DNA of 35,219 nucleotides, from contig JANYIQ010000275.1 in the NCBI GenBank assembly GCA_025362575.1, positions 1 through 35,219 on the forward strand. Direction: 5' to 3'. A program made the position numbers and the translations under genes. The stretch comes from Bacteroidia bacterium (lineage in GTDB: Bacteria; Bacteroidota; Bacteroidia; B-17B0; Aurantibacillaceae). The notes under the pieces are model-generated. The model saw only the letters and a program-made list of their open reading frames with translations. It ran no database searches and was not told where the DNA came from. This document shows positions 1-35,219 of the stretch, one piece after another (positions within the stretch are counted from its first letter, which is position 1; every line of letters begins with the position of its first letter).

Positions 1-2280
1 GTTTGGCAAACCTGCGTTATATAAAGTCCATGTTGGGGTAGAAGAAGCAAGCATGATATTATCAATATAGTAAACACCAACATCCATTCCAACATAAACT
101 CTTCCGTTAACATTACCGGTTTCAAAAACTGAACAATTTGCCGGAAGGTTTGGAAGGTTATATGAAATATTCGTCCAGCTTGTTCCTCCGGTAGTTGTCC
201 TCCAGACTTTAAAACCTGCTGCGTATCCACTTTGTGTAATATATGCTACCTGTGGATTTGTTGGATCAATTGTTATAAAACTACCGGCCGCAGCACCCGC
301 ATTAAAATTAGTATTTACGTTTGTCCAGGTTGTACCACCATTTATTGATTTGAATATACCTGTTGTACCATGTATTGCATAAATAATTTGATTATTGGAT
401 GGAGCAATAGCAAATTCTTCAATGAACTGCCCGGCAACCACTCCCGGCATTGCACCTAAGGCATTCCATATTGATCCGGAATTAGTTGATTTCCACATTT
501 GAATTCTCCCTGCGTATAATGTTGTAGCAACAACAGGGTCTTGTTTCCAGGGTGTAACAAATGCGCTGGCCCCTCCAATACCTGCCATGCATGTATTCCA
601 GGAAGCTCCTCCATTAGTAGATTTATAAAAATTACCCTGTGCAATAGCTGTAAACATATTTTGATCATTTGTTCGGTCAATAAAACCATCCATACCATCG
701 TTCTCGAAACTTGCTTTATAGGTGGTGCTATTGTGTATATTGGATCCATTATCCTGATGGCCTGTGATCCATAAACTTGGGTCAAGACTTGATAAACCAA
801 TTTTGTAGATCTGTGCAATATTCATTGGATTGGATAGATCTGTCCATGAAGTTCCATTAAATTTATTAATTCCTCCATCATTCACGGCATACAAAACTCC
901 TGTTGATGAATATTCAAATTCTTGCTCATCTGCATGAAGAAAAGGAGGGTTTGCTGATAAAGAATACCCGCAACCTATTTGAGACCATGTCGATCCACCA
1001 TCCAAAGATTTCCAAGAACCCAAACCTCCTGCAGCTAACTCATTTTGGTTTAATGGAGAAGCGTCAAATGCCAGATCATACCAACCTTGCCCGGTTGGAT
1101 TTGTTCCATTACAATCTGTTTTTAAAACGTCTGGTGTAGTTGCCATTAAAGAAAAAGTTGTTCCGGAATTTGTTGAACGATAAATACCTTGTAATCCGAA
1201 AGTGGTATTTGTTGTAGAACAAACGTAAACCAAATCAGGGTTTGCGGCGGTTACTGCTATTTCCATTCTTTGGGAACCTGTTGTAGGAATACCTGTAGAG
1301 ATTGTACTAAAAGTTAAACCAGCATTTACAGATCGCTTAAAAGTTTTTCCGGCAGCATAAACAGTGTCCGGATTTGAAAGTTTAAATTCCATATCATAGG
1401 TAGTTAAAGGATCTACTAGTGACCAGGCTCCAGCGCCACCAGTTGACGATCTATAAATTCCATTACTTGTTGAAGCCAAAACGATCAAAGGATTTACAGA
1501 ATTAACAATAATATGTCGAACTTCTACCTTAGGAAAAGGAGCAAAAACCAATCCCGTTGGTGCCCAGGTTGAACCGCCATTTATTGATTTGTAAACACCA
1601 ATTGATGACGGATTAGTAAATGACCCATACCCATCGCCGGTAGCTAAATACATAATATTGGAATTTGTTGGATCAATCGCTAGATCGGTACAGCCGATCA
1701 AAGCAATGCTTTCATTTAAAACTGTCCAGGTAACACCACCATCAGTGCTTTTCCATAAACCACCTGCGGCGGCACCAACCCAAAGGGTGTTTGCATTTGA
1801 AGGATCAAGCGTTACAAAGTTTATTCTCCCTGCCTTTCTTGGAAGGCCATTTTGAGCTAATCCGGTTAAATTTCCAAAAGGTCCCATTGCTTGCCAAGTA
1901 GTAGACAAAACAGAAGACATTTTTCCATTTGCAGAATTGGTGTTATAATTATTTTCTTTTAGAAATTTTTCATAATTAGCAGATTTCGACGTCAATAAAG
2001 AAAGGTCTCCACTAGGGTAAACTCGAGGTGCAACAAATGCTTCCCATCTTTTATACTGTTCGTAACCAGAGAATCCTTCTTCATTTTCATCTCTCATCTC
2101 TTTCTTTTTTCGTCGTTCTCTTTTTTCTTCTTTTTCATACTTTTCATAATTCTTATTAAAGGCTTTTTGAATAGTGTAAAAATTATTTTCGTTTTGCCAG
2201 GTATCTATCCAATTTTGCGAATAGGCTTTATTACAAATTAGAAAGATAATAATCAGCGGAAGTAGGGTTAGCTTTTTCAT
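1..2280 (-). CDS. Large exported protein with repeated GGxTW (BNR/sortilin-like) motifs, C-terminus cut by window edge
   Basis: The frame is open from ATG at 2280 to base 1 with no stop, giving at least 760 codons. Residues 1-21 form a signal peptide (MKKL, then a hydrophobic run ending near AYSQ). A very basic, charged stretch full of Lys, Glu and Arg follows at about residues 45-75. The rest is a run of repeats with the pattern K/R-S-x-x-G-G-x-T/S-W, at least eight copies, such as KSTDGGVTW, KSLDGGSTW and KSINGGTTW. Each is followed by stretches like LAIDPTNSN and VYVCST. Such repeats form beta-propellers of the sortilin/BNR/Asp-box type. In Bacteroidota these proteins usually end in a type IX secretion sorting domain, but that end lies outside the window. 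Likely role is a cell-surface or secreted adhesin or hydrolase; no catalytic residues can be named. No good -7 element was found upstream. Confidence 0.85.
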   Translation of the reverse strand, partial: MKKLTLLPLIIIFLICNKAYSQNWIDTWQNENNFYTIQKAFNKNYEKYEKEEKRERRKKKEMRDENEEGFSGYEQYKRWEAFVAPRVYPSGDLSLLTSKSANYEKFLKENNYNTNSANGKMSSVLSTTWQAMGPFGNLTGLAQNGLPRKAGRINFVTLDPSNANTLWVGAAAGGLWKSTDGGVTWTVLNESIALIGCTDLAIDPTNSNIMYLATGDGYGSFTNPSSIGVYKSINGGSTWAPTGLVFAPFPKVEVRHIIVNSVNPLIVLASTSNGIYRSSTGGAGAWSLVDPLTTYDMEFKLSNPDTVYAAGKTFKRSVNAGLTFSTISTGIPTTGSQRMEIAVTAANPDLVYVCSTTNTTFGLQGIYRSTNSGTTFSLMATTPDVLKTDCNGTNPTGQGWYDLAFDASPLNQNELAAGGLGSWKSLDGGSTWSQIGCGYSLSANPPFLHADEQEFEYSSTGVLYAVNDGGINKFNGTSWTDLSNPMNIAQIYKIGLSSLDPSLWITGHQDNGSNIHNSTTYKASFENDGMDGFIDRTNDQNMFTAIAQGNFYKSTNGGASWNTCMAGIGGASAFVTPWKQDPVVATTLYAGRIQMWKSTNSGSIWNALGAMPGVVAGQFIEEFAIAPSNNQIIYAIHGTTGIFKSINGGTTWTNVNTNFNAGAAAGSFITIDPTNPQVAYITQSGYAAGFKVWRTTTGGTSWTNISYNLPNLPANCSVFETGNVNGRVYVGMDVGVYYIDNIMLASSTPTWTLYNAGLPN

Positions 2281-2542
2281 AACATTTGAGTTTGATTGCT
2301 TATACTAAGTTAACAAAACATATTTATTCTTTGTATACAAAATAAATATCCGCTCGCAGTCATTAAATATTCGTAGCCTTTGTTGGGAAATTCGTTTGTA
2401 GTATGGACAAGTGCCGTCTATTCAGGGGATAGAATGCACTTTTTGCCACAAAATTCAGGTTTTCGACTCGTTTTTAGGCTAAAACATGCAAAAATCAACA
2501 AATACTCCTAAGTTAGAAGAAGGATCTTTTTGAAAAATTTCG

Positions 2543-2550
2543 TAAATTTG
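2543..2550 (+). promoter_or_regulatory. Predicted -7 element of the metal-efflux operon (TAAATTTG)
   Basis: TAAATTTG matches the Bacteroidota -7 consensus TAnnTTTG in all positions. The GTG start of the next gene begins five bases after its last G, so the transcript would start at or next to the start codon. There is no TGA-N6-TCA palindrome at the -41.5 position (centre would be 2513.5), unlike the respiratory promoters of this window. The 274-base gap 2281-2554 shows nothing else I can name. Confidence 0.55.
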
Positions 2551-2554
2551 TAAT

Positions 2555-2941
2555 GTGAAAAAGGTAATGGCCATATTCTTATTGTCTGTTTATCTGATAT
2601 CTCTTACCGAGTTAAGTCAGTTAGTGAAATTACCTTTATTGGTTGAACATTTTGTTGAACATAAGGCAAAAGATAATGGTTTGTCTTTATTGGAATTTCT
2701 TTCCGAGCATTACTTTGAGGCAGATGATAATGATGGAGATGAGGACAAGGAAATGAAATTACCATTTAAGTCTCATGAAGGTTGTATCAATGTTACTACA
2801 ATTGCTTTCGTTCCTAATAATTTTCATAGCATTTCAGCTAAACCGGTTTCTGAAGAAAAAAATTCCTACTCTGTTTACATTGAAAAGTTTTTACCTTCAG
2901 CGTATCTTTCCTCCATCTGGCAGCCGCCAAAATTTTCTTAA
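2555..2941 (+). CDS. Small exported protein of unknown function heading the metal-efflux operon
   Basis: The protein has 128 residues from a GTG start; an internal ATG at 2567 is the alternative. GTG fits the -7 element directly upstream (leaderless arrangement). Residues 1-22 are hydrophobic and look like a signal peptide or membrane anchor. A conserved-looking part rich in Leu, His and Glu follows (LVKLPLLVEHFVEHK, residues 23-37), then a strongly acidic run at 56-66 (EADDNDGDEDK) and the phrase MKLPFKSHEGC (67-77). From memory, similar short proteins sit directly before CzcA/CusA-type pumps in many Bacteroidota and carry no named function. His 32, 36, 52 and 74, Cys77 and the acidic run make metal binding in the periplasm a reasonable guess, but no family motif proves it. 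The gene is 84 bases ahead of the RND pump on the same strand. Confidence 0.75.
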   Translation: MKKVMAIFLLSVYLISLTELSQLVKLPLLVEHFVEHKAKDNGLSLLEFLSEHYFEADDNDGDEDKEMKLPFKSHEGCINVTTIAFVPNNFHSISAKPVSEEKNSYSVYIEKFLPSAYLSSIWQPPKFS

Positions 2942-2963
2942 TTAAAATTTGAACACCTTGATC

Positions 2964-2987
2964 TCATAAATACAATTGTATTTGTGA
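2964..2987. promoter_or_regulatory. Long palindrome between the small protein and the RND pump, candidate operator
   Basis: Bases 2968-2983 (AAATACAATTGTATTT) are a perfect 16-bp inverted repeat. The symmetry continues to 2964 and 2987 with one G-T pair, giving 24 bp. A near-consensus -7 element, TGTATTTG (7 of 8), lies at 2977-2984 inside it, 41 bases before the RND start. A repressor bound here would cover that promoter, so an operator for a metal-responsive repressor is plausible. A weak RNA hairpin is the alternative. Confidence 0.45.
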
Positions 2988-3025
2988 TGTTTTGCGTTTT
3001 ATTGTCAAATAATAATTAAGAAAAT

Positions 3026-6000
3026 ATGCTAAATAAAATTATTGAATTTTCTATAAGGAATAAACTTATTGTTGGACTTTTCGTTTTTGCCCTCATCGCT
3101 TATGGGGTTTACGAAACAACCAGGTTGCCGATTGATGCCGTGCCCGATATTACAAATAATCAAGTGCAGGTGATCACCATTGCACCTTCTTTCGGCGCAA
3201 CCGATATCGAACGCCTTGTTACTTTTCCGATCGAACAAGCAAACAACAATATTTCGGGACTTAAAGAAATAAGAAGTTTTTCGCGCTTTGGGCTTTCACT
3301 TGTAACCATTGTGTTTGATGAAGCCACCGACATTTACTGGGCAAGACAGCAAGTAGCAGAACGTTTGCAAAAAGTGCAAACGCAGATCCCAAAAGGAATT
3401 GGAACTCCTGAATTGGGTCCGGTATCAACCGGGCTCGGTGAGATCTATCAATATGTGGTGAGAGCAAAAGAAGGTTATGAAAAAAAGTATGATGAAACTG
3501 AATTAAGAACCATTCAGGATTGGATAGTGCGAAGACAGCTGTTAGGTGTAAAAGGAGTGGCAGAGGTAAGCAGTTTTGGCGGTAAGCTAAAACAATTTGA
3601 AATTGCCATTGATCCCAACAAACTTCAGTCGCATAACATTACCATTAGCGATGTGTTTGCAGCACTTGAAAAGAATAATCAGAATACAGGCGGTGCTTAT
3701 ATTGAGAAAGGGCCAACCATTTTGTTCATCAGAAGCGAAGGTTTGATCTCAGGTATTGATGACATTGAAAATATTTCGGTGAAAGAAACTTCTTCGGGAG
3801 GACCTTTATTCATAAGAGATGTAGCTGACGTAAAAATTGGATACGCCAACAGGTATGGTGCCATGTGCTATAACGATGAGGGTGAAGTGGCAGGAGCGGT
3901 GGTAATGATGTTAAAAGGAGCCAATAGCAGTGAGGTGATCAAGAATGTAAAAGAGCGAATTATACAAATTCAAAAAACTCTTCCCGAAGGAGTGGTATTA
4001 GAGCCTTTTTTGGATAGAACGAAAATGGTAAATAATGCAATTGGTACAGTTGAACAGAATTTAATGGAAGGCGCCTTGATCGTAATATTTGTACTGGTGA
4101 TGTTTCTCGGAAATTTTAGAGCAGGTTTGCTCGTAGCATCAGTTATTCCTTTAGCCATGTTATTCGCCATTATTTTAATGAACACATTTGGCGTAAGTGG
4201 AAATTTAATGAGTCTTGGCGCACTTGATTTTGGTTTGATCGTGGATGGCGCGGTGATAATAGTGGAGGCCGTGATGCATCAGCTTTCACATAATAAAAAA
4301 TTCAAACATATCAGTCAGCTCGATCAAACACAAATGGATGGCGAAGTAAATCTTTCTGCCGGAAAAATGATGAATAGTGCCGTGTTTGGGCAGATCATCA
4401 TTCTGGTGGTGTATTTACCGATCTTCACATTGCAGGGCATCGAAGGAAAAATGTTCAAGCCCATGGCGCAAACTGTTGCTTTTGCCTTATTAGGGGCTTT
4501 TGTATTGTCTTTAACCTACATCCCAATGATGAGTGCTTTGTTCTTAAGTAAAAAAACAAAGCACAAGCCAAACATCTCCGATAAATTAATGTCGGCTCTT
4601 GAACAAACCTATCAAAGAACCTTGGGCAAAGTTTTGCGTTATCCTAAACTGGTATTATCATCAGTATTAATATTGTTTTCATTGGCAATAATTACTTTGA
4701 CCTTTTTGGGTGGAGAATTCATTCCTGCACTGGAAGAAGGCGATTTTGCAGTGGAAACACGTTTGCTTACCGGCAGCAGTTTGAAAACAACCATCGAAAA
4801 CACATCGAAGGCAGCGCGTATTTTGAACGATCGATTTCCTGAAGTGGAAAAAGTGGTCACCAAAATAGGAAGCGGTGAAGTGCCTACCGACCCAATGCCA
4901 ATGGAGGCAGCTGACATAATGATCATACTGAAAGATAAATCGGAATGGACATCAGCCAAAACATTTAACGAATTGGCCGAAAAAATGGGAACTGCATTAC
5001 AGGAAGTACCTGGTGTTACAACAAGTTTTCAGTTTCCTGTGCAAATGCGATTCAATGAATTGATGACAGGCGCAAAACAAGATGTGGTTTGTAAGATCTT
5101 CGGAGAGAATCTGGATACTCTGGCAAGATACGCTCATAAATTAGGTGTTATAATTAATGAGGTGGAAGGAGCAAAGAATCTGTTTGAAGAACCTGTTACC
5201 GGAATGCCTCAGGTTATTATTGAATATAATAGAGCCACCATTGCTCAATATAACCTAAATATTGAGAATGTTAATAGAGTTGTTAATACTGCTTTCGCAG
5301 GGCAAAGCGCCGGAATTGTTTTTGAAGGCGAAAAACGTTTTGATCTTGTGCTCCGTTTAAATACTGATAAACGAAAAGATATGGAAGATGTAAAAAATCT
5401 TTTGATCCCTACACCTAAGGGAACGCAGATCCCCTTGTATCAGCTGGCAAATGTTGAAATAAAGAATGGACCAAATCAAATTCAGCGCGAAGATGCAAAG
5501 CGAAGAATTATTGTTGGATTCAATGTAAGAGGAAGGGATGTACAAAGTATTGTTAATGAGCTTCAGCAAAAAGTTGATGATCGAATTAAATTTCCCTCTG
5601 GTTACTATATTACATACGGAGGAGCATTTGAAAACCTGAACGCAGCTAAACAACGGCTAATGATAGCGGTTCCCGTTTCGTTGATCTTGATCTTCTTGCT
5701 CTTATATTTCGCTTTCAATTCCATAAAACAAGGCCTGTTAATTTATTCGGCCATTCCATTATCTGCTATTGGTGGCATTTTCTTTCTGGCTTTACGAGGA
5801 ATGCCTTTTAGCATCAGTGCCGGTATCGGCTTTATTGCTTTGTTTGGTGTGGCAGTGCTGAATGGTATCGTTCTTATCGCAGAATTTAACCGATTAAAAA
5901 GCGATGGTCTTCATAATTTGCAGCGCATTGTTTTATTGGGAACAAAAGTTCGTTTGCGGCCGGTGTTAATGACTGCCTTTGTAGCTTCTCTTGGTTTTTT

Positions 6001-7372
6001 GCCAATGGCTTTAAGTAACGGTGCCGGAGCAGAAGTTCAGCGACCACTGGCAACTGTAGTTATTGGCGGGCTCATGATAGCAACTTTTTTAACGCTGTAC
6101 GTTTTGCCGGTTTTATACGTGCTGTTTGAAAAAGGTGAAAGAACAAAGAACGAATTAAAAGGAGTTCTTACAATTTTGTTTAGTTTGGCAATGATCGGGC
6201 AGACGCAAGCGCAGAAACCTATTGATCTGAAGTCAGCAATAGATACAGCATTAAAAAATAATTTACTGGTAAAAAACGAAAGACTTAGATCGGAGTACCA
6301 GCAAAAAATGATCAAAACTGCTGCGTCTGTTCCTCAGGCAAATGTTATGGGTGAATATGGACAAATAAACAGTTATTATAATGATAACCGCATTGGTGTT
6401 TCTCAGTCGTTCAATTTCCCGACAGTTTATGCGAACCAAAAAAGTTTACTCACTGAAGAATGGAAAACGGCTCTTTTGAACGTTTCTCTGAAAGAATCAG
6501 ATACGAGAAGGATAGTAAGGCAGATATTTTATTCATACCTCTATCTTAAAGAAAAAGAGGAATTACTTTTAAAGAACGATAGTGTTTATGGGTCCTTTCT
6601 TGAGAAGGCAAACCAGCGGTTTTCAAAAGGCGAAAGCAATGTGCTGGAGAAAACCACCGCAGAAACACAACGGGGTAACATCGGCATTCAATTGAAGCAA
6701 TTAAAACTGGATTTGGAAATGGTTGGGCTTCAGTTCAGGTTAATATTGAACACCACTACTTTTTACGTGCCCGATCAAAGCGATCTTAAAATGAGTTTGG
6801 TATTAAGTTTAGATAGCAGTGTGGTTGATCAACACCCTTTTTTAAAAGTGATCGAACAGCAAAAAAGAGTATCTGAAGTTAATCAGCGACTTGAGCGCTC
6901 AAAATTACTTCCGGATCTTAATCTGGGCTACTACAACATGACCATGAAGGGCAGCGGAGCGGATAATAAAATTTACACATCCTCTTCCAGATTTCAGTCG
7001 GTTCAGGTTGGAGTGGGTATTCCTTTGTTTTTTGGGGCCCAAAGATCAAAAATTAACGCAGCAAAAATTGGCCGAAGTATTGCCGAGAATAACTATTTGC
7101 AGGAAAGAAGCTTTTTGAAAACTCAGTATAAGTCTCTTTTAGCCAGGTATCAGGCAAATGTGAGTACAGTTAATTATTTTGAGAATACTGCTCTTAAAAA
7201 CGCCAGATTAATTTTAGAAACTGCCAATAAACAATTCGTTAACGGGGAGATAAATTATCTTGATTGGGTAATGTTAACTAATCAGGCTATTGGTATCGAA
7301 TCAGATTATCTTGATGCCGTAAAAAACTTTAACGAAACGATCATTCAAATAAATTTTTTAATTTCAAAATAA
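3026..7372 (+). CDS. CzcA/CusA-family heavy-metal RND efflux pump fused to a TolC-like outer-membrane channel
   Basis: This 1448-residue protein combines two parts that are normally separate. Residues 1 to about 1035 are a complete heavy-metal RND transporter: first membrane helix at 10-30, large periplasmic loops, and helix 4 with DFGLIVDGAVIIVEA. There D401, D407 and E414 match the proton-relay Asp-Asp-Glu of CzcA. The periplasmic cleft reads DPMPMEAAD and RFNELMTGAK, closer by memory to CzcA (Zn/Co/Cd) than to CusA, whose Met triad for Cu/Ag is not all present. After about 1040 a new signal-peptide-like segment appears (GVLTILFSLAMIGQTQAQ). About 380 residues of TolC-type outer-membrane efflux protein follow, starting IDLKSAIDTALKNN, with long coiled-coil stretches. 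Such fusions are known in Bacteroidota. The adaptor gene follows after one base. Substrate is inferred only from the cleft residues. Confidence 0.93.
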   Translation: MLNKIIEFSIRNKLIVGLFVFALIAYGVYETTRLPIDAVPDITNNQVQVITIAPSFGATDIERLVTFPIEQANNNISGLKEIRSFSRFGLSLVTIVFDEATDIYWARQQVAERLQKVQTQIPKGIGTPELGPVSTGLGEIYQYVVRAKEGYEKKYDETELRTIQDWIVRRQLLGVKGVAEVSSFGGKLKQFEIAIDPNKLQSHNITISDVFAALEKNNQNTGGAYIEKGPTILFIRSEGLISGIDDIENISVKETSSGGPLFIRDVADVKIGYANRYGAMCYNDEGEVAGAVVMMLKGANSSEVIKNVKERIIQIQKTLPEGVVLEPFLDRTKMVNNAIGTVEQNLMEGALIVIFVLVMFLGNFRAGLLVASVIPLAMLFAIILMNTFGVSGNLMSLGALDFGLIVDGAVIIVEAVMHQLSHNKKFKHISQLDQTQMDGEVNLSAGKMMNSAVFGQIIILVVYLPIFTLQGIEGKMFKPMAQTVAFALLGAFVLSLTYIPMMSALFLSKKTKHKPNISDKLMSALEQTYQRTLGKVLRYPKLVLSSVLILFSLAIITLTFLGGEFIPALEEGDFAVETRLLTGSSLKTTIENTSKAARILNDRFPEVEKVVTKIGSGEVPTDPMPMEAADIMIILKDKSEWTSAKTFNELAEKMGTALQEVPGVTTSFQFPVQMRFNELMTGAKQDVVCKIFGENLDTLARYAHKLGVIINEVEGAKNLFEEPVTGMPQVIIEYNRATIAQYNLNIENVNRVVNTAFAGQSAGIVFEGEKRFDLVLRLNTDKRKDMEDVKNLLIPTPKGTQIPLYQLANVEIKNGPNQIQREDAKRRIIVGFNVRGRDVQSIVNELQQKVDDRIKFPSGYYITYGGAFENLNAAKQRLMIAVPVSLILIFLLLYFAFNSIKQGLLIYSAIPLSAIGGIFFLALRGMPFSISAGIGFIALFGVAVLNGIVLIAEFNRLKSDGLHNLQRIVLLGTKVRLRPVLMTAFVASLGFLPMALSNGAGAEVQRPLATVVIGGLMIATFLTLYVLPVLYVLFEKGERTKNELKGVLTILFSLAMIGQTQAQKPIDLKSAIDTALKNNLLVKNERLRSEYQQKMIKTAASVPQANVMGEYGQINSYYNDNRIGVSQSFNFPTVYANQKSLLTEEWKTALLNVSLKESDTRRIVRQIFYSYLYLKEKEELLLKNDSVYGSFLEKANQRFSKGESNVLEKTTAETQRGNIGIQLKQLKLDLEMVGLQFRLILNTTTFYVPDQSDLKMSLVLSLDSSVVDQHPFLKVIEQQKRVSEVNQRLERSKLLPDLNLGYYNMTMKGSGADNKIYTSSSRFQSVQVGVGIPLFFGAQRSKINAAKIGRSIAENNYLQERSFLKTQYKSLLARYQANVSTVNYFENTALKNARLILETANKQFVNGEINYLDWVMLTNQAIGIESDYLDAVKNFNETIIQINFLISK

Positions 7373-7373
7373 C

Positions 7374-8510
7374 ATGAAAAATCTAATATTAACAGGTATT
7401 CTTATCATTCTGCTTTCTTCCTGCGGAACGGGTAAGAACAAAGAAAAAGATTCAACTTCAAATGCGGTTGAAAACGTAATAAGTTTAACAGATGCCCAAT
7501 ATAGGAGTGCGAAAATAGAATTGGGAAAGGCAGAGAGCAGAAGTATTTCTTCCGTTTTAAAATTAAATGGTAAAATTGATGTGCCACCTCAAAATATGGT
7601 GTCGGTAAGCATGCCTTTAGGTGGTTTTTTGAAATCAACAAAACTATTACCGGGAATGCACATAAAGAAAGGAGAGGTTATTGCTACCATGGAAGACCAG
7701 CAATACATTCAGCTGCAACAAGAATATCTGAATTCAAGATCTAAGTTGTCTTATTCCGAAAATGAATACAATCGCCAGAAAGATCTGAACCAAACCAAGG
7801 CCAGCAGTGATAAGGTGTTTCAGCAAGCTGAAATGGATTATAAAACACAAAAAGTCACTTCAAGTGCGTTAGCTGAAAAATTAAGATTAATAAACGTTGA
7901 CCCCGGATCCTTGAATGAAACGAATTTATCAAGAAGCGTTAATGTTTATTCTTCCATTGATGGTTTTGTTTCTAAAGTGAATGTGAACATTGGAAAATAT
8001 GTTAATCCAACCGATATACTTTTTGAGTTGATAAATCCCGAAGATATCCATTTGAATTTGCGTGTATTTGAAAAAGACCTTGATAAGCTTTCAATTGGGC
8101 AAAAGGTGATAGCATTCAATAATAACGAACGGGATAAAAGGTATCTTTGTGAAATAATTTTGATCAGCAGGGATCTTTCGGCTGACAGAAGTGCTGATGT
8201 TCACTGTCATTTTGAGAACTATGATAAGACCTTGTTGCCCGGAATGTACATGAATGCTGAGGTAGAGATCAAAAGTGCCGAAGCGCCATCTGTGAATGAG
8301 GATGCGGTCCTGAATTTTGAAGGAAAGGATTTTGTTTTTGCATCTAAAGAAAACAATGTTTTTGAAATGCTCGAAGTTAATAAAGGGAGTACCGAAAACG
8401 GTTTTACGGAGATAAAACTATTAAGTTCTGATAATGTTTTAGATAAGAAGATCGTAGTAAAAGGCGCTTATTCTTTATTAATGCAATTGAAAAATAAGTC
8501 AGAAGAATAA
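7374..8510 (+). CDS. Efflux RND periplasmic adaptor (membrane fusion) lipoprotein, CzcB/CusB type
   Basis: The 378-residue protein starts with a lipoprotein signal (ILLSSCGTG), with Cys17 as the predicted lipidated residue. A polar linker leads to a beta-barrel/lipoyl start (KLNGKIDVPPQNMVSV, about 65-80). A lipoyl half-motif follows (GMHIKKGEVIATME), then a helical hairpin at about 113-155 (QLQQEYLNSRSKLSYSENEY). The second lipoyl half is GFVSKVNVNIGKYVNPTDILFEL, broken here only by its two short parts around residue 205. A beta-barrel and membrane-proximal domain complete the protein. This order is that of membrane fusion proteins, which bridge an RND pump and its outer-membrane channel. 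ATG 7374 follows the pump's stop by one base, so the two are translationally coupled. There is no His- or Met-rich metal-binding extension, so the metal cannot be told from this protein. Confidence 0.92.
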   Translation: MKNLILTGILIILLSSCGTGKNKEKDSTSNAVENVISLTDAQYRSAKIELGKAESRSISSVLKLNGKIDVPPQNMVSVSMPLGGFLKSTKLLPGMHIKKGEVIATMEDQQYIQLQQEYLNSRSKLSYSENEYNRQKDLNQTKASSDKVFQQAEMDYKTQKVTSSALAEKLRLINVDPGSLNETNLSRSVNVYSSIDGFVSKVNVNIGKYVNPTDILFELINPEDIHLNLRVFEKDLDKLSIGQKVIAFNNNERDKRYLCEIILISRDLSADRSADVHCHFENYDKTLLPGMYMNAEVEIKSAEAPSVNEDAVLNFEGKDFVFASKENNVFEMLEVNKGSTENGFTEIKLLSSDNVLDKKIVVKGAYSLLMQLKNKSEE

Positions 8511-8536
8511 TTCATCACATACTTGTAAATAGAAAA

Positions 8537-9223
8537 ATGGATCATCACGAAAAACATTTAAAGAGTTCAGAATTCATAACCGACATGGTTATTGGTATGA
8601 GCGATGGATTAACAGTGCCATTTGCTTTGGCTGCAGGTTTAAGCGGTGCCGTAAACAGCAACGGGATCATTGTAACCGCAGGTGTTGCTGAAATTGTAGC
8701 GGGAAGCATTGCCATGGGACTTGGCGGATACTTAGCCGGTAAAACAGAACAGGATCATTATCAAAGTGAATTAAAACGCGAATACGATGAGGTAGAAAGA
8801 GTACCTGAGCGTGAAATGGACGAGGTAAAGGAAGTGTTTGCTGATTATGGATTAAGTACCGAATCGCAGAATATAATTGCACTTGAACTTTCTAAAGATA
8901 AAGACAAGTGGGTGCATTTTATGATGAAGTTCGAGTTGGGTTTGGAAGAACCGCATCCAAACCGCGCTAAACACAGTGCCTTAACAATCGGAATTTCCTA
9001 TGCAGTCGGAGGATTAATTCCTTTAATGGGATACTTCTTCACATCAAACCCAAAAAATGGTTTGATAATTTCTGCGATCATCACCGTACTTTGTCTATTT
9101 ATTTTCGGATTCTTTAAGAGTAAAGTCACAGGGCAGCCTGTTATTTGGGGCGCCTTAAAAGTCACATTAATTGGGGTGATTGCAGCAGCTTCTGCATTTT
9201 TGATCGCCAGACTTATTTCTTAA
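8537..9223 (+). CDS. VIT1/CCC1-family membrane transporter (iron or manganese)
   Basis: The 228-residue protein opens with a His-rich start (MDHHEKHLKSSEF) and the first helix DMVIGMSDGLTVPFALAAGL, typical of the VIT1/CCC1 family. That family moves Fe2+ or Mn2+ out of the cytoplasm. A second helix (EIVAGSIAMGLGGYLAG) precedes a charged cytoplasmic segment at about 75-130 with many Glu residues (EVERVPEREMDEVKEVF). This segment corresponds to the metal-binding domain of VIT1. Three more helices fill about 145-228. Length and order fit the bacterial family. It lies 26 bases after the adaptor gene and 4 bases before the cytochrome-like gene, so it is probably part of the same metal operon. Which metal is carried cannot be read from the sequence. 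Confidence 0.9.
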   Translation: MDHHEKHLKSSEFITDMVIGMSDGLTVPFALAAGLSGAVNSNGIIVTAGVAEIVAGSIAMGLGGYLAGKTEQDHYQSELKREYDEVERVPEREMDEVKEVFADYGLSTESQNIIALELSKDKDKWVHFMMKFELGLEEPHPNRAKHSALTIGISYAVGGLIPLMGYFFTSNPKNGLIISAIITVLCLFIFGFFKSKVTGQPVIWGALKVTLIGVIAAASAFLIARLIS

Positions 9224-9227
9224 ACAT

Positions 9228-9857
9228 ATGAAAAAGTATGTAATTCTCATATTTGTTTCGCTTTTACTGAGCACATGCACTTATGATATTTATTCACCCA
9301 ACGCGTGTTTCAACGAAGATGTGCTACCTATATTTATATCAAATTGTACTTATAGTGGCTGCCACAATGCAAAGGATAAAGAGTCTGGTTATAATTTAAC
9401 CAACTATGACGGGATCATGAAAGGAATATCGCCTAAGCATCCGTTGCAAAGTGAGTTGTATAATGTGATAAGAGGCAGTAATCCGTCTATGCCACCAAGC
9501 CCTTATTCGAAACTGAGCGATAAAGATTTGAACACTATAAAGGACTGGATTAAAATGGGTGCACGTAACACTTCGAATTGCAAAATATGCGACACAACGA
9601 GTTTTACTTACAATAGCAGAGTAAAAATAGTATTGCAATCCTGGTGTGTAGGATGTCATAGTTCCGGTAATGCAGGTGGAGGCTATGATCTGTCGGATTA
9701 CAACGGTGTGGTAGCCGCAATTACGAATAATAGATTTCTTGGAAGTATTAAGCATCAATCCGGTTTTTCAGCAATGCCAAAAAATTCGAATCAACTTTCT
9801 CAGTGCGACCTCACTGCTATTGAAAAATGGGTCGCTTCAGGTTACCCTAACAACTAG
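9228..9857 (+). CDS. Lipoprotein with two haem c motifs, one of unusual CX4CH type
   Basis: The 209-residue protein has a short signal ending LLLSTCTYD, a lipobox-like site with Thr before Cys17. Two haem-attachment motifs are visible: CTYSGCH near residues 40-46, which has four residues between the cysteines, and CVGCH near 140-144, the normal CXXCH. Each is followed by a similar pattern (GYNLTNYDGIMKGI and GYDLSDYNGVVAAI). A MPPS or AMPKNS segment then gives a possible Met ligand, and a WIKMGA or WVASGY ending closes the unit. So the protein is an internal duplication of a small c-type cytochrome domain. In Bacteroidota this domain type is common in surface or periplasmic lipoproteins of unclear function. 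It ends the plus-strand metal operon, and its last four bases (CTAG) are shared with the stop of the convergent stress-protein gene. Confidence 0.85.
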   Translation: MKKYVILIFVSLLLSTCTYDIYSPNACFNEDVLPIFISNCTYSGCHNAKDKESGYNLTNYDGIMKGISPKHPLQSELYNVIRGSNPSMPPSPYSKLSDKDLNTIKDWIKMGARNTSNCKICDTTSFTYNSRVKIVLQSWCVGCHSSGNAGGGYDLSDYNGVVAAITNNRFLGSIKHQSGFSAMPKNSNQLSQCDLTAIEKWVASGYPNN

Positions 9858-10672
9858 TGTATCGCCAAAATCGGCAATTTAGAATGAAAGGCAAGTTTTC
9901 TAGTTACACTTTTAGTGAAAACGTTTTGCAATATATTATGCTTTTTAGGATTTATCAGAATAAGGTCAGTTTCAAAAGCATTAAAATAATCCTGTAAAGC
10001 TTCGCCTGCATCCTCATCATTAATGATTATCGTATTATGCTCAATGCCTTTTAATTTTTCTTCAACATAGTTTATGGTTTCCGATTTAGCAACACTCATT
10101 TCGCGATCCACTTCTACGTGAACAATTTCCAATTGAGCATCAAAGATCTTACTGAAATATTTTGCTGAATAGGCAAGGCTTGTATTTTCTGTTTTATTCA
10201 GATCACATGCAAATGAGATCTTATGAACGCGATGGTATTTGGCATCAACCGGAATGATAAATACCGGCATTTCGAAATTGCGGGCAGCTCTCAAAGCATT
10301 ACTTCCTATCAGATGCTCTTTTATTCCGGTAGCTTCGCCTGTCATACCCATCACAACAAGATCGGCTTTATATTTTTTGGCTTCCTCATGTATCACATCG
10401 TATGAAAAGCCCATAGCGGTGAAAGTTTCTACTTCGAGCCCCGGATGTTTTTTTAGTAATTTCGATTTTAGATCGGCAAGTCCTGCTTCAGCTATCGCAA
10501 CTGTTTCTTTTGCTGCTTCAAGTGAAATGCCTGTATCGTAAACCGTAGGAGGCATGGCATGTGCGTTAACCAAAACCAACCTGGCACAAAAGAATTTTGC
10601 CAGCTCAGCACCATATTCAGCGGCATTATTGGCAGGTGCCGAAAAATCCGTTGCAATTAAAATTGTTTCCAT
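9854..10672 (-). CDS. Universal stress protein with two UspA domains
   Basis: The 272 residues make two Usp domains. The first starts METILIATDFSAPANNAAEYG and ends with an ATP-binding type loop, MGMTGEATGIKEHLIGSN, near 109-126. The second starts KISFACDLNKTENTSLAYS at about 152 and lacks the G-x-x-G...GS loop (it reads INPKKHNILQNVF instead). The pattern is that of tandem Usp proteins in which only the first half binds nucleotide. Usp proteins are soluble and usually rise in energy or oxygen limitation. The gene has its own promoter with two CRP/FNR-type sites, like the cbb3 operon, so control by oxygen or energy state is likely. It is convergent with the cytochrome-like lipoprotein gene and overlaps it by four bases. 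Confidence 0.93.
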   Translation of the reverse strand: METILIATDFSAPANNAAEYGAELAKFFCARLVLVNAHAMPPTVYDTGISLEAAKETVAIAEAGLADLKSKLLKKHPGLEVETFTAMGFSYDVIHEEAKKYKADLVVMGMTGEATGIKEHLIGSNALRAARNFEMPVFIIPVDAKYHRVHKISFACDLNKTENTSLAYSAKYFSKIFDAQLEIVHVEVDREMSVAKSETINYVEEKLKGIEHNTIIINDEDAGEALQDYFNAFETDLILINPKKHNILQNVFTKSVTRKLAFHSKLPILAIH

Positions 10673-10703
10673 AATTTTTGAGATAAATGCTTACTTAATA
10701 CCT

Positions 10704-10768
10704 CAAAAATAGTGTTGAATAAAAATGAACGGCATGACCATACTCATTTGTTTCTATGACTTTAGTCA
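10704..10768 (-). promoter_or_regulatory. Predicted promoter of the first Usp gene with two CRP/FNR-type sites
   Basis: On the minus strand the -7 element TATTTTTG (10711-10704) matches TAnnTTTG fully and predicts a start at 10699. The palindrome TGACCATACTCA (10735-10746, centre 10740.5) is at -41.5. A second, perfect copy TGACTTTAGTCA (10757-10768, centre 10762.5) is at -63.5. The upper site overlaps the stop codon of the CstB-like gene. Confidence 0.7.
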
Positions 10769-12123
10769 AGCATCATAGCATAAGCATTGATGCCTCCCTT
10801 AAGATTTAAAACATGCTTAATGCCATGCTTTTTGAGCATGCTGATGGCAACCATTGATCGGTAACCGCCTGCGCAGTATACGAGATATTGCTTATCATCA
10901 TCAAGTGTATCCAGACCTTTATTTATGGTATTTAAAGGCATGATTATTGATTTCCTGATCTTAGTTTTACTATGCTCTTCTGGTTTTCTAACGTCAATGA
11001 TTGTGAAATGAGGATCTAAGCGATACCTGTCAATTTCATCATATTCGATCGATCTGATCTTATCAAGTTCTTTTCCTGACTTCTTCCATTCCTCAATTCC
11101 ATTATTAAGATAGCCTTTTACATTATCATAACCAATGCGGGCTAATCTTACTATGCATTCTTTTTCCTTACCGGATTCTGCAATTAGTATAATGGGAGTA
11201 TTAAATTCAATGAGTGTTCCTGCCCAAACAGCAAAATCACCGTTCAATCCAATGTTTATGGAGCCGGTGATGTATCCGTTTCCAAAATCATCGGCAGACC
11301 TTGCATCCAGAATTAATGCTTTGTTGTCGATCTCGTTTTCAAATTCCTTAACAGTTAGAGCTTTGAATTCTCTGTTCATCAGTGTTTCATAACTATCGTA
11401 ACCTTTCACGTTGATGCTTGCATCCTTGAAAAAATAGGCGGGCGGAATAGGCAGACCCTCAGTTAATGTACGAATGAATTGCTGCTTGTTACTGCTAAGA
11501 AGCGCATAGTTTTGTTTTTTCTGTTCTCCAATTGTTGAAACAGTTTCCTTACCAATGTTTTTACCACAAGCAGATCCTGCGCCATGCCCAGGATAAACGA
11601 TAATGTCATCAGCGAGCACTTTAATTTTTTTCTGCAAAGAATCGTAAAGCATGCCGGCTAATTCTTCCTTGCTTAAATTTCCACTCAGCAAATCCGGGCG
11701 ACCCACATCTCCAATAAACAATGTATCTCCTGTAAATACAGCTTTCGCAACTTTGTTCTCATCAAATAATAAAAAACTCGATGATTCAATGGTGTGACCG
11801 GGAGTATGAAGTACTTTGATCTTTATCTTCCCAAGAGTGAATTCTTCATTATCAATTGCAATCAGTGCAAGATAATCTGGTTTGGCATTGGGACCATAAA
11901 CAATGACTGCGCCGGTAAGTTTTGATATTTCAAGATGACCTGAAACAAAATCTGCATGAAAATGCGTTTCAAAAACATATTTTATTTTTGCATTTCTCTG
12001 ACGAGCCAGATCAAGATAGGGTTGCGGCTCGCGCAAGGGATCAATGATCAGAGCTTCTCCTTCTGATTCTACGTAGTAAGCGGCCTGTGCAAGGCAATTG
12101 GTGTAAAGTTGTTGTATATACAT
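10762..12123 (-). CDS. CstB-like persulfide dioxygenase with pseudo-rhodanese and rhodanese domains
   Basis: The 453-residue protein has three domains. Residues 1 to about 240 are a metallo-beta-lactamase fold of the ETHE1/persulfide dioxygenase type, with metal ligands H54, H56, D58 (THFHAD), H110 (TPGH), D133 (TGD) and H180 (YPGHGAG). Residues about 255-345 form a rhodanese fold without a catalytic Cys (loop IAESGKEKE), and 365-453 form an active one with C417 in CAGGYRS. This order, dioxygenase then dead then live rhodanese, is that of Staphylococcus CstB, which oxidises persulfide and forms thiosulfate. The protein is expected in the cytoplasm, clearing sulfide or persulfide that would poison the terminal oxidase. 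It is the last gene of the hmgA operon, 11 bases after an unknown membrane protein. BlhA-like function is less likely because of the double rhodanese. Confidence 0.88.
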   Translation of the reverse strand: MYIQQLYTNCLAQAAYYVESEGEALIIDPLREPQPYLDLARQRNAKIKYVFETHFHADFVSGHLEISKLTGAVIVYGPNAKPDYLALIAIDNEEFTLGKIKIKVLHTPGHTIESSSFLLFDENKVAKAVFTGDTLFIGDVGRPDLLSGNLSKEELAGMLYDSLQKKIKVLADDIIVYPGHGAGSACGKNIGKETVSTIGEQKKQNYALLSSNKQQFIRTLTEGLPIPPAYFFKDASINVKGYDSYETLMNREFKALTVKEFENEIDNKALILDARSADDFGNGYITGSINIGLNGDFAVWAGTLIEFNTPIILIAESGKEKECIVRLARIGYDNVKGYLNNGIEEWKKSGKELDKIRSIEYDEIDRYRLDPHFTIIDVRKPEEHSKTKIRKSIIMPLNTINKGLDTLDDDKQYLVYCAGGYRSMVAISMLKKHGIKHVLNLKGGINAYAMMLD

Positions 12124-12134
12124 AGTTTTAAGAT

Positions 12135-13154
12135 TTAAGACGTTTTTTTATCATTCAGGATCATTTTTTTGTCTGAGGAGTTAAATAATTCAGTTATTAT
12201 TCCTTTTATGGAAATGATGTTTAGTGGCAACTCAAGAAGTACATGCAAAAAACTCAGAAAGAACAGGCATTGAAACCCAAGATTGTAATCGTATGAATAA
12301 GCAATTACGGAAAGGATCCAAAGTAGAAGTACAATTGCCAATCGCCTTTTGGGAACCTTGTGCCATTGTATCACTTCAGTTTTTGAGAACCAGTTCAGAT
12401 AATGGTAAGTATATGCAAAAGCAATGAACCGCATTAAAAGTATCCCGGATTTTGAAAAATAGATCCCCTGCGTAATTGCATTCGGATTTGATATATCAAC
12501 ATTTGTAAATTGTTTCAGAGAGAAAAAGTTGATGCCCTCGAAACTTTTATAGGCATTTAAACTGTAATTAGAGATCGCATACGATGAATAGCCCGAAAAG
12601 ATCGTGATGAGTAACGCGGGAACCAAAAGCATTGTCCAGAACGAAATGTATCCGCTTTTGCTGTTTGTTTTTAAAGCGCCGTATAGTACGAACAAGGCAG
12701 TAAAAAGAAAAACATGAATGAGCGTTGGTAAAAACACCGACAACACGAGATATAAGCTCCCTGAGAACTTCAACGTAAGAAGCGCCAATACAAATGCCAG
12801 TATTCTGTAAAGAGGATTTTTTAAGAACACAAAAATAACGGATGAAACTACCGCCAGATACATGAACCGGTTTATGTCGAGATTACTGAATCCTGTTTTG
12901 AAATTCATCAGGCTTCCAATTACCGGTAAGGCGATCAGCGCTGATAATACCACCAGTACGAAATAGTCGTTTTTTTTCTTTGTGTAGTACTGTTTATTAT
13001 GCAACCAGCTTATCTCGGTTAAATAATGCAAAGGACCAAGGATGGCGTACGCTATCAGGAATAATTCGAACGGAAATAAGATAGCTGCTGCGGTACTGAT
13101 AAAGATCAAAGCAACGTTCGCGTAGTTTATCTTGTCGAGTCGGTTGAGTTCCAT
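12135..13154 (-). CDS. Polytopic membrane protein of unknown function
   Basis: I do not recognise a named family. The 339 residues contain about eight to ten hydrophobic segments over the whole length, with a positively charged loop near 53-62 (KQYYTKKKND). Two motifs stand out: AILGPLHYLTEISWLH at about 37-52, at the end of the first helices, and YTYHYLNWFSKTEVIQWHK near 246-264. Both combine His with aromatic residues and could bind a metal, haem or lipid. The start lies two bases from the hppD stop and the end 11 bases from the CstB-like start, so it is co-transcribed with tyrosine breakdown and sulfur oxidation genes. A role in transport or in quinone or carotenoid-like lipid chemistry is possible but unsupported. 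The His-aromatic motif in helix one recalls integral-membrane oxygenases only vaguely. Confidence 0.8.
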   Translation of the reverse strand: MELNRLDKINYANVALIFISTAAAILFPFELFLIAYAILGPLHYLTEISWLHNKQYYTKKKNDYFVLVVLSALIALPVIGSLMNFKTGFSNLDINRFMYLAVVSSVIFVFLKNPLYRILAFVLALLTLKFSGSLYLVLSVFLPTLIHVFLFTALFVLYGALKTNSKSGYISFWTMLLVPALLITIFSGYSSYAISNYSLNAYKSFEGINFFSLKQFTNVDISNPNAITQGIYFSKSGILLMRFIAFAYTYHYLNWFSKTEVIQWHKVPKRRLAIVLLLWILSVIAYSYDYNLGFQCLFFLSFLHVLLELPLNIISIKGIITELFNSSDKKMILNDKKTS

Positions 13155-13156
13155 AA

Positions 13157-14314
13157 CTATAAGGTTCCTCGGCGTTCCTGCTCTGCTTCTATACTTTCAA
13201 ATAGGGCCTGAAAATTTCCTTTGCCAAACGATTTAGCACCTTTGCGCTGAATGATCTCAAAGAACAAAGTAGGGCGATCTTCGATCGGCTTAGTGAATAT
13301 CTGTAAAAGGTAACCCTCTTCATCACGATCTACCATTATACCCCATTTTTTTAATTCATTAAGGTCTTCTTCAATGATTCCAACGCGATCTCTTACGGTG
13401 TCGTAATATTTGCCGGGCACGTATAAAAATTCAACTCCGCGCTTACGCATTTCCGAAACGGTAAATACTATGTCATCCGTAGCTACCGCTATGTGCTGGC
13501 AACCCGGCCCATGATAAAAATCCAGATATTCTTCTACCTGTGATTTCTTTTTGCCTTTTGCAGGCTCATTAATTGGAAACTTAATTCTTCCGTTTCCACT
13601 GGTCATAACCTTGCTCATAAGTGCAGTATATTCGGTGGAAATGTCTTTATCATCGAACGTTACCAGATTAGCAAAACCCATTACTTCTTCATAAAACTTC
13701 GACCACCTGTTCATGGCACCTAATTCTACATTCCCAACCATGTGATCAATGTATTTTAATCCTGTTGGAGTTGGTTTATATTCTGTTTCCCATTTTTCAA
13801 AACCGGGAAGAAATAATCCATTGTAATTTTTACGTTCTACAAATAAATGTATGGTCTCGCCATAAGTATGAATTCCTGAAGTAACCACTTCTCCATGCTC
13901 ATCCTTATCTGCCTTTGGCTTCATGTAAGATCTTGCTCCACGTTTGATAGTTTGCTCATATGCATCAGTAGCATCATCTACCCATAACGCAATTACTTTT
14001 ACACCATCACCGTGATTTCTGATATGGTGCGAAATGTCGCTCTCCGGATTAAAAGGAGATGTTAATACCAGACGAATTTTATCCTGCTGTAAAACATAGG
14101 AGCAGCGGTCGCGTACACCTGTCTCTAAGCCGCAATAAGCTAATTCCTGAAAACCAAAAGCGGTTTTATAGTAATGTGCAGCCTGTTTCGCGTTACCAAC
14201 ATATAGCTCTACATAATCTGTACCGTTGATCGGCAAAAAGTCTTTTGCTTTTTCGAAGATCTTTTCACCTGAATAATTGAAATTTTTTACTTCTGTTAGA
14301 TTTTTCGTTTCCAT
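13157..14314 (-). CDS. hppD: 4-Hydroxyphenylpyruvate dioxygenase
   Basis: The enzyme converts 4-hydroxyphenylpyruvate and O2 to homogentisate and CO2 in the breakdown of tyrosine and phenylalanine. The 385 residues show the two-half vicinal-oxygen-chelate fold. The Fe(II) ligands appear as H191 (KYIDHMVGN), H274 (GCQHIAVATDD) and E353 (FFEIIQRKG). The C-terminal signature with F and G near the end (SFGKGNFQALFESIE) is complete, and the length is usual. It lies 11 bases after hmgA, whose product uses homogentisate, and the two are clearly one operon. Both enzymes use molecular oxygen, which is notable because the operon promoter has the same activator site as the low-oxygen cbb3 genes. The enzyme is soluble and cytoplasmic. 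Confidence 0.97.
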   Translation of the reverse strand: METKNLTEVKNFNYSGEKIFEKAKDFLPINGTDYVELYVGNAKQAAHYYKTAFGFQELAYCGLETGVRDRCSYVLQQDKIRLVLTSPFNPESDISHHIRNHGDGVKVIALWVDDATDAYEQTIKRGARSYMKPKADKDEHGEVVTSGIHTYGETIHLFVERKNYNGLFLPGFEKWETEYKPTPTGLKYIDHMVGNVELGAMNRWSKFYEEVMGFANLVTFDDKDISTEYTALMSKVMTSGNGRIKFPINEPAKGKKKSQVEEYLDFYHGPGCQHIAVATDDIVFTVSEMRKRGVEFLYVPGKYYDTVRDRVGIIEEDLNELKKWGIMVDRDEEGYLLQIFTKPIEDRPTLFFEIIQRKGAKSFGKGNFQALFESIEAEQERRGTL

Positions 14315-14325
14315 AGCTTAAGTTT

Positions 14326-15501
14326 TTAGTGTGCCATTTCAGGATTACTCATCCATGACTTATAATAATCTTTTACTTCACATTTCAAGGCTTCTGCAGT
14401 GATCTTAACAGGGTTGAAAGGATCGATCATTACCGCAAGTTCATTGGTTTCTTTTTTTCCAATACTTCTTTCAATTGCTCCGGGATGCGGTCCGTGCGGA
14501 ATGCCACCGGGATGTAAAGTAAACTGTCCTTGTTTGATATTATTCCTGCTCATGAAATCTCCTTCTACGTAATACAGTATTTCATCTGAGTCAATATTAC
14601 TGTGATGATAAGGTGCAGGAATCGCATCGGGATGATAATCGTAAAGTCTTGGAACAAATGAACAGATCACAAAATTTCGCGCTTCAAACTGCTGATGTAT
14701 TGTTGGCGGCATGTGAACGCGACCTGTAATTGGTTCGAAATTGAAGATAGAGAATGCAAAAGGATAATTGTATCCATCCCATCCAACAACATCGAATGGA
14801 TGTGTTTCGTAAGTGTAAGGATAAATTAAACCGCGCTTCTTGATCATGATCTTAAATGATCCTGTTTGATCAAAAGTTTCAAGCGAATGCGGTAATTTTA
14901 TATCTCTCTCGCAAAATGGTGAATGTTCAAGCATCTGACCAAACTCGTTGCGGTAGCGTTTTGGTGTTCTTATCGGACTGCTTGACTCAATGAACATTAT
15001 TTTATTCTCAGAAGTTTCAAATTTTAATTGATAAACTGTTCCTCTTGGAATTAGAACGTAATCCCCATATTCAAAATCTACAGAGCCATACATGGTCTTG
15101 CAAACTCCATTTCCTTTGTGAATGAATAGTAGTTCATCTGCATCTGCATTTTTGAAGAAATAATCTTCCATCGACTTCTGAGGTGCCGCCATTCCGATCT
15201 GAAGATCGTCGTTAAAGAAAAAAACTTTTCTGCTCATCAGATAATCGGCTTCCGGTTCAACATCCAAACCTAAAAAACTGAGGGCTTTCATGTTTTCTTC
15301 TAAAGCAGCTTCAGGTTTTGCCCAATGCGGCTTACCCAGATCTTTTACCATGGTAGGTGGATGCAAATGGTAAACTAATGATGATGTGCTTGCAAAACCC
15401 TCGGTTCCTACAAGTTCTTCGTGGTATAGCTCACCGTTACTTTGTCTGAAAACAACGTGGCGTTTGTGAGGTACTTTACCGTGATGCTGATAGATTGGCA
15501 T
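14326..15501 (-). CDS. hmgA: Homogentisate 1,2-dioxygenase
   Basis: The enzyme cleaves the homogentisate ring with O2 to maleylacetoacetate. The 391-residue protein starts MPIYQHHGKVPHKRH. It carries the metal-binding region PAPYHHSNIDSDEILYYVEG (about 295-314), with H299 or H300 and E307 as likely iron ligands, and HPGGIPHGPHPGA (330-342) with H336. The length is near the bacterial form, shorter than the human enzyme of about 445 residues. It is the first gene of an operon with hppD, an unknown membrane protein and a CstB-like enzyme. The next steps (maleylacetoacetate isomerase, fumarylacetoacetase) are not in the window. Its promoter at 15520-15562 carries a perfect TGAC-N4-GTCA palindrome at -41.5, so control by a CRP/FNR-family protein is likely. 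The untranslated leader would be 14 bases. Confidence 0.97.
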   Translation of the reverse strand: MPIYQHHGKVPHKRHVVFRQSNGELYHEELVGTEGFASTSSLVYHLHPPTMVKDLGKPHWAKPEAALEENMKALSFLGLDVEPEADYLMSRKVFFFNDDLQIGMAAPQKSMEDYFFKNADADELLFIHKGNGVCKTMYGSVDFEYGDYVLIPRGTVYQLKFETSENKIMFIESSSPIRTPKRYRNEFGQMLEHSPFCERDIKLPHSLETFDQTGSFKIMIKKRGLIYPYTYETHPFDVVGWDGYNYPFAFSIFNFEPITGRVHMPPTIHQQFEARNFVICSFVPRLYDYHPDAIPAPYHHSNIDSDEILYYVEGDFMSRNNIKQGQFTLHPGGIPHGPHPGAIERSIGKKETNELAVMIDPFNPVKITAEALKCEVKDYYKSWMSNPEMAH

Positions 15502-15519
15502 AATTTAGATTTTATATTA

Positions 15520-15562
15520 CAAAGTAATAGAAAAGCTATGCCGGCAGCAATGACTTATGTCA
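15520..15562 (-). promoter_or_regulatory. Predicted promoter of the hmgA operon with a CRP/FNR-type site
   Basis: On the minus strand TTACTTTG (15527-15520) matches TAnnTTTG in 7 of 8 positions, giving a start at 15515. The perfect palindrome TGACTTATGTCA (15551-15562, centre 15556.5) is at -41.5. A degenerate copy, TGATATTGCGCA (15574-15585), is 23 bp further up and only its left half fits. Confidence 0.65.
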
Positions 15563-15586
15563 GACCAAATATATGATATTGCGCAG

Positions 15587-16021
15587 TTATTGCACCTTGT
15601 AAAGGTTGATCCTGCCTAGGAGCTCATCCTTGGTGAGGAAAGCATTGTGGTCCCAGACCTTTTTTCCGTCTTTGTAGATCATGAAAAGGGGAAGCGCATT
15701 GATCTCAAAATGTATGGCAATTTTCGGATTTTCATCTACATCCAATTCAAGGATCTCAACAACTTTACTTTGTTCTTTTTCTATCTGATCAATGATAGGC
15801 TTTAATTTTATGCAGGGAACACACCAATCGGCATGGAAATATACCAATACAATTTTTTCTTTAGTGCTTACTTTTTTCGTAAAGGCTTCAACGCTTAAGC
15901 CCTCGTCTTGCTGAGGAACTGTTTTGTTAATTGGTGATTCGGAACTGCTTTTTGCAAAAAAATAAAATGTGCCTCCAAATAAAAGGAAGGCAATTAATGT
16001 TATGCTGAGTTTTGTATTCAT
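15587..16021 (-). CDS. Membrane-anchored thioredoxin-like protein
   Basis: The 144 residues begin with a signal anchor (KLSITLIAFLLFGGTFYFF, about 4-22). A polar linker leads into a thioredoxin fold with the active site WCVPC near residues 68-72 (VYFHADWCVPCIKLKP) and a cis-Pro region NALPLFMIYKDGKKVW. The fold resembles the C-terminal domain of DsbD and other periplasmic thioredoxins that reduce cytochrome c or transfer electrons to periplasmic dithiols. It is probably in the periplasm, tethered to the inner membrane. A role in cytochrome c maturation would suit the nearby cbb3 genes but is inference. It stands alone between paaC and the hmgA promoter with its own -7 element, and no CRP/FNR-type site is seen. 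Confidence 0.88.
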   Translation of the reverse strand: MNTKLSITLIAFLLFGGTFYFFAKSSSESPINKTVPQQDEGLSVEAFTKKVSTKEKIVLVYFHADWCVPCIKLKPIIDQIEKEQSKVVEILELDVDENPKIAIHFEINALPLFMIYKDGKKVWDHNAFLTKDELLGRINLYKVQ

Positions 16022-16066
16022 TTATTAGTTATCAATTCACAAAAAATTAGGCCTATTCGAAATTAC

Positions 16067-16074
16067 CAAAAATA
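16067..16074 (-). promoter_or_regulatory. Predicted -7 element of the thioredoxin-like gene (TATTTTTG)
   Basis: On the minus strand TATTTTTG runs from 16074 to 16067 and matches TAnnTTTG fully, predicting a start near 16062 and a leader of about 40 bases. The -41.5 position (centre 16103.5) has no TGA-N6-TCA. The rest of the gap 16022-16136 is AT-rich and shows nothing I can name. Confidence 0.5.
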
Positions 16075-16136
16075 TCGTTTTTCTCAATTATTCTTACGAT
16101 AATAAGAAATGTTAATCCCAATAAAATTATCAGCAC

Positions 16137-16895
16137 TTACCACTTTGCATCGGGATAGGCTCTTTGCAGGTACTGCATTTCTGCGAGTATATGCCCCAAA
16201 TGCTCAGAGTGTACACCATTTATGCTGCCTGTTTGCATGTATGTATCTTTGGGAACGAATAGAGTTGCTTCATTCAGAACCGAATTAATGCAATCTCTCC
16301 ATTTTTTTTGTAATGGAATTGTATCAACTGCAATTCCCTGTGTCAGTAAATCCAGATCAATACCATTCATTTCAAATAGTTCTCCGGTATACATCCACAG
16401 ATCATTGATGGCTGATTGCATTCTGTCATGACTTTCTTTTGTCCCATCTCCAAGGCGAATGGTCCAATCGGAGGCGTGTTGTAAATGATACTTTACTTCT
16501 TTAATGGTTTTGCCGGCTATTGCCGAAAGTGTAGTATCTGCACTTTTTTCCAATTCCTGAAACAAGAAAAATTCAAAGGTTGAAATAAAAAGCTGGCGTG
16601 CGATAACGTGAGCAAAATCTTTGTTCGGCTGCTCTGTTAAAAGCAGATTGTAATAATTTTTTTCTTCTCTTCTGTAAGCCAGATCATCTTCACTGCGGTT
16701 TTTTCCTTCAATCTCTCCTGCATATTTTAAAAGTGCCTGCGCTCTTCCTAAAAGATCGAGCGCAATGTTTGTCAAAGCAAGATCCTCTTCAAGAATCGGA
16801 CCTTTGCTGCACAATTGTGACAGGCGGTGACTTAAGATCAAGGCATTATCGCCAAGTCGAAGTGTATATAAGTAAAGTTCTTCTTTCTTTGTCAT
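16137..16895 (-). CDS. paaC: Phenylacetyl-CoA epoxidase subunit PaaC
   Basis: The 252-residue protein matches PaaC in length and in sequence landmarks: LRLGDNALILSHRLSQLCSKGPILEEDLALTNIALDLLG, here given in parts as LGDNALILSHRLS and LTNIALDLLGRAQ. EEKNYYNLLLTEQPN and HLQHASDWTIRLGDGTKES follow. PaaC is the non-catalytic structural partner of PaaA in the ferritin-like di-iron epoxidase that acts on phenylacetyl-CoA with O2. The end EHLGHILAEMQYLQRAYPDAKW is the usual C-terminus. It follows paaB by 11 bases and closes the paaABC operon. The expected next genes paaD and paaE (iron-sulfur assembly and reductase) do not follow here; a thioredoxin-like gene with its own promoter does. The protein is soluble and cytoplasmic. 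Confidence 0.95.
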   Translation of the reverse strand: MTKKEELYLYTLRLGDNALILSHRLSQLCSKGPILEEDLALTNIALDLLGRAQALLKYAGEIEGKNRSEDDLAYRREEKNYYNLLLTEQPNKDFAHVIARQLFISTFEFFLFQELEKSADTTLSAIAGKTIKEVKYHLQHASDWTIRLGDGTKESHDRMQSAINDLWMYTGELFEMNGIDLDLLTQGIAVDTIPLQKKWRDCINSVLNEATLFVPKDTYMQTGSINGVHSEHLGHILAEMQYLQRAYPDAKW

Positions 16896-16906
16896 AATTC
16901 AAGTTG

Positions 16907-17200
16907 TTAAATATTTTTTGCTCCTTCAGGCATTATATAAAAAGTAGGGTGACGGTAAATTTTATCGTTTGACGGATCGAATAACATATCGTTATCGTCT
17001 GGGTTCGAAGCTTTGATCGCTTTTGAAGGTACCACCCAGATGCTCGTTCCTTCGCCCCTTCGGGTGTAAATGTCACGGGCATTCTGCATCGCCATTTTTA
17101 CATCGGAAGCATGAACACTTCCTGAATGAATATGAGGGAGCCCTGATTTACTTTGAATAAATACTTCCCAAAGGTCTAATTGATTATCTTCTGTTTTCAT
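16907..17200 (-). CDS. paaB: Phenylacetyl-CoA epoxidase subunit PaaB
   Basis: The 97-residue protein shows the PaaB pattern LWEVFIQSKSGLPHIHSGSVHA near the N-terminus (given as LWEVFIQSK and HIHSGSVHA). ARDIYTRRGEGTSIWVVPS, a conserved stretch of the family, comes next, and the protein ends YRHPTFYIMPEGAKNI. PaaB is a small subunit that bridges the PaaAC heterodimers into the larger complex and is needed for activity. The gene lies 8 bases after paaA and 11 bases before paaC. Normal length is 95 to 100 residues, so it is complete. Confidence 0.95.
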   Translation of the reverse strand: MKTEDNQLDLWEVFIQSKSGLPHIHSGSVHASDVKMAMQNARDIYTRRGEGTSIWVVPSKAIKASNPDDNDMLFDPSNDKIYRHPTFYIMPEGAKNI

Positions 17201-17208
17201 AATTTGGA

Positions 17209-18153
17209 TTAAGCGATTACTAATTCTTCTTTTAAATGTTTGATCTTGTAGGCCTCAGCAGCATCACGAACCCAGGCACCTTCATTAAAGTAATTTATGT
17301 GGTGATCCAGGCGCTGTTTGTTGCATGGGCCGTTTCCTTTGATAACGCGATGAAATTCATCCCAGTCAATTTTTCCATGATCGTAATGTCCTTTTGATTC
17401 ATTCCATTTGATATCCTTATCCGGCATCACTAATCCGATCAGTTCAGCCTGCTGTACAGTTTTATCAATGAATTTCTGACGAAGCGTATCATTTGATTCA
17501 CGTTTTATTTTCCATTTAACGGCATCTCCACTATGAGGTGAATCAATATCGTGCGGACCAAACATCATGAGTGCGGGCCACCACCATCGGTTCATAGCGT
17601 CTTGTGCCATGGCCTGCTGGTCTTTTGTGCCTTTCATCATTCGCGCCATAATTTCATAACCCTGACGTTGATGAAAACTCTCTTCCTTGCAAATTCTTAC
17701 CATTGCTCTGCTATACGGACCAAAAGAAGTTCTCTGCAACGAAACCTGATTAACGATGGCAGCACCATCTACTAACCAGCCAATAGCACCAATGTCTGCC
17801 CAGTTAAGAGCAGGATAATTGAAAATATTAGAATACTTCGCTTTACCGGTGTGTAATTGTTCGATCATCTCTGCACGGGATATTCCAAGAGTTTCGGCAG
17901 CGCTGTATAGATACAAGCCATGTCCGCCTTCATCTTGAATTTTCGCCAGAAGAATTTGCTTTGCCCTTAAACTTGGAGCACGTGTTATCCAGTTTCCTTC
18001 AGGCTGCATGCCAATTACTTCAGAATGGGCGTGCTGTGACATCTGGCGGATAAGGTGTTTTCTATATCCATCGGGCATGTAATCTTTAGGTTCTATGTGT
18101 TCTCCATCATCAATGCGTTTTTGAAAATGGGAATCGGTATGTTCGTTGTGCAT
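17209..18153 (-). CDS. paaA: Phenylacetyl-CoA epoxidase catalytic subunit PaaA
   Basis: The 314-residue protein carries the di-iron ligand patterns of PaaA. These include [37 protein letters not shown] (shown in part as [14 protein letters not shown]) and [16 protein letters not shown], whose Glu and ExxH residues hold the two irons. The family usually has about 310 residues. PaaA forms the oxygen-activating subunit that makes the 1,2-epoxide of phenylacetyl-CoA. It is the first gene of paaABC and has its own promoter (18168-18210) with a CRP/FNR-type site at -41.5. The promoter shares a pair of palindromes with the divergent small membrane protein gene at 18269. The leader would be 10 bases. 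Only the ABC subunits are in the window, so a full pathway needs paaE, paaG, paaZ and others elsewhere. Confidence 0.96.
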
Positions 18154-18167
18154 AGGAATATTTTTTA

Positions 18168-18210
18168 TAAATGTATTTAATAGCTAAGCAACCTGAAATG
18201 ACCTTCATCA
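18168..18210 (-). promoter_or_regulatory. Predicted paaA promoter with a CRP/FNR-type site
   Basis: On the minus strand TACATTTA (18175-18168) fits TAnnTTTG in 7 of 8 positions, predicting a start at 18163. TGACCTTCATCA (18199-18210, centre 18204.5) is at -41.5. The other palindrome of the divergent pair (centre 18227.5) is at -64.5. Confidence 0.65.
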
Positions 18211-18221
18211 GAATCCGTTTA

Positions 18222-18264
18222 TGATTTATATCACATTAAATAGGAACTGAGAAGTTTAAATTTG
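18222..18264 (+). promoter_or_regulatory. Predicted promoter of the DUF2892-type gene with a FNR-like site
   Basis: TAAATTTG (18257-18264) matches TAnnTTTG fully and predicts a start at 18269, the first base of the GTG start codon. TGATTTATATCA (18222-18233, centre 18227.5) is close to the FNR consensus TTGAT-N4-ATCAA and sits at -41.5. The paaA site (centre 18204.5) is at -64.5 from this promoter. Confidence 0.7.
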
Positions 18265-18268
18265 TAGG

Positions 18269-18496
18269 GTGAAAGTGAATATAAGTTATGCCAACAGAAT
18301 GACCCGTTTATTAATTGGGGCAGTGATTCTTATTATCACTTCCTGTTCATTCATTCTGGAGGAAGAAGATTATTATTTTATGCTGGTACCGATCGCTTTT
18401 TTATTAACGCTTTCAGCACTTTTCGGTATTTGCCCGATAACTTCTTTTGTTGAAAAAAATAGAAATAACGAGTCGCTAAATGGAAGTGCTGAATAA
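18269..18496 (+). CDS. Small two-helix membrane protein, DUF2892/YgaP-like
   Basis: The 75-residue protein begins at a GTG (MKVNISYANRMTRLLIGAV), placed on the first base of the predicted transcript. Two helices are visible, LIGAVILIITSCSFI (about 15-29) and YFMLVPIAFLLTLSALFG (about 37-54), then CPITSF. The pattern N-R-x-x-R-L-x-x-G with a final G-x-CP fits the DUF2892 domain, also found as the membrane tail of the rhodanese YgaP. Its function is unknown; a link to sulfur or redox chemistry is guessed only from YgaP. The promoter has an FNR-like site at -41.5 and is divergent from paaA. The last 21 bases overlap the end of hemN on the other strand. Confidence 0.8.
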   Translation: MKVNISYANRMTRLLIGAVILIITSCSFILEEEDYYFMLVPIAFLLTLSALFGICPITSFVEKNRNNESLNGSAE

Positions 18497-19828
18497 CTTA
18501 CTTTCTGATCTTTCTTTCCAGTAATAATCATCAAAACACGAACAGATATTTCTTAAGAACATTTTGCCGTTTTCACATACTTCAATTGTTTGATCACTGA
18601 TCTTAACCAGATCATCTTTTTGCATGATGCTTAATCTTTTCAAACCGCGATTAAATGTCGGATCATTTTCATCGCCTTTTGTGATCGTGGTTTTTCCATA
18701 ACACATCAGGTTTAAAATATGTTTTCTTAAATTCAGATCTTCGCTGCTTAAGACATGGCCTTTAAATATCGGAAGTTTGTTCTCATTTAAACTGGCCTGA
18801 TATTCTTCTACGGTCTTAATGTTTTGAGAGAAGCCGGTCCACGAATCGCTGATGGCTGAAACGCCGAGTCCAATAAGTAAGCTGGTGTGATTGGGTGTGT
18901 AGCCCATGAAGTTTCTGTGTAAGGTTCCGTTTTGAGCAGATAAGAACAGGTCGTCGCTTTTAATTGAAAAATGATCCATTCCAATTTCAATATATTCGTT
19001 ATTTAAAAATAACGATCTTCCTGTTTCATAGAGTTGCCTTTTTTCATCATCCTTAGGCAGATCTTTTTCGGTGTATTTTCTTTGTCCGGGTTTTAACCAA
19101 GGTACGTGAGCATAGCTATAAAATGCAATTCGCTCTGGTTTTAAAGAAAGAGCTTTAACAAGCGTTTCGTTCAAGCTGCTTGTTGTTTGAAAAGGCAATC
19201 CGTAAACCAGATCAAAATTCACAGAAACATAACCGATCTTTCTGGCTTGTTCAACAACGGTTTTTACTTCTTCAAAGGTTTGATAACGGTTTATGGTTTC
19301 CTGCACTTTGATATCAAAATCCTGTATCCCAAAACTTACCCTTTTAAAACCTAGATCGTAAAGTGTTTGCAAATGAAGTTGTGTAGTATTGGATGGATGG
19401 GCTTCGAAACTGAAATCATATGTACTGCACACTTCAGCCTGTTCAAGAATTCCTTTAATGAGTTTATGAAGATTTTGAGCTGAGAAAAAAGTAGGTGTTC
19501 CTCCGCCTAAATGGATCTCTTTTATTTTGGGTTTTTCACCAAATAGGCTGAGATATAAACTCCATTCTTTTAAAACAGAATCTATGTAAGGCTCCTCTAC
19601 CTTGTGGTTAACCGTTATTCTTGTGTTGCAGGCGCAGTATGTGCAGAGGCTTTCGCAAAAAGGCAGATGAATGTAAAGGCTTATACCCTCTGTGTTATTT
19701 GTTAATGTAAAAGTTTCTTTAACAAGGTCATTCCATCGTTCTATATTAAGGTCGTTTTTCCAATTAGGTACAGTTGGGTAACTTGTATATCTCGGAACCG
19801 GAATGTTATATTTTGAAATGAGATCCAT
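18476..19828 (-). CDS. hemN: Oxygen-independent coproporphyrinogen III dehydrogenase
   Basis: The 450-residue protein is a radical SAM enzyme with CESLCTYC (C58, C62, C65) and the extra Cys67 seen in true HemN. HLGGGTPTFF follows near 104-113, and RVSFGIQDFD and NFDLVYGLP lie in the barrel. The N-terminus KYNIPVPRYTSYPTVPNW and the overall length are typical of HemN rather than the shorter HemW, which lacks Cys67. It makes protoporphyrinogen IX from coproporphyrinogen III without oxygen, so it feeds haem synthesis under low O2. It is the last gene of the long cbb3 operon and starts one base from the end of the PLP decarboxylase gene. Its promoter is therefore probably that of ccoS, some 7.5 kb away. 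A cbb3 plus hemN unit is a classic FNR-type target set. Confidence 0.95.
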   Translation of the reverse strand: MDLISKYNIPVPRYTSYPTVPNWKNDLNIERWNDLVKETFTLTNNTEGISLYIHLPFCESLCTYCACNTRITVNHKVEEPYIDSVLKEWSLYLSLFGEKPKIKEIHLGGGTPTFFSAQNLHKLIKGILEQAEVCSTYDFSFEAHPSNTTQLHLQTLYDLGFKRVSFGIQDFDIKVQETINRYQTFEEVKTVVEQARKIGYVSVNFDLVYGLPFQTTSSLNETLVKALSLKPERIAFYSYAHVPWLKPGQRKYTEKDLPKDDEKRQLYETGRSLFLNNEYIEIGMDHFSIKSDDLFLSAQNGTLHRNFMGYTPNHTSLLIGLGVSAISDSWTGFSQNIKTVEEYQASLNENKLPIFKGHVLSSEDLNLRKHILNLMCYGKTTITKGDENDPTFNRGLKRLSIMQKDDLVKISDQTIEVCENGKMFLRNICSCFDDYYWKERSESKLFSTSI

Positions 19829-21067
19829 TTAACGTAAGCTTGTTTCTTTTGAAAGATCGGATAAAAACCGGTGAAGTACACCTTGTTTAACGTGTGGCAT
19901 AATTACCATCTTGTACCACTTTGGATCTTCGTATGAGTCGGGTATAAGGTAGTAACGATGAGCTAATTCAGCAGAAATGCTTTCAGATCTTATAGTAATG
20001 ATATTAAGAAATGGATCACGGAAATACTCAACTTTCATTTCGTCAAGTGCTGCGCAAACATCAGTTGTAGTATCCAATAAATGATTCATTTTCACCAGCC
20101 AGCCGCTTGCTCCGTGTGCGTGCAAGATCATCCACACACATATCGCATTGGCTCCGGAGCGGCTACCGCAAAGGGTGTAGTCTTTGCCCTTTACATAAGA
20201 AGCCTTTTCAGTACAAACATATTGCATGAAATTTTTCCGGATCATGAAAATCCCGGTCCCATAAGGAGCCTGCAGTAATTTGTGACAATCAATTGAAATG
20301 GAAGTGATGTTGGGATTCGCAAAATTATAAAGGGATGAGGAATTTGTGAATGGATAGATGAAGCCACCGTATGCCGCATCAATATGAAGTTTATAATTGA
20401 GTTGTAAAAGATTGAAGTAAGAAGTGATCTTTTCAATGTCATCTACGCTGCCAAACATTGTGGTTGCCATATTCAGGGTCACGATAAAATATTTTTTTCC
20501 TTTTTCAACGGCTTCATCGATCTTCAATTCAAGATCAGATATTTCAATTGCTCTGTCGGATTCATTTACTTTTAGAACTATAGAGTCTAAATTCAACAGA
20601 TCACATCCTTTTGCCAGAGAATAATGAGTGTCTTCTGAATAAACAATTGCAATTTCGTTGTGATCGGCATTGAATTCGTTGATGAAGTAATTTCTATAGA
20701 TCCAAAGCGCCTCAATGTTAGCTTCTGTTCCGCCTGAGGCCACATAGCCGTCAATTGAATTTGGTTCGCCTTTAAAGATCTCTTCAGAACAAATTCTTAG
20801 CAATTCTTTTTCAATTTCCTGAGTTCCAGAAAACATTTCTTCGTGTTCACCGCTCAAAGTGTGGCAGCCGATGTGATTCGGATTTGCAATAAGGGCAGAA
20901 AGGAATGGAGCCTCTTTTAAAAATGGCGCATCATCATAAAATACTTCAGTGTCTAAAAAAGTGCCCGGAATTCCCAATATATCTTCGGTTCTGTAATTTG
21001 AATTTTTACTGAGCGCTTCAAACACATGAAGTTTTATTTTGTGACTATTTAATTTTGGCCAGAACAT
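19829..21067 (-). CDS. PLP-dependent group II amino-acid decarboxylase, substrate unknown
   Basis: The 412-residue protein has the PLP fold of group II decarboxylases. ASGGTEANIEALW (110-122) binds phosphate, EDTHYS (H148) stacks on the cofactor, HIDAAYGG (D230) pairs with the pyridine nitrogen, and SIDCHKLLQAPYGTG has the Schiff-base K263. The N-terminal part (HIGCHTLSGEHEEMFSGT) also recalls histidine and tyrosine/glutamate decarboxylases. It is shorter than the 450 to 500 residues of many relatives. I cannot assign a substrate. Its place is striking: directly between the SafE-like gene and hemN in the cbb3 operon, with no gap on either side (0 bases each), so it is translated together with respiratory genes. 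A proton-consuming decarboxylation could help against acid, or the product may be a polyamine or aminated metabolite; both are guesses. Confidence 0.88.
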   Translation of the reverse strand: MFWPKLNSHKIKLHVFEALSKNSNYRTEDILGIPGTFLDTEVFYDDAPFLKEAPFLSALIANPNHIGCHTLSGEHEEMFSGTQEIEKELLRICSEEIFKGEPNSIDGYVASGGTEANIEALWIYRNYFINEFNADHNEIAIVYSEDTHYSLAKGCDLLNLDSIVLKVNESDRAIEISDLELKIDEAVEKGKKYFIVTLNMATTMFGSVDDIEKITSYFNLLQLNYKLHIDAAYGGFIYPFTNSSSLYNFANPNITSISIDCHKLLQAPYGTGIFMIRKNFMQYVCTEKASYVKGKDYTLCGSRSGANAICVWMILHAHGASGWLVKMNHLLDTTTDVCAALDEMKVEYFRDPFLNIITIRSESISAELAHRYYLIPDSYEDPKWYKMVIMPHVKQGVLHRFLSDLSKETSLR

Positions 21068-21802
21068 TTATTTATGGCAGCATTTTAATTTTTGTTCAAC
21101 CATGCCGCTCTCTGCTTTTTTCATGGTCTCTAATTTCGGACTCACATAAGGAATGCCAAGATTCATGCCTCTCAAGATCATGAGTATGGCCATGACTGAA
21201 ATAAGATAGGGTACTGCGGTTCTGATATATGTTCTGAATTTAATGCTGATCAGGTCACTGAACCAAGTGAGCGAAAGCATTAGCGGAAAAGTGCCCAAGC
21301 CGAACACAGCCATGAATAAGGCCCCTTTTAGCTCGTTGCCTGTGGCCATGGCTCCTGCTAAAGCAATATATACCATTCCGCAAGGCAATAAACCATTCAG
21401 TAAGCCAATTAAGAACAATGAACCTGCACTTTTGTTTTGAATTAATCTGCCGATCTTACTTTTAACGTAATTGAAAACAAGGTAAAATTTATTTGTGAAG
21501 CTAAATTGTTTGATAATATGACTTGGGAGTAATACCGATAATAAAATGATGCTTCCTAAAACTACAGACAATATTTGCTGTAAACTGAATATTGAAAAAC
21601 CTTTACCAATCGCGCCAAATAGCAAACCGATCACCGAATAGGTCACAGCTCTTCCAAAATTATAAGAGAACATTGCAGTTATCTTTTTGAAAGGGCTCAG
21701 TTGATGAACGGGTAGGGCAAGAGCAATCGGTCCGCACATACCAACGCAATGGAAGCTTCCAAGCAAACCAAGTGATAAAGCGGCTATTAATGATCCTGTC
21801 AT
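21068..21802 (-). CDS. SafE/UreH-like membrane protein of the cbb3 assembly cluster
   Basis: The 244-residue protein opens with SLGLLGSFHCVGMCGPIALALP, here in parts LLGSFHCVGMC and GPIALALP, the mark of the SafE/UreH-type family that often sits next to cbb3 oxidase genes. The two Cys in the first helix (C19, C23) and a CC near the end (KCCHK) may bind copper. About six helices follow (for example IGLLNGLLPCGMVYIALAG near 130-148). The family is often called a sulfite exporter, but its link to cbb3 assembly suggests a role in copper supply, like the CcoH/CcoI system. It overlaps the end of fixH by 4 bases and joins the decarboxylase gene without a gap. No substrate is proven. Confidence 0.85.
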   Translation of the reverse strand: MTGSLIAALSLGLLGSFHCVGMCGPIALALPVHQLSPFKKITAMFSYNFGRAVTYSVIGLLFGAIGKGFSIFSLQQILSVVLGSIILLSVLLPSHIIKQFSFTNKFYLVFNYVKSKIGRLIQNKSAGSLFLIGLLNGLLPCGMVYIALAGAMATGNELKGALFMAVFGLGTFPLMLSLTWFSDLISIKFRTYIRTAVPYLISVMAILMILRGMNLGIPYVSPKLETMKKAESGMVEQKLKCCHK

Positions 21803-22236
21803 TTTATGTTTATCACTTCTTCTTTAAAATATTTTTTGCCACCTGTGGTCCAGGTTAAATTCATTTTGTAAGCAGATGGTTTCAAAAGATATTTGGCAAT
21901 GACCTGTTTACCGCTAGCATCAAAATTCATTTTTATTTTAAGGTCGAATTTTGAATTAGAGGGGCAGAAAAAATAGATCTCGCCATTAACCTCTGCAGGT
22001 TTAAAACCTACAGGAAGTGATAAAGCAATTGCCTTATCGTTTATTTCGTGACTGATACTTTCAGTCAATGTATTCGTATTGTTTATGGCATCGATCTTAT
22101 CCTGATATTTTAATTCCTGCGAATAGTAATCGGCTGCAACCAGCTCGTCGCTGTTTTTCATGCTCAGTGTTACAAGGGTCAGGATAATTGCCATAAAACC
22201 CAGATACAATATTGTAATTCTATACGACCAGCTCAT
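21799..22236 (-). CDS. ccoH: FixH/CcoH-type cbb3 oxidase assembly protein
   Basis: The 145-residue protein has one N-terminal helix (RITILYLGFMAIILTLVTLSM, about 6-25). A periplasmic domain follows, starting MKNSDELVAADYYSQELKYQ, a stretch typical of FixH, with a beta-rich end. FixH is needed for assembly of cbb3 oxidase, where it works with the CcoI copper pump. The gene sits 10 bases after ccoG and overlaps the SafE-like gene by four bases (ATGA-like overlap), so translation is coupled. Family members run from about 140 to 170 residues. Confidence 0.88.
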   Translation of the reverse strand: MSWSYRITILYLGFMAIILTLVTLSMKNSDELVAADYYSQELKYQDKIDAINNTNTLTESISHEINDKAIALSLPVGFKPAEVNGEIYFFCPSNSKFDLKIKMNFDASGKQVIAKYLLKPSAYKMNLTWTTGGKKYFKEEVINIK

Positions 22237-22246
22237 AATTTTATTT

Positions 22247-23659
22247 TTAAATTGTTATAGGACCTAAAAAATTGGTTTTTACTGTTTTTATTTTTTTGTC
22301 ATCAGAATATACTCCAATGATCAAAGGTGTTTTTCTTTTTTTGATGTCGATTTTCTTTAAGTAAATGAAAAAAGCACCTTGTGTAATATCTTCTTTTTTT
22401 ACAGAAAGTGGGTTACCAACAATTTCAACACGCCCATCATAATTTTCAACTTTAATGATAACCGGTAAATTTTTTCGTGTTTTGTTTACCAGTTTTATGG
22501 TGAATAAATTACTTATTTCATTATTTGGTCGTTCCTGATAAAGCATGCCCTTTGCTCTTAATATAGTTGCATCGTAGTCTGAGCGTGTGGAAAGTAAAAA
22601 CACTTCAACACCGATCAATACCAGTAATACAGCAGAGTATGCTTTCATTCGGGTTGTAAATGTAAGTTTAGTCTTGTTTTTAATACCTTCTTCAGAGGCG
22701 AAGCGGATCAATCCTTTCGGACGATGAACGCCTTCCATGATATGATCACAAACGTCGATACATGCTGTACAATTTACGCACTCCAATTGGGTTCCGTTTC
22801 GGATGTCAATTCCGGTTGGGCAAACTTTAACGCATAAATGACAATCAATGCAATCGCCATGTGTTTGGGTATCGTTCTTTTTAAATTTTTCGCGAGGTTC
22901 CCCTCTAACATAATCATAAGCAACTAAGATCGAATTTTTGTCAAGTAAAACTCCCTGCATTCTTCCATAGGGGCAAACAATTAAACATACCTGCTCTCTG
23001 AACCAGGAGTAAACAAAAAAGAAAATGCTTGTAAAGATCAAAAGAGAAACAAAAGTACCGCTGTTTTCTGAAAGGGATTCCGTATAAAGTTTAAATACGT
23101 TGTCTAAACTTATCAAATAAGCAAGGAATGTATTTGCAATTAAAAAAGACAAAGCGAAGAACAAGATTAATTTCAACGATCTTTTCCAGATCTTTTTAAA
23201 ATGCCAGGGTTCATGACTTAATGCTTTCTGATAATTCGCATCCCCCTCGATCCAATATTCTATTTTGCGAAAAAGCATTTCCATGAAAATGGTTTGAGGA
23301 CAAGCCCAGCCACAAAAAACTCGTCCGTATATAACCGTGAAAAGAGCTATGAACACTATGAAAATGAGCATTCCCAGACCAAAAATAAAGAAATCCTGAG
23401 GCCAGAAGATCATTCCGAAAAGAATGAATTTCCTTTCAAGGATGTTTATCAAAAACAAAGGCTCTTCGTTAATTTTAATAAAGGGCAAACCAAAAAACAC
23501 AAGCAAATAAACCATGCTTAACCATGATCTTAAATTGTAATATTTACCGCTTGGTTTGGTTGGATAGATCCAGGCACGTTTGCCTTCTTTATCAATAGTT
23601 GCAATTGTATCCCTGAATGTTTCTTGTTCTTGTTTTTCTATTTTGGGAAGATCGGTCAT
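22247..23659 (-). CDS. ccoG: Cytochrome c oxidase accessory protein CcoG (FixG), poly-ferredoxin
   Basis: The 470-residue protein has several membrane helices (for example WLSMVYLLVFFGLPFIKI and FGLGMLIFIVFIALFTVIYG). It carries two 4Fe-4S motifs, CIDCHLCVKVCP and CVNCTACIDVC, at about 267-301, and CxxxCP-type Cys in FCGWACPQ and CLIVCPYGRMQG. This is the order of CcoG/RdxA/FixG. The C-terminus is a beta-sandwich with VGNPLSVKKEDITQG. CcoG is now known as a cupric reductase that supplies Cu(I) for the cbb3 CuB centre. The start (MTDLPKIEKQEQ) overlaps the ccoP stop by four bases. The gene belongs to the same transcript as ccoS-ccoNO. Confidence 0.95.
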   Translation of the reverse strand: MTDLPKIEKQEQETFRDTIATIDKEGKRAWIYPTKPSGKYYNLRSWLSMVYLLVFFGLPFIKINEEPLFLINILERKFILFGMIFWPQDFFIFGLGMLIFIVFIALFTVIYGRVFCGWACPQTIFMEMLFRKIEYWIEGDANYQKALSHEPWHFKKIWKRSLKLILFFALSFLIANTFLAYLISLDNVFKLYTESLSENSGTFVSLLIFTSIFFFVYSWFREQVCLIVCPYGRMQGVLLDKNSILVAYDYVRGEPREKFKKNDTQTHGDCIDCHLCVKVCPTGIDIRNGTQLECVNCTACIDVCDHIMEGVHRPKGLIRFASEEGIKNKTKLTFTTRMKAYSAVLLVLIGVEVFLLSTRSDYDATILRAKGMLYQERPNNEISNLFTIKLVNKTRKNLPVIIKVENYDGRVEIVGNPLSVKKEDITQGAFFIYLKKIDIKKRKTPLIIGVYSDDKKIKTVKTNFLGPITI

Positions 23660-24834
23660 TTAGTTTTAGTTCCGGGAGCAATTGTTTTTATCGTATCCTT
23701 GATCAATGCTTGCAAAGAATCATTAGGTAACGATAGTGAATCAGTAATAGGTGCATTTCCTTCTTCAACAAAAAGATCACCTTGCTGTGCTTTTGGATTC
23801 GGAGGATTTGTTCCCTTTAAGGTTTTAATGAAACTACTTACCTGAGCGATTTGCATCGGAGAAAGTTCATCCTTCCATGATTTCATTCCTTTATCAGGCC
23901 AGCCGTACTTTACAGTTTTAAATATTGAACTTATGCTTCCGCCGTTTATCCAGTAATTGTCGGTCAAGTTTGGTCCAACTCCGCCTTCACCAAATTTTCC
24001 GTGACAAGCAGCGCAGGTGGATACGAAAATATTCTTTCCTGCTTCAATATCTGCTCCTTCCAGCATTTTCACAGAGGTTTCATCAACATTGCTGGCTGCG
24101 TTCTTCATATACTCAGCAACATCTACTCTCGCTTTTTCTATTTCTTTAGCATACTCTACACGTTGCAGATCCCCTGTTTTTGCAATGTGAAAATGGATCA
24201 TGTAAATGAAGGCAACTACTATTGTAAGATAGAAACCATATTTCCACCAAGGCGGCAGATCATTATCTAGTTCTTTGATCCCATCATAATCATGATCCAG
24301 CATGATCTCAGCTTCATTCTCGATTTCAACAGCGCCACTTAATACAGATAAAATTGTTTTCTCTTTTGGTTTTGCTACAATAGGTGCAGTTCTCTTTGAT
24401 TCCAGTAATTTTCTTAAAGTGAGAAGCAAAGAAGTAAGAACTATTCCTTCAAGAACAATGATCCCTAACATGAAGTAAAAAGTAAACATATCAAGTCCAC
24501 CGATAATCCAATCTTGTTTGGCGTTGTGAGTTTGTGCATTGGCGCTAAAAACAGTGAATAATATAAAAAGCGTTGCGGCAATTTTTGTGCCGCTATTTTT
24601 GTCGTTCTCGTCACGACGCAACAAATAATCACTTTGTCCTATGTTCTTAAGTGCCTGTGTAAGGGCAACAATAACAATAAGCAATATCGTGATAACTGCC
24701 AGCATTGCCAGGAACAAAGCATTCGAGAAATACGTTGACGTTGAGCTTGCCTGAGTGCCTTGTGCAAAGTTTATAAGTGGTAACAGCATAAAAGCATTGA
24801 ACCACACGGCATATTTATGTAATTTACTTTTCAT
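23656..24834 (-). CDS. ccoP: cbb3 oxidase subunit CcoP with a single haem c motif and extra N-terminal helices
   Basis: The 392-residue protein has only one haem motif, CAACH (C274, C277, H278), followed by GEGGVGPNLTDNYW and a Met-containing DKGMKSW. Proteobacterial CcoP has two haems. The N-terminal half is unusual: a signal-like segment (1-25), a helix at 37-60, a second hydrophobic run ANA-type at 85-100 (TLFILFTVFSANAQ) and a helix at 115-140. Then comes the true CcoP anchor PPWWKYGFYLTIVVAFIYMI (194-213, shown in part as PPWWKYGFYLTIVV). The front part probably contains a CcoQ-like segment or was joined from another reading unit. The C-terminal tail after 340 is acidic and Pro-rich. The gene lies 9 bases after ccoQ and overlaps ccoG by four bases. 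Confidence 0.93.
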   Translation of the reverse strand: MKSKLHKYAVWFNAFMLLPLINFAQGTQASSTSTYFSNALFLAMLAVITILLIVIVALTQALKNIGQSDYLLRRDENDKNSGTKIAATLFILFTVFSANAQTHNAKQDWIIGGLDMFTFYFMLGIIVLEGIVLTSLLLTLRKLLESKRTAPIVAKPKEKTILSVLSGAVEIENEAEIMLDHDYDGIKELDNDLPPWWKYGFYLTIVVAFIYMIHFHIAKTGDLQRVEYAKEIEKARVDVAEYMKNAASNVDETSVKMLEGADIEAGKNIFVSTCAACHGKFGEGGVGPNLTDNYWINGGSISSIFKTVKYGWPDKGMKSWKDELSPMQIAQVSSFIKTLKGTNPPNPKAQQGDLFVEEGNAPITDSLSLPNDSLQALIKDTIKTIAPGTKTK

Positions 24835-24843
24835 ATTCGTGTT

Positions 24844-25011
24844 TTAGGACTTATTATTAATTGGGATGTTGCTTAAATATTCAAAATATTCTTTTCTTCC
24901 TTTGATAACGTAAATACCAACAATTGCAAAGAAGCCAAAGAAGATCAGCAAGGAGGCCATCGGATAGATCCCTATACCGGTAATTGATTCTAAATAATTA
25001 ATGAATTTCAT
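24844..25011 (-). CDS. ccoQ: Small cbb3 oxidase subunit CcoQ-like protein
   Basis: An open frame from ATG at 25011 to TAA at 24846-24844 encodes 55 residues starting MKFINYLESITGIGIYP. One helix (MASLLIFFGFFAIVGIYVI, about 18-36) is followed by a positive patch KGRKEYFEYLSN. CcoQ proteins are exactly such single-helix peptides placed between ccoO and ccoP and stabilise the oxidase. The gap between its neighbours is filled well: 11 bases after ccoNO and 9 before ccoP. This short frame is easy to miss in automatic calls. Confidence 0.88.
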   Translation of the reverse strand: MKFINYLESITGIGIYPMASLLIFFGFFAIVGIYVIKGRKEYFEYLSNIPINNKS

Positions 25012-25022
25012 GATTTCTGTTT

Positions 25023-27155
25023 TTAGTTACTTGAGGTTTCTTTTTTATCAGCTGTTTTAATGTCTTTTCCTAAGCGTTGCAAGTAGGCAATAAGCGCAAT
25101 GATCTCCCTATCGGAAGGAGTTTCAACTCCATCTTTTTTTAAACTGGCACTGATTTCGCCGGCCTGTTTTTCCATATCCTGGGCAGCTACGTTCTCATAG
25201 CCTTCAGGATAAGGAACGCCCAATCTCTTCATGGCTTTTATTTTTGCAACAGTTGAGGATACATCGATCTTGTCTTCCAATAACCATGGATATGGAGGCA
25301 TGATCGAATTCGGAGACATTGAAGTTGGATCCATCATGTGATTGTAATGCCAGCTATCGGGATATTTACCACCTAATCGCGCTAAGTCCGGACCGGTTCT
25401 TTTACTTCCCCATTGGAATGGATGATCGTAAACAAATTCGCCTGCTTTAGAATATTCACCGTACCGCGATGTTTCACTTCTGAACGGACGTACCATTTGT
25501 GAATGACAGGTATAGCAACCTTCTCTAACATAAATATCGCGACCTTGTAATTCAAGCGGGGTATAAGGTTTAACACTTGATATAGTTGGGATGTTTGATT
25601 TAACCAAAAAGGTGGGAACAAATTCAATGATGCCCCCAATAGCTACAACAATTAAGCTCACCACCATTAACTGAACAGGTTTACGTTCGATCCAACGGTG
25701 CCAGTGATCATTTTTATGACCATGATATTCGTTTGATAAAGCAGGTGCTTCCGCTGGTTCATCAGCAAGGAAAGACCCAACCTTGATTGTTTTAATAAGA
25801 TTGTACGTCATCATAATCGCACCGGTCAGGTATAACATTCCTCCAACAGCACGCGCAGCATAGAAAGGAGCCATCTTGGTTACAGTATCCATGAACTGCC
25901 ATTTCAATTGACCTTCCGGTGTGAATTCTTTCCACATTAAACTCTGCATGATACCTGCCCAATACAATGGAACAGCATAAAGTATGATTCCTAATGTACC
26001 GATCCAGAAATGTGCATTTGCTAATTTTGGTGAATACAATTTTGTTCTGAACATTCGCGGAATTAACCAATATAAAATACCGAAGGTTAAAAAGCCGTTC
26101 CAGCCTAATGCTCCAACGTGCACGTGTGCAATTGTCCAATCAGTAAAGTGACTGATTGCATTAACTCCTTTTAAAGAGAGCATTGGCCCTTCGAAAGTAG
26201 CCATACCATATGCGGTAATAGCAACAACTAAGAATTTCAACACAACATCTTCACGAACTTTATCCCAGGCACCGCGAAGGGTTAATAATCCATTGATCAT
26301 GCCACCCCAGGATGGAGCAATGAGCATGATGGAGAATACAACACCTAAAGATTGTGCCCAATCGGGTACAGCTGTATAAAGTAAATGGTGAGGCCCGGCC
26401 CAGATATAAATGAAAATGAGTGCCCAAAAATGTATGATGGATAACCGATATGAATAAACCGGCCGGCCGGCTGCCTTGGGAATGAAATAATACATTAAAC
26501 CTAAGTAAGGAGTTGTGAGGAAAAATGCAACAGCATTATGACCATACCACCATTGTACCAAAGCATCCTGAACACCTGCGTACCATGAATACGATTTCCA
26601 GAAAGAAACCGGAATTTCAATAGAGTTTACAATGTGAAGCATTGCAACGGTGGCGAATGTGGCAATGTAAAACCAGATAGCAACGTATAAATGGCGTTCG
26701 CGTCGGCGAATAATTGTTCCGAACATGTTCCATCCAAAAACCACCCAAACCAAAGTGATCAAAATATCAATAGGCCACTCTAATTCTGCATATTCTTTTC
26801 CTGTAGTATAACCCATGAATAAAGTAACAGCGGCAAGAACAATAATTAACTGCCAACCCCAAAAATGCACCTTGCTTAAAAAGTCACTGAACATTCGTGT
26901 TTTAAGCAAACGCTGTAAAGAGTAGTATACTCCCATGAAAATTCCGTTACCAACAAAGGCAAAAATTACCGCATTGGTGTGTACCGGTCTTACTCTTCCG
27001 AATGTGGTATATGGAAGTTCTAAATTAAGTACCGGGAAAACCAGCTGCAGTGCGGCTAAAAGCCCGGCAAGCATCCCTACCAGACCCCAGAAGATCGTTG
27101 CGTAAGCAAACCATTTTACACTTTTATTATCGTAGTTAAATTTTTCGAGTTCCAT
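25023..27155 (-). CDS. ccoN: cbb3-type cytochrome c oxidase, CcoN-CcoO fusion
   Basis: The 710-residue protein joins subunits I and II of the cbb3 oxidase, the high-affinity terminal oxidase that reduces O2 to water in the inner membrane. The CcoN part (1 to about 480) has the low-spin haem ligand H59 (PVHTNAVIF). It has CuB ligand H206 (WYGHNAVAF) with PHH at 256-257, and haem ligands H344 and H346 (TIAHVHVGALGWNGF). The CcoO part has one helix (VQLMVVSLIVVAIGGIIEF, about 494-512) and a haem c site CYTCH (C547, C550, H551), with MPPYPWL giving the Met ligand. The join lies around 465-490 in a His-rich linker (HGHKNDHWHRW). The fusion is usual in Bacteroidota. It starts 4 bases after the ccoS stop and is the second gene of the operon. 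Confidence 0.97.
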   Translation of the reverse strand: MELEKFNYDNKSVKWFAYATIFWGLVGMLAGLLAALQLVFPVLNLELPYTTFGRVRPVHTNAVIFAFVGNGIFMGVYYSLQRLLKTRMFSDFLSKVHFWGWQLIIVLAAVTLFMGYTTGKEYAELEWPIDILITLVWVVFGWNMFGTIIRRRERHLYVAIWFYIATFATVAMLHIVNSIEIPVSFWKSYSWYAGVQDALVQWWYGHNAVAFFLTTPYLGLMYYFIPKAAGRPVYSYRLSIIHFWALIFIYIWAGPHHLLYTAVPDWAQSLGVVFSIMLIAPSWGGMINGLLTLRGAWDKVREDVVLKFLVVAITAYGMATFEGPMLSLKGVNAISHFTDWTIAHVHVGALGWNGFLTFGILYWLIPRMFRTKLYSPKLANAHFWIGTLGIILYAVPLYWAGIMQSLMWKEFTPEGQLKWQFMDTVTKMAPFYAARAVGGMLYLTGAIMMTYNLIKTIKVGSFLADEPAEAPALSNEYHGHKNDHWHRWIERKPVQLMVVSLIVVAIGGIIEFVPTFLVKSNIPTISSVKPYTPLELQGRDIYVREGCYTCHSQMVRPFRSETSRYGEYSKAGEFVYDHPFQWGSKRTGPDLARLGGKYPDSWHYNHMMDPTSMSPNSIMPPYPWLLEDKIDVSSTVAKIKAMKRLGVPYPEGYENVAAQDMEKQAGEISASLKKDGVETPSDREIIALIAYLQRLGKDIKTADKKETSSN

Positions 27156-27159
27156 AAAT

Positions 27160-27345
27160 TTATTGTTTGGTTTTTTGAGGTTCGTTGTTATTTATTTCTT
27201 TGGAAGGTGTTTCATCAAATAGCATTCTTACCGAAGGGGTGTAGTCATCATCGAATTGCCCGCTTTTTACCGACCAGATGAAGGCGGCTAAAAAGCCCAG
27301 GGCTACTGTTAAACTTGCAATCACTAATATTAAAATTACACTCAT
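27160..27345 (-). CDS. ccoS: cbb3 oxidase assembly protein CcoS
   Basis: The 61-residue protein has one helix (LILVIASLTVALGFLAAFIWSVKSGQFDD, given here as residues 4-24) and then the CcoS mark SGQFDD followed by TPSVRMLFDE. CcoS is needed for putting cofactors into the cbb3 oxidase. It is the first gene of the long operon, with a 9-base leader behind a perfect -7 element. Two CRP/FNR-type sites lie upstream (27359-27423), so expression should respond strongly to that activator. Confidence 0.93.
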   Translation of the reverse strand: MSVILILVIASLTVALGFLAAFIWSVKSGQFDDDYTPSVRMLFDETPSKEINNNEPQKTKQ

Positions 27346-27358
27346 AAGATTACGGTTT

Positions 27359-27423
27359 CAAAGGTATTTGGAGAGCTTTATTGCAGGACTGAGTTAAATC
27401 AATCAGAGATATGATTATTGTCA
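27359..27423 (-). promoter_or_regulatory. Predicted cco operon promoter with two CRP/FNR-type sites
   Basis: On the minus strand TACCTTTG (27366-27359) is a perfect -7 element, predicting a start at 27354. TGAGTTAAATCA (27390-27401, centre 27395.5) is at -41.5 and TGATTATTGTCA (27412-27423, centre 27417.5) at -63.5. No -33 element is needed for a class II activated promoter, and none is clear here. Confidence 0.8.
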
Positions 27424-27453
27424 GTTCTTGAATTTTATGTTCATTATCAGATC

Positions 27454-29868
27454 TCATGCTGTTCTTGCTTTAAGTTTATAGGATAGAAGAGAACTCATTC
27501 CGGTTGTTAAAAGAACGATGCTGATGGAGCTGATGGGCATCAGAATGGCGGCAATTACGGGAGTTAATTCACCCTGAACTGCAAAATATAAACCGATAAT
27601 GTTGTATAGAATGGAAAGAATGAAACTTGCTGCGATGATCTGTTTTGATCGAGAACAATAATTCAGCAGCAATTGTAATTTTGAAAATTGTTTTCCCTCA
27701 AAGATCACATCACAAGCCGGTGAAAAATTATTGATATTATCCGTGATCGCAATACCTACCGAGCTTTCCTTTAGTGCTCCTGCATCATTCAAACCATCAC
27801 CGATCATGATGACCTTATCACCTTTGCTTTGTAAGCTTTTTATGTGATCCAGTTTCTGTTGTGGTTTCTGACTGAAATTCAGGTCAGCTTCTTTTCCGAA
27901 ATAATTTCTTAATTGGTATTCTTCGGAGTTGTTGTCACCCGAGATCACTGAGAGTTTATATTTTTCCTTAAGGCCGGCTAAAAGTTCTTTTATACCCTCA
28001 CGATATTTTGTTTTAATGGTGAAACTACCTGATATGTTTCCGTTTATCATCACATATACTTTGCTGCCATCCGTTTCATTTTCTTTTTTGCCGAGCACGT
28101 AATCTGACGAACCCATAAGAATTGTTGAACCGTCTATCTCACCGCGAATTCCTTTGCTGCTTTGCTCTTCAACTTTTTTTGCGGGCAAACTGAGTGAAAA
28201 GGGCAGGGCAGCCACAATGGTTCTGCTTAATGGATGATTGGACTGATTGGCAAGCGAACGGATCAATTGCTGTTCTTTTTCGCTTAGCTTTGCTCCGTTA
28301 TAAGTTAAGTTGGATTCTTCCTGAAGTGTGATGGTTCCGGTTTTGTCAAAAACAATATGATTCGCTTTTGCTATCCGTTCCAGAACATTTGCATTTCGTG
28401 CATAAAACCCGAAACGCTGAAGTATTCTGAGCATGTTTCCGTTTGTGAAAGTGGCTGACAAAAGCAAAGCGCAGGGACAAGCCACAATGAGAATTGCGGT
28501 TACAGCATTTAAAACTCTGCTCGAATCAACAATAAACCAATAAACGGCGCTGGTAATTGCAATCGTAAATAAAATGAGGGTGAAATAACGACTAACTGCA
28601 TGAACAAAAGAAACTTTTTTTTCTTCCTGATCGGTTTTAAGACTCTCGTTGTTCCATAGCTGAGTAAGGTAACTTTGTGAAACTTCTTTTACCACTTCCA
28701 TTTGTATGGCGCCGCTGGTTTGCTTACCACCTGCATAAACGATCTCGCCAATACTCACATCAATTGGCAATGATTCGCCTGACACAAAACTGTAATCTAT
28801 TTTGGCTTTTCCTAAAAATAAAATGGAATCAGCCGGAATTATCTCGTGACTATGGATCTTGATCCGATCACCTTTTTTTAATTTAGATACGGGTATCTGC
28901 GTTTCCTTTCCTTCACCTTCAATAACGGTTACTCCTAAAGGAAAATAGGAAGTATAATCTCTGTCGAAGGTAAGTGTGTTATATGTTTTATTCTGGAAAA
29001 AGCGACCGATAAGCATGAAAAAAACAATGCCTGACATGGAGTCGAAGTAGCCGGCGCCGGTACCGCTGATTATTTCATACAAACTTCTGCTGAAGGTGAT
29101 CAATATGGCTAATGCAATTGGAGCATCGATGTTAAGGAATTTCTGACGTATGCTTTTGAAAGCAGAAACAAAAAATCCGGAAGCGCAATAAAAAAATACA
29201 GGAAGTGCCAGGATCACATTAAGGAAAGAGAATAATTTTTTCAAGGCAACATCTTCCATAATGCCTACTGCAAAATATTCCGGAAAACTAAACATCATGA
29301 TGTTGCCAAAACAAAATCCGGCAATGCCTATTTTAAAGATCTCAGAGCGGTTGTATTTTTTTATTTTAGTATCAGATACATCATGAAGACTGATATGGGG
29401 CTCATAGCCTATTGAAGTGAGCAATTCAACAGCTTCACGCAGCGAAATAGCACCGTGATCAAATACAATACTCACTTCTTTCTTAAGGAAATTTACCTGT
29501 GAACTGATGATGCCTTTATTAACTTTATGAAGATGTTCTAAAAGCCAAATGCAGGAACTGCAATGCATTTGGGGCAGATAAAAGATGGCGTGACTTTGTG
29601 TTTTGCTTTTAAAATGAATGAGCTTCGATCTTACGAATTCATCATCCAAAAATGCGAATTTATCTTTTCTTACTTCGTTGATCTGCTTGATGCCAGGATT
29701 TTTATTGAGATCATAATAATCACATAGCTCTACCTTGTTGAGTATTTCATAAACCATTTTGCAACCATCGCAACAAAAATTCTTATCGTAAACTGAGATC
29801 GTTTTTGAAGTGCACGGGTCTCCACAGTGATAACAAAGTGTTTTTTCCTTAACAATTTCCCTGATCAT
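27454..29868 (-). CDS. ccoI: Copper-translocating P-type ATPase CcoI (FixI)
   Basis: The protein has 804 residues from ATG 29868. It has an N-terminal metal-binding Cys region (CYHCGDPC, then CCDGC) and a heavy-metal domain QMHCSSC. Eight helices follow, with the transport motif ACPCALLLS, the phosphorylation site DKTGT and the hinge GDGLNDAGAL. This order with a double N-terminal Cys region is CcoI/FixI, which exports Cu to the periplasm side for cbb3 assembly. An upstream ATG at 29901 is also open, but it lies before the -7 element (29881-29874), so it cannot be on the same message. The start at 29868 is chosen for that reason. It is transcribed apart from ccoS (108-base gap with its own promoter) but in the same direction. 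Confidence 0.95.
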   Translation of the reverse strand: MIREIVKEKTLCYHCGDPCTSKTISVYDKNFCCDGCKMVYEILNKVELCDYYDLNKNPGIKQINEVRKDKFAFLDDEFVRSKLIHFKSKTQSHAIFYLPQMHCSSCIWLLEHLHKVNKGIISSQVNFLKKEVSIVFDHGAISLREAVELLTSIGYEPHISLHDVSDTKIKKYNRSEIFKIGIAGFCFGNIMMFSFPEYFAVGIMEDVALKKLFSFLNVILALPVFFYCASGFFVSAFKSIRQKFLNIDAPIALAILITFSRSLYEIISGTGAGYFDSMSGIVFFMLIGRFFQNKTYNTLTFDRDYTSYFPLGVTVIEGEGKETQIPVSKLKKGDRIKIHSHEIIPADSILFLGKAKIDYSFVSGESLPIDVSIGEIVYAGGKQTSGAIQMEVVKEVSQSYLTQLWNNESLKTDQEEKKVSFVHAVSRYFTLILFTIAITSAVYWFIVDSSRVLNAVTAILIVACPCALLLSATFTNGNMLRILQRFGFYARNANVLERIAKANHIVFDKTGTITLQEESNLTYNGAKLSEKEQQLIRSLANQSNHPLSRTIVAALPFSLSLPAKKVEEQSSKGIRGEIDGSTILMGSSDYVLGKKENETDGSKVYVMINGNISGSFTIKTKYREGIKELLAGLKEKYKLSVISGDNNSEEYQLRNYFGKEADLNFSQKPQQKLDHIKSLQSKGDKVIMIGDGLNDAGALKESSVGIAITDNINNFSPACDVIFEGKQFSKLQLLLNYCSRSKQIIAASFILSILYNIIGLYFAVQGELTPVIAAILMPISSISIVLLTTGMSSLLSYKLKARTA

Positions 29869-29873
29869 ATGTA

Positions 29874-29938
29874 CAAAGGTATTTTGTAAGAATGCATGCA
29901 TTACTGATGTATGTCACGCAAAAGAGTGACCTGCATCA
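29874..29938 (-). promoter_or_regulatory. Predicted ccoI promoter with two CRP/FNR-type sites
   Basis: On the minus strand TACCTTTG (29881-29874) is a perfect -7 element, predicting a start near 29869, one base from the ATG. TGATGTATGTCA (29905-29916, centre 29910.5) is at -41.5 and TGACCTGCATCA (29927-29938, centre 29932.5) at -63.5. The same -7 octamer is used at the cco operon. Confidence 0.8.
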
Positions 29939-30019
29939 TGTCAAACTTAATAGAGTAAAGAGAATTGAATGGGGTAGGGAAGAATTGAGGTACAAAAAAT
30001 ATGATCAAAGATTATTTAA

Positions 30020-30073
30020 GTAAATAAAAAACCCAAAGCCCCGAAACGGATATGGTTTCGCTGCCTTGGGTTT
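30020..30073 (-). terminator. Rho-independent-like terminator after the 30096 gene
   Basis: On the minus strand an outer stem pairs 30073-30066 with 30036-30029 (AAACCCAA with TTGGGTTT). An inner 6-bp stem pairs 30060-30055 with 30047-30042 (CGAAAC with GTTTCG). A T-rich run (30030 to 30020) follows. It lies directly after the stop at 30096. Confidence 0.75.
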
Positions 30074-30095
30074 GAATAAAACTAACTATGTATTA

Positions 30096-30446
30096 CTATA
30101 GATTGATCAAGATGAAAAAAGTACAGGCTAAAGTGCAAAGTATGAAGATATTCACAACCCATTTCAATGGAGCCTGACCGATAGCTGCAACGTTATTAGC
30201 CATTGCAATAGCCATAACTAATCCTGCCTGCCAAATAGGGGCATCGTTCTGGAAAATGAACATTGAAGCTATTCCACCCAAAATACTGCCAACTAGAATT
30301 GTCATTGAAATAATACCAAAATAACTGAATTGTAATTTTTCAATGAACTTGTCGTAAGCAGAGTCGCTAACTTTAGAAGTCATCTGGTTTACAGCGTGAA
30401 CTGTTGAATGCATCATTGATTGCTGAGATTTTAGAGTTGTTTCCAT
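30096..30446 (-). CDS. Small membrane protein of unknown function
   Basis: I do not recognise this family. The 116 residues begin with a soluble, Ser/Met/His-rich stretch (SQQSMMHSTVHAVNQMTSK) and an amphipathic segment. Three hydrophobic segments follow: FGIISMTILVGSILGGIASMF (about 43-63, in part), WQAGLVMAIAMANNVAAIG and WVVNIFILCTLACTFFILI. The gene starts 19 bases after the 30466-30846 gene and ends 23 bases before a strong terminator, so the two form a short operon. The operon promoter carries tandem CRP/FNR-type sites like ccoI and ccoS. A membrane stress role is a guess. The protein could partner with the coiled-coil protein upstream. Confidence 0.75.
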   Translation of the reverse strand: METTLKSQQSMMHSTVHAVNQMTSKVSDSAYDKFIEKLQFSYFGIISMTILVGSILGGIASMFIFQNDAPIWQAGLVMAIAMANNVAAIGQAPLKWVVNIFILCTLACTFFILINL

Positions 30447-30465
30447 GTTTTTTGTTTTTATTGTT

Positions 30466-30846
30466 TTACATCCATTTAATTAATGAGTTATTTAATTCTG
30501 TTTTTATGTCTTTGAACATTTTCTCAAAAACTGTGATCTGTTCTCTGGTCTCTGTGTGATCTTTTACCATTCTATGGTCAACGGCCACTTCATTTCCTGA
30601 AATTTCTTTAACTAACGAGTCTTCGCTCATATTGACACCGTGTTTTATGTTATCAATTGTCGTGTTTTGAATCAATAATTGATTTTGAAAATGTTCAACA
30701 CCGGCAAGAACCTCCTTCGATGTATTCTTAGAAGCAACTTCTGCTAAACGATTTTGCATTACTTTGATCTCATCTTTATAGAACAAAAGTTTATTAAGCC
30801 ATTCTTTATTTTCTTCGTGTTGAGTATAGATTTTTTCGGTTTTCAT
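30466..30846 (-). CDS. Helical cytoplasmic protein of unknown function
   Basis: The family has no name known to me. The 126 residues are almost entirely predicted helix, with heptad-like spacing: WLNKLLFYKDEIKVMQNRLAEVASK (about 16-40, in part), VLAGVEHFQNQLLIQNTTIDNI and MVKDHTETREQITVFEKMFKDIKTEL. It contains no Cys and no membrane segment. Several His and Glu residues (H10, H52, H69 region, H91, H96 region) might bind a metal, as in hemerythrin-like bundles, but the hemerythrin motif is not visible. I recall similar uncharacterised proteins in many Bacteroidota. It leads a two-gene operon with a small membrane protein and has tandem CRP/FNR-type sites in its promoter, as do the oxidase genes, so it is likely part of the same low-oxygen response. 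Confidence 0.75.
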   Translation of the reverse strand: MKTEKIYTQHEENKEWLNKLLFYKDEIKVMQNRLAEVASKNTSKEVLAGVEHFQNQLLIQNTTIDNIKHGVNMSEDSLVKEISGNEVAVDHRMVKDHTETREQITVFEKMFKDIKTELNNSLIKWM

Positions 30847-30860
30847 AAATTAATTTTTGA

Positions 30861-30925
30861 TAAAGGTCGGCGAACAAAAAAACTTTGTTTATGACTGCAG
30901 TCATAAAGGCTACTGATGTGCGTCA
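30861..30925 (-). promoter_or_regulatory. Predicted promoter of the 30846 operon with two CRP/FNR-type sites
   Basis: TGACTGCAGTCA (30892-30903, centre 30897.5) and TGATGTGCGTCA (30914-30925, centre 30919.5) are 22 bp apart. At the fixed distance lies GACCTTTA (30868-30861), which fits TAnnTTTG in only 6 of 8 positions. The predicted start is 30856 with a 10-base leader. The weak -7 element suggests strong dependence on the activator. Confidence 0.6.
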
Positions 30926-31015
30926 GTTGCTGTTACTTACGATAAAAAAGTATTTCATATCAATTCCATAACTAGCTGTTAACCAACAAGAAATGAAAAA
31001 TTTAAAATATTAAAC

Positions 31016-31027
31016 TGATTTTTATCA
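31016..31027. promoter_or_regulatory. FNR-like palindrome upstream of the sensor kinase gene
   Basis: TGATTTTTATCA is a full TGAT-N4-ATCA palindrome, centre 31021.5. A near -7 element, CAGTTTTG (31048-31055, 7 of 8), lies 33.5 bases further down, three bases closer than in the other promoters. Autoregulation of the kinase-regulator pair is possible but the spacing is not the standard one. Confidence 0.4.
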
Positions 31028-31124
31028 TTCTTCCTTATGAGCTAAGTCAGTTTTGAAAAGCTTTTTAAAACGTTATTTTGTTAAAACGCTAAAAGTGAGT
31101 AAATTGCCTGTATATAAAGAGAAA

Positions 31125-32309
31125 ATGGACGGAAAAGAAGGTGTAGATGCCTTATTCAAATTTGCCAGCGAGGGAATAGTAATTACTAATGAGGAAGGAT
31201 TACTGATAAAGGTTAACCCATCAGCTCAAAAAATGTTTGGCTATAGCCATGGAGAGTTGGTCAATCAAAGAGTTGAAATTCTTGTTCCTAATAAACATGC
31301 GCACCGACACGAAGGACATCATGCTGATTACAGAAAAAATCCTCACCCACGAGCTATGGGCGGAAACATGGAATTGTTCGCTAAAAGAAAGGACGGAACT
31401 GAATTTCCTGTTGAAATTAGTTTGAGTCCGTATTCTTCCGAAGGAAAAAAGTACGTTATCGCCTTTATCGTTGATATTACCTTGCGTAAACAGGCTGAAG
31501 ATCGTTTAAAGAATTATTCTCAGGAATTGGAAAAGCAGGTTGAGAACAGAACCTTTATTATGCGTGAAGCAATTGCTGAACTTGAAAAAACAAAGGATGA
31601 GTTAAATAATGCGCTTGGTAAGGAAAAGGAACTGAACGAATTGAAGTCAAGATTTGTATCGATGGCGTCTCACGAGTTCAGAACCCCTTTAACAACGGTG
31701 TTATCATCGCTTTCTCTGGTTGCAAAGTATGGCGAGCAGGGAGATAAAGAAAAGCAAGGAAAACATATTACCAGAATAAAATCATCGATAACACATTTAA
31801 CGGATATATTGAATGACATGTTATCGATAAGCAAGCTTGAAGAAGGCGGAATAACCATGTCGCGCGAGAATTTTGACTTACGTGAGTTCATTAGTGCGCT
31901 TATTCAGGAAATGCAGGGACTTTGTAAATCTGAGCAGATGATCAACTACAAACATTTAAATTCCGACGCCTCAGTGTATCTTGATAAAAAGGTTCTTAGT
32001 CACATTTTATTCAATCTGATCTCAAATGCAATTAAGTTTTCGCCTGAAGGAAAACCAATAGACATTTCATCTGAGATCAATGAACATACTATTTGTCTTA
32101 GTGTAAAAGATTCCGGTATCGGAATTTCTCAGGAAGATCAGAAACATTTATTCGAAAGATTTTTCAGGGGGCAGAACGCGGGAAACATACAAGGTACAGG
32201 TCTTGGACTGAATATTGTAGCGAAGTACGTTGAAATAATGGATGGAGTGATCGAATGCGAGAGCGGACTGGAGAAAGGAACAAGTTTTAAAATTACATTT
32301 TCAAAATAA
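31125..32309 (+). CDS. Soluble PAS-domain histidine kinase, FixL-like in its PAS domain
   Basis: The protein has 394 residues from ATG 31125; a TTG at 31053 would add 24 basic residues. It has no membrane segment. A PAS domain (about 7-125) is followed by a coiled coil and the kinase core: H-box SMASHEFRTPLTT (H183), N-box LFNLISNAIKFSPEG, G1 DSGIGI and G2 GTGLGLNIV. In the PAS domain, HRHEGHH (middle His is H62) aligns with the FixL segment whose His is the haem ligand. The FixL distal Arg, 20 residues on, is Met82 (GGNMELF), and RKDGTEFPVEIS matches the FixL RKDG region. Many PAS proteins share this pattern without known haem, so oxygen sensing is inference. The response regulator gene follows after 12 bases. 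Confidence 0.9.
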   Translation: MDGKEGVDALFKFASEGIVITNEEGLLIKVNPSAQKMFGYSHGELVNQRVEILVPNKHAHRHEGHHADYRKNPHPRAMGGNMELFAKRKDGTEFPVEISLSPYSSEGKKYVIAFIVDITLRKQAEDRLKNYSQELEKQVENRTFIMREAIAELEKTKDELNNALGKEKELNELKSRFVSMASHEFRTPLTTVLSSLSLVAKYGEQGDKEKQGKHITRIKSSITHLTDILNDMLSISKLEEGGITMSRENFDLREFISALIQEMQGLCKSEQMINYKHLNSDASVYLDKKVLSHILFNLISNAIKFSPEGKPIDISSEINEHTICLSVKDSGIGISQEDQKHLFERFFRGQNAGNIQGTGLGLNIVAKYVEIMDGVIECESGLEKGTSFKITFSK

Positions 32310-32321
32310 TAAACAGAATAT

Positions 32322-33380
32322 ATGAAAACGATTTTACTAATAGAAGACAATAGAGAGATGCGCGAGAATACATCTGAAATTCTTGAACTTTCCAATTATA
32401 AAGTATTTACTGCCGAAAACGGCAAGATTGGTGTTGAAAAAGCACAAAAGGAAAAACCGGATCTGATCATTTGTGATATTATGATGCCGGTGCTTGATGG
32501 TTATGGAGTTCTTCATTTGCTTTCGAAGAACAAAGAAACCTCAAACATCCCTTTCATTTTTCTTTCCGCTAAGGCTGAACGAAGTGATTTCCGTAAAGGC
32601 ATGGAAATGGGAGCCGATGATTATGTAACAAAACCATTTGATGACATTGAACTACTGAATGCCATAGAAAGCCGTTTAAAAAAAGCGGAACTCATGAAAA
32701 AGGAATATGATAAAAGTGCCGAAGGTTTTGATAATTTCATTAAAGAGGTAAAAAGCATTGAGCCCTTAAAAAAATTGTCGCAGCAGCATGATACCACATT
32801 AGTAAAGAAAAAGCAGGTTGTTTACAACGAAGGAAATTTACCTAAAGTTGTTTATTTCATTAAAAAAGGGAAGATCAAAACTTTTAAAACAAATGAACTT
32901 GGTAAAGAATTAATAAATGGACTTTATAACGAAGGTGATTTTTTCGGATATCTTTCTTTGCTTGAAGATGGTAAATATTCTGATACTGCCGTAACACTTG
33001 AAGATTGCGAGATCAGCATGATCCCAAAGGAAGATTTCTTCGCATTGGTTTATAAAAGCCCGGAAGTGTCGCGTAAATTCATTAATATTTTATCGAATAA
33101 TATTCTTGAGCGCGAGGAACAGTTAATTAAACTGGCCTATAATTCCGTAAGAAAGCGTGTGGCAGAGGCACTTGTGACCTTATACAATAAATATAAAAAG
33201 GAAGGTGATAAAACCTTCAGTATAAACATCTCGCGTGAAGATCTTGCCAATATTGTTGGAACAGCTACAGAGACCGTAATTCGTACTTTAAGTGATTTTA
33301 AGGACGAAAAGTTAATTGAAATAGCAGGTAGCACCATTTCAATTACCAATTACGACAAGCTGGCAAACATGAAAAACTAA
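32322..33380 (+). CDS. Response regulator with CRP/FNR-type effector and DNA-binding domains
   Basis: The 352-residue protein fuses a receiver to a CRP/FNR-type regulator. Residues 1-120 are the receiver with acidic pocket IEDN, phosphorylation site D52 (CDIMMP) and K104 (TKPF). Residues about 150-262 are a cNMP-binding-type beta-roll (VVYNEGNLPKVVYFIKKG, GDFFGYLSLLEDG) with no Cys for an iron-sulfur cluster as in FNR. Residues 276-347 are a winged helix of the Crp type. Its recognition helix, TATETVIRTLSDF, has E317 and R321 where CRP and FNR use Glu and Arg to read TGA. The protein therefore should bind TGA-N6-TCA, the palindrome found at eight promoters here. It is co-transcribed with the kinase and is probably its partner. 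A ligand for the beta-roll is unknown. Confidence 0.93.
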   Translation: MKTILLIEDNREMRENTSEILELSNYKVFTAENGKIGVEKAQKEKPDLIICDIMMPVLDGYGVLHLLSKNKETSNIPFIFLSAKAERSDFRKGMEMGADDYVTKPFDDIELLNAIESRLKKAELMKKEYDKSAEGFDNFIKEVKSIEPLKKLSQQHDTTLVKKKQVVYNEGNLPKVVYFIKKGKIKTFKTNELGKELINGLYNEGDFFGYLSLLEDGKYSDTAVTLEDCEISMIPKEDFFALVYKSPEVSRKFINILSNNILEREEQLIKLAYNSVRKRVAEALVTLYNKYKKEGDKTFSINISREDLANIVGTATETVIRTLSDFKDEKLIEIAGSTISITNYDKLANMKN

Positions 33381-33401
33381 AACCTTACCTATAGGTTTTA
33401 G
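33372..33401 (-). terminator. Hairpin overlapping both convergent stop codons
   Basis: CTAAAACCT (33377-33385) pairs perfectly with AGGTTTTAG (33393-33401) over a 7-base loop. Five T follow on the minus strand, so it should terminate the ChaN-like gene; on the plus strand no T-run follows. Confidence 0.65.
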
Positions 33402-34251
33402 TCATATTAGATGGAGTGCAGATCACGAAATCACCGGCTCCAACCGCTCCTTCTTCCAGCTTACTAATGTCTTTTTGTTCGGTTGAGGAAATTACCATGA
33501 TCTTAAGATCGGGAATCTGTTGTTTAAGATACCATTCTATGGCCTGGTGATTATTGCTGTGATAAGCTCCTTCGTAGTGTAGAAAAGTTTTACCCTTGCT
33601 CCAGTTCTTCAGAATAAAATAAGCCATTGTAGCATCTTTATATGCCTGAGATTTTGGAAGATTTTCGCCGCCATGTCCACCGGCGTTCTCAAAAATATCT
33701 TTATAGCATTTTAAATTTCCGTCGTATTTAATAGGGTATGGAGCGATCCATTTTTTTGCTTCAACATCAATACTGTCCAAAGATGCTTCTCCTCTTGAAT
33801 ATACCATGTTCGCGTACCGGCGAGGAATATTGGACGCAACAAATTTCAATTTATTGGTCTTCGCAAAATCCAGAAGGGGTTTGTAATCAGTGGCAAAATT
33901 AGTCCATAATTTCACCTCATCTTTGAGCGTTTTTTCGGATACTCTGCCTGCTAAATATTCATTGAGGGCAATCTGATCATCTGCTTCAAACATTTCAGCG
34001 CCAAGTACCAGATTTTCTTTTTTATCTGCGTACAGGTCCTGCGTTAACTCCTTCTGTAACCAATGACAAATAGGATTATCATGAAGTTCACCGAAAAGAA
34101 TGATATCCGCTTTTTTGGCCTCAGTTAAAAGCAGTGCATAATTCGTTTTTTTTCCGCTGATGTCAAACAGGGAATAAGCGTCTTTACCGGTATCGGCAGT
34201 TCTGAAACTCATCAAACCGATAAGTGCAGAGATAAGAAATAATTTCTTCAT
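33385..34251 (-). CDS. ChaN-like haem/iron-associated exported protein
   Basis: The 288-residue protein starts with a signal peptide (MKKLFLISALIGLMSFRTA). It shows the ChaN family mark ILFGELHDNPICHWLQ near 52-67, with LGAEMFEADDQ and LKFVASNIPRRYANM further on. ChaN of Campylobacter binds a haem pair and is iron-regulated; the family (cofactor/haem-binding uptake, TIKI-like fold) is known for the GEXHDxxxxH pattern seen here. Unlike many relatives there is no lipobox Cys, so it is probably free in the periplasm or secreted. It is convergent with the response regulator gene (hairpin 33372-33401) and has no clear -7 element upstream. A protease-like TIKI function is the other possibility. Confidence 0.8.
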   Translation of the reverse strand: MKKLFLISALIGLMSFRTADTGKDAYSLFDISGKKTNYALLLTEAKKADIILFGELHDNPICHWLQKELTQDLYADKKENLVLGAEMFEADDQIALNEYLAGRVSEKTLKDEVKLWTNFATDYKPLLDFAKTNKLKFVASNIPRRYANMVYSRGEASLDSIDVEAKKWIAPYPIKYDGNLKCYKDIFENAGGHGGENLPKSQAYKDATMAYFILKNWSKGKTFLHYEGAYHSNNHQAIEWYLKQQIPDLKIMVISSTEQKDISKLEEGAVGAGDFVICTPSNMTKTYR

Positions 34252-34294
34252 GTCGCTAAAGTAAGAATAATCCTCTTTAATTCTTTATTAAAAC

Positions 34295-34359
34295 TGAGAA
34301 AAGTCATCTTAATAAATGAGGTCACTCATACAAAAGTGGCCCCAGGATCAATATTTTTG
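34295..34359 (+). promoter_or_regulatory. Predicted promoter of the second Usp gene with two CRP/FNR-type sites
   Basis: TATTTTTG (34352-34359) is a full -7 match, predicting a start at 34364. TGAGGTCACTCA (34317-34328, centre 34322.5) is at -41.5 and TGAGAAAAGTCA (34295-34306, centre 34300.5) at -63.5. The leader to ATG 34466 would be 102 bases, the longest of the set. Confidence 0.75.
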
Positions 34360-34465
34360 GTTTGCCGTTTAATTAGGGCCATTGGGGCTTGAATGAAGAT
34401 CATGAAATGGGAATTTAATTTATCGGATAATTAATCATTTATAAAGAGTTCAATAAAAAAAACTT

Positions 34466-35219
34466 ATGAATACTATTTTAGCTCCAACCGATTTTTCAAA
34501 GAATGCATCCAACGCATTAAATTATGCGATTGCGTTCGCATCTGCACAAAAGGCTAAATTACTTTTGTATCACTCTTTTTTGGTGAATTACGAGGATTCA
34601 GATTATCCGGAGAATACCCTTGTAGAAATGAAAGCAGAGGCATACAAAAAACTCCGCAATTTAAGTCTGCGGGTTGCCAAAGTTAAAGGTTTGGAATGTG
34701 ATTATTATTGCATGGAAGGTGCAACAGTTAAAAGTATTCTGGATACTGCAAAGGAAAGGAATGTCAGTATGATTATTATGGGCACCAAGGGTGAGAGCGA
34801 TATTGCCTCGGCGGTATTTGGAAGTAATGCGGCTGCCGTTGTTGCCCAGGCCGAATGCCCTGTTATTGCAGTACCTGAAGGAGCTACTTTTTCACCACTT
34901 AAAAAGATAACGTTTGCAACCAATTATAATAATAGTGATCTCAATATTTTAAGAACCCTGGTTTCCATTGCAGAACCATTTCATGCGCAGCTGAACATTG
35001 TTCACATTGCCGGTAAAGATGAATCACCATTAAGTGAAGTGGAGCAGATGGAAAATTTCATGAAGAAAGTTCTGAAAAAAATAGATTACAATAATACCTC
35101 TTTTCAAATGCTGAATTCTGATGATATTGAACAAGAGCTTTTAGAGTATCTGGATGCAGGTTCGGCAGACATGCTTGTTATGTCTACTCATAAACGCAGC
35201 TTTTGGGAGAAGATTTTCA
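34466..35219 (+). CDS. Universal stress protein with two UspA domains, cut by window edge
   Basis: The frame runs from ATG 34466 off the right edge, 251 codons so far. The first Usp domain begins MNTILAPTDFSKNASNALNY and has the nucleotide loop MGTKGESDIASAVFGSN (about 93-109) and CPVIAVP. The second begins KKITFATNYNNSDLNILRTL (about 149) and reaches LVMSTHKRSFWEKIF at the edge, so only some 20 to 30 residues should be missing. It is a diverged relative of the Usp at 9854-10672; both have the same promoter design with two CRP/FNR-type sites. Usp genes are well-known targets of FNR-like control under oxygen limitation. Confidence 0.92.
   Translation, partial: MNTILAPTDFSKNASNALNYAIAFASAQKAKLLLYHSFLVNYEDSDYPENTLVEMKAEAYKKLRNLSLRVAKVKGLECDYYCMEGATVKSILDTAKERNVSMIIMGTKGESDIASAVFGSNAAAVVAQAECPVIAVPEGATFSPLKKITFATNYNNSDLNILRTLVSIAEPFHAQLNIVHIAGKDESPLSEVEQMENFMKKVLKKIDYNNTSFQMLNSDDIEQELLEYLDAGSADMLVMSTHKRSFWEKIF

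Follow-up and report, generated by a model that had tools for sequence, protein, structure and literature searches.

A predicted low-oxygen operator of two Crp/Fnr-type sites in mirror arrangement between divergent paaA and DUF2892 genes of a Bacteroidia bacterium

Introduction

At class II promoters of Escherichia coli, a CRP or FNR dimer occupies a TGA...TCA site whose centre lies at -41.5, ahead of the box recognized by the main sigma factor, and no upstream promoter element is needed. More than one dimer may be present at a promoter, as with the tandem FNR or CRP sites of E. coli, where spacings are variable and the upstream dimer lies further off. At bidirectional operators of divergent genes, two outward promoters share a single protein complex. 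In rhizobia, the anaerobox recognized by FixK/FnrN controls fixNOQP and fixGHIS (PMC7888657). The targets usually carry one anaerobox, and there are distinct proteins for the kinase, the response regulator and FixK. Few rules relating transcription factors to promoters are available in Bacteroidota, the promoters of which are unlike those of E. coli. Transcriptome mapping in Flavobacterium psychrophilum has placed the TAnnTTTG box at -12 to -5 (PMC9723704).

The region between paaA and a small membrane protein gene of a Bacteroidia bacterium, lying in an analysed stretch of 35,219 nucleotides (the window), has the class II features of a TGA...TCA site at a predicted -41.5, ahead of the main sigma-factor box, and of independence from an upstream element. 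It differs from the E. coli promoters by the TAnnTTTG box, by a second site that is mostly found at a fixed 22–23 bp in this type of promoter, and by the dispensable outer T of the FNR site. As in rhizobia, Crp/Fnr-type sites precede cbb3-oxidase and assembly genes, and the rhizobial core TTGAT-N4-ATCAA contains TGA-N6-TCA; here, however, receiver and Crp/Fnr parts are found in one protein. Compared with the E. coli tandem sites, the dimers would be adjacent, with a nearly invariant spacing at the loci examined. Compared with bidirectional operators in general, the two dimers would trade proximal and distal roles with base-pair symmetry.

Results and Discussion

Two sites between two predicted outward-facing promoters

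The features of the region are as follows.

17209–18153, minus strand: paaA (Pfam PF05138, TIGR02156), heading paaABC, with a ring-oxidation set downstream
18168–18175, minus strand, read from 18175 down to 18168: -7 box TACATTTA, 5/6 of TAnnTTTG, predicted start 18163
18199–18210, either strand: operator site 1, TGACCTTCATCA, centre 18204.5, exact TGAN6TCA and fitting TGAY-N4-RTCA, at -41.5 for paaA and -64.5 for the DUF2892 gene
18222–18233, either strand: operator site 2, TGATTTATATCA, centre 18227.5, exact TGAN6TCA and fitting TGAY-N4-RTCA, at -41.5 for the DUF2892 gene and -64.5 for paaA
18257–18264, plus strand: -7 box TAAATTTG, 6/6 of TAnnTTTG, predicted start 18269
18269–18496, plus strand: gene of a small YgaP-like_TM (DUF2892) membrane protein (PF11127), with a GTG start at 18269 or 18275

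Direct reading of the sequence from 18154 to 18280 located both sites where an earlier note had placed them. That note had called them palindromes, which is correct for the half-sites TGA...TCA but not for the inner six bases, where the symmetry is lost. On both strands, the box lies 29.5 bp from the centre of the nearer site. The starts at 18269 (plus strand) and 18163 (minus strand) are deduced from the register of the TAnnTTTG box, -12 to -5 (PMC9723704), and these predicted starts place the site centres at -41.5 and -64.5. The distances given in the earlier note for the two promoters thus agree with ours, as predicted positions. The paaA transcript would have a 10-nt leader (gene beginning at 18153). 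As the GTG is at 18269 or 18275, the DUF2892 transcript would be leaderless or have a 6-nt leader; the GTG at 18269 is favoured, since homologues begin with MKKN or MKDN.

With a site near a predicted -41.5, a TGA-N6-TCA core and no strong upstream promoter element, both promoters have the make-up of class II Crp/Fnr-dependent promoters. The TTTG element at -33 is absent from both. A scan for E. coli-type sigma-70 promoters returned nothing above shuffled sequences, and no Rfam family matched the region. The two sites are 23 bp apart, which is the rarer spacing; elsewhere the rule is 22 bp, with the distal site at -63.5.

The paired sites follow a spacing rule in Bacteroidota

The source genome (4.32 Mb) was examined by pattern searches and in chosen stretches. 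Closely spaced pairs of TGAN6TCA, with a gap of 8–13 bases, occur 16 times, versus once for a reversed-pattern control. Nearly all are spaced by 22 bp, the paaA/DUF2892 pair being the only one at 23, and in most of them the centre of the proximal site is exactly 29.5 bp away from a TAnnTTTG-like box. No enrichment was seen for the strict FNR word TTGATNNNNATCAA (8 in the genome, 7 in the control), which indicates that the motif does not include the outer T/A. Seven of the 16 pairs fall in the 35-kb window; besides the pair described above they are the first six listed here, followed by a related arrangement.

10735–10768, minus strand: 22-bp pair, box TATTTTTG at 29.5, universal-stress-protein gene
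27390–27423, minus strand: 22-bp pair, box TACCTTTG at 29.5, cbb3 oxidase operon
29905–29938, minus strand: 22-bp pair, box TACCTTTG at 29.5, P-type ATPase gene, predicted start 29869
30892–30925, minus strand: 22-bp pair, weak box GACCTTTA (4/6) at 29.5, gene at 30466–30846
31016–31049, plus strand: 22-bp pair, box TTATTTTG (5/6) at 29.5, kinase/regulator operon, putative autoregulation
34295–34328, plus strand: 22-bp pair, box TATTTTTG at 29.5, gene near the contig end
15551–15585, minus strand: exact site at -41.5 (box TTACTTTG) with a degenerate distal site (5/6) 23 bp off, HgmA-like dioxygenase gene

One-directional promoters of the window also have two sites, the proximal one at -41.5. 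For the P-type ATPase (29901) and the PAS kinase (31053), the listed open reading frame starts precede the predicted transcription starts (29869 and 31085), so that translation probably begins at a later codon.

The search was extended to 80 loci (1.42 Mb) found as bearing relatives of the receiver-Crp protein of the window, from Chitinophagales, Cytophagales (Dyadobacter, Runella, Pontibacter, Rufibacter) and others. The TGAN6TCA sites are spaced by 22 bp in 95 cases, by 23 bp in 10 and by 24 bp in 4, with about one case at most other distances; 105 of the 110 pairs in these regulator-bearing loci are at 22 or 23 bp. Eleven control words gave no spacing peak in the same loci (0–1 cases). A box matching at least 5/6 lies at an offset of 29.5 in about 106 cases, versus 2–3 for each other offset. 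In 104 aligned promoters, the inner positions that had not been used in the selection are symmetric, TGAY-N4-RTCA, position 4 avoiding A and position 9 avoiding T in proximal and distal sites alike. The aligned set shows no TTTG at -33. One genome of the same class (G226) has 40 pairs at 22 bp, far above any other genome examined.

Could such pairs be chance matches of a short degenerate word in AT-rich DNA? TGAN6TCA alone is indeed common, with 30 occurrences in the window. Against this stand the spacing peak, the box-offset peak and the reversed-pattern control. Moreover, 400,000 regions of 115 nt simulated with a first-order Markov model contained 41 pairs, none with both boxes, for a joint expectation of about 2e-8 per region. 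For the class of paired sites chance is refuted statistically, and for the present pair it is a negligible explanation.

The rule is base-exact: two TGAY-N4-RTCA sites at a spacing of 22 bp are followed, after 23 bp, by TAnnTTTG. It would allow low-oxygen regulons to be read from sequence across the class. The rule, which we regard as a variant of class II Crp/Fnr activation, is apparently undescribed, as a literature search of partial coverage found no description of it.

The mirror layout recurs at unrelated gene pairs

Of the roughly 100 pairs with at least one box, 18 are flanked by a box on either side; the expected number is about 1.5. Many of these mirrored pairs have the kinase/regulator operon on one side and a varied divergent gene on the other, encoding a P-type ATPase, a universal stress protein or small proteins of various other types, as judged from the printed N-termini. 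A second mirrored pair is found in the source genome between phasin-like and CBS-domain genes (C125:2180–2213). The mirror layout therefore recurs at many unrelated divergent gene pairs, of which the paaA locus is one instance. Elsewhere in the genome (L020 1727–1780, G000:C136), three tandem sites spaced by 20 and 22 bp lie between divergent genes, with a box on one side at 28.5.

The 23-bp spacing was considered as a possible product of the mirror layout; this was ruled out, since 3 of 11 pairs at 23 bp are mirrored and 15 of 107 at 22 bp (P 0.37). The 23-bp spacing is common in the paaA promoters of relatives (4/6 versus 10/105, P 0.002). In a nearby relative (L028), paaA and a similar small membrane gene are again separated by a mirrored pair. 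In three other loci (L031, L032, L037) the pair serves paaA only, and both sites are kept without the divergent membrane gene. Three sites are found at the paaA promoter of L029, L030 and L033, and L029 and L030 have no shared pair. Upstream of paaA2 in L035 and L036, two TGAN6TCA sites are 16 bp apart, the proximal one being 29.5 bp from a TACATTTG box; this spacing breaks the 22-bp rule. With the three sites of L029/L030 and the 16-bp spacing of L035/L036, the layout is not fixed within the paaA gene family.

The conservation of both sites bears on the simplest reading of the region, two independent class II promoters set back to back, each site serving its proximal promoter only. In its favour, 19 of the 74 promoters that combine a perfect box with an exact site at -41.5 lack a good distal site. 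However, two sites at a fixed 22 bp are normal at one-directional promoters, and the partnerless paaA promoters of L031, L032 and L037 retain the distal site. For the latter reason, the paaA/DUF2892 region is not simply a pair of one-site promoters, and we regard that reading as unlikely. Each promoter probably makes use of the distal dimer as well, since two sites are kept at both one-directional and partnerless paaA promoters. This supports the proposal of the earlier note that every dimer is proximal for one gene and upstream for the other, with activation as the presumed outcome.

A receiver-Crp fusion is the best candidate regulator

The likely binder is a dimer of the Crp/Fnr family. Two genes of the window are relevant.

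31053–32309, plus strand: PAS histidine kinase with no recognised membrane domain, the listed start preceding the predicted transcription start at 31085
32322–33380, plus strand: candidate regulator with a receiver, a cNMP-binding fold and a Crp-type HTH (PF00072, PF00027 and PF13545)

The candidate regulator has the phospho-acceptor Asp, the Lys and the Crp-type HTH of a response regulator with a Crp/Fnr output. Residues D9, D52 and K104 of the receiver are invariant in 39 aligned sequences, across which the recognition-helix motif E-T/S-x-I-R is also conserved, with one E-A variant. The receiver occupies the N-terminus, and the N-terminal cysteine cluster of FNR is absent. The cAMP-binding motif of CRP is Arg-Ser/Thr-Ala; the aligned stretch of the fusion reads YSDTA. 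The haem sensor FixL has a haem-binding PAS domain with His and Arg residues. In the kinase of the window, a PAS domain is present with a His in the likely region, as judged by eye, and the FixL arginines are apparently absent.

Fusions of a receiver to an Fnr-like DNA-binding part are widespread, with a strong match in 118 of 247 Bacteroidia genomes; a literature search of partial coverage found no description of them. Among the 247 genomes, those with a full-length regulator have on average 5.3 pairs at 22 bp, those with a match to the Crp part only 1.9 and those with neither 0.3. A requirement of the receiver domain for pairing was rejected, as six fusion-less genomes that were examined also have pairs with boxes at 29.5. 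These genomes encode Fnr-like regulators with the same helix, mostly with N-terminal cysteines, and the pairs are sometimes beside the regulator gene. The paired-site rule thus belongs to the Crp/Fnr sublineage as a whole, and from its domain content the fusion looks like a member of it in which the iron-sulfur input has been replaced.

The source genome also encodes an Fnr-like paralogue (L024:4782–5564) with an N-terminal cysteine cluster, CQSCASFPKSALGC. The sites may be bound mainly by this protein, sensing oxygen directly, or by both proteins with the fusion in a lesser role. The two recognition helices have the same key residues (TESVIR and TETVIR), and receiver-less relatives with N-terminal cysteines occur in the genomes with 22-bp pairs just mentioned. 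On the other hand, the concentration of pairs in the fusion-encoding window, including the one upstream of the operon of the fusion itself, and the clearly higher number of pairs in fusion-bearing genomes point to the fusion. The gene of the paralogue has a single palindrome near its start and no pair. The paralogue is a serious rival, although we find its leading role rather doubtful. The best candidate remains the fusion at 32322–33380, located beside the PAS kinase and the cbb3-oxidase cluster.

Proposed mechanism

It is probable, on the sequence features above, that the region is a shared low-oxygen (microaerobic) operator, at which two Crp/Fnr dimers serve both paaA and the DUF2892 gene, the fusion being the most likely protein. 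Against this shared-operator reading, the box on the paaA side matches only 5/6. The adjacent PAS kinase would phosphorylate the fusion, and two dimers would bind next to each other on nearly the same face of the helix, 22–23 bp being about two turns. As a class II activator, the dimer at -41.5 would touch RNA polymerase at a promoter with TAnnTTTG and without the -33 element, and that at -64.5 would aid the proximal dimer, probably by cooperative binding. The bound pair would serve both genes, the dimers swapping roles at the opposite promoter because the boxes are placed symmetrically outside the pair. The sequences themselves give the sites and boxes with their distances, their conservation and recurrence, and their joint occurrence with the regulator family; binding, activation, control by phosphorylation, the low-oxygen signal and the use of both starts are all presumed in this scheme.

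The distal dimer might instead restrain transcription, for example by occupying the place at which the C-terminal domain of the polymerase alpha subunit would bind, so that the pair would tune or silence one direction. Adjacent dimers would leave little space for this domain beside the proximal dimer. The fnrN gene of Rhizobium leguminosarum is repressed through a second anaerobox, but one positioned at -2 (PMC7888657). Yet distal sites have the same inner-base preferences as proximal ones at promoters without a divergent partner, and the rigid in-phase spacing fits cooperation. Restraint by the distal dimer is quite improbable. For the preferred activating pair, the mirrored region offers a clean natural test of interchangeable roles of dimers at -41.5 and -64.5.

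At a broader scale, two adjacent Crp/Fnr-type dimers locked at 22–23 bp may constitute a phylum-wide mode of activation, a unit that can face either way. In many lineages it would be operated by an Fnr-like protein having a receiver in place of the iron-sulfur input, and the receivers would bridge the dimers. We put this forward tentatively, as less likely than not.

The link to oxygen is suggested by gene context and by analogy with F. psychrophilum, in which oxygen limitation raises the cbb3 oxidase (PMC9723704). The window contains cbb3 oxidase genes (a ccoNO fusion and ccoP), fixG- and fixH-type genes, hemN and a metal-transport ATPase. Co-control of oxygen-requiring aromatic breakdown, through the second paaABC, with a high-affinity oxidase is also suggested. 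A canonical paaA lies at G000:C247:47973, and the paaA gene at 17209–18153 is a second copy with 67% identity to it. The second paaABC copy (16137–18153) adjoins HgmA-like and glyoxalase-family dioxygenases within the cbb3/low-oxygen cluster. In two genomes of the same genus, paaA2 and the receiver-Crp gene also lie within about 12–14 kb of each other.
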